A stretch of 37,397 nucleotides of DNA. Source: a virus. The notes beneath the pieces are model-generated. The model had not been told where the DNA came from and ran no database searches. It saw only the letters and a list, made by a program, of their open reading frames with translations. The translations under genes and the position numbers were made by a program. Location of the stretch: the IMG/VR virus record IMGVR_UViG_3300042476_000164, positions 1 to 37,397 of that record. The stretch is one strand, 5' to 3'. This document shows, piece after piece, positions 1 to 37,397 of this stretch (position 1 is its first letter; each line of letters begins with the position of its first letter).

Positions 1-220
1 TGAATGAGTTTACAAAGGTTGTCTATTATCTTTGTCCCACTATTGACAACTTAAAATTAAAACAAGATGGAAGATTTGACGTTAAACAATGATTATGACG
101 CACCGATCCGGTACAACTCAGTTACTGACGGATTGCAAAGAACCCGTAGAACCAAGTATCCCTGGGCGCAAATGAAGCTGAACCAGAACTTTTTTGAAAC
201 GGCCAGACGTGGAACTGTAC
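1..220. repeat. Terminal direct repeat, left copy
   Basis: Bases 1-220 recur at 37178-37397 with two substitutions: C47 versus A37224 and T93 versus C37270. The second is a synonymous Asp codon change in the first gene. This is what a circular or terminally redundant genome gives when the assembly runs past its own start. The mismatches point to population variants rather than a trivial self-overlap. Confidence 0.95.
27..34 (+). promoter_or_regulatory. Promoter -7 box of the early operon
   Basis: TATCTTTG fits the Bacteroidota -7 consensus TAnnTTTG and lies 32 bases before the first start codon. No clear -33 TTG lies at the usual 19-21 base distance. The nearest TTTG, visible in the right-end copy at 37176-37179, is 24 bases away. 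The extended motif TATCTTTGTCnCA recurs at 8966, which supports promoter function. It should drive the plus-strand early genes. Confidence 0.6.
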
Positions 221-339
221 CGCAATTACAGAACAAATTAGCTGCTTGCGCTCGATCTTGGGCTAAACGGCATGGTCTGGATTGGGAGTTTGCTACTCAG
301 CAAGAGCCTACCGGTGTCAGGATTTGGCGCACGAAGTAG
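67..339 (+). CDS. Small conserved phage protein (DUF7303-like)
   Basis: This 90-residue basic protein is the first gene of the early operon. The centre reads YPWAQMKLNQNFF and the end reads GVRIWRTK. The pattern, a YPW-MK-FF opening, an Arg/Lys-rich helix and a terminal VRIWR strand, resembles a small domain found in many phages next to replication or DNA-metabolism genes. I recall it as DUF7303, but the family name is from memory. The start is supported by the A-rich leader TTAAAATTAAAACAAG. Lys/Arg richness and position suggest nucleic-acid binding, which is inference. The gene recurs truncated at the right end of the window. Confidence 0.8.
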   Translation: MEDLTLNNDYDAPIRYNSVTDGLQRTRRTKYPWAQMKLNQNFFETARRGTVPQLQNKLAACARSWAKRHGLDWEFATQQEPTGVRIWRTK

Positions 340-378
340 TTAATAACAAGATTTAGATTATAAACAAAATTAAAAACT

Positions 379-681
379 ATGATAACCAGAGAACAGTATT
401 TAGAAGCATTAGACATTGTTGAAACCTATCATCAGCAATTAAAAAAAGATACTAAAACTTTAACCCCAATTCTAAAATGGGGCGAGTTTAATTCGTGTAG
501 TCGCAGGCTACAAAATGTACTTAAATGGATAGAATGGGGCGTATCTTATAAACAATCTGATTTACCTTATATTGAGTATAAAGAGGAATTTATTGAGAAT
601 ATAAAAATAGAAAAAATGAGGAAAATTCCTCATTGTGGCGTAAAGACCGTACATGAATTTATTGGATTGAGGGGATATTAA
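379..681 (+). CDS. RNA polymerase alpha-CTD-like helix-hairpin-helix protein
   Basis: This 100-residue protein has an N-terminal helical stretch followed by a C-terminal fold-like pattern. Residues 40-55 (CSRRLQNVLKWIEWGV) correspond to the 'S.R..N.L...GI' helix of the RNA polymerase alpha C-terminal domain. Residues 76-96 (KIEKMRKIPHCGVKTVHEFI) match its second helix-hairpin-helix, 'L..IPN.G.KSL.EI'. Alpha-CTD binds UP-element DNA and activators, so this could be a DNA-binding regulator of host transcription. A general HhH DNA-binding role is equally possible. The gene is clearly more AT-rich than the genes from 1650 onward, which suggests separate acquisition. A strong hairpin follows the stop codon. 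Confidence 0.7.
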   Translation: MITREQYLEALDIVETYHQQLKKDTKTLTPILKWGEFNSCSRRLQNVLKWIEWGVSYKQSDLPYIEYKEEFIENIKIEKMRKIPHCGVKTVHEFIGLRGY

Positions 682-691
682 ATCCGCACCC

Positions 692-725
692 GATCGGGGC
701 TAATCGAACCGGGTTAGCCCTGATT
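692..725 (+). terminator. RNA hairpin after the alpha-CTD-like gene
   Basis: GGGCTAA (697-703) pairs with TTAGCCC (714-720) around a 10-base loop. The stem extends outward through G.U, C-G, T-A, A-T and G.U pairs to 692/725. The wobble pairs are stable only in plus-strand RNA, which suggests it works as RNA. No U-tract follows, so it may be an atypical terminator or an mRNA-stabilising or processing element. Confidence 0.45.
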
Positions 726-759
726 TGTACCTGATCGGGGTGGGTTGCAGGTAACGGTT

Positions 760-834
760 GGGTATATATGCAGTACCCTTGTACCGAACTTAAAAATTAA
801 ATATAAACCTTAATAGGGTATTGCATATATACCT
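760..834. repeat. 19-bp inverted repeat around an AT-rich spacer
   Basis: Arms 760-778 and 816-834 are inverted copies matching at 17 of 19 positions, with the common core GGTATATATGCA. They enclose 37 bases that are very A/T-rich (779-815). The layout fits a replication-origin unwinding site, a pair of operator sites or a large RNA cruciform. No U-tract follows. The function is unknown. Confidence 0.75.
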
Positions 835-835
835 T

Positions 836-1139
836 GTTAGCAAATCGTTAATATTATGATTGATTTTAAAAAGTATCACGAAGAAAACCCTCACATTTGG
901 GAAAGCTTTAAAAAGTATTCTCTAATCGCAAAAAACAAAAGAGGGTTTCAAAACTACTCGGCTAATGGGATATTTGAAATTATTAGATGGCATACTGATA
1001 TAGCTTCAAGGGATGAATATAAAGTAAATAATAATTTTAGACCCGATTATGCAAGAAAAATGATGGAAGAGTTTCCTGAATTTGAGGGGTTTTTTAGAAT
1101 CAGGGAATTGAAAGCTGATAGAATTTAATGTTTGCTAAC
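836..1139. repeat. 9-bp inverted repeats bracketing one gene
   Basis: GTTAGCAAA at 836-844 and its reverse complement TTTGCTAAC at 1131-1139 flank the single gene 856-1128. One lies 11 bases before its start and the other 2 bases after its stop. Beyond the 9-mers both sides carry a nearby TTAA. This could mark a small cassette boundary or a pair of operators. It may also be partly coincidental. Confidence 0.5.
856..1128 (+). CDS. Conserved small phage protein, function unknown
   Basis: This is a 90-residue protein beginning MIDFKKYHEENPHIWESF. It contains the central RWHTDIASRD-EYKVNNNF segment and ends with a FFRIRE motif. I recognise this type from many phages ('KYHEENPHIY..F', 'R.e......d..ki.N.y...YAR......P.....F..R'), but no function is established to my knowledge. 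The gene is AT-rich compared with downstream genes. It stands alone between inverted repeats and non-coding stretches, so it may be an independently acquired module. Charged helices and the family's usual context among replication genes would suit a DNA-associated role, which is inference. Confidence 0.85.
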   Translation: MIDFKKYHEENPHIWESFKKYSLIAKNKRGFQNYSANGIFEIIRWHTDIASRDEYKVNNNFRPDYARKMMEEFPEFEGFFRIRELKADRI

Positions 1140-1233
1140 GTATTATTACCGCTACCCTATAGCGCATTATTAAGATTCTACCGTTGTAAATCAGTCAGTT
1201 ACGATTATTACCTAAAACCCGTAACGGTTTCGC

Positions 1234-1265
1234 TTGGTATGGATGTGTTGTAGTATATATATTTG
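1234..1265 (+). promoter_or_regulatory. Bacteroidota-type promoter (TTG-N21-TATATTTG)
   Basis: TTG at 1234-1236 is followed after 21 bases by TATATTTG at 1258-1265. This matches the -33/-7 layout of Bacteroidota primary-sigma promoters. The predicted transcript starts near 1270 and has a short A/C-rich leader (AATAACAAACAACAACA) before the start codon at 1290. It should drive the gene run from 1290 to about 3770 and beyond. Bases 1140-1233 otherwise hold no gene I can see. Confidence 0.65.
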
Positions 1266-1289
1266 CAAGGTCAATAACAAACAACAACA

Positions 1290-1442
1290 ATGGAAAAAGG
1301 TCAAATTATAACAGGTATTACAGGTGACAAAAAAGACGTAACTGGCGAAATCATTGCTATTGATAACCAAAAGCAACGTGTTCAAGTTAAATGGCCTAAA
1401 GGTTATATGAAAACATGGGTCAAAATATCATCAGTAAGATAA
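1290..1442 (+). CDS. 50-aa SH3/KOW-like small protein
   Basis: The protein is 50 residues, MEKGQIITGITGDK through VKISSVR. Alternating hydrophobic residues with Gly turns (GQIITG, GEIIAID, RVQVKW, TWVKISSV) look like a small SH3-type or KOW-like beta-barrel such as those that bind nucleic acids or ribosomal partners. The start is well supported by the promoter at 1234-1265 and the ACAACAACA leader, a form repeated before the next gene. It is the first gene after this promoter and is likely highly translated. No specific function is known, and assignment to a fold rests on pattern only. Confidence 0.7.
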   Translation: MEKGQIITGITGDKKDVTGEIIAIDNQKQRVQVKWPKGYMKTWVKISSVR

Positions 1443-1465
1443 TAAACATAACAACAACAACCCAC

Positions 1466-1654
1466 ATGAAAAACAACTACACAGTTACCTACACTCGCGC
1501 CATAGGCGGACAATGTACAATCATTGTTACTGCAATGAACGAAAAAGAGGCGTTAAGTCACGCTAAATTTAACAGATTTACCGGCAGGGATTTCAAAGTT
1601 CTTGGAATCACTACTGATGCTGCTAACGCTTACAATCAATCTCAAGCAATATGA
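1466..1654 (+). CDS. Small hypothetical protein
   Basis: I start this 62-residue protein at 1466 (MKNNYTVTYTRAIGG), not at the in-frame ATG 51 bases upstream. That upstream stretch overlaps the preceding gene, while 1466 follows an ACAACAACAACCCAC leader like the previous gene's. The sequence is a beta-hairpin (NYTVTYTRAIGGQCTIIVTA) followed by a helix (NEKEALSHAKFN) and a strand (FKVLGI). This small alpha/beta pattern is common in Bacteroidota and their phages, without a known role. Its stop overlaps the next start (ATGA). Confidence 0.65.
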   Translation: MKNNYTVTYTRAIGGQCTIIVTAMNEKEALSHAKFNRFTGRDFKVLGITTDAANAYNQSQAI

Positions 1655-1941
1655 AACGCAACCTAACCCCAGACGAAGCAGACCGATTAGTTCGGTTACT
1701 GCGCGATGAGTTTGACAATTGCCCGCCACGTGATGCGATAGCACAGTGGCAATCGGACACAATCGATTTGACCCGATCGATGTTTAGCCTGACAGGATTG
1801 GAATGCTTCCTTGAATGTGCCAACCAGATGCAGGTCGATTATGAACTGGATTTTCCGAGCGAGAGCGAAGATGATCTGAACTGGCAGGAGAATGCCTCAC
1901 CGGATGAATTGAACAGACAGATAAACCCAAATAGATTATGA
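1651..1941 (+). CDS. Acidic hypothetical protein
   Basis: This 96-residue protein is strongly acidic in its second half (FPSESEDDLNW) and helical in its first (TPDEADRLVRLLRDEF). The start overlaps the upstream stop and the stop overlaps the downstream start by ATGA, so it is translated as part of a coupled chain. I do not recognise the family. The acidity could suit a DNA-mimic or inhibitor, but nothing in the sequence proves it. Two long open frames on the other strand here are shadows. Confidence 0.7.
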   Translation: MKRNLTPDEADRLVRLLRDEFDNCPPRDAIAQWQSDTIDLTRSMFSLTGLECFLECANQMQVDYELDFPSESEDDLNWQENASPDELNRQINPNRL

Positions 1942-2147
1942 ACATCATTAAGCAATTAAAGTTCGGCGACATCAGCCGAATCGCAGTGGAAATGAAAGTA
2001 TCGGCCGGATATGTGCAGACGGCACTGAGGGGTGGATGCGAATCAGATAAGTGTAAAGAGATTCGTGACTATGCGAAGTTCATTGTATTACAGTATGAGG
2101 AACGTGCAGTTTACCTGAAGAGTTACTGTAAATCCTTACGCTCATGA
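1938..2147 (+). CDS. Small helix-turn-helix protein
   Basis: This 69-residue basic protein has residues 10-33 (GDISRIAVEMKVSAGYVQTALRGG) reading as a helix-turn-helix: a first helix, a K-V-S turn and a recognition helix. The rest is a helical tail ending in KSLRS. It lies in an ATGA-coupled chain between an acidic protein and a second DNA-binding protein. It is probably an early transcriptional regulator or replication accessory factor. Sequence alone cannot separate these roles. Confidence 0.65.
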   Translation: MNIIKQLKFGDISRIAVEMKVSAGYVQTALRGGCESDKCKEIRDYAKFIVLQYEERAVYLKSYCKSLRS

Positions 2148-2416
2148 AACGATACTGGACTACCGAAGAACTCAGAATGATTCGGGACAACCTGAAGCTG
2201 AGTGACCGTAGGATAGCTGATTTGTTAGGCAGATCGGTTGTATCGGTTAAGAGATGCCGGATGCGTAATGGGTTGGTCAAGGCTCAGAAGTCAGGTCGGA
2301 TCCGTTCGCTGAGTGATGATCAGATCGAAGAGATCCGGTCAAGCCCATACAGTAGCCATCAGTTGGCGTTTGTGTACGATGTAAATCATGGAACAATATT
2401 AAACTATAAGAAATGA
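2144..2416 (+). CDS. Tandem helix-turn-helix DNA-binding protein
   Basis: The 90-residue basic protein has two DNA-binding-like segments. Residues 5-42 (WTTEELRMIRDNLKLSDRRI, then LLGRSVVSVKRCR) resemble a SANT/Myb- or sigma-4-like HTH. Residues 56-89 (LSDDQIEEIRSSP, HQLAFVYDVNHGTI) resemble an HTH of the invertase/NUMOD type. Similar small proteins act in phages as regulators or as the DNA-binding halves of homing nucleases, but no nuclease motif is present here. Coupling is ATGA on both sides. It is a candidate early-to-late transcription regulator, by inference. Confidence 0.7.
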   Translation: MKRYWTTEELRMIRDNLKLSDRRIADLLGRSVVSVKRCRMRNGLVKAQKSGRIRSLSDDQIEEIRSSPYSSHQLAFVYDVNHGTILNYKK

Positions 2417-2895
2417 CAACAACACCCCTAACACATTATAAGAAGGTTTACAATCCAGATTATATTGGATCGTGGGCTTTGATCGATGGCTCTGACAATC
2501 CAGAGTTAACCGTAACGATTGACCGTATTACGAGCGAAATGATTGCGAATACTGACGGTAAGAAAGAAAGCTGCGTAGTAGCGCACCTGAAAGGTCAGAA
2601 GCCTATGGTATTAAACGCTACTAACCTGAAGAGTATCACCAAAGTACTTGGTACGCCTTTCATCGAGCAATGGGCAGGCCGTCAGATCACATTGTACGTG
2701 AAAAAAGTCAAAGCGTTTGGTGACGTAGTAGATGCGCTTCGAGTGCGCGAAACGATCAGCAAGGAATCGCTCACCCCGACTCATCCGAAATGGAACGATG
2801 CGAAGGCAGCCATCGCAGCCGGCACGGTAACCATTGAACAGATTCAAAAGAAATACGTAGTTTCACCACAACACCTCATTGACCTATGCAATTAG
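2413..2895 (+). CDS. Putative ssDNA-binding protein of the recombination module
   Basis: This 160-residue protein has a conserved-looking core: YNPDYIGSWAL, VVAHLKGQKPMVLNATNLK, then PFIEQWAGRQITLYVKKVKAFGDVVDALRVR. I recall this pattern from phage proteins annotated as ssDNA-binding or OB-fold, usually directly upstream of a YqaJ-type exonuclease, as here. The alternating strands in residues 30-110 agree with an OB-like barrel. The C-terminal part (HPKWNDAKAAIAAGTVTIEQI) looks like a short helical domain added after the core. Its gene overlaps the exonuclease start by 10 bases. It probably partners the exonuclease in strand annealing or end protection. The recombination role is inference from context. 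Confidence 0.6.
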   Translation: MTTTPLTHYKKVYNPDYIGSWALIDGSDNPELTVTIDRITSEMIANTDGKKESCVVAHLKGQKPMVLNATNLKSITKVLGTPFIEQWAGRQITLYVKKVKAFGDVVDALRVRETISKESLTPTHPKWNDAKAAIAAGTVTIEQIQKKYVVSPQHLIDLCN

Positions 2896-3557
2896 AATTT
2901 AAGATTCGCGCATCAGCCGCGAGCCAGATTATGACCAACGCCCGAAGCGGATCTGGACTAAGCGAAACGGCTAAGACCTACTGCCAGACGTGGCTTAAGG
3001 AGAAAATCTACAACCGTCCGAAGACGATCACATCTAAGTATTTCGATAAGGGTAACGCGATGGAATCTGATGCGATTGAGTTTGCCGCAATGCAGTTAGG
3101 ATGGGGACTGGTGTATAAGAACGAAACGACCTACAACGATGCTGACCTAATTGGAAAGCCTGACCTGGTGCTGCCTACGGTTGTACCGGATATTAAATGC
3201 TCTTGGGATTGTTTCAGCTTTCCCTTGCTTGAAACCGAACTACCGAATCAATACTACTGGCAGCTTCAGACCTACATGGCACTGACCGGAATCAGTAAGG
3301 GAATGATCGTGTACTGTTTGATGGATGCACCCGATCACCTGATCGAACGTGAGGCGTATAGTATTGCTCGCGGAATGGGTGAATCGGAGGTTGAGATGGA
3401 TGTATATGATAAGGTTAAGGCGCGGATGAAGTATAGCGATCTACCGGTAGGATTACGACTGAAGACGTTCGAGGTTGAGCGTGACGATGCAGCTATTGCT
3501 CGGTTACGTGAACGGGTCGGACAGTGTCGGGAGTACATAGGAGGGTTGATGATATGA
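2886..3557 (+). CDS. YqaJ-type (lambda exonuclease-fold) recombination nuclease
   Basis: The 223-residue length is normal for phage YqaJ/lambda-Exo-like nucleases. The PD-(D/E)XK core is readable: G56-N-A-M-E60, then IGKPD with D93, then D102-I-K104 and the Q126 helix motif (YYWQLQTYMALTG). These residues bind divalent metal and cut one strand of double-stranded DNA from its ends. Paired with the adjacent putative ssDNA-binding protein it forms a two-component recombination system that can mature concatemers or repair genomes. The gene starts inside the previous gene. It is likely cytoplasmic. Confidence 0.88.
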   Translation: MQLEFKIRASAASQIMTNARSGSGLSETAKTYCQTWLKEKIYNRPKTITSKYFDKGNAMESDAIEFAAMQLGWGLVYKNETTYNDADLIGKPDLVLPTVVPDIKCSWDCFSFPLLETELPNQYYWQLQTYMALTGISKGMIVYCLMDAPDHLIEREAYSIARGMGESEVEMDVYDKVKARMKYSDLPVGLRLKTFEVERDDAAIARLRERVGQCREYIGGLMI

Positions 3558-3573
3558 GCAACGAAACCTACGG

Positions 3574-3582
3574 AAAGGAGGG
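3574..3582 (+). promoter_or_regulatory. Unusually strong Shine-Dalgarno-like site
   Basis: AAAGGAGGG ends 8 bases before the start at 3591. Most genes here lack any Shine-Dalgarno sequence, as is usual in Bacteroidota, so this purine run stands out. It decides the start codon of the next gene. It also lies inside a 14-codon open frame starting at 3554, which I do not annotate as a gene. Confidence 0.6.
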
Positions 3583-3590
3583 CGAACGGA

Positions 3591-3770
3591 ATGCCTGATA
3601 TATCCATGTGCCAAAACAATGACTGTCCACTGAGAGAGTCTTGTTACAGATTCACTGCAACGCCTGACAAGTATATGCAGAGTTACTCAGACTTTGAATT
3701 TACAATTAAGGACGGTATTACTGAATGTAATAACTATTTGCCTGTTAAACCTAAAACGAACCAGAAATGA
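3591..3770 (+). CDS. Cysteine-rich small phage protein
   Basis: This 59-residue protein starts MPDISMCQNNDCPLRESCYR. Cysteines at 7, 12, 19 and 46 could form a small metal-binding knuckle. I recognise similar short proteins ('C....CPL...CYRFTA.P..Y.QSY..F') among Bacteroidota phage recombination/replication genes, without a defined function. The start follows a clear AAAGGAGGG. The stop overlaps the next start (ATGA). It may act as a structural zinc-binding adaptor, which is inference. Confidence 0.7.
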   Translation: MPDISMCQNNDCPLRESCYRFTATPDKYMQSYSDFEFTIKDGITECNNYLPVKPKTNQK

Positions 3771-3967
3771 ATCGATCCGAATCATCAACTCGCTACGGTC
3801 GAGTCTATTTGAACCTTCGATTACTAAAAGATGTTTTAACTTTAATTCACGACCGAAATGAACCAACCGATTACAAGATTGCACCGCGCATCTGGAGAAC
3901 TATCTACCCAGATGGATCAACGCAGGAACGTATGTACAGATACTGGGATGATACAACAGTTCTATAA
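3767..3967 (+). CDS. Small hypothetical protein
   Basis: The 66-residue basic and aromatic protein is linked to the upstream gene by an ATGA overlap, which supports its start. The C-terminal half (RIWRTIYPDGSTQERMYRYW) is rich in Arg, Tyr and Trp. I do not recognise a family. Its 3' end is overlapped in another frame by the next gene's possible upstream starts, so this stretch may be read in two frames. Confidence 0.55.
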   Translation: MNRSESSTRYGRVYLNLRLLKDVLTLIHDRNEPTDYKIAPRIWRTIYPDGSTQERMYRYWDDTTVL

Positions 3968-4127
3968 GGATCACGGTATGGTAGCCTCACCGCGATCACT
4001 TGAATACGTCTGGTCGCAGTATTTCGATGCTATCGAACGCGATTACTACAACTACAATCAGTACCGATCGAACGTAAATAAGTGGCGCGATATTGCGATG
4101 CAAATGGATGTAATCGTAAACGGATGA
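3948..4127 (+). CDS. Small hypothetical protein, start uncertain
   Basis: The reading frame is open from 3858, but starting there would overlap the previous gene by 110 bases. I prefer the ATG at 3948 (MIQQFYKDHGMV), giving 59 residues and a 20-base overlap. Starts at 3912 (MDQRRNV) and 3858 remain possible. The product is Tyr/Asp-rich and probably helical (EYVWSQYFDAIERDYYNY). I do not recognise the family. The stop overlaps the PP-loop gene's start by ATGA. Confidence 0.55.
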   Translation: MIQQFYKDHGMVASPRSLEYVWSQYFDAIERDYYNYNQYRSNVNKWRDIAMQMDVIVNG

Positions 4128-4945
4128 TAATAGCATGGTGGTCTGGAGGTGTAACATCAGCGGTGGCTTGTTGGCTTTCAATTCAATTGTTTGGCGCAGA
4201 CAATGTACGCATAGTTTTTATTGATACGTACAATGAAGATGAAGATACTTACCGCTTTAAGCATGATTGTGAGTTGTGGTATGGTAAACAAATTGAATCA
4301 ATATCGAATAGTAGATATCAAAGCATTCAAGAAGTCTGGCTTAAACATAAAAGCCTGAACGTAGCACATGGTGCAATATGCTCAAGTGAACTTAAAAGAG
4401 TAGTACGAGAGAAGTTTCAAAAAGAAAATGAGTATAAGTATCAGGTATTTGGATTTGATATTGACGAGCCAAAAAGAGCTAAAGCCATGACATTGAATTC
4501 CCCGAAAGCTAACGCCATTTATCCATTATTAATGTTTGGATATTCCAAAAAGCTTTGCATTGAATTGTTAAACAATCACGGTATAGGAATACCTACCGCT
4601 TACAAATTAGGATTTAACAACAATAACTGTTTAAATACTGGATGTGTTCAAGGCGGTATAGGATACTGGCAAAAGATGCAACGCGAGTTTCCGGATAAGT
4701 TTAATAAGATGGCTGAGATGGAACATCAGTTAACAGACATTAAAGGAAAGCCAGTTACAATGTTAAAAGATCAGAAATCAGGACTTTTAGTATTTTTGAA
4801 GTCACATAAGGATTATCCGTATTACAAAGATATATCAATGATGAAAGGACGCGAGCCTAAACCATTAACAGATTGTAATGGATTTTGCGGTATCAATGAC
4901 TTAGAGCCTATACATCCCACACAATCAGAAATAAACTTCGACTAA
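4124..4945 (+). CDS. PP-loop ATP pyrophosphatase, PAPS-reductase-like
   Basis: I start this 273-residue protein at 4124 (MIIAWWSGG), where ATG overlaps the previous stop. An in-frame start 42 bases upstream would eat into the previous gene. The PP-loop SGGVTS lies at residues 7-12, followed by a Rossmann-like strand VRIVFIDT. This is the N-type ATP-PPase fold that adenylates substrates in PAPS reductases and tRNA or DNA thiolation enzymes. Cysteines C86, C169/C174 and C251/C255 could bind metal or an Fe-S cluster, as in DndC-like and PAPS-reductase-like proteins. The substrate cannot be read from sequence. The gene is AT-rich compared with both neighbours, so it is probably an acquired accessory gene for nucleic-acid or sulphur modification. 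Confidence 0.8.
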   Translation: MIIAWWSGGVTSAVACWLSIQLFGADNVRIVFIDTYNEDEDTYRFKHDCELWYGKQIESISNSRYQSIQEVWLKHKSLNVAHGAICSSELKRVVREKFQKENEYKYQVFGFDIDEPKRAKAMTLNSPKANAIYPLLMFGYSKKLCIELLNNHGIGIPTAYKLGFNNNNCLNTGCVQGGIGYWQKMQREFPDKFNKMAEMEHQLTDIKGKPVTMLKDQKSGLLVFLKSHKDYPYYKDISMMKGREPKPLTDCNGFCGINDLEPIHPTQSEINFD

Positions 4946-4948
4946 CGG

Positions 4949-5374
4949 ATGACCCTACGCGACCTCGAACAACTCAAACACAGATCGAAGTGCAGTAAGA
5001 CAACACTACCCGAATCGTATGTACCTATGACTAAATACTCAGATAAGACCGCAAACGGACTGACTACGGCCATCGTTGATTTTATCCGGTTGACCGGAGG
5101 CTATGCAGACCGGATCAATAACACCGGAATCATGCGTAACGGCAAATGGACACGGTCAGGCACTCGAAAGGGAATAGCCGATATAATGGCAGGCAAACCG
5201 ATACAGGTGGGAGATCGAACTATCAGTGCTACGGTAGCGATCGAGGTCAAGATCGGCAAGGATCGGCAGAGTGAGGATCAGAAGAAGATTCAGGCTGAGG
5301 TCGAGAAGTCGGGAGGGTTTTATATTATTGCACGGAACTGGCATCAGTTCTATTATGAATGGAGTCAGATATGA
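4949..5374 (+). CDS. VRR-NUC domain endonuclease
   Basis: This 141-residue protein carries the PD-(D/E)XK signature of VRR-NUC domains: GIAD with D78, E99-V-K101 in AIEVK, then Q107 in a helix, and a final GGFYIIA strand. VRR-NUC proteins are structure-specific nucleases, for example Holliday-junction resolvase-like enzymes of phages. The domain occupies about residues 38-128. The first 35 residues are a basic extension. It lies between a PP-loop enzyme and the replication helicase, which fits a role in resolving replication or recombination intermediates before packaging. Confidence 0.88.
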   Translation: MTLRDLEQLKHRSKCSKTTLPESYVPMTKYSDKTANGLTTAIVDFIRLTGGYADRINNTGIMRNGKWTRSGTRKGIADIMAGKPIQVGDRTISATVAIEVKIGKDRQSEDQKKIQAEVEKSGGFYIIARNWHQFYYEWSQI

Positions 5375-5436
5375 ATAACCCCTACCAGTCCCGATTGAAT
5401 TATAATTGTGGCAAGTTCGCTGTTATTAAACCGTAG
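5371..5436 (+). CDS. Possible 21-aa coupled peptide
   Basis: A 21-codon frame (MNNPYQSRLNYNCGKFAVIK plus P) starts in an ATGA overlap with the nuclease stop. That arrangement is the same as for real coupled genes in this operon. It is too short to recognise and could be chance or a remnant. I keep it because the coupling is exact. Confidence 0.25.
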   Translation: MNNPYQSRLNYNCGKFAVIKP

Positions 5437-5477
5437 AATCTAAGAACAGCACAACAACTAAACCTAATACTAACCCC

Positions 5478-5699
5478 ATGCTAAACACCAACATCACCGA
5501 TCTGTGCCAGAGGGCATCAGACGAAGAGTTATCAATGATCCGAGCGATCGCATCGCAGCATATCAAGTGGAGGAGGGATCATAGGTCTGAACTGAAGCGA
5601 TGCGAATCGAACTGCCGATGCGGTGCTACCCTGAGCGCATCGAACCCGTTACGTGATCGCGGATACATGGTCGGAATCGAATGCGATAGCTGCCGATAG
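5478..5699 (+). CDS. Small zinc-ribbon-like protein
   Basis: The 73-residue protein has a helical, basic N-terminal half (SMIRAIASQHIKWRRDHRSE) and a C-terminal metal-knuckle pattern: C42, C46-R-C48 and C69-D-S-C72. This fits a treble-clef or zinc-ribbon nucleic-acid-binding protein. An A/C-rich leader with CTAACCCC precedes the start. It lies directly before the primase-helicase and could support replication or transcription. The specific function is unknown. Confidence 0.7.
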   Translation: MLNTNITDLCQRASDEELSMIRAIASQHIKWRRDHRSELKRCESNCRCGATLSASNPLRDRGYMVGIECDSCR

Positions 5700-5732
5700 T
5701 TCACTACCTTCACACCCCCTTAACCACCCCGA

Positions 5733-8081
5733 ATGATTACTATTTTTCCGACCCTGTTCAAGTTAACCAGTCCGACCTTAATCGAGCCTACCGATGTAAT
5801 CGAAAGGATACGACACGGATCGCCCCACACGCGGAACATCATTGAAGAACTACGCGCAACAAGTGATCCGGTGCAGATCAAGCGGCTCAAGGAATCGCTA
5901 CCCGTTTACCTATGGTCAGGTGAGTTTAACCACCGATCTGCTGCCGGCTGCCTTGCTCACTCAGGACTGATCTGTCTGGACTTTGACGATGAGGTCAAGG
6001 CGAATGTGATAGGAAACCCGTATGTGTATGTAGCGTTCCTCTCACCAACGGGTACGGGCGTAAAGGCAATAGTCCGCATCCCTCCAATCATAGAGCAGCA
6101 TGAGAGGCATTTCAGAGCATTGCAGGAGTACTTCAACCTGCCCACACTTGATACCGGTGGTGACCTGCCACGCAGTTGTTTTGATTCGATTGACCCTGAG
6201 ATATACGTTAACGAATCTGCTCCGGTATTCATCGCTGAGGAAGGCGAAGAACCGCAACCGTCAGGCTCGCACACGTACTTCCCAGTGACTGATGAGCATG
6301 AGATAATTCAACGTATTAAAACATGGCTCGATAGACGTAAGACCTTTGCTACCGGAGGCCGTAACAGTTACATTCACTCGTTCTGTGCTGCTATGAATCG
6401 GTTCGGTGTAAGTCGAGCCAGTGCTGAATCGGTTGCACTGAGTTATGCAGGTAAGGACTTCGGTGAGCGAGAGATATTAGCGGTGGTGAAGTCTGCTTAC
6501 GGCAACACCGCTCAGACCGGGACGGCCGTGTTTGAGAATGTACGGATACTGAATAGCTTCAAGGTTCAGAAGCAGATGGGTGTGAGCGATGATAAGCTGA
6601 TTGATGAAGCCAAGCGCAACGGATTGAAACCCGTACAAGCGCAGACGCTGATCGCATCGCTCGAATCCGGTAAGACGATCACTAAGTTCTGGACGGTTAT
6701 AGAACGCCCGAACGATAGGCTTCAGATTGATTTCAACTATCATCTGATGTTTATGTGGCTCAGTCAGCAGGGATTCTACCGGTATAAGTTAGCAGAGGAT
6801 ACGATAATACTTATCCGTAAGACAAACAATATCATCAGCCTTTGCGACCGAACCGATATAATCGATTGTATAAACAACTACATGAAACGGTTACTGCCGG
6901 CTGACCCGCAGATGAACACGGTGCTTCAATCGTTTACGACTAAGGCGCGTCAGTTGGTTCACCCTGATCAGTTGATGTTCCTTGATTACTGCGATCCTGA
7001 ATGGATAGAAGATAGACGTGATGAGGGGTATTTCTTCTTTCAGAACCACGCGGTGAAGGTCACTAAGAAACGAATCGAGGCGATCGAATACTCCGAACTG
7101 CCGGGATGTATCTGGTCGCGTCAGATACTATCGCGTCCCATTAGTATCGATGAGAATGTAGAATGTGAATATGAAAGGTTCATATCATTGGTTAGTTGCG
7201 GTAATCACCCACCTGAGGAGCATCAGGCGCAGAACTATTTTGCACTGACCAGTATCATCGGTTATATGCTGCACAATTATAAGGACAAGAACAAGTCACG
7301 AGCGATAGTCCTGACTGATGAGGCTATCTCGGACTTTGCTGAGGGTGGTACGGGTAAGGGTGTTTTCGTACAGGGTCTGCGCGAGATGAAACGGTTAGCG
7401 TTTATTGACGGTAAGAACTTTAAGTTCGATAAGGCTTTTCTATGGCAGAGCCTGAGCATAGATACTCAGATCGTATGGATGGATGACGTGAAGAAAGATT
7501 TCAACTTCGATCAGTTGTTTGCCGTATTGACTTCAGGCATCGAGATCGAAAAGAAAAATAAGAACCCGTTCTTTATCCCGTACGAGAGATCCCCAAAGTT
7601 TATCATCACCTCGAACTATTCGATCAAGGGTGATGGTAATTCGATTGACCGACGGAAGCACGAAATGGAGTTTAAGCAGTATTTTAACAAGTCGCACACA
7701 CCTGAAGAAGAGTTTGGCCATATCCTGTACGATGATTGGGACAGTGACGAATGGAATAAATTTTATAACTTTATGTTCGATTGCTTTCAATACTACCTGA
7801 ATAACGGATTGGTAGCGGCTGAGAATAAGAACCTATCATTTAAGAAACTATTGCACCAGTCCTGTCAGGATTGGATAGATTGGTGCGATATGAATATAAC
7901 CTGCACGATGAGTAGGGCGAAGGCAGATATACATAATCAGTTCGTATCGGACAACCCAGATTACAATAAGGTCAAGATCAACACCACTACTAAGTGGTTA
8001 GAAATGTACTGTAAATACAAGGGCTATCAGATCGAACACGTCACGGAGAATAGAACACGAATGGTAAGGATAATAGTATAG
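5733..8081 (+). CDS. Primase-helicase fusion (BT4734/VirE-like plus SF3-type ATPase)
   Basis: This 782-residue replication protein has an N-terminal BT4734/VirE-N-like domain (about 10-165). It carries LICLDFDD with D83 and D85 and the SPTGTGVKAIVRI loop (104-116), both typical of archaeo-eukaryotic-type primases. A PriCT-like helical region follows at about 190-270. The C-terminal ATPase has Walker A GGTGKG (538-543), Walker B WMDD (about 580) and sensor ITSN (about 625), followed by an SIDRRKHEMEF arginine region, as in superfamily 3 helicases. It should prime and unwind phage DNA. No DNA polymerase is present, so elongation is presumably by the host. Length and domain order match Bacteroidota phage and mobile-element primase-helicases. 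Confidence 0.88.
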   Translation: MITIFPTLFKLTSPTLIEPTDVIERIRHGSPHTRNIIEELRATSDPVQIKRLKESLPVYLWSGEFNHRSAAGCLAHSGLICLDFDDEVKANVIGNPYVYVAFLSPTGTGVKAIVRIPPIIEQHERHFRALQEYFNLPTLDTGGDLPRSCFDSIDPEIYVNESAPVFIAEEGEEPQPSGSHTYFPVTDEHEIIQRIKTWLDRRKTFATGGRNSYIHSFCAAMNRFGVSRASAESVALSYAGKDFGEREILAVVKSAYGNTAQTGTAVFENVRILNSFKVQKQMGVSDDKLIDEAKRNGLKPVQAQTLIASLESGKTITKFWTVIERPNDRLQIDFNYHLMFMWLSQQGFYRYKLAEDTIILIRKTNNIISLCDRTDIIDCINNYMKRLLPADPQMNTVLQSFTTKARQLVHPDQLMFLDYCDPEWIEDRRDEGYFFFQNHAVKVTKKRIEAIEYSELPGCIWSRQILSRPISIDENVECEYERFISLVSCGNHPPEEHQAQNYFALTSIIGYMLHNYKDKNKSRAIVLTDEAISDFAEGGTGKGVFVQGLREMKRLAFIDGKNFKFDKAFLWQSLSIDTQIVWMDDVKKDFNFDQLFAVLTSGIEIEKKNKNPFFIPYERSPKFIITSNYSIKGDGNSIDRRKHEMEFKQYFNKSHTPEEEFGHILYDDWDSDEWNKFYNFMFDCFQYYLNNGLVAAENKNLSFKKLLHQSCQDWIDWCDMNITCTMSRAKADIHNQFVSDNPDYNKVKINTTTKWLEMYCKYKGYQIEHVTENRTRMVRIIV

Positions 8082-8084
8082 ATT

Positions 8085-8384
8085 ATGAGAAACCTAACAA
8101 TATCAGATAGTATAAACTTAAATGGATGTAGGGAGTATAACCTACTTAGAATTTCTAACATTGAAAGTTTTTTAGATTCACATCTTAATAATTTAGACTT
8201 TTATGCAAGTGCATGGAAGGTTATACGTGATCTTGAAAAAGAGATAATGTTTGAAAATCATCCAAAAGATTTTATATTTATTCCGTACAAACCGGGTGGA
8301 GATGTTATTTTTAGACTTGTAAATGTAGTAGTACAAGGTGATAGTAGATATGTAATTTATGAATTTGATTCATATTTCGTATGA
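8085..8384 (+). CDS. Hypothetical protein, AT-rich
   Basis: The 99-residue protein begins three bases after the helicase stop and ends with an ATGA overlap into the next gene. It has a helical centre (LDFYASAWKVIRDLEKEI) and strands at the end (FRLVNVVVQGD, YVIYEFDSYF). I do not recognise a family. Base composition is distinctly richer in A/T than the helicase and the following gene, like the PP-loop gene, so it may be a later insertion into the operon. Confidence 0.65.
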   Translation: MRNLTISDSINLNGCREYNLLRISNIESFLDSHLNNLDFYASAWKVIRDLEKEIMFENHPKDFIFIPYKPGGDVIFRLVNVVVQGDSRYVIYEFDSYFV

Positions 8385-8728
8385 CCCCACTCGAACTCTA
8401 CCTAATTCAATCCGGTTACACGCGATACCGGTCAGACGGGACTATTGCACGCGAAACGGATACGTACAGTGCGATGGGATCGTTGTATTTCGATTACGTT
8501 TTAGGTGATAAATCGTACAGAATAGGATTGCACGGGAGGGGTAAGCCTGCTACGCTGATCAGTCCGCGTCCGAAAGTGATACGCGAAATGAGCGTGAACG
8601 GTAGATACTTTCGCTATAATAATGCAGAATTGTTTGATGATACGATGAACATCGTACTTGCCCGATACACGCCAAAAGAGTTAATTCAGCTGATCGAATC
8701 GGGCGAAACGATTACTATCTTTGAGTAG
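8381..8728 (+). CDS. Hypothetical protein ending the early operon
   Basis: This 115-residue protein starts in an ATGA overlap with the previous stop. It reads as a small alpha/beta protein (LYFDYVLGDKSYRIGL, KVIREMSVNGRYFRYN) with a C-terminal helix (ELIQLIESGE). No family is recognised. It is the last plus-strand gene of the early run and is followed by a GC-rich hairpin at 8755-8780 that may stop transcription. Confidence 0.65.
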   Translation: MTPLELYLIQSGYTRYRSDGTIARETDTYSAMGSLYFDYVLGDKSYRIGLHGRGKPATLISPRPKVIREMSVNGRYFRYNNAELFDDTMNIVLARYTPKELIQLIESGETITIFE

Positions 8729-8754
8729 GTTTATTTTGAGTTAAGGGTTGTTGT

Positions 8755-8780
8755 AGCAGGGGGCAGGGGTGTCCCCTGCT
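8755..8780 (+). terminator. GC-rich hairpin after the early operon
   Basis: AGCAGGGG (8755-8762) pairs perfectly with CCCCTGCT (8773-8780) around a 10-base loop, 27 bases after the last early stop codon. It is followed by TAATTATG rather than a U-run, so it is an imperfect intrinsic terminator. The symmetric stem could slow polymerase from both sides. Confidence 0.5.
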
Positions 8781-8920
8781 TAATTATGCCACTCAACTAT
8801 GCCATGATTTCCTACCGTACTTATTGCGAAGTTAACCCCGATGGATTTTATAATAGGTAGTATTCCTGCCCATTCTCCTACGGTGTAGCAGTCCTTTAGG
8901 TTCTCAGTACCGATAAGCAT
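8780..8920 (-). pseudogene. Truncated second copy of the 9306-9623 gene's 3' end
   Basis: The frame gives 46 residues from MLIGTENLKDCYTV to VEWHN. A 29-residue block (KDCYTV to ISTVG) is identical to the C-terminal part of the neighbouring 105-residue protein, yet ten of its 29 codons differ, all synonymously. The first ~57 residues of the gene are missing, and similarity stops upstream of the LKDCY segment. It lies beyond the leftward terminator at 8991-9026, so it is probably a displaced 3' remnant. Translation from the internal ATG at 8920 is still possible. Synonymous-only divergence shows that both gene ends evolved under protein-level selection before they met in one genome. Confidence 0.8.
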
Positions 8921-8965
8921 CAGTTGTAAGAGATTCCACCTGATGCAGGGATAAAAAAAGTTTTA

Positions 8966-8973
8966 TATCTTTG
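8966..8973 (+). promoter_or_regulatory. Promoter -7 box before a small hydrophobic peptide
   Basis: TATCTTTG matches the -7 consensus and continues as TATCTTTGTCGCA, almost the same 13-mer as at 27-39. An A-tract lies just upstream. A TTG at the -33 position is not evident. It would give a plus-strand transcript starting near 8980 with a ~100-base structured leader. Confidence 0.55.
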
Positions 8974-8990
8974 TCGCATACCGGCTGAGC

Positions 8991-9026
8991 ATAATAAAAA
9001 AAGGCAAGCGTTGGCGCGCTTACCTT
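8991..9026 (-). terminator. Intrinsic terminator for leftward transcription
   Basis: AAGGCAAGCG (9001-9010) pairs with CGCTTACCTT (9017-9026), 9 of 10 bases, around a 6-base loop. On the minus strand the stem is followed by UUUUUUUAUUAU (from 9002 to 8991). This is a textbook Rho-independent terminator for the leftward operon and for the small RNA predicted just upstream of it. On the plus strand no U-run follows, so rightward transcripts would carry it as a leader hairpin. Confidence 0.8.
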
Positions 9027-9080
9027 TAATAAATAGCAGCAAAACTTTGCTTTTGATTCACACTCAAAAACACAAACAAA

Positions 9081-9188
9081 ATGCGAAACGCAATCGCAAT
9101 TGCTTGTTTGATTGATGCTGCTAACCGGTTTTTACAAAATCCATTTGTGCAGTTATTAATTATGCTTGCAATTTACAAGCAGGGTTAA
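9081..9188 (+). CDS. 35-aa hydrophobic peptide
   Basis: The peptide starts MRNAIAIACLIDAANRF and ends FVQLLIMLAIYKQG. Two hydrophobic patches (AIAIACLI, FVQLLIMLAIY) could insert in the membrane. The start follows CACTCAAAAACACAAACAAA, the same A/C-rich leader type as the strongest genes in this phage, and a promoter box lies 107 bases upstream. An RNA on the other strand covers the whole gene. A small hydrophobic peptide opposed by an antisense RNA is the layout of type I toxin-antitoxin modules, but no homology is claimed. The short length keeps this tentative. Confidence 0.5.
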   Translation: MRNAIAIACLIDAANRFLQNPFVQLLIMLAIYKQG

Positions 9189-9270
9189 TCCCCGCCTTAA
9201 CCGCATCTAAATCCTCTCGCCTCTCTTCGCTCGGACGGATTTCTTGCGGACGGTTGCGACTTGTTTTCAT
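9160..9270 (-). CDS. Possible leaderless 36-aa peptide
   Basis: The frame encodes a charged peptide (MKTSRNRPQEIRPSEERRED to KLQA) whose ATG is only 4 bases after the promoter's TATATTTG box. Any translation would therefore be essentially leaderless. Its 3' end overlaps the opposite 35-aa frame by 29 bases. It may equally be an accidental frame in a regulatory RNA. Confidence 0.3.
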   Translation of the reverse strand: MKTSRNRPQEIRPSEERREDLDAVKAGINPACKLQA

Positions 9271-9274
9271 ATGG

Positions 9275-9305
9275 CAAATATACAAACTATTCCGAAACTA
9301 CCAAA
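9275..9305 (-). promoter_or_regulatory. Leftward Bacteroidota-type promoter
   Basis: On the minus strand TTTG (9302-9305) is followed after 19 bases by TATATTTG (9275-9282). This is the best -33/-7 match in the window. It lies immediately downstream of the 9306-9623 gene, and transcription from it runs about 280 bases to the terminator at 8991-9026. Confidence 0.7.
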
Positions 9306-9623
9306 TCAATCATGCCACTCTACCAACCCATTATCCCCTACCGTACTAATGGCGAAGTTGACCCCGATGGACTTGATGATCGGTAGTATCCCTGCCCATT
9401 CGCCTACGGTGTAGCAGTCCTTCAGGAGCAGAACTACCGGCTGTTTGCTCTGTTCAATCAGTATCATCTGATCTATAAAATCTGCATCGTTATAATCGAG
9501 TAGAACTAATCTCTTGTCAGGCGATGGATCGGATAGGAACTCCTTGAGGTCATCGAATGCAGGATAATAAATTTTGGAAGCAAAGCAGTACTTATTCAGT
9601 ACGCAGTCAAAATCTGATTCCAT
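9306..9623 (-). CDS. Hypothetical protein, last gene of the late operon
   Basis: This 105-residue protein reads as alternating strands and helices (KRLVLLDYNDADFIDQMILI, QPVVLLLKDCYTVGEWAGIL, VNFAISTVGDNGLVEWHD). The pattern is vaguely like a receiver or Rossmann-type half-domain, without recognisable catalytic residues. I do not recognise the family. It overlaps the start side of the spanin-like gene by 17 bases. Its 3' end is duplicated at 8780-8920, which suggests recombination at this gene end. Confidence 0.7.
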   Translation of the reverse strand: MESDFDCVLNKYCFASKIYYPAFDDLKEFLSDPSPDKRLVLLDYNDADFIDQMILIEQSKQPVVLLLKDCYTVGEWAGILPIIKSIGVNFAISTVGDNGLVEWHD

Positions 9624-10140
9624 AACCTATTGATATTGATTTGTTGTAAAGATTGTACCCACCCGTTACAACCGTTCGATCCCGTAAGTACTGACCTTGC
9701 ACCGTTACTGATCGGTCTTGGAGATTGTATATTCCTGACAATGCGATTGGGAGAGGTCTGCACCGTTCTCGAATGGTATCGGTTCGATGGGTGTGAATCG
9801 TAGGGATTTGGTACGCGATATGTTGTGTGATGAGATAGCCCCGAACAGTATCGGTAACCTCAATAGATACACTGCCAGAATCAATAACATTGCGATAAAC
9901 GCGGATAGAATCAACACTGGCAGTAGGGTTAGCCAGAATAAGAGTTTCAGGGGTAGCGAGTACCGCATAAGGCATAGGTTTATATCGTACAACTGTATCG
10001 CGTTGGTAGGTCAGTACGGTATCGGTACGACCTTTAATATACTCAACCGAACCGATAGGATCAGGCAGGCATGAACGAAATAGTAATACTGTTAGTAGCA
10101 CCCCTACCCCGAACCAAACTACCTGATCGTGCCGTATCAT
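9607..10140 (-). CDS. Membrane-anchored DUF6808-like protein, spanin candidate
   Basis: The 177-residue protein has one N-terminal membrane segment (about 7-21, VVWFGVGVLLTVLLF) followed by a periplasmic-type region. That region has repeated RDTVV and TDT motifs, a middle region rich in strands and a C-terminal YNLYNKSISIGYGIRF hairpin. The pattern recalls DUF6808 proteins of Bacteroidota and their phages (recalled from memory). Its position next to endolysin and holin candidates and its anchor-plus-periplasmic layout suggest a spanin-like role in outer-membrane disruption. A CRS tripeptide after the anchor is not a clear lipobox. The functional call is inference. Confidence 0.55.
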   Translation of the reverse strand: MIRHDQVVWFGVGVLLTVLLFRSCLPDPIGSVEYIKGRTDTVLTYQRDTVVRYKPMPYAVLATPETLILANPTASVDSIRVYRNVIDSGSVSIEVTDTVRGYLITQHIAYQIPTIHTHRTDTIRERCRPLPIALSGIYNLQDRSVTVQGQYLRDRTVVTGGYNLYNKSISIGYGIRF

Positions 10141-10709
10141 TTCGCTAAGATAAGATTCTCCCCGTTATGTAGCAACATCTTATATCCTACCGCGTGAGCC
10201 GTGATCTGATCGATCTGATTATCATGCTCGACCACCCATAGCTGAACGTCAGGCATCGCATCGAAGGCAGCATAGAACAGATCCGCTGACTGCCCCTCGA
10301 CATCGATATTGACCATTGCAAAGTCAGTTCCTACCTTATCGAGTAGAGATGCAAGACTCATCGGTTTGACCGTGATCGGTGTGAACTTCTCCTGCTGCTG
10401 CCATTTCTGAACGTGAGCAGCTGAGGTTGTAGCTACCGCGCCCTGATTATCGTAGAATGTGATTTCAGCCTCGTCAGTGAGCGTTATACACTCGTTAAGT
10501 AGTTGCACCTGCAAGCCTGATAAGTTTCGCTCAAGGCTCTCAAACACGGTCGGAGAGGCCTCGACCATTACGCCCTCCCATCCGTTCAGTAATAGCTGAT
10601 ACGAATTGCTGAAGCTGATCCCATCGTATGCTCCGATCTCAAGGAGTCTTCCCGTAGCCGATCCAAAGTAGTTCAGTATGATTTGTTCTTCGTTATTCTG
10701 ACTATACAT
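10137..10709 (-). CDS. FkbM-family methyltransferase
   Basis: The 190-residue protein opens with SQNNEEQIILNYF and has the SAM-binding loop LEIGAYDG at 23-30. It continues with SNSYQLLLNGWEGVMVEASP, FAMVNIDVEG and LWVVEHD, which together mark Methyltransf_21/FkbM. These enzymes O-methylate sugars, often on polysaccharides or glycans. It overlaps the endolysin start by 8 bases. Together with three glycosyltransferases in the same operon it suggests methylated sugar decoration of the virion or of a host glycan. The length is slightly short but complete. Confidence 0.88.
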   Translation of the reverse strand: MYSQNNEEQIILNYFGSATGRLLEIGAYDGISFSNSYQLLLNGWEGVMVEASPTVFESLERNLSGLQVQLLNECITLTDEAEITFYDNQGAVATTSAAHVQKWQQQEKFTPITVKPMSLASLLDKVGTDFAMVNIDVEGQSADLFYAAFDAMPDVQLWVVEHDNQIDQITAHAVGYKMLLHNGENLILAK

Positions 10710-11178
10710 TATAGTTTTGATATTTAGTGACCATGTTCTTACCGTTGTGAATCTTTACCGCTCGGAGCATCTTCTTGCGATGACGCGATGAGTAGCTAAC
10801 GTGAACCCATGCAGGCTCATCCGGTGTACCAAACTCCCAGATCAACTGATCGAACGGTAGCTTCAAGGTTCGGATCGCATCGAATATCTGCCGGTTAGTA
10901 CCATCCAGATCGAGGTCAATTGCCTGACCCATTACGTGCTGCGATGATGCTGCACCACCGATACCTTTGTTAACTTTCTCAGACCTGAAGGCCGATGTGA
11001 TCGGAATCTTGCGGCCAAAGTATTCACAGAGGGGATCGTAAATGAACTTGCCCAAGTGCATCAGGTTCTGAATCTGATCTGCGTTAGGTGTATTGTTCAG
11101 ACCTTTGCGAGTAGCGTATTCAGATTTGATACAATCGCCATAGGTCAGGAACTCACTGATCTTGTCGGTCAATATCAT
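10702..11178 (-). CDS. Peptidase M15A endolysin
   Basis: This 158-residue protein carries the M15 zinc-peptidase motif SSQHVMGQAIDLD with H81 and D88, the catalytic Glu region LIWEFG (E115) and the last zinc ligand in AWVHVS (H126). M15A enzymes cleave peptidoglycan cross-links such as D-Ala-D-Ala or L-Ala-D-Glu bonds. No signal peptide is seen, so release to the periplasm should need a holin, and a holin candidate lies just upstream. The first ~25 residues may be a helical extension. Its start lies inside the previous gene's 3' end. Confidence 0.9.
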   Translation of the reverse strand: MILTDKISEFLTYGDCIKSEYATRKGLNNTPNADQIQNLMHLGKFIYDPLCEYFGRKIPITSAFRSEKVNKGIGGAASSQHVMGQAIDLDLDGTNRQIFDAIRTLKLPFDQLIWEFGTPDEPAWVHVSYSSRHRKKMLRAVKIHNGKNMVTKYQNYNV

Positions 11179-11356
11179 CTGTGAATAGGTTAGTTATAGT
11201 TTTACCTGCTACGGTTAGGATAAGCGAAACGATAGCGAACCATTTATCTTCGCTGAAGATCGCATAGCCCGTCATAGTCATACCGGCAAACAAGATCGAG
11301 TCACCTAATTTGCGCCATCGTTTCGGTGTAGGCTGATAGTATCGTTTCAATTTCAT
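11153..11356 (-). CDS. Holin candidate, two membrane segments
   Basis: The 67-residue protein begins with a basic stretch (KLKRYYQPTPKRWRK). It then has two hydrophobic segments (SILFAGMTMTGYAIF and WFAIVSLILTVAGKTI) and a charged tail. Small size, two membrane passes and the position directly before the endolysin fit a class II holin. Its start overlaps the stop of a 24-aa membrane peptide by ATGA. The call rests on topology and context only. Confidence 0.6.
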   Translation of the reverse strand: MKLKRYYQPTPKRWRKLGDSILFAGMTMTGYAIFSEDKWFAIVSLILTVAGKTITNLFTDDIDRQDQ

Positions 11357-11427
11357 CTAAGGTTGTTTTCGTCAAATATCTCAATCACTATCAGAACCAA
11401 CAGGAGCAAACAGAGAATGAGTATCAT
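11353..11427 (-). CDS. 24-aa single-pass membrane peptide
   Basis: The frame encodes MILILCLLLLVLIVIEIF followed by DENNLR, essentially one membrane helix with an acidic tail. It starts 2 bases after the spike gene's stop and its own stop overlaps the holin candidate's start (ATGA). Tight packing in a lysis cluster supports a real gene, possibly a holin partner or pinholin-like peptide. Shortness limits certainty. Confidence 0.5.
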   Translation of the reverse strand: MILILCLLLLVLIVIEIFDENNLR

Positions 11428-11429
11428 AG

Positions 11430-12509
11430 TCAGACTTGGGTTAGAATGTTTTTTCCGTTGAGTTTTGTCGCACCCTTTGCGCGTAACGACCATTCTTTAT
11501 TATGATGGAATCCCTCGACCCAGTACTTACCAGGTAAGCTATTGTTTAACCAATTGGTCGCATTAGTAAAGTCATAGCTTACCGCGTTCGATCCGAAGTA
11601 CCAACAAGTATCCTGATCGATCGCCTCAAACTTTGCAGAGCCTGGAATGTTTCCGTAGCGTTCGATGTGAACCTCTGAATAGTTTGTCCCCTGAGCGCGT
11701 ACCATCGTGCCGGCATACTGAGGGAAGCCGCCTGAGATATGAGCGTAACCACCTGTCAGGCTGAGATCAATCATTGCAACAGATGTTAATGTTTCTGCCC
11801 AGAAGTCTGTGATCCGAACCGATTTGCACGTTGTCGAGCCATCGTTAACTACATAGAATCCACGCTGAGGTATTTGGTTAGTAGCCGCGTCAACCGTGCA
11901 TCGGATGAATGCGGTGTTACCGGATGCGGTTGAACTGAAGCAAGCGATCTGCCCTTGCTTAGGAAACGACCGACACTGATCTACCGTACCCATGTTTGAG
12001 CCGGACTTGTTAAAACCTGCACCGGTGTACGTGCCGTTATGCAGACCGATACCGATGCCTGAGATATTTCGCGTTTCGCATAACGCAATAAGGCAGTTCA
12101 TTCCGAACTCTTCGATGATACCACCTTTGGCCGCTGAGATAACCGTCACCCGTTTGATCAAGTCATGGTAGGTGCATCGCATTAGAATGCCGTATTCAGC
12201 TATTCCCTTGCAGTCTAAGAACATATTTTCGATGTTGAACCCATGTGACTGCATTACGTTGTTAGCCTCGTTAGCGTCAAGCGGTTGCGGTCTGCCGATC
12301 ATGTACGGCATAGGTACACCTGCTTTGATAGTAGTACCGCATCCGTCAATGATTAGCTGCTTACTGAGTGCCTTGAGTTTCTTGGGTAGGTGAACCGGAG
12401 CGGTTAGGGTTATCTCATCCGCATCAATGATAATCTTTGTGATGTTCATCGTTTCGGCATCTCTGACCGCTTTGATTAGATCCTCTGCGTTGGTGACTGT
12501 TACTATCAT
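11430..12509 (-). CDS. Right-handed beta-helix spike/fibre protein
   Basis: This 359-residue protein has the repeated short-strand pattern of pectate-lyase-like beta-helices (ITKIIIDADEITL, QLIIDGCGTTIKAG, FNIENMFLDCKGIAEYGILM, DLIKRVTVISAAKGGIIEE). Asn-Gly and Gly-Gly turns recur. Such proteins form trimeric tail spikes that bind or cut surface polysaccharides. I see no certain catalytic residues. A separate domain follows from about residue 300 (WYFGSNAVSYDFTNATNW). It lies between the metallophosphoesterase and lysis genes, downstream of other adhesin genes, which supports host recognition. Confidence 0.75.
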   Translation of the reverse strand: MIVTVTNAEDLIKAVRDAETMNITKIIIDADEITLTAPVHLPKKLKALSKQLIIDGCGTTIKAGVPMPYMIGRPQPLDANEANNVMQSHGFNIENMFLDCKGIAEYGILMRCTYHDLIKRVTVISAAKGGIIEEFGMNCLIALCETRNISGIGIGLHNGTYTGAGFNKSGSNMGTVDQCRSFPKQGQIACFSSTASGNTAFIRCTVDAATNQIPQRGFYVVNDGSTTCKSVRITDFWAETLTSVAMIDLSLTGGYAHISGGFPQYAGTMVRAQGTNYSEVHIERYGNIPGSAKFEAIDQDTCWYFGSNAVSYDFTNATNWLNNSLPGKYWVEGFHHNKEWSLRAKGATKLNGKNILTQV

Positions 12510-12526
12510 GGTGGAATGTTACTACG

Positions 12527-12634
12527 TTAATCTTGTTTTGACTGCTTAATGATGGTATAAATCGACAACACTACTGCTAACACAATAACCGCAACACATA
12601 CAATCATCAGTATCTGCTCGGTTAGGTAACTCAT
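12527..12634 (-). CDS. 35-aa single-pass membrane protein
   Basis: The peptide reads MSYLTEQILMIVCVAVIVLA followed by VVLSIYTIIKQSKQD, one long membrane helix with a basic tail. It starts one base after the phosphoesterase stop and ends just before the spike gene. This spacing matches real operon genes. It is likely another lysis or membrane factor, function unknown. Confidence 0.55.
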   Translation of the reverse strand: MSYLTEQILMIVCVAVIVLAVVLSIYTIIKQSKQD

Positions 12635-12635
12635 T

Positions 12636-13655
12636 TCAGTAGATTTTATCTCCTATGATTTGCTTATTCTCGACCTGAAATGTCCCGTCCTGATTTGATT
12701 CGACTATTGCGAATCCGTTAATCCAGTCAGGGTTATACAAACTATACGATACCGATAACGGGCAGAGGCAACCGACTGCCCACGCTCCGATGATAGACCC
12801 ATCGAACCGCTTACGAGTTGCCTCCTGAGATCGATGTCGATCCCCGAACATGATGTTCACCCCTGCTTTAGCAAGTATCGTAGAGGCTACGTTCGTCCCG
12901 CTACCTTTAATGTGATGCCCGTGCATTACGTGCAGATGTCCGATTTGTACGTGCTTATGGTATGGCACGAATTGAATACCGAAATGTTCAAGCTGAAGCA
13001 ATCGCTCCAAGAATATAATCCCATCGAACTGCTTGGCGTTAGAAGCGATGAATCTGCTCAGTCTATATTCATGATTTCCCTCTGCATAGATTATCTCAGC
13101 GTTCGGAAACATATTCCGTACAAGTCGCAGGTAGGTCTTAGCCTGAGCGATTTCATCCTTGAGGTTCATCTTCTCGTAAGGACTGGCCGCGTGTGAACTG
13201 ACGCTGCCGAAATCGAGTAGATCCCCATTGATTATAATGGAATCAATATCGCCCCTATCCTTTGCATATACAAGCGGCTTAATGCATAACGATGTAGAGT
13301 GTATACCTATGTGGTGATCATTCATTACAAGATACTTCTTGCCCGTTGCAAGTTGTATCGGTGTAGGGTCAATGTAGAATCCATCTGTAAATGGCTCATA
13401 AGGATCACCGTTCTGATCGTACTTGTTAAACTCATCCATCGATTGCAGAATTGCATCTGCTGATGGTGCAAATGTTTTAGGTCGGCAAATATCTATATGC
13501 TTTAGTTCAGCGTTCAGCGGCTTGCTGATATAGTTTCGGAAACTATCAATACTACCAACGTATCCGAGCATTTGAATTAGCTGCGTAGCATTCAGGTTCG
13601 GATTCTTTAACTTTAACTCTTTCGCTTTCTCGTAGTATCTCTCTCGGATAGTCAT
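12636..13655 (-). CDS. Calcineurin-like metallophosphoesterase
   Basis: The 339-residue protein has the full metal-binding series: D113-H-H115, GD in INGDLLDF (D145), GNHE (N194/H195), HGHH (H245-H248) and GDRH (D272/H274). The fold hydrolyses phosphoesters of nucleic acids, nucleotides or proteins with two metals. The first ~55 residues look like a helical DNA-binding-type region (NATQLIQMLGYVGSIDSF). It is odd that it lies among tail-fibre and spike genes rather than in the replication block. It might process DNA at ejection or act on host phosphates, which is inference. Confidence 0.88.
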   Translation of the reverse strand: MTIRERYYEKAKELKLKNPNLNATQLIQMLGYVGSIDSFRNYISKPLNAELKHIDICRPKTFAPSADAILQSMDEFNKYDQNGDPYEPFTDGFYIDPTPIQLATGKKYLVMNDHHIGIHSTSLCIKPLVYAKDRGDIDSIIINGDLLDFGSVSSHAASPYEKMNLKDEIAQAKTYLRLVRNMFPNAEIIYAEGNHEYRLSRFIASNAKQFDGIIFLERLLQLEHFGIQFVPYHKHVQIGHLHVMHGHHIKGSGTNVASTILAKAGVNIMFGDRHRSQEATRKRFDGSIIGAWAVGCLCPLSVSYSLYNPDWINGFAIVESNQDGTFQVENKQIIGDKIY

Positions 13656-13658
13656 AGC

Positions 13659-13937
13659 TTAGTTTAATGCCGGAAACATTACAAACATTCTTTGATCTGC
13701 CTTAGCCTTGTTATGCCATTCGCACCAATGCGAAAACGACCCAAACACCTGACGCGATTCGCCATCGTAATAAACAAGTTCACATCCACCATCGATATGT
13801 TCAAGCACTTCCATCACCTCCCAAAGATCAACTTTAATTAGTCCCTCCCGTTTGTGGAGTTTTTCATCAAAATCTTCCTCATCTACGTCCTTAAACAAAT
13901 AAGTCGTAGCTATTACATAGCGAAATGGATTTCGCAT
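13659..13937 (-). CDS. Hypothetical protein
   Basis: This 92-residue, acidic protein (KDVDEEDFDEKLHKREGLIK) ends in an aromatic segment (FGSFSHWCEWHNKAKADQR). No family is recognised. It is packed 3 bases before the phosphoesterase gene, so the two are probably co-translated. It could be a partner of that enzyme or a minor tail protein, but nothing in the sequence decides this. Confidence 0.65.
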   Translation of the reverse strand: MRNPFRYVIATTYLFKDVDEEDFDEKLHKREGLIKVDLWEVMEVLEHIDGGCELVYYDGESRQVFGSFSHWCEWHNKAKADQRMFVMFPALN

Positions 13938-13946
13938 GGTCGTATG

Positions 13947-14084
13947 TTATTTACGTCCCTTGCGCTTGGTAGTAGTAGTAGGCTGAATAGCCGGAGCGTT
14001 AGGACAAACAATATCCGAAACAATGCAAGTCGAACCACCTGAACAACCTGTAACGGTACGACCTAAGTACGGGTTAATTTTCAT
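13947..14084 (-). CDS. 45-aa small protein with Cys and Thr-rich tail
   Basis: The protein reads MKINPYLGRTVTGCSGGSTC, then a short Cys-containing region, then a TTTTKRKGRK basic tail. It starts 8 bases after the glycine-rich adhesin's stop. Three cysteines (14, 20, 27) could bind metal or form a disulphide. No family is recognised. Its place among adhesin genes makes a minor virion role possible. Confidence 0.55.
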   Translation of the reverse strand: MKINPYLGRTVTGCSGGSTCIVSDIVCPNAPAIQPTTTTKRKGRK

Positions 14085-14092
14085 ATGTTTGA

Positions 14093-15322
14093 TTAATAGA
14101 TTTCCATTACTAAGCAAAGACCACCTCCACCATTTCCACCCGCACCGGATAGAGTGCCTGTGAGTGAAGCACGACCACCGCCACCACCTGCACCGTAGTC
14201 GCCTCCGTTACCTGCACCGGCAGGAAGCGATGGGTATCCTCCTGCACCGCCTGTGCCGATTCCTTTGCCAGTTGTCAGGGTATTGCTAAAAAATAAGAAG
14301 TTGGACTGATTGGCAACTCCGTTCGGTGTTGCGCCTGAAGTCGGGCCGTTTACTAAGATTCCGTTTGCATATACACTGCCTCCCTGACCTCCTGCGGTTG
14401 CGTTAGTATTACTGTTATTTATACCACCTCCACCGCCACCACTTGGGGAAGCCGTATTTGCATTAAATCCAGTTCCTCCTTGTGAACCACTTGAATTTGA
14501 ACCCGCCCCTCCGCTTGCTGCAGTTAGTGCATAAGGCGAAAAAGATGGAGTACATGAACCACCTTGCCCTCCGTTCCCCCCCGTACCTCCCACAAGCGTA
14601 CCACCCGTCCCACCGCTACCACCCTTGGCTATTACAAGCGCACCGAATGAAGTATCTCCACCTGCCGTACCTGGATTACCACTTGTAGCAACAGTCGATA
14701 CACCCGTACCGCCCGTACCGCCTGTACCCGTAGTGACTGCAACCGTAGCAGTCAGATCAGTTGCAGCAATCTGCCGCCATACAACTGCACCACCACCGCC
14801 TCCACCACCGCCAAAGCGGTTAAGACCTGCATTATCACATCTGCCTGATCCACCTGCTCCACCTGCACCGATGCAGCATACCATTACACGCTTAAGTCCG
14901 GCAGGCTTAGTCCATGTACCGTTAGCAGTGAACTCGGTCAGGATAACCGATTCCTGAGATGACTTCTTCAGTATAGTCCAACCGTACTCGCGTGACCATT
15001 GCAGCGTATCTCCGACCTGAAGCAATGATTTAGTCAGTACATAATCAGTACCTGCCACATCTTTCTGAACCGTTACAGTCGCAGCAACCGTATCGGAATT
15101 GTATATATTGATATGCGTTACCTGCCGAGTAGTCGAAGCACCCGGCACTGCAACAAGATCAATCGCAGTAGCGTTATTCGTTACGGCCTGACTGCTTGAT
15201 TGCGGCAGGGTCATACCAAGAGAGGTAATATCCTGCCACGATGCAACGCACTGCAATTGGTTAGTAGTGATCGTACCTGATAGTACGACCTGAATCTTTT
15301 CGTTAGTTGCTGATAGGTACAT
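14093..15322 (-). CDS. Glycine-rich tail adhesin
   Basis: The 409-residue protein has an N-terminal virion-type domain (about 1-125, with VLSGTITTNQLQCVASWQ) and then a 'FTANGTWTKPAGLKRVMVCC' junction. From residue ~150 it has a long glycine-rich region with GGGG runs interrupted by loops, closing with GGGGLCLVMEIY. This matches glycine-rich domains of phage adhesins, where poly-glycine helices pack side by side and the loops between them contact the receptor. The loops are the expected fast-evolving host-range determinants. It is joined to the preceding gene by a one-base TAATG overlap. The large plus-strand Pro-rich frames here are shadows. Confidence 0.8.
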   Translation of the reverse strand: MYLSATNEKIQVVLSGTITTNQLQCVASWQDITSLGMTLPQSSSQAVTNNATAIDLVAVPGASTTRQVTHINIYNSDTVAATVTVQKDVAGTDYVLTKSLLQVGDTLQWSREYGWTILKKSSQESVILTEFTANGTWTKPAGLKRVMVCCIGAGGAGGSGRCDNAGLNRFGGGGGGGGAVVWRQIAATDLTATVAVTTGTGGTGGTGVSTVATSGNPGTAGGDTSFGALVIAKGGSGGTGGTLVGGTGGNGGQGGSCTPSFSPYALTAASGGAGSNSSGSQGGTGFNANTASPSGGGGGGINNSNTNATAGGQGGSVYANGILVNGPTSGATPNGVANQSNFLFFSNTLTTGKGIGTGGAGGYPSLPAGAGNGGDYGAGGGGGRASLTGTLSGAGGNGGGGLCLVMEIY

Positions 15323-15516
15323 TAGTATGCTGCCGTTATTGCCATTATGATATTCTGTGATGCACCGCCACCGCCGCTTGAATAGTTCGGAATATTCAAT
15401 GCCGTACCTGTCAGTGTAGCCGGGCCAGACGTGCCAGTAGTGGTTAATGAAATCGGCGATGATAGTTGCTGACGTAGCAACTGAACCATCAGATATAATC
15501 GATTAGTGTTAATCAT
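15322..15516 (-). CDS. Small fibre-linked protein
   Basis: The 64-residue protein has the motif SLTTTGTSGPATLTGTALN followed by IPNY and a GGGG run. This is a well-known repeat in tail-fibre shafts of Bacteroidota phages ('LTTtGtSGaATl...LNIPNY'). Alone it is probably a short fibre or linker joined to the downstream glycine-rich adhesin. It overlaps the previous gene by ATGA. Confidence 0.65.
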   Translation of the reverse strand: MINTNRLYLMVQLLRQQLSSPISLTTTGTSGPATLTGTALNIPNYSSGGGGASQNIIMAITAAY

Positions 15517-15728
15517 TTAGCGCGATATACGTACTGTTCAACGTGATCGATTCGACTATCATGGTCATGCAATTTCTGCTCATGCCGAATAACCGCATCG
15601 GCAGCGATGTCTATCTTCTTGTCGATCTTAGTCAAGAAGTACAGAATCACCGTGAGCAGTGCAGGGATAGCCGTTACCGTTATCCACTTGTGCGATTCAG
15701 TCAATCTGTCGAGGTTGCGCTGGGTCAT
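15513..15728 (-). CDS. Membrane and coiled-coil small protein
   Basis: The 71-residue protein has one membrane segment (about 17-33, ITVTAIPALLTVILYF) followed by an alpha-helical, charged, coiled-coil-like part (KKIDIAADAVIRHEQKLHDH, DSRIDHVEQYV). This resembles the XhlA-type haemolysin/holin-associated proteins of phages. It lies in the fibre region, away from the endolysin, so the role is uncertain. Confidence 0.6.
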   Translation of the reverse strand: MTQRNLDRLTESHKWITVTAIPALLTVILYFLTKIDKKIDIAADAVIRHEQKLHDHDSRIDHVEQYVYRAK

Positions 15729-15729
15729 A

Positions 15730-15999
15730 TCAGTCGAAGTCCTGAGATTTCTCGATGATTAGTTGCGTGAGGGTTGTGATCTCATCCGATGGCAAGATGC
15801 GGTCATTGTCTGCGCTGAGTTTAGCGTTGCCGATCTTTGCCTCAATGAATGAATCGAAGTAAGCTTCAGTCAGTCCTGAAGTATTAATAGCCTTACCGAG
15901 TTGCGTTACTGCGTTATCGGTGATGTGGTACTGCAAGCCTTTTGTGCAGTCGATAAGGTAACCGCCCTGATATTCGTAAGCCTTAGTAGTGTTTGCCAT
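15730..15999 (-). CDS. Hypothetical tail-region protein
   Basis: This 89-residue acidic protein (MANTTKAYEYQGGYLIDC) is packed one base before the membrane/coiled-coil gene. It has predicted helices (NAVTQLGKAINTSGLTEAYF, ITTLTQLIIEKSQ). No family is recognised. Its position suggests a minor fibre or assembly protein. Confidence 0.6.
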   Translation of the reverse strand: MANTTKAYEYQGGYLIDCTKGLQYHITDNAVTQLGKAINTSGLTEAYFDSFIEAKIGNAKLSADNDRILPSDEITTLTQLIIEKSQDFD

Positions 16000-16002
16000 A
16001 TG

Positions 16003-16947
16003 TTATATTGTTAATGTGTGCATTAAAATCCAGTTTGATCCCCGCTTTTTGAGCTTAATGTATGCGAGATTATTGTCAAGAATTGCAACAGGTGGCGAGT
16101 AAAAGTTTAGGTCAACAATTATATTCCCCGTATCAGCTACATTCAGCGCATTCGCAGTCCCACCCGTAACGAAAATCGTCAGCTCCATGCCTTCAAAGCC
16201 GCCCGTAATCGTTTCGAGGGTTTCGTTAGCGGTGATTGCTATTTCAACGATGCCGTAGATGTAGTTAGGTGTAAAAAAGGAAAGTTCCAATGCATCAGTA
16301 GCAGGGTCAAAATTATACTGAACATTGCCGCTTGTTGTCAGCGTAGCATCAGCAGCCGTAAACGCAAATCCTGAACCCTTGAATACGCCCTGAACGGTAC
16401 CGAGTACTCCGTTAGCATCATCATAATAGCCCATTGACGTATCAAAGTAGAAACTATCAAGAGCCTTAACAAATAGTATATCATTCTCAGCACCGCCTGA
16501 CGAACCATCGAGGGTAATTCGATAGAGCGCACCTGTTACAACTCCACCGCCTCCAAGAGCCGCAATCGCAGCTGCTTCGGTAAGGTCGTAATATAACGTA
16601 CCACCTTTACCTTCACCTCCACCCGTATTCTGAGCTACCAATGCATCGACCATATTATCCAAAGCGACCGTGATCGATGAGTAGTGAACATCAGCCTGCA
16701 AATCGTACCAACCTTGATAGATACTGAACTGATCCTGATTGGTATTCTGTAGGATAAAGACCTGATCAGTATCGCGCTTGTATACAACTGCTCCGGCAGG
16801 AATACTGAACTGCTCCGTCCATTGCAGATCGTCATAGAGATTAGTTCTACGATCAAGATTATACCTGCTCACCACAAACGTGATCAGATTGGTGTTGGTA
16901 TCTATTGTTCCGTCTATCGTGTACGGTACGGTGTTGTTGAATGCCAT
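16003..16947 (-). CDS. Probable tail-fibre structural protein
   Basis: The 314-residue protein is rich in beta strands, Gly and Thr, with few Lys. The N-terminal region (TIDGTIDTNTNLITFVVSRY) and the G-rich junction near residue 110-140 look like fibre connector segments. The C-terminal end (LNVADTGNIIVDLNFYSPP, YIKLKKRGSNWILMHTLTI) is a typical closing pattern of phage tip proteins. It begins the fibre block after the tail tube. No enzymatic motif is visible. Confidence 0.6.
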   Translation of the reverse strand: MAFNNTVPYTIDGTIDTNTNLITFVVSRYNLDRRTNLYDDLQWTEQFSIPAGAVVYKRDTDQVFILQNTNQDQFSIYQGWYDLQADVHYSSITVALDNMVDALVAQNTGGGEGKGGTLYYDLTEAAAIAALGGGGVVTGALYRITLDGSSGGAENDILFVKALDSFYFDTSMGYYDDANGVLGTVQGVFKGSGFAFTAADATLTTSGNVQYNFDPATDALELSFFTPNYIYGIVEIAITANETLETITGGFEGMELTIFVTGGTANALNVADTGNIIVDLNFYSPPVAILDNNLAYIKLKKRGSNWILMHTLTI

Positions 16948-16961
16948 TGGTCTGTTATAAT

Positions 16962-16987
16962 GAATCCGACCTTACGGGATCGGAATC
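16962..16987 (-). other. Intergenic hairpin between tail tube and fibre genes
   Basis: GAATCCGA (16962-16969) pairs with TCGGAATC (16980-16987), 7 of 8 bases, around a 10-base loop. It fills most of the 44-base gap between the tail-tube and fibre genes. There is no U-run, so it is more likely an mRNA processing or stability element than a terminator. It could lower fibre expression compared with the tube. Confidence 0.45.
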
Positions 16988-16991
16988 TCGA

Positions 16992-17543
16992 TTAGACAGG
17001 AATATAACAGTTCTCGAAGATACCGTCAGGAATATCGTAAGAACATGGTAAATCAGCATTCTGCCATTTAACAGTTACCTCATACGATACAACTGATTTC
17101 AAATCGTCAGCAATTGGCATCTTTGGAGTAATGTTTACAGGCGCACCTGCTGACCAGATTCTTGTCGATGTGCGAAACCATACAGTGTACTCAGTAGAGT
17201 TTTTGATCGCGTTATAGAAATCGCAGTTATCGGTTGTGCTTGCATCTTTGTAAGTCAATACGTGCGACACACCACCATTTACGAATTCAGCATCACCGAA
17301 TCCTGGCAGTTCCTGAGAAGTTCCGCCATCATAGTTACCCTGAGTTGCCCAGATCACAATCGCGTTACCTGCTGCGATAGCAGTAGTCCATTGTGTTGGG
17401 CTGGATGGGTTTGTAAATGATACGGAATTTTTCACGAAAGCTATCGACCTGATCCGGCCGTATTCATAGTCTGGGCAGGGGTTACAAGTGTACTTCGGAA
17501 TTGCACCGCCGCCACAAGTAGAGGTTGGATAATATACAGACAT
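16992..17543 (-). CDS. Candidate major tail tube protein
   Basis: This 183-residue protein has a CNPCPDYEYGRIRSIAFVKN opening, strands throughout and a closing CSYDIPDGIFENCY. Its place after the head-tail connector genes, its size and the Ser/Thr/Gly beta character fit a tail tube subunit. Six cysteines are unusual for such a protein. The hairpin after it could help keep expression high. The call is by synteny and composition. Confidence 0.55.
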   Translation of the reverse strand: MSVYYPTSTCGGGAIPKYTCNPCPDYEYGRIRSIAFVKNSVSFTNPSSPTQWTTAIAAGNAIVIWATQGNYDGGTSQELPGFGDAEFVNGGVSHVLTYKDASTTDNCDFYNAIKNSTEYTVWFRTSTRIWSAGAPVNITPKMPIADDLKSVVSYEVTVKWQNADLPCSYDIPDGIFENCYIPV

Positions 17544-17555
17544 TTTAGATTTGTT

Positions 17556-18143
17556 TTAACATGGTGAACATGAACTGATACAATTGATGTCGTAGTCAAT
17601 TGTCAAGACGTAATCCATCGCAAAATAAATCTGCTCCGGCTGCACTGGATAAGAGGTAATCGGCATCTTATATTCAGATGTGAATACGTTAACGCCATCG
17701 AAGTTACTCAATCCTGCATCAACGATAATGCCTTTCACACCTAATAGTGAACTGATATCTGATCTATTGAATTGTGATGAAACACCGCGAGCGATTCTAA
17801 ATGCAAGCGATTGCTCATTTTCTTGTATCGATCTGCGATTAGCAAATACGATCAATCTCATCTTTGCCTGTTCGCGACCTAATGTATTGGCATCACCGAA
17901 CTGATTCGGATTATCGATCTGCTCAGTAGATAAGCACCGATGATAAACAACTACATTATACCGTTCATCGAATCCGCTGAACTCAGCCGAACCGGACAGA
18001 GTCACAATGGCCGGTATCGTTTCGGTTTGTCGAGGTAGCAGATTGCATAGCCCTTGCAGATTCGTATTGAACTGCGGTGAGTTGAAGCTGATTTGATTCA
18101 GCTTCGTATTGATCTTATCTACTATCTCAGTTATGTATGGCAT
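17556..18143 (-). CDS. Head-tail connector / tail terminator candidate
   Basis: The 195-residue protein reads as a mixed alpha/beta fold (VVVYHRCLSTEQIDNPNQF, AKMRLIVFANRRSIQENEQS). It ends with a strand and a Cys-rich tail (CISSCSPC). It lies between a gp10-like protein and the tube, where siphophages encode the tail terminator. Its length is in range. No motif proves the call. Confidence 0.55.
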   Translation of the reverse strand: MPYITEIVDKINTKLNQISFNSPQFNTNLQGLCNLLPRQTETIPAIVTLSGSAEFSGFDERYNVVVYHRCLSTEQIDNPNQFGDANTLGREQAKMRLIVFANRRSIQENEQSLAFRIARGVSSQFNRSDISSLLGVKGIIVDAGLSNFDGVNVFTSEYKMPITSYPVQPEQIYFAMDYVLTIDYDINCISSCSPC

Positions 18144-18623
18144 TTATTTGAATGCGTTATTTACGAACTCTTGTACTATTGCATCGACTTGCTTTAATTC
18201 TGATTCAGACAATGCCCATATATCATTGCCAAACCGCTCTGCGAGCCATACGGATTTGTTTGCATCAACTGAGTTAGTGAATCCAAGTCCATATTCTGTA
18301 TCGGAGATGGCAATGATTTGGTAATCGTTCTGCATTTGACCTGTCAATGAGAATATAACTTTGGTATCAGAAGTAGCATTATATTTAGGGCGAGTTTGAC
18401 CTTTATTCTTACCCTTAGTATATTTATTAGTGCTATAACTACCTGTTCTCAACTTCATATACTCAGGTGAATACGTACCAATAGGACTGCCATCAGCCCT
18501 CTCGCCAAAGTTGTGTATTCTCTGTCGAGTTTCTCCAAGCATAGCCTCACTGATAGTTCTGAGCAGACTATCCGTATCGGTCAGGCTCGCTAAACCTTTG
18601 ACAACGTAATCAACGCTTGCCAC
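18144..18623 (-). CDS. HK97 gp10 / Mu gpG-like morphogenesis protein
   Basis: The 159-residue protein carries the family's pattern: RQRIHNFGERADGSPIGTYS near the start, VIFSLTGQMQNDY in the middle, and NKSVWLAERFGNDIWALS with a C-terminal amphipathic helix. Such proteins close the tail end or join head and tail. The stop abuts the next gene directly (18143/18144). Context on both sides agrees. Confidence 0.75.
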   Translation of the reverse strand: MASVDYVVKGLASLTDTDSLLRTISEAMLGETRQRIHNFGERADGSPIGTYSPEYMKLRTGSYSTNKYTKGKNKGQTRPKYNATSDTKVIFSLTGQMQNDYQIIAISDTEYGLGFTNSVDANKSVWLAERFGNDIWALSESELKQVDAIVQEFVNNAFK

Positions 18624-18653
18624 CTCTTTTGCCTCCGCAGTTACATCCCATTG

Positions 18654-19670
18654 TTAGTAGAATTGTGAAGCAGTACGAATCTGTACGGGTGATGCGCAAT
18701 CAAGGCAGCAATCACAATCGAGATACATTCCGTCCGCTACTTGTTTGAGTGATTTTTGATATTCAACTTCATACTCAGCCCGTAAGTCCTTCATCTGATT
18801 CATTCCGATGGTAGTCCACTTGCTCAGAGTAGTCGAGTAGATTAGTTCAGTCAGAAATTCGATACCGCATAGATACCAGAACGCACGACTAAATAAGTTT
18901 TTATTCTGACAGATCAAACTATCCCAAGAGCAAGTCACATTGAAAGTTGCTGTTACACCATAAGACTCTGCTGATTCAGAATATACTTGATTGCCTGAAA
19001 TTGACATACCATTTATATCTGCTTGGCAACAACTATTAATTCTGATTTCACTATTCAATGTCTGTGAAACAAATGCAAGTTGTTCAGCATTATTAATTAC
19101 ACAAGCAATTCTTAAAGGATTTTGTGTTGAAGTAGATAAAAAAGATTGATTTATCTCATAATTCTCCCAGCCACCTGCTCCAAGCACTATTGATTTTTGA
19201 TACAAAATCTGATTAGTATCCATATCAAAAAATACAACACTTGAATCTAAACCAGTATTTACTCCTAATGGATTGTAAAAAGAAACAGATTGAACATTTA
19301 TTTGCATTAATGGTGATGGAGTATAAAGATTATCACCACTATTTAATTCTATTGATATTCCTAAATAAGTTGAATTTGGATATGTATTAGTAGTATAATC
19401 TTCTATGTCTCTACTTAAAGTCACACCCTGCGCTAACGACTTCAACCGATACTTAGCACCCATTGCCTCACGTACATCGAGCGCGAATCTTCTCTCAGCG
19501 CGATTCTGCACCGTGTTCCATACCGATAGGAACGTACCGTTTTCTTCGTCTGTGATCGAATTGAATTGCTTTATACTAAGACCTGGCAGATCGTTAATAT
19601 AAAGAGAAGATGGGGCGGAGGCTGAACCTCCGCACCACCTTATCCCGATGTAGTCGTTAAGACAACCCAT
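18654..19670 (-). CDS. Head-tail adaptor-like protein with a putative inserted domain
   Basis: The 338-residue protein has a normal-composition N-terminus (MGCLNDYIGIRWCGG) and a helical C-terminus (NQMKDLRAEYEVEYQKSLKQ, then CDCCLDC). In between, about residues 85-235 (bases ~18970-19420), lies an AT-rich, strand-rich segment (MQINVQSVSFYNPLG, DSSVVFFDMDTNQILYQKSI). The split composition suggests a carbohydrate-binding-like or Ig-like domain inserted into a connector. Neighbours are the capsid and gp10-like genes. The protein may therefore display an extra domain on the particle. Confidence 0.6.
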   Translation of the reverse strand: MGCLNDYIGIRWCGGSASAPSSLYINDLPGLSIKQFNSITDEENGTFLSVWNTVQNRAERRFALDVREAMGAKYRLKSLAQGVTLSRDIEDYTTNTYPNSTYLGISIELNSGDNLYTPSPLMQINVQSVSFYNPLGVNTGLDSSVVFFDMDTNQILYQKSIVLGAGGWENYEINQSFLSTSTQNPLRIACVINNAEQLAFVSQTLNSEIRINSCCQADINGMSISGNQVYSESAESYGVTATFNVTCSWDSLICQNKNLFSRAFWYLCGIEFLTELIYSTTLSKWTTIGMNQMKDLRAEYEVEYQKSLKQVADGMYLDCDCCLDCASPVQIRTASQFY

Positions 19671-19675
19671 TCCGA

Positions 19676-20815
19676 TTACGTATTAGTAATAGCGTAACGG
19701 AGAGTTCCATTCTGACCCTGAATTACGTCAGCACCGTCATACGCATTGGTAGGAACAGTGAACAGATCGTAACGCTTCTTAACGATCAACAGAGTACCGC
19801 GTGCGCCTGTAACGCTTGCTTTTGAAATGTATCCGTTAACGATGTTTGAAGCTAAATCTTCAGGACAATCGATGTACTTCACTTGTAAATCGAACTGTAC
19901 GTTTGACAATCCGTTTGGAGTCCAACACTGAACACGAGGATCAGTGATAGTTGTGAAGAATGATGATCCGCGCTGACCTGCAAACGCACCTACGTTATCA
20001 AGACGCTCGATCAGGTGAGTAGAACCCGGACTGAACAATCCGATGTGCTGCGCTCCCCAAGTAGAACCAGTCTGACCTGAACCGTAGAAGGTGAATCCCA
20101 TCGCGTCAGCCATTGCCTGTGCGTTATAAGCATCACCGGTCATCATACCGCGATACTTGAACTGAGTAGCGAACTGATGGAAGATAGAACCGAGCGCACC
20201 AACGATAACGGGAGATCCGCAGAATTCGTTATTCTCAGCATCAGCAAGCAGTTTAGTCAAGCCTGTTCCAAGATCGTTGATTGTAGCATCTTGTTTGATG
20301 TTAACTGTAACGGCAGTAGCAGTTCCAGTAGCTTTGTGCTTACCGAAATTTGATGCCATCTCAGTTGTAAGTACATTCTCCATTTTCTGGTACAGACCGT
20401 TCATCGCATGAAGCACAGAACTTAAATGCTGCGACATCATTTGCGTTGCAGGTTGACCGACCGCTACGGTACGGCTTGCATCTTCGCAGTACTGACGGAT
20501 AGTGTCATCCGGTACCCAGACACCGGTCTGAACCAGATTATCAACTGTTACGTCAACCTCTCTGAATGCTGGAACAACATCTACCGCACAAGTGTCGGTT
20601 GTCGTTACTTGAGATGCAGTAGTACGCGGCATATATGCAACACGCGCAGTACCATAATGACCGCCACGATTTACATCGTTAACGATGTTAGGACGATCTG
20701 GGGATAGAAGTAATGAATTTAAGAATCCCGGCATGGTCACTTTTTGACCGGGATAATTTTGCCCTGCTACTGACTCTAAGTGCAACAGAAGGGCTTCACA
20801 ATAACCATTAGCCAT
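19676..20815 (-). CDS. Major capsid protein, HK97-type
   Basis: The 379-residue protein follows a scaffold candidate and precedes the connector genes. It has an extended N-terminal arm region, a long helix (SQHLSSVLHAMNGLYQKMEN), a P-domain-like core (SPVIVGALGSIFHQFATQF) and an A-domain-like C-terminal part (TPNGLSNVQFDLQVKYIDC). Length and layout fit the HK97 fold. I see no covalent cross-link motif. A two-stem RNA element precedes the gene and may adjust its expression. Confidence 0.8.
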   Translation of the reverse strand: MANGYCEALLLHLESVAGQNYPGQKVTMPGFLNSLLLSPDRPNIVNDVNRGGHYGTARVAYMPRTTASQVTTTDTCAVDVVPAFREVDVTVDNLVQTGVWVPDDTIRQYCEDASRTVAVGQPATQMMSQHLSSVLHAMNGLYQKMENVLTTEMASNFGKHKATGTATAVTVNIKQDATINDLGTGLTKLLADAENNEFCGSPVIVGALGSIFHQFATQFKYRGMMTGDAYNAQAMADAMGFTFYGSGQTGSTWGAQHIGLFSPGSTHLIERLDNVGAFAGQRGSSFFTTITDPRVQCWTPNGLSNVQFDLQVKYIDCPEDLASNIVNGYISKASVTGARGTLLIVKKRYDLFTVPTNAYDGADVIQGQNGTLRYAITNT

Positions 20816-20841
20816 TTGCTATGAGTATTTAAGAAGTTAGT

Positions 20842-20878
20842 CAATAATTGTAGAGGTAGAAGACCTCTGGCATTATTG
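20842..20878 (-). promoter_or_regulatory. Extended RNA hairpin before the capsid gene
   Basis: CAATAAT pairs with ATTATTG and, inside it, AGAGGT with ACCTCT (loop of 5), separated by a symmetric 3x3 internal loop. It lies 27 bases before the major capsid start in the 122-base gap after the scaffold gene. The other stem, at 20898-20912, lies just upstream in the same leader. It may be a processing site that separates capsid mRNA from upstream messages and stabilises it. Confidence 0.6.
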
Positions 20879-20897
20879 GCTTGCGCCCGAAAGTGTT

Positions 20898-20912
20898 GCA
20901 CTCATAGAGTGC
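20898..20912 (-). promoter_or_regulatory. Second small stem in the capsid leader
   Basis: GCACTC and GAGTGC pair perfectly around a 3-base loop. The stem is 20 bases upstream of the larger hairpin. No TAnnTTTG box is seen on the minus strand in this gap, so these stems are RNA features rather than parts of a promoter. Confidence 0.45.
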
Positions 20913-20937
20913 CGTATCATTGTATCAGTTCACTTCA

Positions 20938-21804
20938 TTACATTGACCCTGCGCGGAAATCTGCAAGAGCCTTACTTACTGATTGCTTTGCCACCGATGC
21001 ACCCTGTGTAGAATGTGCCGGAGCAGCTGCGGTAGTGGTAGTAGTTGTAGCCGGTTTAGCGACTTTCAACAGTTTGTTGTTAGCCAGAACCGCATCTGTA
21101 AAAGTACGAATATCTACGGCTTTATTTTCAATCGTAAATGGCAAATCTGGAGTTTCTGCATTAACTAATTTCACACCTTCCTCAGTGTAAACGTATTTGC
21201 CGCCTTTGTTTTTCAATTCGCGCTCCCAAACGTTACGGGCAGTCTGAACCGCAATCTCTTTATCTACGTCCAGAGCGTAGTCATAGTTCCCAAACATGGA
21301 ACTTATCTCTTTGTCAGTCAGGGTCGAAGTCCATTTCTGGTTGATTGCCTCGATCTGTTTGGCCGCATTTGATTTCTCATCATTTACTAACCGTTGAAGT
21401 TCGGTTACCTTGTCGAGTAGAGCCTTCTTTTCACCGCCCACAGCCGTCACTGATTTATCCTTTAACTCGCTTATCGCAGTGGCTAACAATTTGATACGGT
21501 TGTAACTATTCTGTTCTGCAAAGATTGTACCCTTGCTTTCCTCATCGAATCCCATCTCATCGAGTACTTCGCGCATCTTCGCATCGACACCGTTCAGAGC
21601 AGTAGCAGTAAAATGTTTCTTAATGTTTCCGTTGATCTTCGCCTCTGACTCAGTCATCAGCGAGCGGTTAAGTGCCTGAGCAAAATTATCGGGTATTGCG
21701 ATCTGCGATAATGCCGGATTCGATACAATTGCTTTCAATGCCTCATCAGACGAATCGAAATCGACACGTTCCGCAAGTTGGTGTAATGCTTCTGCTATTG
21801 TCAT
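20938..21804 (-). CDS. Scaffolding protein candidate
   Basis: The 288-residue protein is mostly helical, with a coiled-coil-like part (LLDKVTELQRLVNDEKSNAA, KQIEAINQKW) and a flexible Thr/Ala-rich stretch (ATTTTTTAAAPAHS). A basic tail closes with ALADFRAGSM. Position directly before the capsid gene and the helical plus low-complexity composition match HK97-type scaffolds. No Ser-His protease motif is seen. Scaffold is inferred from synteny. Confidence 0.65.
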   Translation of the reverse strand: MTIAEALHQLAERVDFDSSDEALKAIVSNPALSQIAIPDNFAQALNRSLMTESEAKINGNIKKHFTATALNGVDAKMREVLDEMGFDEESKGTIFAEQNSYNRIKLLATAISELKDKSVTAVGGEKKALLDKVTELQRLVNDEKSNAAKQIEAINQKWTSTLTDKEISSMFGNYDYALDVDKEIAVQTARNVWERELKNKGGKYVYTEEGVKLVNAETPDLPFTIENKAVDIRTFTDAVLANNKLLKVAKPATTTTTTAAAPAHSTQGASVAKQSVSKALADFRAGSM

Positions 21805-21806
21805 GG

Positions 21807-22007
21807 TTATGATGTTTTAACCTTAGTTGGTTCGACTGTTGTTAACTTTGATTTGATTGATGCGGCGATCTTAGCCTGATCTTCACCCTTAGTACGGAAA
21901 ATACACTCACGATCTACACCTTTTTTCATCAGCATTTCGCGTACATTCTGCTCATTAGCAGCAGGAAATTCAAACCAAAGTATGCCGTTACGAATTACCT
22001 CTATCAT
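21807..22007 (-). CDS. Small hypothetical protein, possibly leaderless
   Basis: This 66-residue protein (MIEVIRNGILWFEFPAANEQ) has a helix and a basic tail ending TVEPTKVKTS. The ATG lies 4 bases after TATATTTG, a perfect -7 box, so it may have its own leaderless transcript. It lies 19 bases after the MuF-like gene. It resembles small capsid-region proteins of unknown role. Confidence 0.6.
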   Translation of the reverse strand: MIEVIRNGILWFEFPAANEQNVREMLMKKGVDRECIFRTKGEDQAKIAASIKSKLTTVEPTKVKTS

Positions 22008-22011
22008 ATTG

Positions 22012-22019
22012 CAAATATA
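22012..22019 (-). promoter_or_regulatory. TATATTTG box abutting a start codon
   Basis: The minus-strand sequence TATATTTGCAATATG places a -7 box 4 bases before the ATG of the gene at 22007. No TTG lies at the right -33 spacing. The same 15-base arrangement appears at 9282-9268. It is a candidate internal promoter of the capsid block. Confidence 0.45.
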
Positions 22020-22026
22020 TTAATAA

Positions 22027-22950
22027 TTATTCAAACTGATCGCGCAATCTTTTAGGAACCATAGCAGTCGGAACGCCCGTCAGTTGGTGGTTACAGTTCC
22101 ACCCGCCTCGATTTATCTTGAAGTTAGCCGGATTAGTCCCGTCCTTCATTCCTTCAGGCAGTCCGGTCTTATCGTACAATGCTACCATCGTACCGCAGAT
22201 GTTCCCATCGAGCAGGGTCGGAATCTGACTGATGTGGATATACTCCAAGCAACCTCCCCGACCTGACGCATCGATAAGTTCCTTGCAGAAATCCCTTGAG
22301 GTCTGCTTGAGCGATCCTGAATACTTGAACCACTCGAATCCAAGATCATCGGTCAGTAACGAGTTATATGTCGCTGAGTACGTATTGAGCGAATCGGTTG
22401 CAATCAGACTGGCATACTTGGTCAGACTTCCATTACCACCATCCTCAGCGAGCAGGAACTTCCGAGCCTGCTCGGTGAACTCCTTACGCGTGCCGCCCGT
22501 AGTGATCGCCTGATTCAGCATCGCCCTGATCGGTGCTGATATATTCACACCCATTGCCTCTCGTCCGAGCTGATCGGTAACGGATTCGATCGCTAACTTC
22601 TGTACCTCCTTGACGATGGCAGGTGCGGTGAACTTACCTGCTACCGAAGTGAAGTACTGATTCTGAATACTCGTTACGCGCTCATAGGTATCGACTAACT
22701 TATCAAGTTCTTTCTTATACTGCCCATCAAAGATCGTATTGGTTAGTTCCTCTTTGATCTTACCAATCAGCCTGATATTCTTCATCGATGGCTTGATCCG
22801 ACCGCCTTTATCCGTTTCCAGATCAGCCGATAGTTCCAAGATACGCGCATACATATCCTGCTCAACCTTTGGCAGACGGCCATTGAACCGATCTAATGAT
22901 TCGGCTATGGTATCCTCAAGGTCTGCTATGAGTTGCTCAGGCGTTGGCAT
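22027..22950 (-). CDS. MuF-like minor head protein
   Basis: The 307-residue protein has an N-terminal helical part (residues 1-90, QLIADLEDTIAESLDRF) and a C-terminal MuF-like domain. The domain carries the conserved SGSLKQTSRDFCKEL, a central ALYDK region and the closing GGWNCNHQLTGVP, the usual R.GC.H..L.P motif with modified residues. MuF proteins attach to the portal and help DNA packaging. It overlaps the portal gene's 3' end by 14 bases. Confidence 0.8.
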   Translation of the reverse strand: MPTPEQLIADLEDTIAESLDRFNGRLPKVEQDMYARILELSADLETDKGGRIKPSMKNIRLIGKIKEELTNTIFDGQYKKELDKLVDTYERVTSIQNQYFTSVAGKFTAPAIVKEVQKLAIESVTDQLGREAMGVNISAPIRAMLNQAITTGGTRKEFTEQARKFLLAEDGGNGSLTKYASLIATDSLNTYSATYNSLLTDDLGFEWFKYSGSLKQTSRDFCKELIDASGRGGCLEYIHISQIPTLLDGNICGTMVALYDKTGLPEGMKDGTNPANFKINRGGWNCNHQLTGVPTAMVPKRLRDQFE

Positions 22951-24640
22951 TCAGTCCGATCTGTTCCCTTGCGTATCCGTTCAGTACGGTCATTTTCTCA
23001 GTATATCCTAACTGACCAAAGTCAGGGTTTTCCTGCAATGCGCGTCTTACATAATGAGCGATGTTGCTATGAATAATGAAATCCTCCTGCGTAATCGCAT
23101 CGAACGTCTTAGCCGATGCTAACTCATCAACCGATACACCTGCAAACGGATCAAGCTGAAGCTGCAAGATCGTAGCCTGCTTTGATCCCTCATCGTTGAA
23201 TTTCTTATTGATCAACTCGATCTGTGCCGCATTGATAATAGCCGGGTCAGCACCTGCCGTTGTTAGCTGCTGCAATTCGCTAATGAGCGTACTACCATTG
23301 ACCATATCGAACTGATCAGGTACAGGGATGTACGGTACAAGCGCACGAATGTCATCGGTTACACCTGAATATCTCCAAGCGCAACAGTCGTAAACTACCC
23401 CATCCATTATACGTACCACATCCTCTGCAATCGAGTGAACGAAGCTATTCAGTTCCTCACGATCTACCTGCTTTGCCGTGCCTGATTGACTAAGCGGAAC
23501 TTCTGCAAGAAACTCCATGTTAATCGAACTGAGCGCATCGTATATCATTTGCTGAATACGCTCCTGCTGAAGCCGTGCAATCTCAGTATCTTTCTGCACG
23601 TATCCCATCGGAGGGGTCGGTATCGCTGGCTCACCAGGGCGCGGTGGTGCAAGTACTAAATGCTCAAAGGGATTCAGCGGTGCAAGCCCCAGTCCTGAAC
23701 AAGCAGGACACTGAACGGGTGCTGAATTTTCACGCGGCACGTTACCGATCCCCCTGCACGTCTTACACTGCTGAGGCTGCATACTCCACATAGTACTATG
23801 GATGTGCATTACGATCTCAGCCTGCAAGTCTGAGTACTCACGAATCGCCTCGTTTAACTTTGGCACAATCGAACTGATACGGGATTCGTTCAGCATTGTG
23901 TAGGCATTCATCTCTACGTTCTGCCCGTAAGTCCATCGGATCGGCATATACCCAAGCGGATTCTCAATGTTCAGAATCTCTACGATCTTACCCATGTGAG
24001 TCAACTCATGGAATACTTGAATCACGTCAGGCTGAATTACCCAGAACCTACGCCCGTCAGTGTAGTACTTACCGTCTTTTTCGTAGTGTATTTTTTCCTC
24101 ATCTTCCAAAACGAAGTACTTGCCCTCCTTATAATCGATCACCTCATCGGCATCGAATATACGCGGATACGGTTTGAGGTATTCGTTATCCGGTACGTTC
24201 AGTTCAAGCGGAAATGTAAACACCACCGAGTTAGCATCGCACAGATACTTCTTGAACGCAATCGAAAACATCCAATTCGTGATACTGTGGTGCTTCGGAA
24301 AGTCCTCCATCAGATACCGCTCAGGCGTTTCATTCTCAGCAATTCGTGCCGGGAGATCAGGCTTGAATGATAGCATCCAGTCACCGGACTTTCGGATCTT
24401 CATCAGGCTATTATAAATCTTGCTGAATACCGGCTTAGTGATCGGTTGAAATATCTTTTTTCGATACTCATGAATCTCGCGCGTTTCAGCCGGTCTACGC
24501 TCTTCGATCAACTTTTCTGGATATTCTCCATCCGCATGAATTTCTAATGCTTCAGCCATCTCGACTGAATCATCGTAATACAGGTGACGTACCTTCTGAC
24601 TAAGATACGGTTCAATGAAATTAGGAGTAACTGCTGGCAT
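22937..24640 (-). CDS. Portal protein with DnaJ-type zinc knuckle
   Basis: The 567-residue length and position between a glycosyltransferase and MuF fit a portal. Portal features are the long central helix region (KLNEAIREYSDLQAEIVMHI), a tail rich in helices (LISELQQLTTAGADPAIINA) and a C-terminal segment LASAKTFDAITQED. Uncommonly, residues 292-314 contain two CxxCxGxG units (C292/C295 and C311/C314), the zinc pattern of DnaJ-like proteins. They lie just after the stem-like helix. This probably forms a small zinc finger on the portal crown or clip. I infer the portal function mainly from synteny. Confidence 0.72.
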   Translation of the reverse strand: MPAVTPNFIEPYLSQKVRHLYYDDSVEMAEALEIHADGEYPEKLIEERRPAETREIHEYRKKIFQPITKPVFSKIYNSLMKIRKSGDWMLSFKPDLPARIAENETPERYLMEDFPKHHSITNWMFSIAFKKYLCDANSVVFTFPLELNVPDNEYLKPYPRIFDADEVIDYKEGKYFVLEDEEKIHYEKDGKYYTDGRRFWVIQPDVIQVFHELTHMGKIVEILNIENPLGYMPIRWTYGQNVEMNAYTMLNESRISSIVPKLNEAIREYSDLQAEIVMHIHSTMWSMQPQQCKTCRGIGNVPRENSAPVQCPACSGLGLAPLNPFEHLVLAPPRPGEPAIPTPPMGYVQKDTEIARLQQERIQQMIYDALSSINMEFLAEVPLSQSGTAKQVDREELNSFVHSIAEDVVRIMDGVVYDCCAWRYSGVTDDIRALVPYIPVPDQFDMVNGSTLISELQQLTTAGADPAIINAAQIELINKKFNDEGSKQATILQLQLDPFAGVSVDELASAKTFDAITQEDFIIHSNIAHYVRRALQENPDFGQLGYTEKMTVLNGYAREQIGLNANA

Positions 24641-24645
24641 TTCCG

Positions 24646-25500
24646 TTATATAACTTGACGTTCAGATAGGTATTGTTTTTTGTGTCCTATCCGCATCGTA
24701 GGGACACCAGTTAAATATGCTACATTTGCCGCAAATTCTGCGTAGATTTTCTCTTGTGTTTTCGGTATTTCTTTGCCGCCCAAACTAAAACCGAAAAACT
24801 CGCGCTTAATTTCCATTGCCGATCTGAATCTTTGTTGAGCAGGTAACCAATAGGTCGGAGCGTATGGAATTTTGTGGGGTGCGATTCCATTTTTATCCAT
24901 TGCAAGATTAAAGAATGGCTCATCTGGACGGTCACCTGCAAACTTTCGCATCGGTAACTTATCGTCCTTATAAAATTTCATCGCATCGGTGAACATCTTT
25001 GCAACCGATTCAGACCGCTCGAAGTAAATGAACTCACTACTAAGATCGATCCAAGCCTTAACGTCATATGTAGCTTTAAGTATATCCTTATCGACCCATT
25101 CCGATATACCCTTATCAGGATCGTTGTATCCTCTGTTAGCCATTGTGAACGGTGTACCCTTCATCGATTCGCTCCATGCCCGTATATCTTGCATAGGACT
25201 GATAATAGTATCTGCATCCATGAACAGAGTGCGGTCGTACGGCGATAAGTCGTATAGCTTGAATTTAAGCATCAGCGGTAGCTTCAAACCTTTGAACGTG
25301 TACCATGAATCTTTAACCATTATCACCTTGTCAAACATCGCTAATTGACCTTCATTTAATTCACTGATCCCCTCTGCATCAGCTATAAGTGTGACGGGCA
25401 TTCCCATGTCATTAGCCTTAGACGAAACGGTTAAATTCCACGCATATCGCCCGTACAGATTATGTCCGCAGGCGATTGTAACTATTCCAAAATCCTTCAT
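24646..25500 (-). CDS. Glycosyltransferase (GT-A type, DxD)
   Basis: The 284-residue protein has a nucleotide-sugar fold: VTIACGHNLYGR at the start, VTLIADAEG, and the metal-binding FMDADTI (D95-A-D97). Further conserved-looking parts are SSEFIYFERSESV and PDEPFFNLAM. It resembles GT8/GT-A enzymes that move hexoses. It lies between tail-tip and portal genes and overlaps the previous gene's end by 4 bases. With the other two transferases and the FkbM methyltransferase it suggests glycan modification of virion proteins, which is inference. Confidence 0.75.
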   Translation of the reverse strand: MKDFGIVTIACGHNLYGRYAWNLTVSSKANDMGMPVTLIADAEGISELNEGQLAMFDKVIMVKDSWYTFKGLKLPLMLKFKLYDLSPYDRTLFMDADTIISPMQDIRAWSESMKGTPFTMANRGYNDPDKGISEWVDKDILKATYDVKAWIDLSSEFIYFERSESVAKMFTDAMKFYKDDKLPMRKFAGDRPDEPFFNLAMDKNGIAPHKIPYAPTYWLPAQQRFRSAMEIKREFFGFSLGGKEIPKTQEKIYAEFAANVAYLTGVPTMRIGHKKQYLSERQVI

Positions 25501-27146
25501 ATACAGTTGCGATTAAATATTACCGATTGTTTGCGTTGCAGTTCGATCTGTGACTGAGCCAGATTTAGCTTACCGCGATCTGCCCAGTCAGGTGCATAGT
25601 CTTTGATCGGATAGAAATACTCGACCCCATCGAAGGTTAACGTATCGCACAATAGTTGCGTATTAATTGCGTCATGCGTAGGCTCATCGCAGTAATCAAA
25701 GATACAACTATAAACCTTTTCTGACTGAGCGAATGGCCTGCGTTTCACACCATTAGACCCCTGTGAATCTTCACCCTCGTTTCGATAAGTAGGATTGAAT
25801 CTAAGTGTACGCAATCGATGCGATAAGCTGAAGTTCGCACTGAAATCAAATCCAAACGCCTGACCATCGCAGGTAGCATCGACCAGAACGGTGCAGTCAT
25901 GCGACCCCGTAGTGTAGTTGATGACCGTATCGGATATATACGATTGCTCATTACAACAATCATTAAACTGAATACGGTAGCATCCATCGGTCAGAGCGAA
26001 GTCGTTCGGCTCACCACCTGCCTCACCCGGTATTGACTGAGGGTTAAACACCATCTCGATCTTATCGTTTACATACGATGGGACGTATCCGGTTGCAACA
26101 GGTGCAAGCGTTACGGCATCGACTACGTCAATGGTGTGGCAGTTGGCGTACACATAGCCTTCAACGATTGTTAACGTGCCATCGAAATCTTTGTCTGTCC
26201 AGAATTGCAAATTATCTGAACCTACATCATCGATAATATATTCGGTAAACGTGCCGTTGGTGTTTCGGATTATTCCCGCCTGAGTGCCTAACACCGGATA
26301 GATAGATCCTGCCGTTTGGTTACTGATTGTATAAGTTAGCAATAATGTGTCATTGACAGATAAAGTTGAATTAAGACATACATCAAGAGTAGGCCAAGGA
26401 AATGTTATTGGAAACACTACATCCCATGAAGGTAAAGATGTAAATGAACCTGTTGTACCTATTACAGAATATGACCATGCAGGGCCTTTTGTCGCAGTAT
26501 CATCTGTACCAGACGATACATCAGAAGTCATTTGCCAACATTTAGCTACTTCTTGAAGTTTAATGTTTTTCATTCGCACAAAATCGCCATCGGTACCGGT
26601 TAGTCCGATTCGTATTTCATTGTAAGCATCATTTATTTGAACATATAATTCATTAACTCCAATAGTTGGATATCCATTATATAATCTATAATCACCAGAT
26701 CCTGAAAATAAAGAATTAATAAAAAAAGAACACGTCCCCTGAATATAAGAATTAACTATCTCAAATGATAACTTATAAGTTGTATGTCCATCACCGAACG
26801 GATAACATCCAACAGGGACTGTAACACTTTTAGTAAGCGTTCCCATATTTGCACTACCAGCATCAACGTAAATTACTGCATATCCAAACGCAGGATATAC
26901 GTTTGCATCTACCGCAGTCCATTCACTCGCACTGGTAAACTCTGAGTTAACCAGATACCCACCTATATCATTCATATCTGGATCACATATCGTACCCTCC
27001 TGCCCGTCGCACGAAGTATTCTGTATCTGTAACTTCCATTTCTCTTGTCCCTGCATCAGCATCGCATAGGCGCGCTGATCGTTATTCAGGCAGTCCTGAG
27101 CGGTCGCACCGAATGTGATCGGTTGGTTAGGTATAAATTCAGGCAT
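25497..27146 (-). CDS. Tail-tip protein with inserted AT-rich domain
   Basis: I start this 549-residue protein at 27146 (MPEFIPNQPITFG), which overlaps the previous stop by 8 bases. The frame is open 111 bases further upstream, but that part lies inside the preceding gene. The N- and C-terminal parts (KWKLQIQNTSCDGQ; LSHRLRTLRFNPTYRNEGED) have normal composition. Bases about 26330-26960 (residues ~60-270) are AT-rich and strand-rich, with NIKLQEVAKCW, like carbohydrate-binding domains. It is likely a tail-tip or receptor-contact protein. Confidence 0.65.
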   Translation of the reverse strand: MPEFIPNQPITFGATAQDCLNNDQRAYAMLMQGQEKWKLQIQNTSCDGQEGTICDPDMNDIGGYLVNSEFTSASEWTAVDANVYPAFGYAVIYVDAGSANMGTLTKSVTVPVGCYPFGDGHTTYKLSFEIVNSYIQGTCSFFINSLFSGSGDYRLYNGYPTIGVNELYVQINDAYNEIRIGLTGTDGDFVRMKNIKLQEVAKCWQMTSDVSSGTDDTATKGPAWSYSVIGTTGSFTSLPSWDVVFPITFPWPTLDVCLNSTLSVNDTLLLTYTISNQTAGSIYPVLGTQAGIIRNTNGTFTEYIIDDVGSDNLQFWTDKDFDGTLTIVEGYVYANCHTIDVVDAVTLAPVATGYVPSYVNDKIEMVFNPQSIPGEAGGEPNDFALTDGCYRIQFNDCCNEQSYISDTVINYTTGSHDCTVLVDATCDGQAFGFDFSANFSLSHRLRTLRFNPTYRNEGEDSQGSNGVKRRPFAQSEKVYSCIFDYCDEPTHDAINTQLLCDTLTFDGVEYFYPIKDYAPDWADRGKLNLAQSQIELQRKQSVIFNRNCI

Positions 27147-29247
27147 TGTTTGTAGTGTTTGATTCGAGTTTAACCGTTGCAGTTCCTTTGTTCCAGTTGT
27201 ATTTAAGATCGCTGATCCATCCGTATCGATCGGATTTGCCAAACATCGAGAATGCAACCCGATTGCGCGGATTGTTCTTGACGTACAGAAACTCCGATGC
27301 GGTCATAGGATAATCGAACGAATGTTCGTAAGCGATGTATTCGTTTATGTCACCTACGACTATGTTCGTATTGTTTGTAGAATTACCGATACAAGTAAAG
27401 AACGATCCGATCGCCACGTTTACGTTCTCAGTAATTGTGATAGTTCCGCCAGGATTGCCGACGTTGGTTTCAACATATGTGTTGAAGTTGCATTTATTGT
27501 CAATGTTTAACCGCCACCCTGCCAACAGATACTTGCTAAATGAAAACACCTGATTTGTGTTATTGACAAGATACGGCCCAGAATTATTTTGATTAGCAGA
27601 ATATGTCCAATTGTAACTACCAGTACAGATAGTACCAATTGGTACATTAACATCAACCGCTACGTTAGCAGGGGTATAAGTGTTATAGTCTAAACGAATT
27701 GTTACTGAATTACCACCTCCAAAACTGGATACACGTAAATTTTGTGTAAATCCCGCATTAATCGTACCCGTTACATTACCCGTTAACGTAGCATCGACAA
27801 AGACCTGAAACGTGTAGTAAGCATCAACCGGAGCAGTAAATACGTTGTCCTTTCCGATAGCACCTACCGTAGTTAGATAAACTCCGTTCGGGTCTGATCC
27901 GGGCGCATTAATATCATCATCGAAGATAACCATATCATTCACGAATGTACCAGTAGGAGCATTGTTAACAACCGTTCCGCTCGATACCGTTGCTATTCGT
28001 TGCCGCGTGAGAGTCGTTGTCTGCCACGCGTAGAAGTCCGCAGGTGTCCCATTGAACGACTGCAAAGCCGATGCAGGTATGCCGTTAGCGTATCGCTGCA
28101 ATACGTTAATATTCCGAAGCTGATCGTTATAGAACCAATCACTTGCATTAAATATGTCAGTAGCAGTGCAGATTCCAACAAGATCATTCACGTAAGTGGT
28201 AGTAATCAGAAACAAATCCTCATCGTAATAACCCGATAGATTGGTTACACAATCCTCGATTACATTAGATGAGATTATCCATTTACTAAGCAGGTCGAGT
28301 TCGTTGTCAATGTTACAGTTTATATTGTTGAATAGCTGCTCCTCACGATAGCCGATGATAGGCTGCGTTTCTGGGAATGTCAGCGATTGATCAATAGCAT
28401 TTGATCCGACTCTGATGGATGCGTATAGTTTATCCTCATTAAACTTTGTGCGAATCTTATCGATGTTTTTAAAGGCAAACGCACCGCTCGACTGGTTAAA
28501 ATAATCGATCGATTCTATCCGAACCGTGTACACTCCTGCCGCCTCATCTATGGTTATACCGATCGGAATCTTCTTGCGTACCTCTTCGTAAAGTTCTTTG
28601 AAACTGAACTGAGTTAAAGGAGGATTATTGAAAGCAGGGCCAGTCGCGCCTCTTAATTTCAATCCCGTAGTAATACACAATCCTTCCCATTCACCACCTG
28701 CGTCAAATGTATCCGATGTAAATTGTACCACACCGTCAGTCATAAATTCAACAAGATACCGGAATGCTTCGTACACTCTAACAGAATAAACAGTTCTCTT
28801 GTACACATTCGTTATAACAGCATGGCAATCGATCATATAATCGTCAACAGGTGTGATCGCTACCTTGCCCTTACTAAGTCCTGCCGTCAAGTCTGCCTCA
28901 ATAGACTTGTTGTTGTTAATCATCGCGTAGAACGAGCGATCTTCTACCTTCGTCTTAATCGTACAGATGCCTTCGTCTATCTCCGTTGCCGATAGAAATA
29001 TGCGACCCTTGAATATCTCAAGTTCAGGCGATTCGTCATCCGTTACAAGCAATTCAGAGAATCCGCAGAATCCATCAGATTCGATCAGTCCGACCAGATA
29101 CACATAACCCGAACCCATCCATTCTAATGTCGTATCACTTACAAGCAATAACGCATCGATCGATTTGTCCCGTTTTAAGTTCAGGTTGAAATCCACCCAG
29201 TTTAGGGGTGACTCCATTTCGATGCCGTCAAGATAGAATCTTACCAC
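27139..29247 (-). CDS. Large tail-tip/baseplate protein
   Basis: The 702-residue protein follows the tape measure. Its N-terminal ~200 residues (FYLDGIEMESPLNWVDFNLN, LELVTDDE-like strands) and its final part (YPMTASEFLYVKNNPRNRVA, GWISDLKYNW) match a type of Bacteroidota phage tail protein that I recall by pattern. The middle (about 27540-27790) is AT-rich and strand-rich, as in the next protein, and may be an added receptor-facing domain. It overlaps the tape-measure gene by 7 bases and the next gene by 8. The role is inferred from position after the tape measure. Confidence 0.65.
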   Translation of the reverse strand: MVRFYLDGIEMESPLNWVDFNLNLKRDKSIDALLLVSDTTLEWMGSGYVYLVGLIESDGFCGFSELLVTDDESPELEIFKGRIFLSATEIDEGICTIKTKVEDRSFYAMINNNKSIEADLTAGLSKGKVAITPVDDYMIDCHAVITNVYKRTVYSVRVYEAFRYLVEFMTDGVVQFTSDTFDAGGEWEGLCITTGLKLRGATGPAFNNPPLTQFSFKELYEEVRKKIPIGITIDEAAGVYTVRIESIDYFNQSSGAFAFKNIDKIRTKFNEDKLYASIRVGSNAIDQSLTFPETQPIIGYREEQLFNNINCNIDNELDLLSKWIISSNVIEDCVTNLSGYYDEDLFLITTTYVNDLVGICTATDIFNASDWFYNDQLRNINVLQRYANGIPASALQSFNGTPADFYAWQTTTLTRQRIATVSSGTVVNNAPTGTFVNDMVIFDDDINAPGSDPNGVYLTTVGAIGKDNVFTAPVDAYYTFQVFVDATLTGNVTGTINAGFTQNLRVSSFGGGNSVTIRLDYNTYTPANVAVDVNVPIGTICTGSYNWTYSANQNNSGPYLVNNTNQVFSFSKYLLAGWRLNIDNKCNFNTYVETNVGNPGGTITITENVNVAIGSFFTCIGNSTNNTNIVVGDINEYIAYEHSFDYPMTASEFLYVKNNPRNRVAFSMFGKSDRYGWISDLKYNWNKGTATVKLESNTTNNA

Positions 29248-31709
29248 TTACGTCTGGCGTTATTAGTTGAACTGAGCGCATCAGCAATAGACTGAGCGAG
29301 TTGTTTGGTGTTGTCGATCTTGACCGCCTTGTTGTTTCGTACATCGCTCCGCAGACCGCTCAGATCAACCGAACTCGATCCACCTCGAACCGTAGACGAT
29401 CCACCCCGAACGGAGTTGCTGATATAGTTACTCATCACCTGAGCCGTGCTGATATTGGTAGGCTTATTCACGATCGAACTGTTAAACTGCTCACCTGCTG
29501 CCATCAGTAACGCATAGCGCATCTGTGGGTTGAGCGTTACGAACTGAGCAAGTTCATCAGCCGGTACTGATTCGTGATAGATGGCTCGAACTGCCTCCTT
29601 GTACTTACGATTAGTACGAGTCGGTATAATCGCCTCGCCCGGCATTACCATCGCGTGTACCGAATCCTGACCTTCCATACCGCCCTGAACCGATAGAGTT
29701 CCTTTGGCAAACTTTGGAAGTGGAGCTGCTGCGATAGTTGCGATCTGAACAGCACCCTGCACGCCTGCTGCAATTGCTTGAGCAAGTTTTACAAAGTAAT
29801 CTACTCCGGGCTGCGCCATAATCGTAAGAATAGATAATGCAGTCTGAATAGTAGCACTAAATATTCCTAATGCCTTCTCGCGAATAGCCTGCTCGCGCTG
29901 AAGTTTAGCCGTTTCTTTGGCTCTCTGTTCTTCTAATGCTTTTATCGTATCATCGTACTGCTGCTGACTGATAGCCTTATCTGCAAGCAATTGATCATAT
30001 CCTGCTTTACTTTGCTCAAACTGCTCATTCTCTTTTTCAATTTGAGCATCTGTCTGTGCAGAAGTTATATCTAAAAATGCCTGAGAAAGTTCCGTGTAAA
30101 CCTCTAATGCCGCTTCGATTATCTTCTCATTATCTGCAAGGAAACTCTGCAATGCAGTCTTATTGCCTGCTGCGTTAGTCGCATCGTACTCCTTTCTGAG
30201 CAATGCTAACTGAGCATACAACTTCTGCTGCTCGGTAGTTGTTTCAAGTCCGAAAGTTTTATTCAGTTCTATCTTAGCTTCGACCGATTGTAACTCTGTA
30301 GCTATATCGGCCAGCTTCAAATCTTTCTCTTTGCCGAAATATTTCTCAGCGTTTGCTAACTTCTGAATACTTGCTTTCTCATCGATGTCCTTAGTCTGGG
30401 TAGCAAGTTCTTGCTCAAACTGCTTTTTAAGTTCTGCAATTCGAGCCGCTTCATCTTTCTCAGCTTTAATACGTTCCTCTTCAGCTTCCTTGGCTATTCT
30501 TGCACTTTCAGCTTTGGCTTTCTTTTCAGCTTGTTTTGCTTCTTCACCTCGCTTAATACCCTCATTCTTTAAATAGGTAGTTAATTCTGCCTCTTTAACT
30601 TTGATCGCAACAATAGCACGCTCGTTCGCCTTTATACGTTCATCGTCAGCTTTTAACGTACCCTTTCCCGATTCAATTGCTGCTCGATTCGATTCGATAA
30701 TAGCTTGCTGCTTCTGTATTTCTAACTTAATTAACTTATCCTGACTTTGCCCCTGCGCTGCCGCTAAATCGATCTGATCTTGCAATGATTGCACTCGCTT
30801 ATCCTGCGATTCTTCAAATTTCTTATCAAATGTACTTGCCGCCGCCGCTAAATCAGCAAACTTCTTTTGAAGCCGGATCGATGATTCCATTGCTTCCTCA
30901 TTCGCCTCGTCAACCAAATAGATCGCACCTGCTACGGCCGCTGCCGCTGCTGCAAATATTACAAGCGGTGATGTAACGAGTGCAGCAGTCAGTCTCTTTG
31001 TAGCCGTTGCAGCAGTTGTAGATGCTACCGCCTCACCTTCGATCGCTACCGTAGTTGCTACCGTTGCAGCCTGTGCCGCCTTCTGTGCCTGCGTAGTGAA
31101 GCCTAATACGGTTGATACGTTCTTTAACGCATCACCGATCTGACCTAACTGACTCAGACCCTGCGTTAAATTCAATAAGCCCTGAAACTGCTGCGCTAAC
31201 TTATTGACCTTCTCATTCTCGACCCCAAACGCCTGGAGCGCACCCGTAGCAATCTGAAACGCTCCGAACGCAGCCGTACCTAACTGATTAAACGCTTTAC
31301 CCTTCGCATCAGGATCGAGCGCATCTAACGTCTGATTCAGATCGCCCAGTTCAGCCTTGAGTTCACCGGCACGCTTGGCAGCATTGGCAAACTCCTGCGA
31401 TCCCTGACCGAACGCTTGACCTGCTTCGACTGCGGCCTGTTTGGCTTCGGCTAACTGTGCGCGAAGTGATTTAGTAGCAGTAGTAGCAGTAGTAGCACCC
31501 TTAGTCAGCGCATCACCGAACTGCTTTGCACTAACTCCGGCAGCCTTTAACTCATCCGATACGCCCTTCTTAAATTCAGATCCGGTCTTTTTGAAAATCT
31601 CCGCATCCTTCTCGGTGACTTTACCGAGCTGAACCATCTTATCAATAGCTTGGTCGAGGGACTGTTCATCCTCGACCGTAAACTTAATCTTAATGTCTGT
31701 TGTTGCCAT
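29241..31709 (-). CDS. Tape measure protein
   Basis: At 822 residues this is the longest late gene, with a typical tape-measure layout. The helical N-terminus (MATTDIKIKFTVEDEQSLDQ) is followed by Ala/Gly-rich helical stretches, a hydrophobic segment near residue 250 (LVIFAAAAAAVAGAIYLV) and a long charged coiled coil (EEAKQAEKKAKAESARIAKE). More hydrophobic segments lie near residues 610-670, and the tail is Ser-rich. It fixes tail length and is probably ejected with DNA. The preceding gene is the expected tail assembly chaperone with a -1 frame extension. Confidence 0.88.
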   Translation of the reverse strand: MATTDIKIKFTVEDEQSLDQAIDKMVQLGKVTEKDAEIFKKTGSEFKKGVSDELKAAGVSAKQFGDALTKGATTATTATKSLRAQLAEAKQAAVEAGQAFGQGSQEFANAAKRAGELKAELGDLNQTLDALDPDAKGKAFNQLGTAAFGAFQIATGALQAFGVENEKVNKLAQQFQGLLNLTQGLSQLGQIGDALKNVSTVLGFTTQAQKAAQAATVATTVAIEGEAVASTTAATATKRLTAALVTSPLVIFAAAAAAVAGAIYLVDEANEEAMESSIRLQKKFADLAAAASTFDKKFEESQDKRVQSLQDQIDLAAAQGQSQDKLIKLEIQKQQAIIESNRAAIESGKGTLKADDERIKANERAIVAIKVKEAELTTYLKNEGIKRGEEAKQAEKKAKAESARIAKEAEEERIKAEKDEAARIAELKKQFEQELATQTKDIDEKASIQKLANAEKYFGKEKDLKLADIATELQSVEAKIELNKTFGLETTTEQQKLYAQLALLRKEYDATNAAGNKTALQSFLADNEKIIEAALEVYTELSQAFLDITSAQTDAQIEKENEQFEQSKAGYDQLLADKAISQQQYDDTIKALEEQRAKETAKLQREQAIREKALGIFSATIQTALSILTIMAQPGVDYFVKLAQAIAAGVQGAVQIATIAAAPLPKFAKGTLSVQGGMEGQDSVHAMVMPGEAIIPTRTNRKYKEAVRAIYHESVPADELAQFVTLNPQMRYALLMAAGEQFNSSIVNKPTNISTAQVMSNYISNSVRGGSSTVRGGSSSVDLSGLRSDVRNNKAVKIDNTKQLAQSIADALSSTNNARRKW

Positions 31710-32462
31710 TACGCTGCAATTCCTTTACTTCCCTCTGCATCTGCTCGCACAGTAACAGGTACTCCCATAAAGTTTTGCGCGAAACATCCACGCCATAATG
31801 CCGCTCCGCTTGGGTGCGGTTTACAAACTCTTGCTCTGCTCTGGACGCGGCTCGTCCTGATACAGATTCGCTAAGTTCAATTCGTCCAACTGCTGTATCA
31901 CCTTGAAGGCTGCCGCTAAATCGTCCGCTGATAGCTTGGGCAAAGGTAGTAATTCGCTCAGCCGCGTGAATAAAAAAAAATCATCAATATCGCCCGATTG
32001 CTTCAGACGTTCCTTTTTCGCTACCTGATAGTCAGGATCGTAACTGTACGGAGATTCATTCGTATCGAAGTAAGTTACACAGAACAGATCCCACAAATAA
32101 TCCTGAGGCGGTAGAACGAAATCCATCCGATCGCGCATACCGTTTATAAGCGATACGACTCTGTTCAGATCGATTGACTTACCTGCATTGAAACACTTCT
32201 GTAACTCATCGATGTACTTAGTCAGCGTTGACCGCTCCATCCGCATATTCCACTTATCATATATCTCGACTGCACTCATCCCTCGCAGCGTGTGCGTGTT
32301 GAACTGGTCACGAACCTTGAAGTACTGAACACCTCCGGCAATGAACGCAGGCTCGATGATATGCCCCTCCTGAATCTGCCAGACGGGTGCGCCACCCAAC
32401 CGCGTCTTAACCTTGAGCCAGATAGTCCGTAACCTCTGCGATAACCGTTTCATTGCTTCCAA
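31690..32462 (-). CDS. Predicted -1 frameshift product (GT-type chaperone)
   Basis: The reading frame one base back from the chaperone gene is open from the slippery site at 31971-31977 to a stop at 31690-31692, inside the tape-measure start. Its end reads HYGVDVSRKTLWEYLLLCEQ followed by a helical tail. A -1 shift at L164 would join 164 chaperone residues to 93 new ones, for 257 in total. Lambda G/GT and many siphophages use this arrangement to make two tail-assembly chaperones just before the tape measure. The slippery heptamer is T TTT TTA, read from nine consecutive Ts. A one-base indel in that run would also produce this frame. The actual shift is unproved. Confidence 0.6.
31821..32462 (-). 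CDS. Tail assembly chaperone (G-like), zero frame
   Basis: This 213-residue protein lies right before the tape measure. It has VWQIQEGHIIEPAFIAGGVQ, then WNMRMERSTLTKYI and DRMDFVLPPQDYLWDLFCVT, then FFLFTRLSELLPLPKLSADD. It ends in an acidic, low-complexity tail. I recognise the type from Bacteroidota phages but know no named family. The position matches tail assembly chaperones. Its start overlaps the next small gene by 56 bases, and the ATG at 32453 is an equal alternative. The gene holds a nine-T run in frame at residues 162-164. Confidence 0.7.
   Translation of the reverse strand: MEAMKRLSQRLRTIWLKVKTRLGGAPVWQIQEGHIIEPAFIAGGVQYFKVRDQFNTHTLRGMSAVEIYDKWNMRMERSTLTKYIDELQKCFNAGKSIDLNRVVSLINGMRDRMDFVLPPQDYLWDLFCVTYFDTNESPYSYDPDYQVAKKERLKQSGDIDDFFLFTRLSELLPLPKLSADDLAAAFKVIQQLDELNLANLYQDEPRPEQSKSL
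31971..31977 (-). other. Slippery heptamer (T TTT TTA)
   Basis: On the minus strand the sequence GAT TTT TTT TTA TTC contains the heptamer T TTT TTA in the zero frame (codons F162, F163, L164). This is a known -1 shift site type, and here it lies within a nine-T run that could also cause transcriptional slippage. The -1 frame is open for 93 codons after it. I did not identify a convincing downstream pseudoknot by eye. Confidence 0.55.
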
Positions 32463-32637
32463 ATCGAATCGTATTTATTCCGTGTGATATTATCCATCTG
32501 TCTGCGTATAGCTTGAACTGATAACCGTCTTTAGTCCAACGGTATGGCCTGCCCTTGCAGGCGCACGTTCCGCGCGGTGACCATCCGTTAGTGATGAGTA
32601 ACGCATTGATCTGATCAACTAAAATTGAATGCTGCAT
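32407..32637 (-). CDS. Small Cys-containing phage protein
   Basis: The 76-residue protein has the pattern SPRGTCACKGRPYRWTKDGY followed by a beta strand (QFKLYADRWII), resembling a small beta-rich domain. No catalytic motif is seen. It overlaps the chaperone gene by 56 bases and the previous gene by 23, typical of this operon's tight packing. It may be a minor tail or assembly protein. Confidence 0.6.
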   Translation of the reverse strand: MQHSILVDQINALLITNGWSPRGTCACKGRPYRWTKDGYQFKLYADRWIISHGINTIRFGSNETVIAEVTDYLAQG

Positions 32638-32923
32638 TCAGTGCTGCTAATGCTCCTGCGTAGTTGCCATTGTAACTAACTCCATCGATGACTATACCCT
32701 TCAAATCGTTGACCGCCATGTGGCACTCGAACCCATCTATCTTCAACTCAATCATATTATTCAATGTATCACCCTTGACCGATATAACTTCGTGAACTGC
32801 TGATAATGACATACTGTAATCATCCATTGAATCACGTGTCTGTGTCTGAACAATCGTAACTACGAAATGTGAGTTCGCGTGTTCAGTGATTCCGATTGTC
32901 ATTATGCCGTAGTTACTGCTCAT
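32615..32923 (-). CDS. Hypothetical protein of the tail-assembly block
   Basis: This 102-residue protein is beta-rich (FVVTIVQTQTRDS, DTLNNMIELKIDGFE) with an Ala-rich tail (NYAGALAALNAAF). No family is recognised. It overlaps both neighbours by 11-23 bases. Position between the membrane protein and the chaperone makes an assembly factor plausible. Confidence 0.6.
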   Translation of the reverse strand: MSSNYGIMTIGITEHANSHFVVTIVQTQTRDSMDDYSMSLSAVHEVISVKGDTLNNMIELKIDGFECHMAVNDLKGIVIDGVSYNGNYAGALAALNAAFNFS

Positions 32924-33203
32924 CGAAGAATGTGTTATAGAATAATGTATTCACTGCTGCCAGTGCGAAGATATATCCTACAAAATAGATCGGATTCGAT
33001 GATACTAACCAGAACGGCCATGACCAGATCGATGCCATGCAGGTTATGCAGCCGCAGATCGGACTGTATAATTTCGGCATATAGTCATGCACCCAATCAC
33101 CGATGCCCGATAGTAACATACCTGGTTGCGTTGCCAGATACAAGCCGTTGCACATCAGCCCGTTTAGAGTCAGCATAATGCTGATAGTGATTAGTTCGAT
33201 CAT
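32913..33203 (-). CDS. Membrane protein with CxxC motif
   Basis: The 96-residue protein has membrane-like segments near residues 1-25 (ITISIMLTLNGLMCNGLYLA), 50-68 (CITCMASIWSWPFWLV) and 72-88 (YFVGYIFALAAVNTLF). A C-G-C-I-T-C-M group before the second segment resembles the 'CPxCxxxW' motif of small phage membrane proteins. Its role is unknown. It shares a TGATG overlap with the upstream gene, where ATG begins inside the stop. Confidence 0.65.
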   Translation of the reverse strand: MIELITISIMLTLNGLMCNGLYLATQPGMLLSGIGDWVHDYMPKLYSPICGCITCMASIWSWPFWLVSSNPIYFVGYIFALAAVNTLFYNTFFDEQ

Positions 33204-33826
33204 CAGTCTGTTATGTTAGTCTGGTTAACAATCGTAATCTGCATACAACTGTACTCAGTACCGTTGTAGGTGAATGTAACATCTTCTGATCCATCAGTTG
33301 CAGTCAGGACAAATACGTTTCCGCTAACGTATAACTCAGGCATCAAATAAGTATCCCATGTAGTAACTCCATTCTCATCTGTTATACTCGTCTGAATATA
33401 TTTGATTCCAGTCTGGGAGTTCGTCAGCGTGTAGATGTATTGAGTTTCACTGTTCAAACCAAGATTTATAGTGTAATCATTCTGACATTCTGCCCATTCG
33501 ATCGATCCGCATCCGGTGCATAATTCTGCTTCGGTGAAATTGAATGTAAAAGAACTACCGATTATATTATCATAAAAAGTTACCGTTGTGGGGTTCGGTG
33601 ATGGATCAACCCACGTAATCTCAACCTTTGTACCCGTTAAAACTGTTGTTAAATTGAATGTAACATCACCATTAAGTACAGCTTCATAATTCGACTTTAA
33701 TGTTGTAATAGATGCAATGTTAGCTATATTATCAAACGTAAAATCATTAGGATAAAATAATGTAAGCGTAAACGAATTAACCTCTTGACCCGTTGGGATA
33801 ATACCGCTTGCGTAATATGTAGCCAT
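33203..33826 (-). CDS. Beta-rich, AT-rich hypothetical virion protein
   Basis: This 207-residue protein is Thr/Asn-rich and almost all strands (EVNSFTLTLFYPNDFTFDNI, GTKVEITWVDPSPNPTTVTF). It has a CTGC unit near residue 103 and reads as one or two Ig-like or adhesin domains. It is distinctly AT-rich compared with the terminase. A TAnnTTTG box overlaps the terminase stop just upstream. It could be a virion decoration protein, by inference. Confidence 0.6.
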   Translation of the reverse strand: MATYYASGIIPTGQEVNSFTLTLFYPNDFTFDNIANIASITTLKSNYEAVLNGDVTFNLTTVLTGTKVEITWVDPSPNPTTVTFYDNIIGSSFTFNFTEAELCTGCGSIEWAECQNDYTINLGLNSETQYIYTLTNSQTGIKYIQTSITDENGVTTWDTYLMPELYVSGNVFVLTATDGSEDVTFTYNGTEYSCMQITIVNQTNITD

Positions 33827-33830
33827 AGAG

Positions 33831-33838
33831 CAAATTTA
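33831..33838 (-). promoter_or_regulatory. TAAATTTG box at the terminase stop
   Basis: TAAATTTGCTCTATGG on the minus strand puts a -7-like box 4 bases before the next ATG. Its first three bases are the terminase stop codon. No -33 TTG is found. It may be coincidental. Confidence 0.3.
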
Positions 33839-35068
33839 CAAAAAGAATCGAATGAAATCGGAATGAAATGTATATAAATAGTACCTCATGCAGTCGAGCA
33901 GATCGGCCTTCTTGTTTTCAGTCGATCGGTCTTTCTTGATATCGCCCTCACCGTCCACCTCCACATATTTCAGATCCCGTATCAACCCCGTGCAACTCGG
34001 ATCGATCTTGACCGTTGCATTCTGAAGCAGACTATTCAACAACACCCGCGTATCCCTGACCGATGGATTCATTCGGGGTTGCTTCATCTGGGCATTGCCT
34101 AACCGCAGCTTAGTACGCACCACATCATAATACCCAAGATTGCCCTGAGTCACCGCAGTGCGATTAGCCCCCGTACTATCGCCTGTGATCACGAACGATG
34201 CAGTCGGATAGGCCGATACGATCTGATCGCATAGAGCGTAAATATCGGAGTTGGCCAGAGCAAACTCACGGATCACGTGTATCTCAGTCCCGTACTGTTG
34301 CACCGCTATGCACGTAATTGGATCCACGTTGAAGTCAAACGATAGGTATAGCGTCCCCTTCGGATCGAACTGTACCGGCTGAACGTGCTTGATTGGATCG
34401 AACGCATACGCAAACGGATTGTAAGCCAGATCGACATCTTCGGCTAATATCTCACACCGGAATGATAGATCATCTAACTGCTTGCGTAACTCATCAACCT
34501 CATCGCGGTCAATATGCGGATTATCGTACGTGCTTAGGTTGAATGCTGCCCATCCCGGCTCTCCCCCTCGTTTGTGCAATTCCTTGAAGTAGGTATCTCC
34601 GAACTTTGGTGTGGATAGTAGCCAAGCGTCCCCCTTATAATCGAGTAAGGTCGGCATAATCGCTCCCTGCCAGGCTTCCTTAAACTTCTTCGATTTCTCG
34701 ACCTCATCCACCACCACGCGCTTATACTTGCGACCCCGACCAGAATCAGGATTATCCAAACTCCAACAATCGATAACCCCACCACCAATAAGTCGAAGCT
34801 GCTTAGTCTGCTCGTTTTTTTTGATTATAATCGGTTCGAGTAACGTCTTCAACTCCTGCCAGACCTCATCTAAATCCTTATAGGTCGGAGCATAGTAAGC
34901 TACCGGATAACCTTCCAAAGCCGGTGCAATTATCAGGTAGTTGACTGAGCAAAAAGTCTTGCCCCACCTGCGACCAATCTTTAGGACATTATACCTCTTT
35001 GAACTGGCAATAACGGACAATTGCCCACTATGCAGCGGTTGAGCTACTATTGTTAAATGGTGATCCAT
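33836..35068 (-). CDS. Terminase large subunit
   Basis: The 410-residue protein has a complete ATPase with Walker A GRRWGKT (32-38), Walker B VVVDE (118-122) and coupling motif LLSTPK (150-155). It also has an RNase H-like nuclease with FDF (D245), GDSTG (D297) and LLDCMRYY (D389/D392 region). It cuts concatemers and drives DNA into the prohead through the portal. Its 410 residues are near the usual lower limit but no motif is missing. The gene overlaps the small upstream gene by 41 bases. Confidence 0.95.
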   Translation of the reverse strand: MDHHLTIVAQPLHSGQLSVIASSKRYNVLKIGRRWGKTFCSVNYLIIAPALEGYPVAYYAPTYKDLDEVWQELKTLLEPIIIKKNEQTKQLRLIGGGVIDCWSLDNPDSGRGRKYKRVVVDEVEKSKKFKEAWQGAIMPTLLDYKGDAWLLSTPKFGDTYFKELHKRGGEPGWAAFNLSTYDNPHIDRDEVDELRKQLDDLSFRCEILAEDVDLAYNPFAYAFDPIKHVQPVQFDPKGTLYLSFDFNVDPITCIAVQQYGTEIHVIREFALANSDIYALCDQIVSAYPTASFVITGDSTGANRTAVTQGNLGYYDVVRTKLRLGNAQMKQPRMNPSVRDTRVLLNSLLQNATVKIDPSCTGLIRDLKYVEVDGEGDIKKDRSTENKKADLLDCMRYYLYTFHSDFIRFFL

Positions 35069-35243
35069 CAGGATATTTAACGGTCAATGTAACTGCTCCG
35101 CTCGATTCGTCTTCCTTCAACAGGCGCGTGATCTCAATAGCATACTTAACCCGTTCGGATTTACTCAGTGCCATGTAATCGGCAACTAACTGATCCGGGT
35201 CGATATTGTCATGCAGGAACTTTAGTAATGATTTTGCGCTCAC
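35028..35243 (-). CDS. Candidate small terminase subunit, GTG start
   Basis: The 71-residue protein is helical (SLLKFLHDNIDPDQLVADYM, ERVKYAIEITRLLKED) with a Ser/Ala tail. It begins with GTG, whose GTGA overlaps the previous stop, and overlaps the large terminase. Small size and position suggest the DNA-recognition subunit. Most small terminases are longer with a clear HTH, so this may be a short version or an unrelated early protein. Confidence 0.5.
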   Translation of the reverse strand: MSAKSLLKFLHDNIDPDQLVADYMALSKSERVKYAIEITRLLKEDESSGAVTLTVKYPDGSPFNNSSSTAA

Positions 35244-35809
35244 TTGTTTTTTCGGTACTGGTAAAAGTACAAAATTCTATCTATCAAAGGACATACCGAA
35301 ATCGCATTATCAGCAGCCATGCGCTTCGCATAGTCGAAGTCTTCTGCATGGTTTAGGATCGCATACGGATACTTACGGGCGATCTCCGTTCGGATCGGAT
35401 TGAGATGGTTGACCGGGCGATGATATGTAATCTGACCTTTGACCCATCTCGGCTTAGCATCCCATTCATAGCCTAAGTGATTAACAAAATATAACGGTGT
35501 AGACTTGCCCTCAGTAAGCATACCCCTGATACCTACCGCATCTGGCCGCGATTCCAACACCTTCAGGATCGTATCCACATAGTTCATAGCTACCAGATCG
35601 TCATCATCGATAAAGCACATATACTCAGTCTGCACGGCATCGACTGCACTGTTCCGTTTCTCACCGATCGTACTCTCGTAATTGTCCTTGACCGTGATGA
35701 TTCGTACCGGTTTACCCATCACCTGCGGATCGAGGCATTGACGCAGCCTGTTATAGAACTGCTCGCGGTCGTTCAGTGTCAGGATGCAGATGGTGAGGAT
35801 GTCGGTCAT
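35240..35809 (-). CDS. Family-2-like glycosyltransferase
   Basis: The 189-residue protein has LTICILTLNDREQFYN at the start, RIITVKDNYESTIGEKRN, and a FIDDDDLV sequence (D68-D71) that binds the metal-nucleotide sugar. It is shorter than usual GT2 proteins, so the acceptor part is reduced. Together with the neighbouring transferase it forms a gene pair at the head of the late operon. The acceptor is unknown. Confidence 0.8.
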   Translation of the reverse strand: MTDILTICILTLNDREQFYNRLRQCLDPQVMGKPVRIITVKDNYESTIGEKRNSAVDAVQTEYMCFIDDDDLVAMNYVDTILKVLESRPDAVGIRGMLTEGKSTPLYFVNHLGYEWDAKPRWVKGQITYHRPVNHLNPIRTEIARKYPYAILNHAEDFDYAKRMAADNAISVCPLIDRILYFYQYRKNK

Positions 35810-36453
35810 AGCGGAAACCCTCCAGCCTTACGTTGTTCAAATAACTTCTCACCGACCTTCCAAGCGATCGAACTATTCTCCCGGTCATAGGTCGCATCCT
35901 TCTGCGACTTACCCACCGTGTAGTGATTGTGCTGAAACCCTACGATCGAACTGACCCGATACAGATGGTGCGTCTTAGCCGTTTCGGCCAGATCGTTATC
36001 GGCAAACATTGAGATGTATCCGGGATGATACAAATACCCCAGAACATTGTATGCTATACGATTCATTATGGGCAGAGTCATTATATCCGATCGGATACCA
36101 TCATGCACCTGCAATACTACCGGATTCGCACCGTTCAGGTACTGATCGGCCAGTAGCAACTGATCCCATCCCTGCGGTGCTTCCATGTCATCGCTGACCA
36201 GGATCAGGATATCGCCCTTCGATCTCGATGCAGCCGCGTTCGATGCAGCAACCATGCCATTGAACGAATCAGCAACCACAATCAGGCCGGTGTCATCCAT
36301 TACCTTCATGTAGTTGCTGAACTGAGGATCGTTATCGTTGAGCGATAGTATCCACTCAATCGAACTATCCGTAACCATTCGATCTAACCACTGCTGAACA
36401 CACCGCCGAGCCTGCTCAGGCCGTCCGTATGATGGGTGACAGATCGAAATCAT
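35806..36453 (-). CDS. Family-2-like glycosyltransferase
   Basis: I start this 215-residue protein at 36453 (MISICHPSYGRPEQA), where ATG overlaps the previous stop. The frame runs 105 bases further upstream but would overlap the preceding gene. The opening ISICHPSYGRPEQARR and the D-rich VSDDM site (87-90) match GT2 enzymes. A C-terminal part (YHPGYISMFADNDLAETAKT) is typical of sugar-acceptor regions. It is paired with the next transferase by a 4-base overlap. Confidence 0.8.
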   Translation of the reverse strand: MISICHPSYGRPEQARRCVQQWLDRMVTDSSIEWILSLNDNDPQFSNYMKVMDDTGLIVVADSFNGMVAASNAAASRSKGDILILVSDDMEAPQGWDQLLLADQYLNGANPVVLQVHDGIRSDIMTLPIMNRIAYNVLGYLYHPGYISMFADNDLAETAKTHHLYRVSSIVGFQHNHYTVGKSQKDATYDRENSSIAWKVGEKLFEQRKAGGFPL

Positions 36454-36680
36454 CAGAACGGAAGATCCGATGTAGGTGATGATTGGCTCGCATCCGCCTG
36501 GCGCGGTTCGCGCAAACTCAGGCTGAGCCATTTCTTGCCATTCGTGTCCTTGATCCAACCGGATAGATCGAGCGTTTCGCCCTTGTAGTTAATCTTACCG
36601 GTGTAGTCGGGATGATTGTCCGACTTCTTTGATTCATTCCTGAATAGACTACCGCTATTCTCTTTGTGTTCGTATCCCAT
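36453..36680 (-). CDS. Small protein with SSB-like C-terminal tip
   Basis: The 75-residue protein reads NSGSLFRNESKKSDNHPDYT, then GKINYKGETLDLSGWIKD and KKWLSLSLREP, then a Ser-rich acidic tail ending SDLPF. The core matches a widespread small phage protein ('NSGSLF.N......HPDYtG....G....l.gWiK'). The DLPF end is like the acidic tip of single-stranded DNA-binding proteins that docks partner enzymes. It heads the leftward operon. A ssDNA-binding role is inference. Confidence 0.7.
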   Translation of the reverse strand: MGYEHKENSGSLFRNESKKSDNHPDYTGKINYKGETLDLSGWIKDTNGKKWLSLSLREPRQADASQSSPTSDLPF

Positions 36681-36795
36681 CTGGCTGATTATTTCGGCTA
36701 ATGTAAGTACACGCGATCAGATTTGCAAAGAAAAAGTACCTTCAATTTATACCGATTCGAGCCTAACTGATTCAGGCAGAATAGTTTCGAGCGAT

Positions 36796-36804
36796 CTGTA
36801 ACAG
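36796..36804. promoter_or_regulatory. Operator-like palindrome 1 (CTGTAACAG)
   Basis: A 9-bp palindrome with core TGTAACA. Two other sites with TGT(A/T)ACA lie at 36829 and 37029. It could bind a phage or host regulator. Confidence 0.4.
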
Positions 36805-36828
36805 GTTGCTACAAATCCGATTTTGAAT

Positions 36829-36837
36829 GTGTTACAC
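36829..36837. promoter_or_regulatory. Operator-like palindrome 2 (GTGTTACAC)
   Basis: Exact reverse complement of the site at 37029-37037 and a palindrome in itself around one base. It is 25 bases after palindrome 1. Confidence 0.45.
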
Positions 36838-37028
36838 GTAACTGATTGACAGACAAGGATTAAGTCGAAACGGCTACGAATAAACGTAATACACACTTCA
36901 TAAGTCTATTTTTTTATAGTTTCTCTAAAAGAACACACACACACTATATGGCCAAAAGTGGAAATGAATCTGTGTATTTCGTTTTTGTGTAGCTGGCAAG
37001 TTCAACTCAATATAAATCAATCACTTGC

Positions 37029-37037
37029 GTGTAACAC
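37029..37037. promoter_or_regulatory. Operator-like palindrome 3 (GTGTAACAC)
   Basis: Reverse complement of the site at 36829-36837. It touches the larger inverted repeat at 37034-37058. Confidence 0.45.
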
Positions 37038-37058
37038 AATTGCTCAAAATTATTGTGT
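37034..37058. repeat. Inverted repeat ACACAAT-N11-ATTGTGT
   Basis: Perfect 7-bp arms surround an AT-rich 11-base centre that includes the minus-strand -7-like box TAATTTTG (37045-37052). This placement could let a regulator cover a late promoter. The expected -33 TTG is missing. Confidence 0.5.
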
Positions 37059-37203
37059 CGAAAGTGTGTTTCGGCTTCGGCTACTAAAGTATTGACAATT
37101 GATAAAGCCTATTCAGATTAATACTAATATAATAAGCCGATTTTATGGGTACTTTTTTAACCATGTTCTTTATTTTTTGAATGAGTTTACAAAGGTTGTC
37201 TAT

Positions 37204-37211
37204 TATCTTTG
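37204..37211 (+). promoter_or_regulatory. Early promoter -7 box, right copy
   Basis: Identical to TATCTTTG at 27-34. Here the upstream sequence is visible, including TTTG at 37176-37179 and the TTGACA at 37092, so this copy is the one to use when defining the promoter. Confidence 0.55.
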
Positions 37212-37243
37212 TCCCACTATTGAAAACTTAAAATTAAAACAAG

Positions 37244-37397
37244 ATGGAAGATTTGACGTTAAACAATGACTATGACGCACCGATCCGGTACAACTCAGTT
37301 ACTGACGGATTGCAAAGAACCCGTAGAACCAAGTATCCCTGGGCGCAAATGAAGCTGAACCAGAACTTTTTTGAAACGGCCAGACGTGGAACTGTAC
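37244..37397 (+). CDS. First early gene, truncated by the window end
   Basis: These bases encode the first 51 residues of the same 90-residue protein as 67-339. The only difference is a synonymous GAC for GAT in the ninth codon. It is not a second gene but the wrap-around of the assembly. Confidence 0.9.
   Translation, partial: MEDLTLNNDYDAPIRYNSVTDGLQRTRRTKYPWAQMKLNQNFFETARRGTV

Follow-up and report, generated by a model that had tools for sequence, protein, structure and literature searches.

Phage mosaicism routinely involves illegitimate exchange close to gene borders (PMC3029335), and the Red-type systems of phages are efficient at recombining diverged DNA (PMC2327257). Phages also carry morons, each consisting of an ORF with a promoter and a terminator between genes that are contiguous in relatives (PMC3029335), and integrative islands occupy the ends of tRNA and tmRNA genes (PMC4383910). 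Here, we describe a virus of bacteria in which a second, partial and slightly diverged copy of a gene end is located some 400 bases from the intact gene. The analysed stretch of DNA, referred to as the window, is the complete IMG/VR record of this virus (37,397 bases). As in mosaic junctions formed by illegitimate or homeologous recombination (PMC3029335, PMC2327257), the locus appears to contain a gene-border joint between related phages with short or no homology, the neighbouring genes are intact, and the virus encodes a RecE-like exonuclease. Unlike in those junctions, a sizeable part of the displaced gene end survives in readable form beside the intact gene.

The ends of the record (1–220 and 37178–37397) overlap by 220 bases with two mismatches. 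The genome is therefore about 37.18 kb long and circular or terminally redundant, and the mismatches suggest strain variation in the sample. Rightward early genes end at 8728 and leftward late genes end at 9306, and the region where the two operons meet, which holds the repeat and the cassette discussed below, lies at the maximum of the cumulative GC skew. The early operon is closed by a hairpin terminator (8740–8781, plus strand, fold z −3.97) with the sequence AGCAGGGG...CCCCTGCTT. The last gene of the late operon is an intact gene of 105 codons (9306–9623, minus strand) that belongs to no known family and whose structure model was too poor for use (pLDDT 48). Among the sampled windows, folding is strongest at 36801–37040, within the divergent region that precedes the early genes (z −6.1 on one strand and −5.2 on the other); this is a possible control or replication region.

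Relatives were searched for with the 105-codon gene, its neighbours, a 782-codon gene, a 339-codon phosphoesterase gene and DNA patterns of the cassette and of VGEWAGILP. One close relative was found, the IMG/VR contig IMGVR_UViG_3300020045_002214 (35,950 bases), whose homologue of the 105-codon gene encodes a 92% identical protein. Beyond this contig, the searches yielded just contig L007, which ends short of the region, and no relative with the region was found in the contigs of GTDB genomes, INPHARED or plasmids. Judged by the 782-codon gene, MW202828 (34%) is the closest annotated phage; there, rightward genes follow and no such junction is seen. The virus belongs to a phage group almost without sampling. 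Between the window phage and its relative, 43% of fourfold sites differ (0.64 after correction), and codon divergence has a genome-wide mean of 0.36 (sd 0.13). Two genes, one phosphoadenosine phosphosulfate reductase-like (4121–4945) and one glycosyltransferase-like (35806–36558), were likely exchanged recently, because their fourfold divergences of 0.20 and 0.10 are far below the genome value of 0.43. The relative is one contig whose far end may be misassembled; the two diverged, oppositely oriented copies of a homologue of window gene 18654–19670 at its end (34349–35950) are either a true inverted duplication or a misassembly.

The second gene end had been reported in an earlier note on this DNA, and a self-BLAST of the genome confirmed it as a direct repeat of 119 nt with 85% identity and a spacing of 526 (8782–8900 and 9308–9426, E = 4e-32). 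Apart from the end overlap, this is the sole internal repeat of the genome. The left copy (8782–8900, minus strand) is a 3' end remnant of a homologue of the 105-codon gene, comprising its last 39 codons and the stop codon. Together with its flank it forms an ORF of 46 codons, MLIGTENLKDC...WHN (8780–8920, minus strand). The earlier note had described the changes across a shared block of 29 residues as all synonymous, and the divergence of the two ends as synonymous-only. This is correct for the block of 29 codons (from the K of LKDC to VG), where ten codons differ and all ten changes are synonymous; with the L codon counted, 11 of 30 codons differ and no residue is changed. The description omitted the last nine codons, four of which differ in their residue (D/N, N/H, L/I, D/N), and thus holds for most of the left copy but not for the whole. 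Simulations of neutral change gave a synonymous-only outcome in 0 of 200,000 runs, which supports the note's view that both ends evolved as working protein ends.

In the relative, BLAST places the cassette (8893–9305) at the same position, next to a single gene end and with the left copy absent, and no second gene-end copy was found elsewhere in its record. Shared with the relative are the early terminator as far as CCCCTGCTT (8781) and the whole stretch that begins at CCTTTAGG (8893) and runs to the gene end. The place where the two phages differ is thus a slot (8782–8892) with conserved flanks, whose left border is the end of the terminator. Within the right flank, blocks 8893–9042 and 9193–9312 are 87–100% identical to the relative and the stretch between them is 33–61% identical. 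The slot of the relative contains a 325-nt segment (L003 5726–6050) that is unrelated to the left copy, has no match in phage records and folds into a hairpin that is long but imperfect (MFE −90 kcal/mol, z −4.1). This segment and the 5' part of the cassette RNA described below have a 12-mer in common, CAAGTCGCAACC. As the relative has the cassette without the left copy, the presence of the one is not coupled to that of the other. The proposal that the duplication was made by the entry of a cassette (8921–9305) is therefore not supported, nor is the candidate new exchange module built on it. The search for an empty site did turn up a single-ended phage, but one that carries the cassette, and no cassette-less phage was found.

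Comparison of the three gene ends gave 21 variable sites, at which the left copy alone differs in 11, the right copy alone in 5 and the relative alone in 2, with all three different at the remaining 3. The outlier is thus the left copy, and we reject a late duplication of the gene of the window phage as its origin. This also supports the idea that one end came from a related phage, most likely the left copy from a third phage. Left and right copies diverge (11/30 codons) just as much as the two phages do on average (0.36), a level that a third lineage from the same group would be expected to show. We likewise reject that the lineage of the relative itself recently donated the cassette and gene end, as the codon divergence of the gene end (0.18–0.36 per comparison window) is within the genome range. 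The divergence from the relative shows no step at the junction, so that the two halves are inseparable by ancestry. If the cassette was already present in the common ancestor of both phages, as this dating assumes, a left copy that had been dead since the phages split, for half of the distance between window phage and relative, should show 14.3 changed residues in 30 codons, where none are seen (P below 5e-5); for a copy dead for merely a tenth of that distance, P is 0.016. The left copy thus appears to have been under protein-level constraint almost to the present. It either became a remnant recently or is still translated, the latter being unlikely because it is located beyond the leftward terminator of the cassette.

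We propose that the left copy probably stems from a third phage, a relative, whose gene end was left over when one recent illegitimate junction attached it to the cassette side. Its left border looks as if it were native, with homology that stops 2–3 bases beyond the stop codon and no microhomology. On the other side, two BLAST matches overlap in an 8-base microhomology, CCTTTAGG (8893–8900), which closes the homology with the gene end and opens the homology with the cassette flank of the relative. The chance of at least 7 matching bases at a random joint is 0.0006 (0.06%). A single crossover would be expected to leave just such a pair of borders, one native and one joined at a microhomology. 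From the repeat, the distances, the microhomology and the relative with cassette and without left copy, all of which are observed, we infer that a third lineage existed, that one crossover took place and which direction it had. In the third lineage, the end of the 105-codon gene would have stood directly against the early-operon terminator. The crossover would have occurred inside that gene at CCTTTAGG, to the CCTTTAGG that borders the cassette of a relative-type genome, giving a hybrid with the terminator and last 39 codons of the third phage on its left side and the cassette and complete gene on its right. No phage of this postulated type was found in IMG/VR, INPHARED or GTDB genomes. The remnant is without visible function, and such a junction would be ordinary phage mosaicism. 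Given one relative, a recent entry of the cassette and a new gene end into the left-copy lineage from another phage is topologically equivalent to this junction.

Alternatively, the slot that separates the cassette from the early terminator may tolerate insertions, and a piece of about 119 bp from the gene end of a related phage could have entered it to give the left copy. The unrelated structured segment that fills this slot in the relative, between conserved flanks, argues for such tolerance, and one border of the left copy has microhomology; its other end lies at a stop codon without microhomology, which would then be a coincidence, and we regard this origin as possible but rather unlikely. 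The mobile cassette of the earlier note, which would enter the 3' end of a gene, supply a replacement end and leave the old end behind, is improbable, even though the topology fits and the cassette has a promoter and a terminator. Islands in tRNA and tmRNA genes leave such a displaced fragment, and share with this locus the order of intact gene end, insert and displaced fragment (PMC4383910). Unlike in those islands, the gene here encodes a protein, and the insert occurs without a displaced fragment in the relative. The repeats, 15% diverged over 119 nt, differ from the near-identical repeats of att sites; no integrase gene was found among the proteins scanned, which cover part of the ORFs, and an insert of 385 bases is too small to hold one. 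The left copy, as dead sequence, would also be much younger than the cassette.

The codons of the left copy would be preserved equally well in an ORF that is still translated, which is a point against the junction. Such a living short gene of 46 codons, kept by selection, agrees with the open frame, the ATG at 8920 and the first 30 shared codons without residue change. The ORF lies beyond the leftward terminator (9027–9000), however, and is absent in the relative, and no TAnnTTTG box occurs on its strand between 8920 and 9000, which makes this reading very unlikely. The locus might also be a chimera, formed during assembly or amplification from two phages that occurred together, as the record is a metagenomic assembly of an uncultivated virus and the mismatches in its end overlap point to more than one strain. 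The 8 bases at the joint are fewer than the shared words that assemblers require, and on either side the order of genes otherwise agrees with the relative, so that a chimera is scarcely credible.

Judged from its sequence, the conserved cassette appears to be a separate small leftward transcription unit. Its promoter, TTTG-N19-TATATTTG (9275–9305, minus strand), is an exact fit to the Bacteroidota promoter consensus, and a strong intrinsic terminator is predicted from the fold at 9000–9027 (minus strand); both are kept in the relative. Also kept is a rightward promoter-like −7-like box, TATCTTTG (8966–8973, plus strand), which has no −33 match. Just before it lies an inverted repeat (8917–8946), identified by folding and BLAST, with one double change from G-C to C-G between the phages. 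The earlier note had the anatomy right; of the elements that it placed between the copies, the rightward promoter lacks its −33 match and the 35-codon gene is doubtful.

The unit may encode a structured small RNA of about 270 nt (9000–9270, minus strand), with a near-invariant 5' part, a diverged middle and the terminator at its end. The candidate RNA folds with z −4.1 in the window phage and −4.4 in the relative, and with z −3.2 and −3.3 without the terminator, compared with a genome mean of −0.5 (sd 1.2) and 3.8% of control windows reaching z −3. The opposite strand also folds well (z −3.8 and −4.7), and the strand was therefore assigned from the promoter and terminator. The first 90 nt (9193–9282) are identical to the relative at 89 of 90 positions despite the 43% difference at fourfold sites, which indicates nucleotide-level constraint beyond what a protein reading of this part would explain. 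Rfam gave no match at gathering scores or at E up to 5.

Antisense to the candidate RNA is a hydrophobic ORF of 35 codons (9081–9188, plus strand), with a 32-codon ORF at the same place in the relative. The similarity of the two is weak (shuffle P 0.005), 13 of 60 genome ORFs of that size are as hydrophobic, and the ORF is only a weak gene candidate. Type I toxin-antitoxin modules combine a small, toxic hydrophobic peptide with an overlapping antisense RNA that neutralises it. A layout of this kind is predicted in both phages, and the ORF and candidate RNA are possibly such a pair.

It is doubtful that the cassette (8893–9305) is a new Bacteroidota-phage regulatory module, that is, a ~270-nt RNA with its own promoter and terminator, possibly antisense to a fast-evolving hydrophobic peptide, which spreads by replacing the end of a neighbouring gene. 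The PeSL cassettes that Arbiol et al. reportedly described in 2010 in T4-type phages are said to be, as here, small promoter and stem-loop units between genes; they belong to a different phage group, and no repeated copies are seen across this genome. Like morons, the cassette has a predicted promoter (9305–9275, minus strand) and terminator (9027–9000, minus strand) of its own, here between two operons (PMC3029335). Unlike morons, it is present in both known phages and never seen as presence or absence, and its conserved product looks like RNA rather than protein.

As the gene-end remnant can still be read as protein, it provides a dated junction, a recent swap of related phages at an operon border whose microhomology is visible. 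The cassette RNA, if it exists, would add a new structured RNA to the place where early and late transcription meet, in an almost unsampled phage group.
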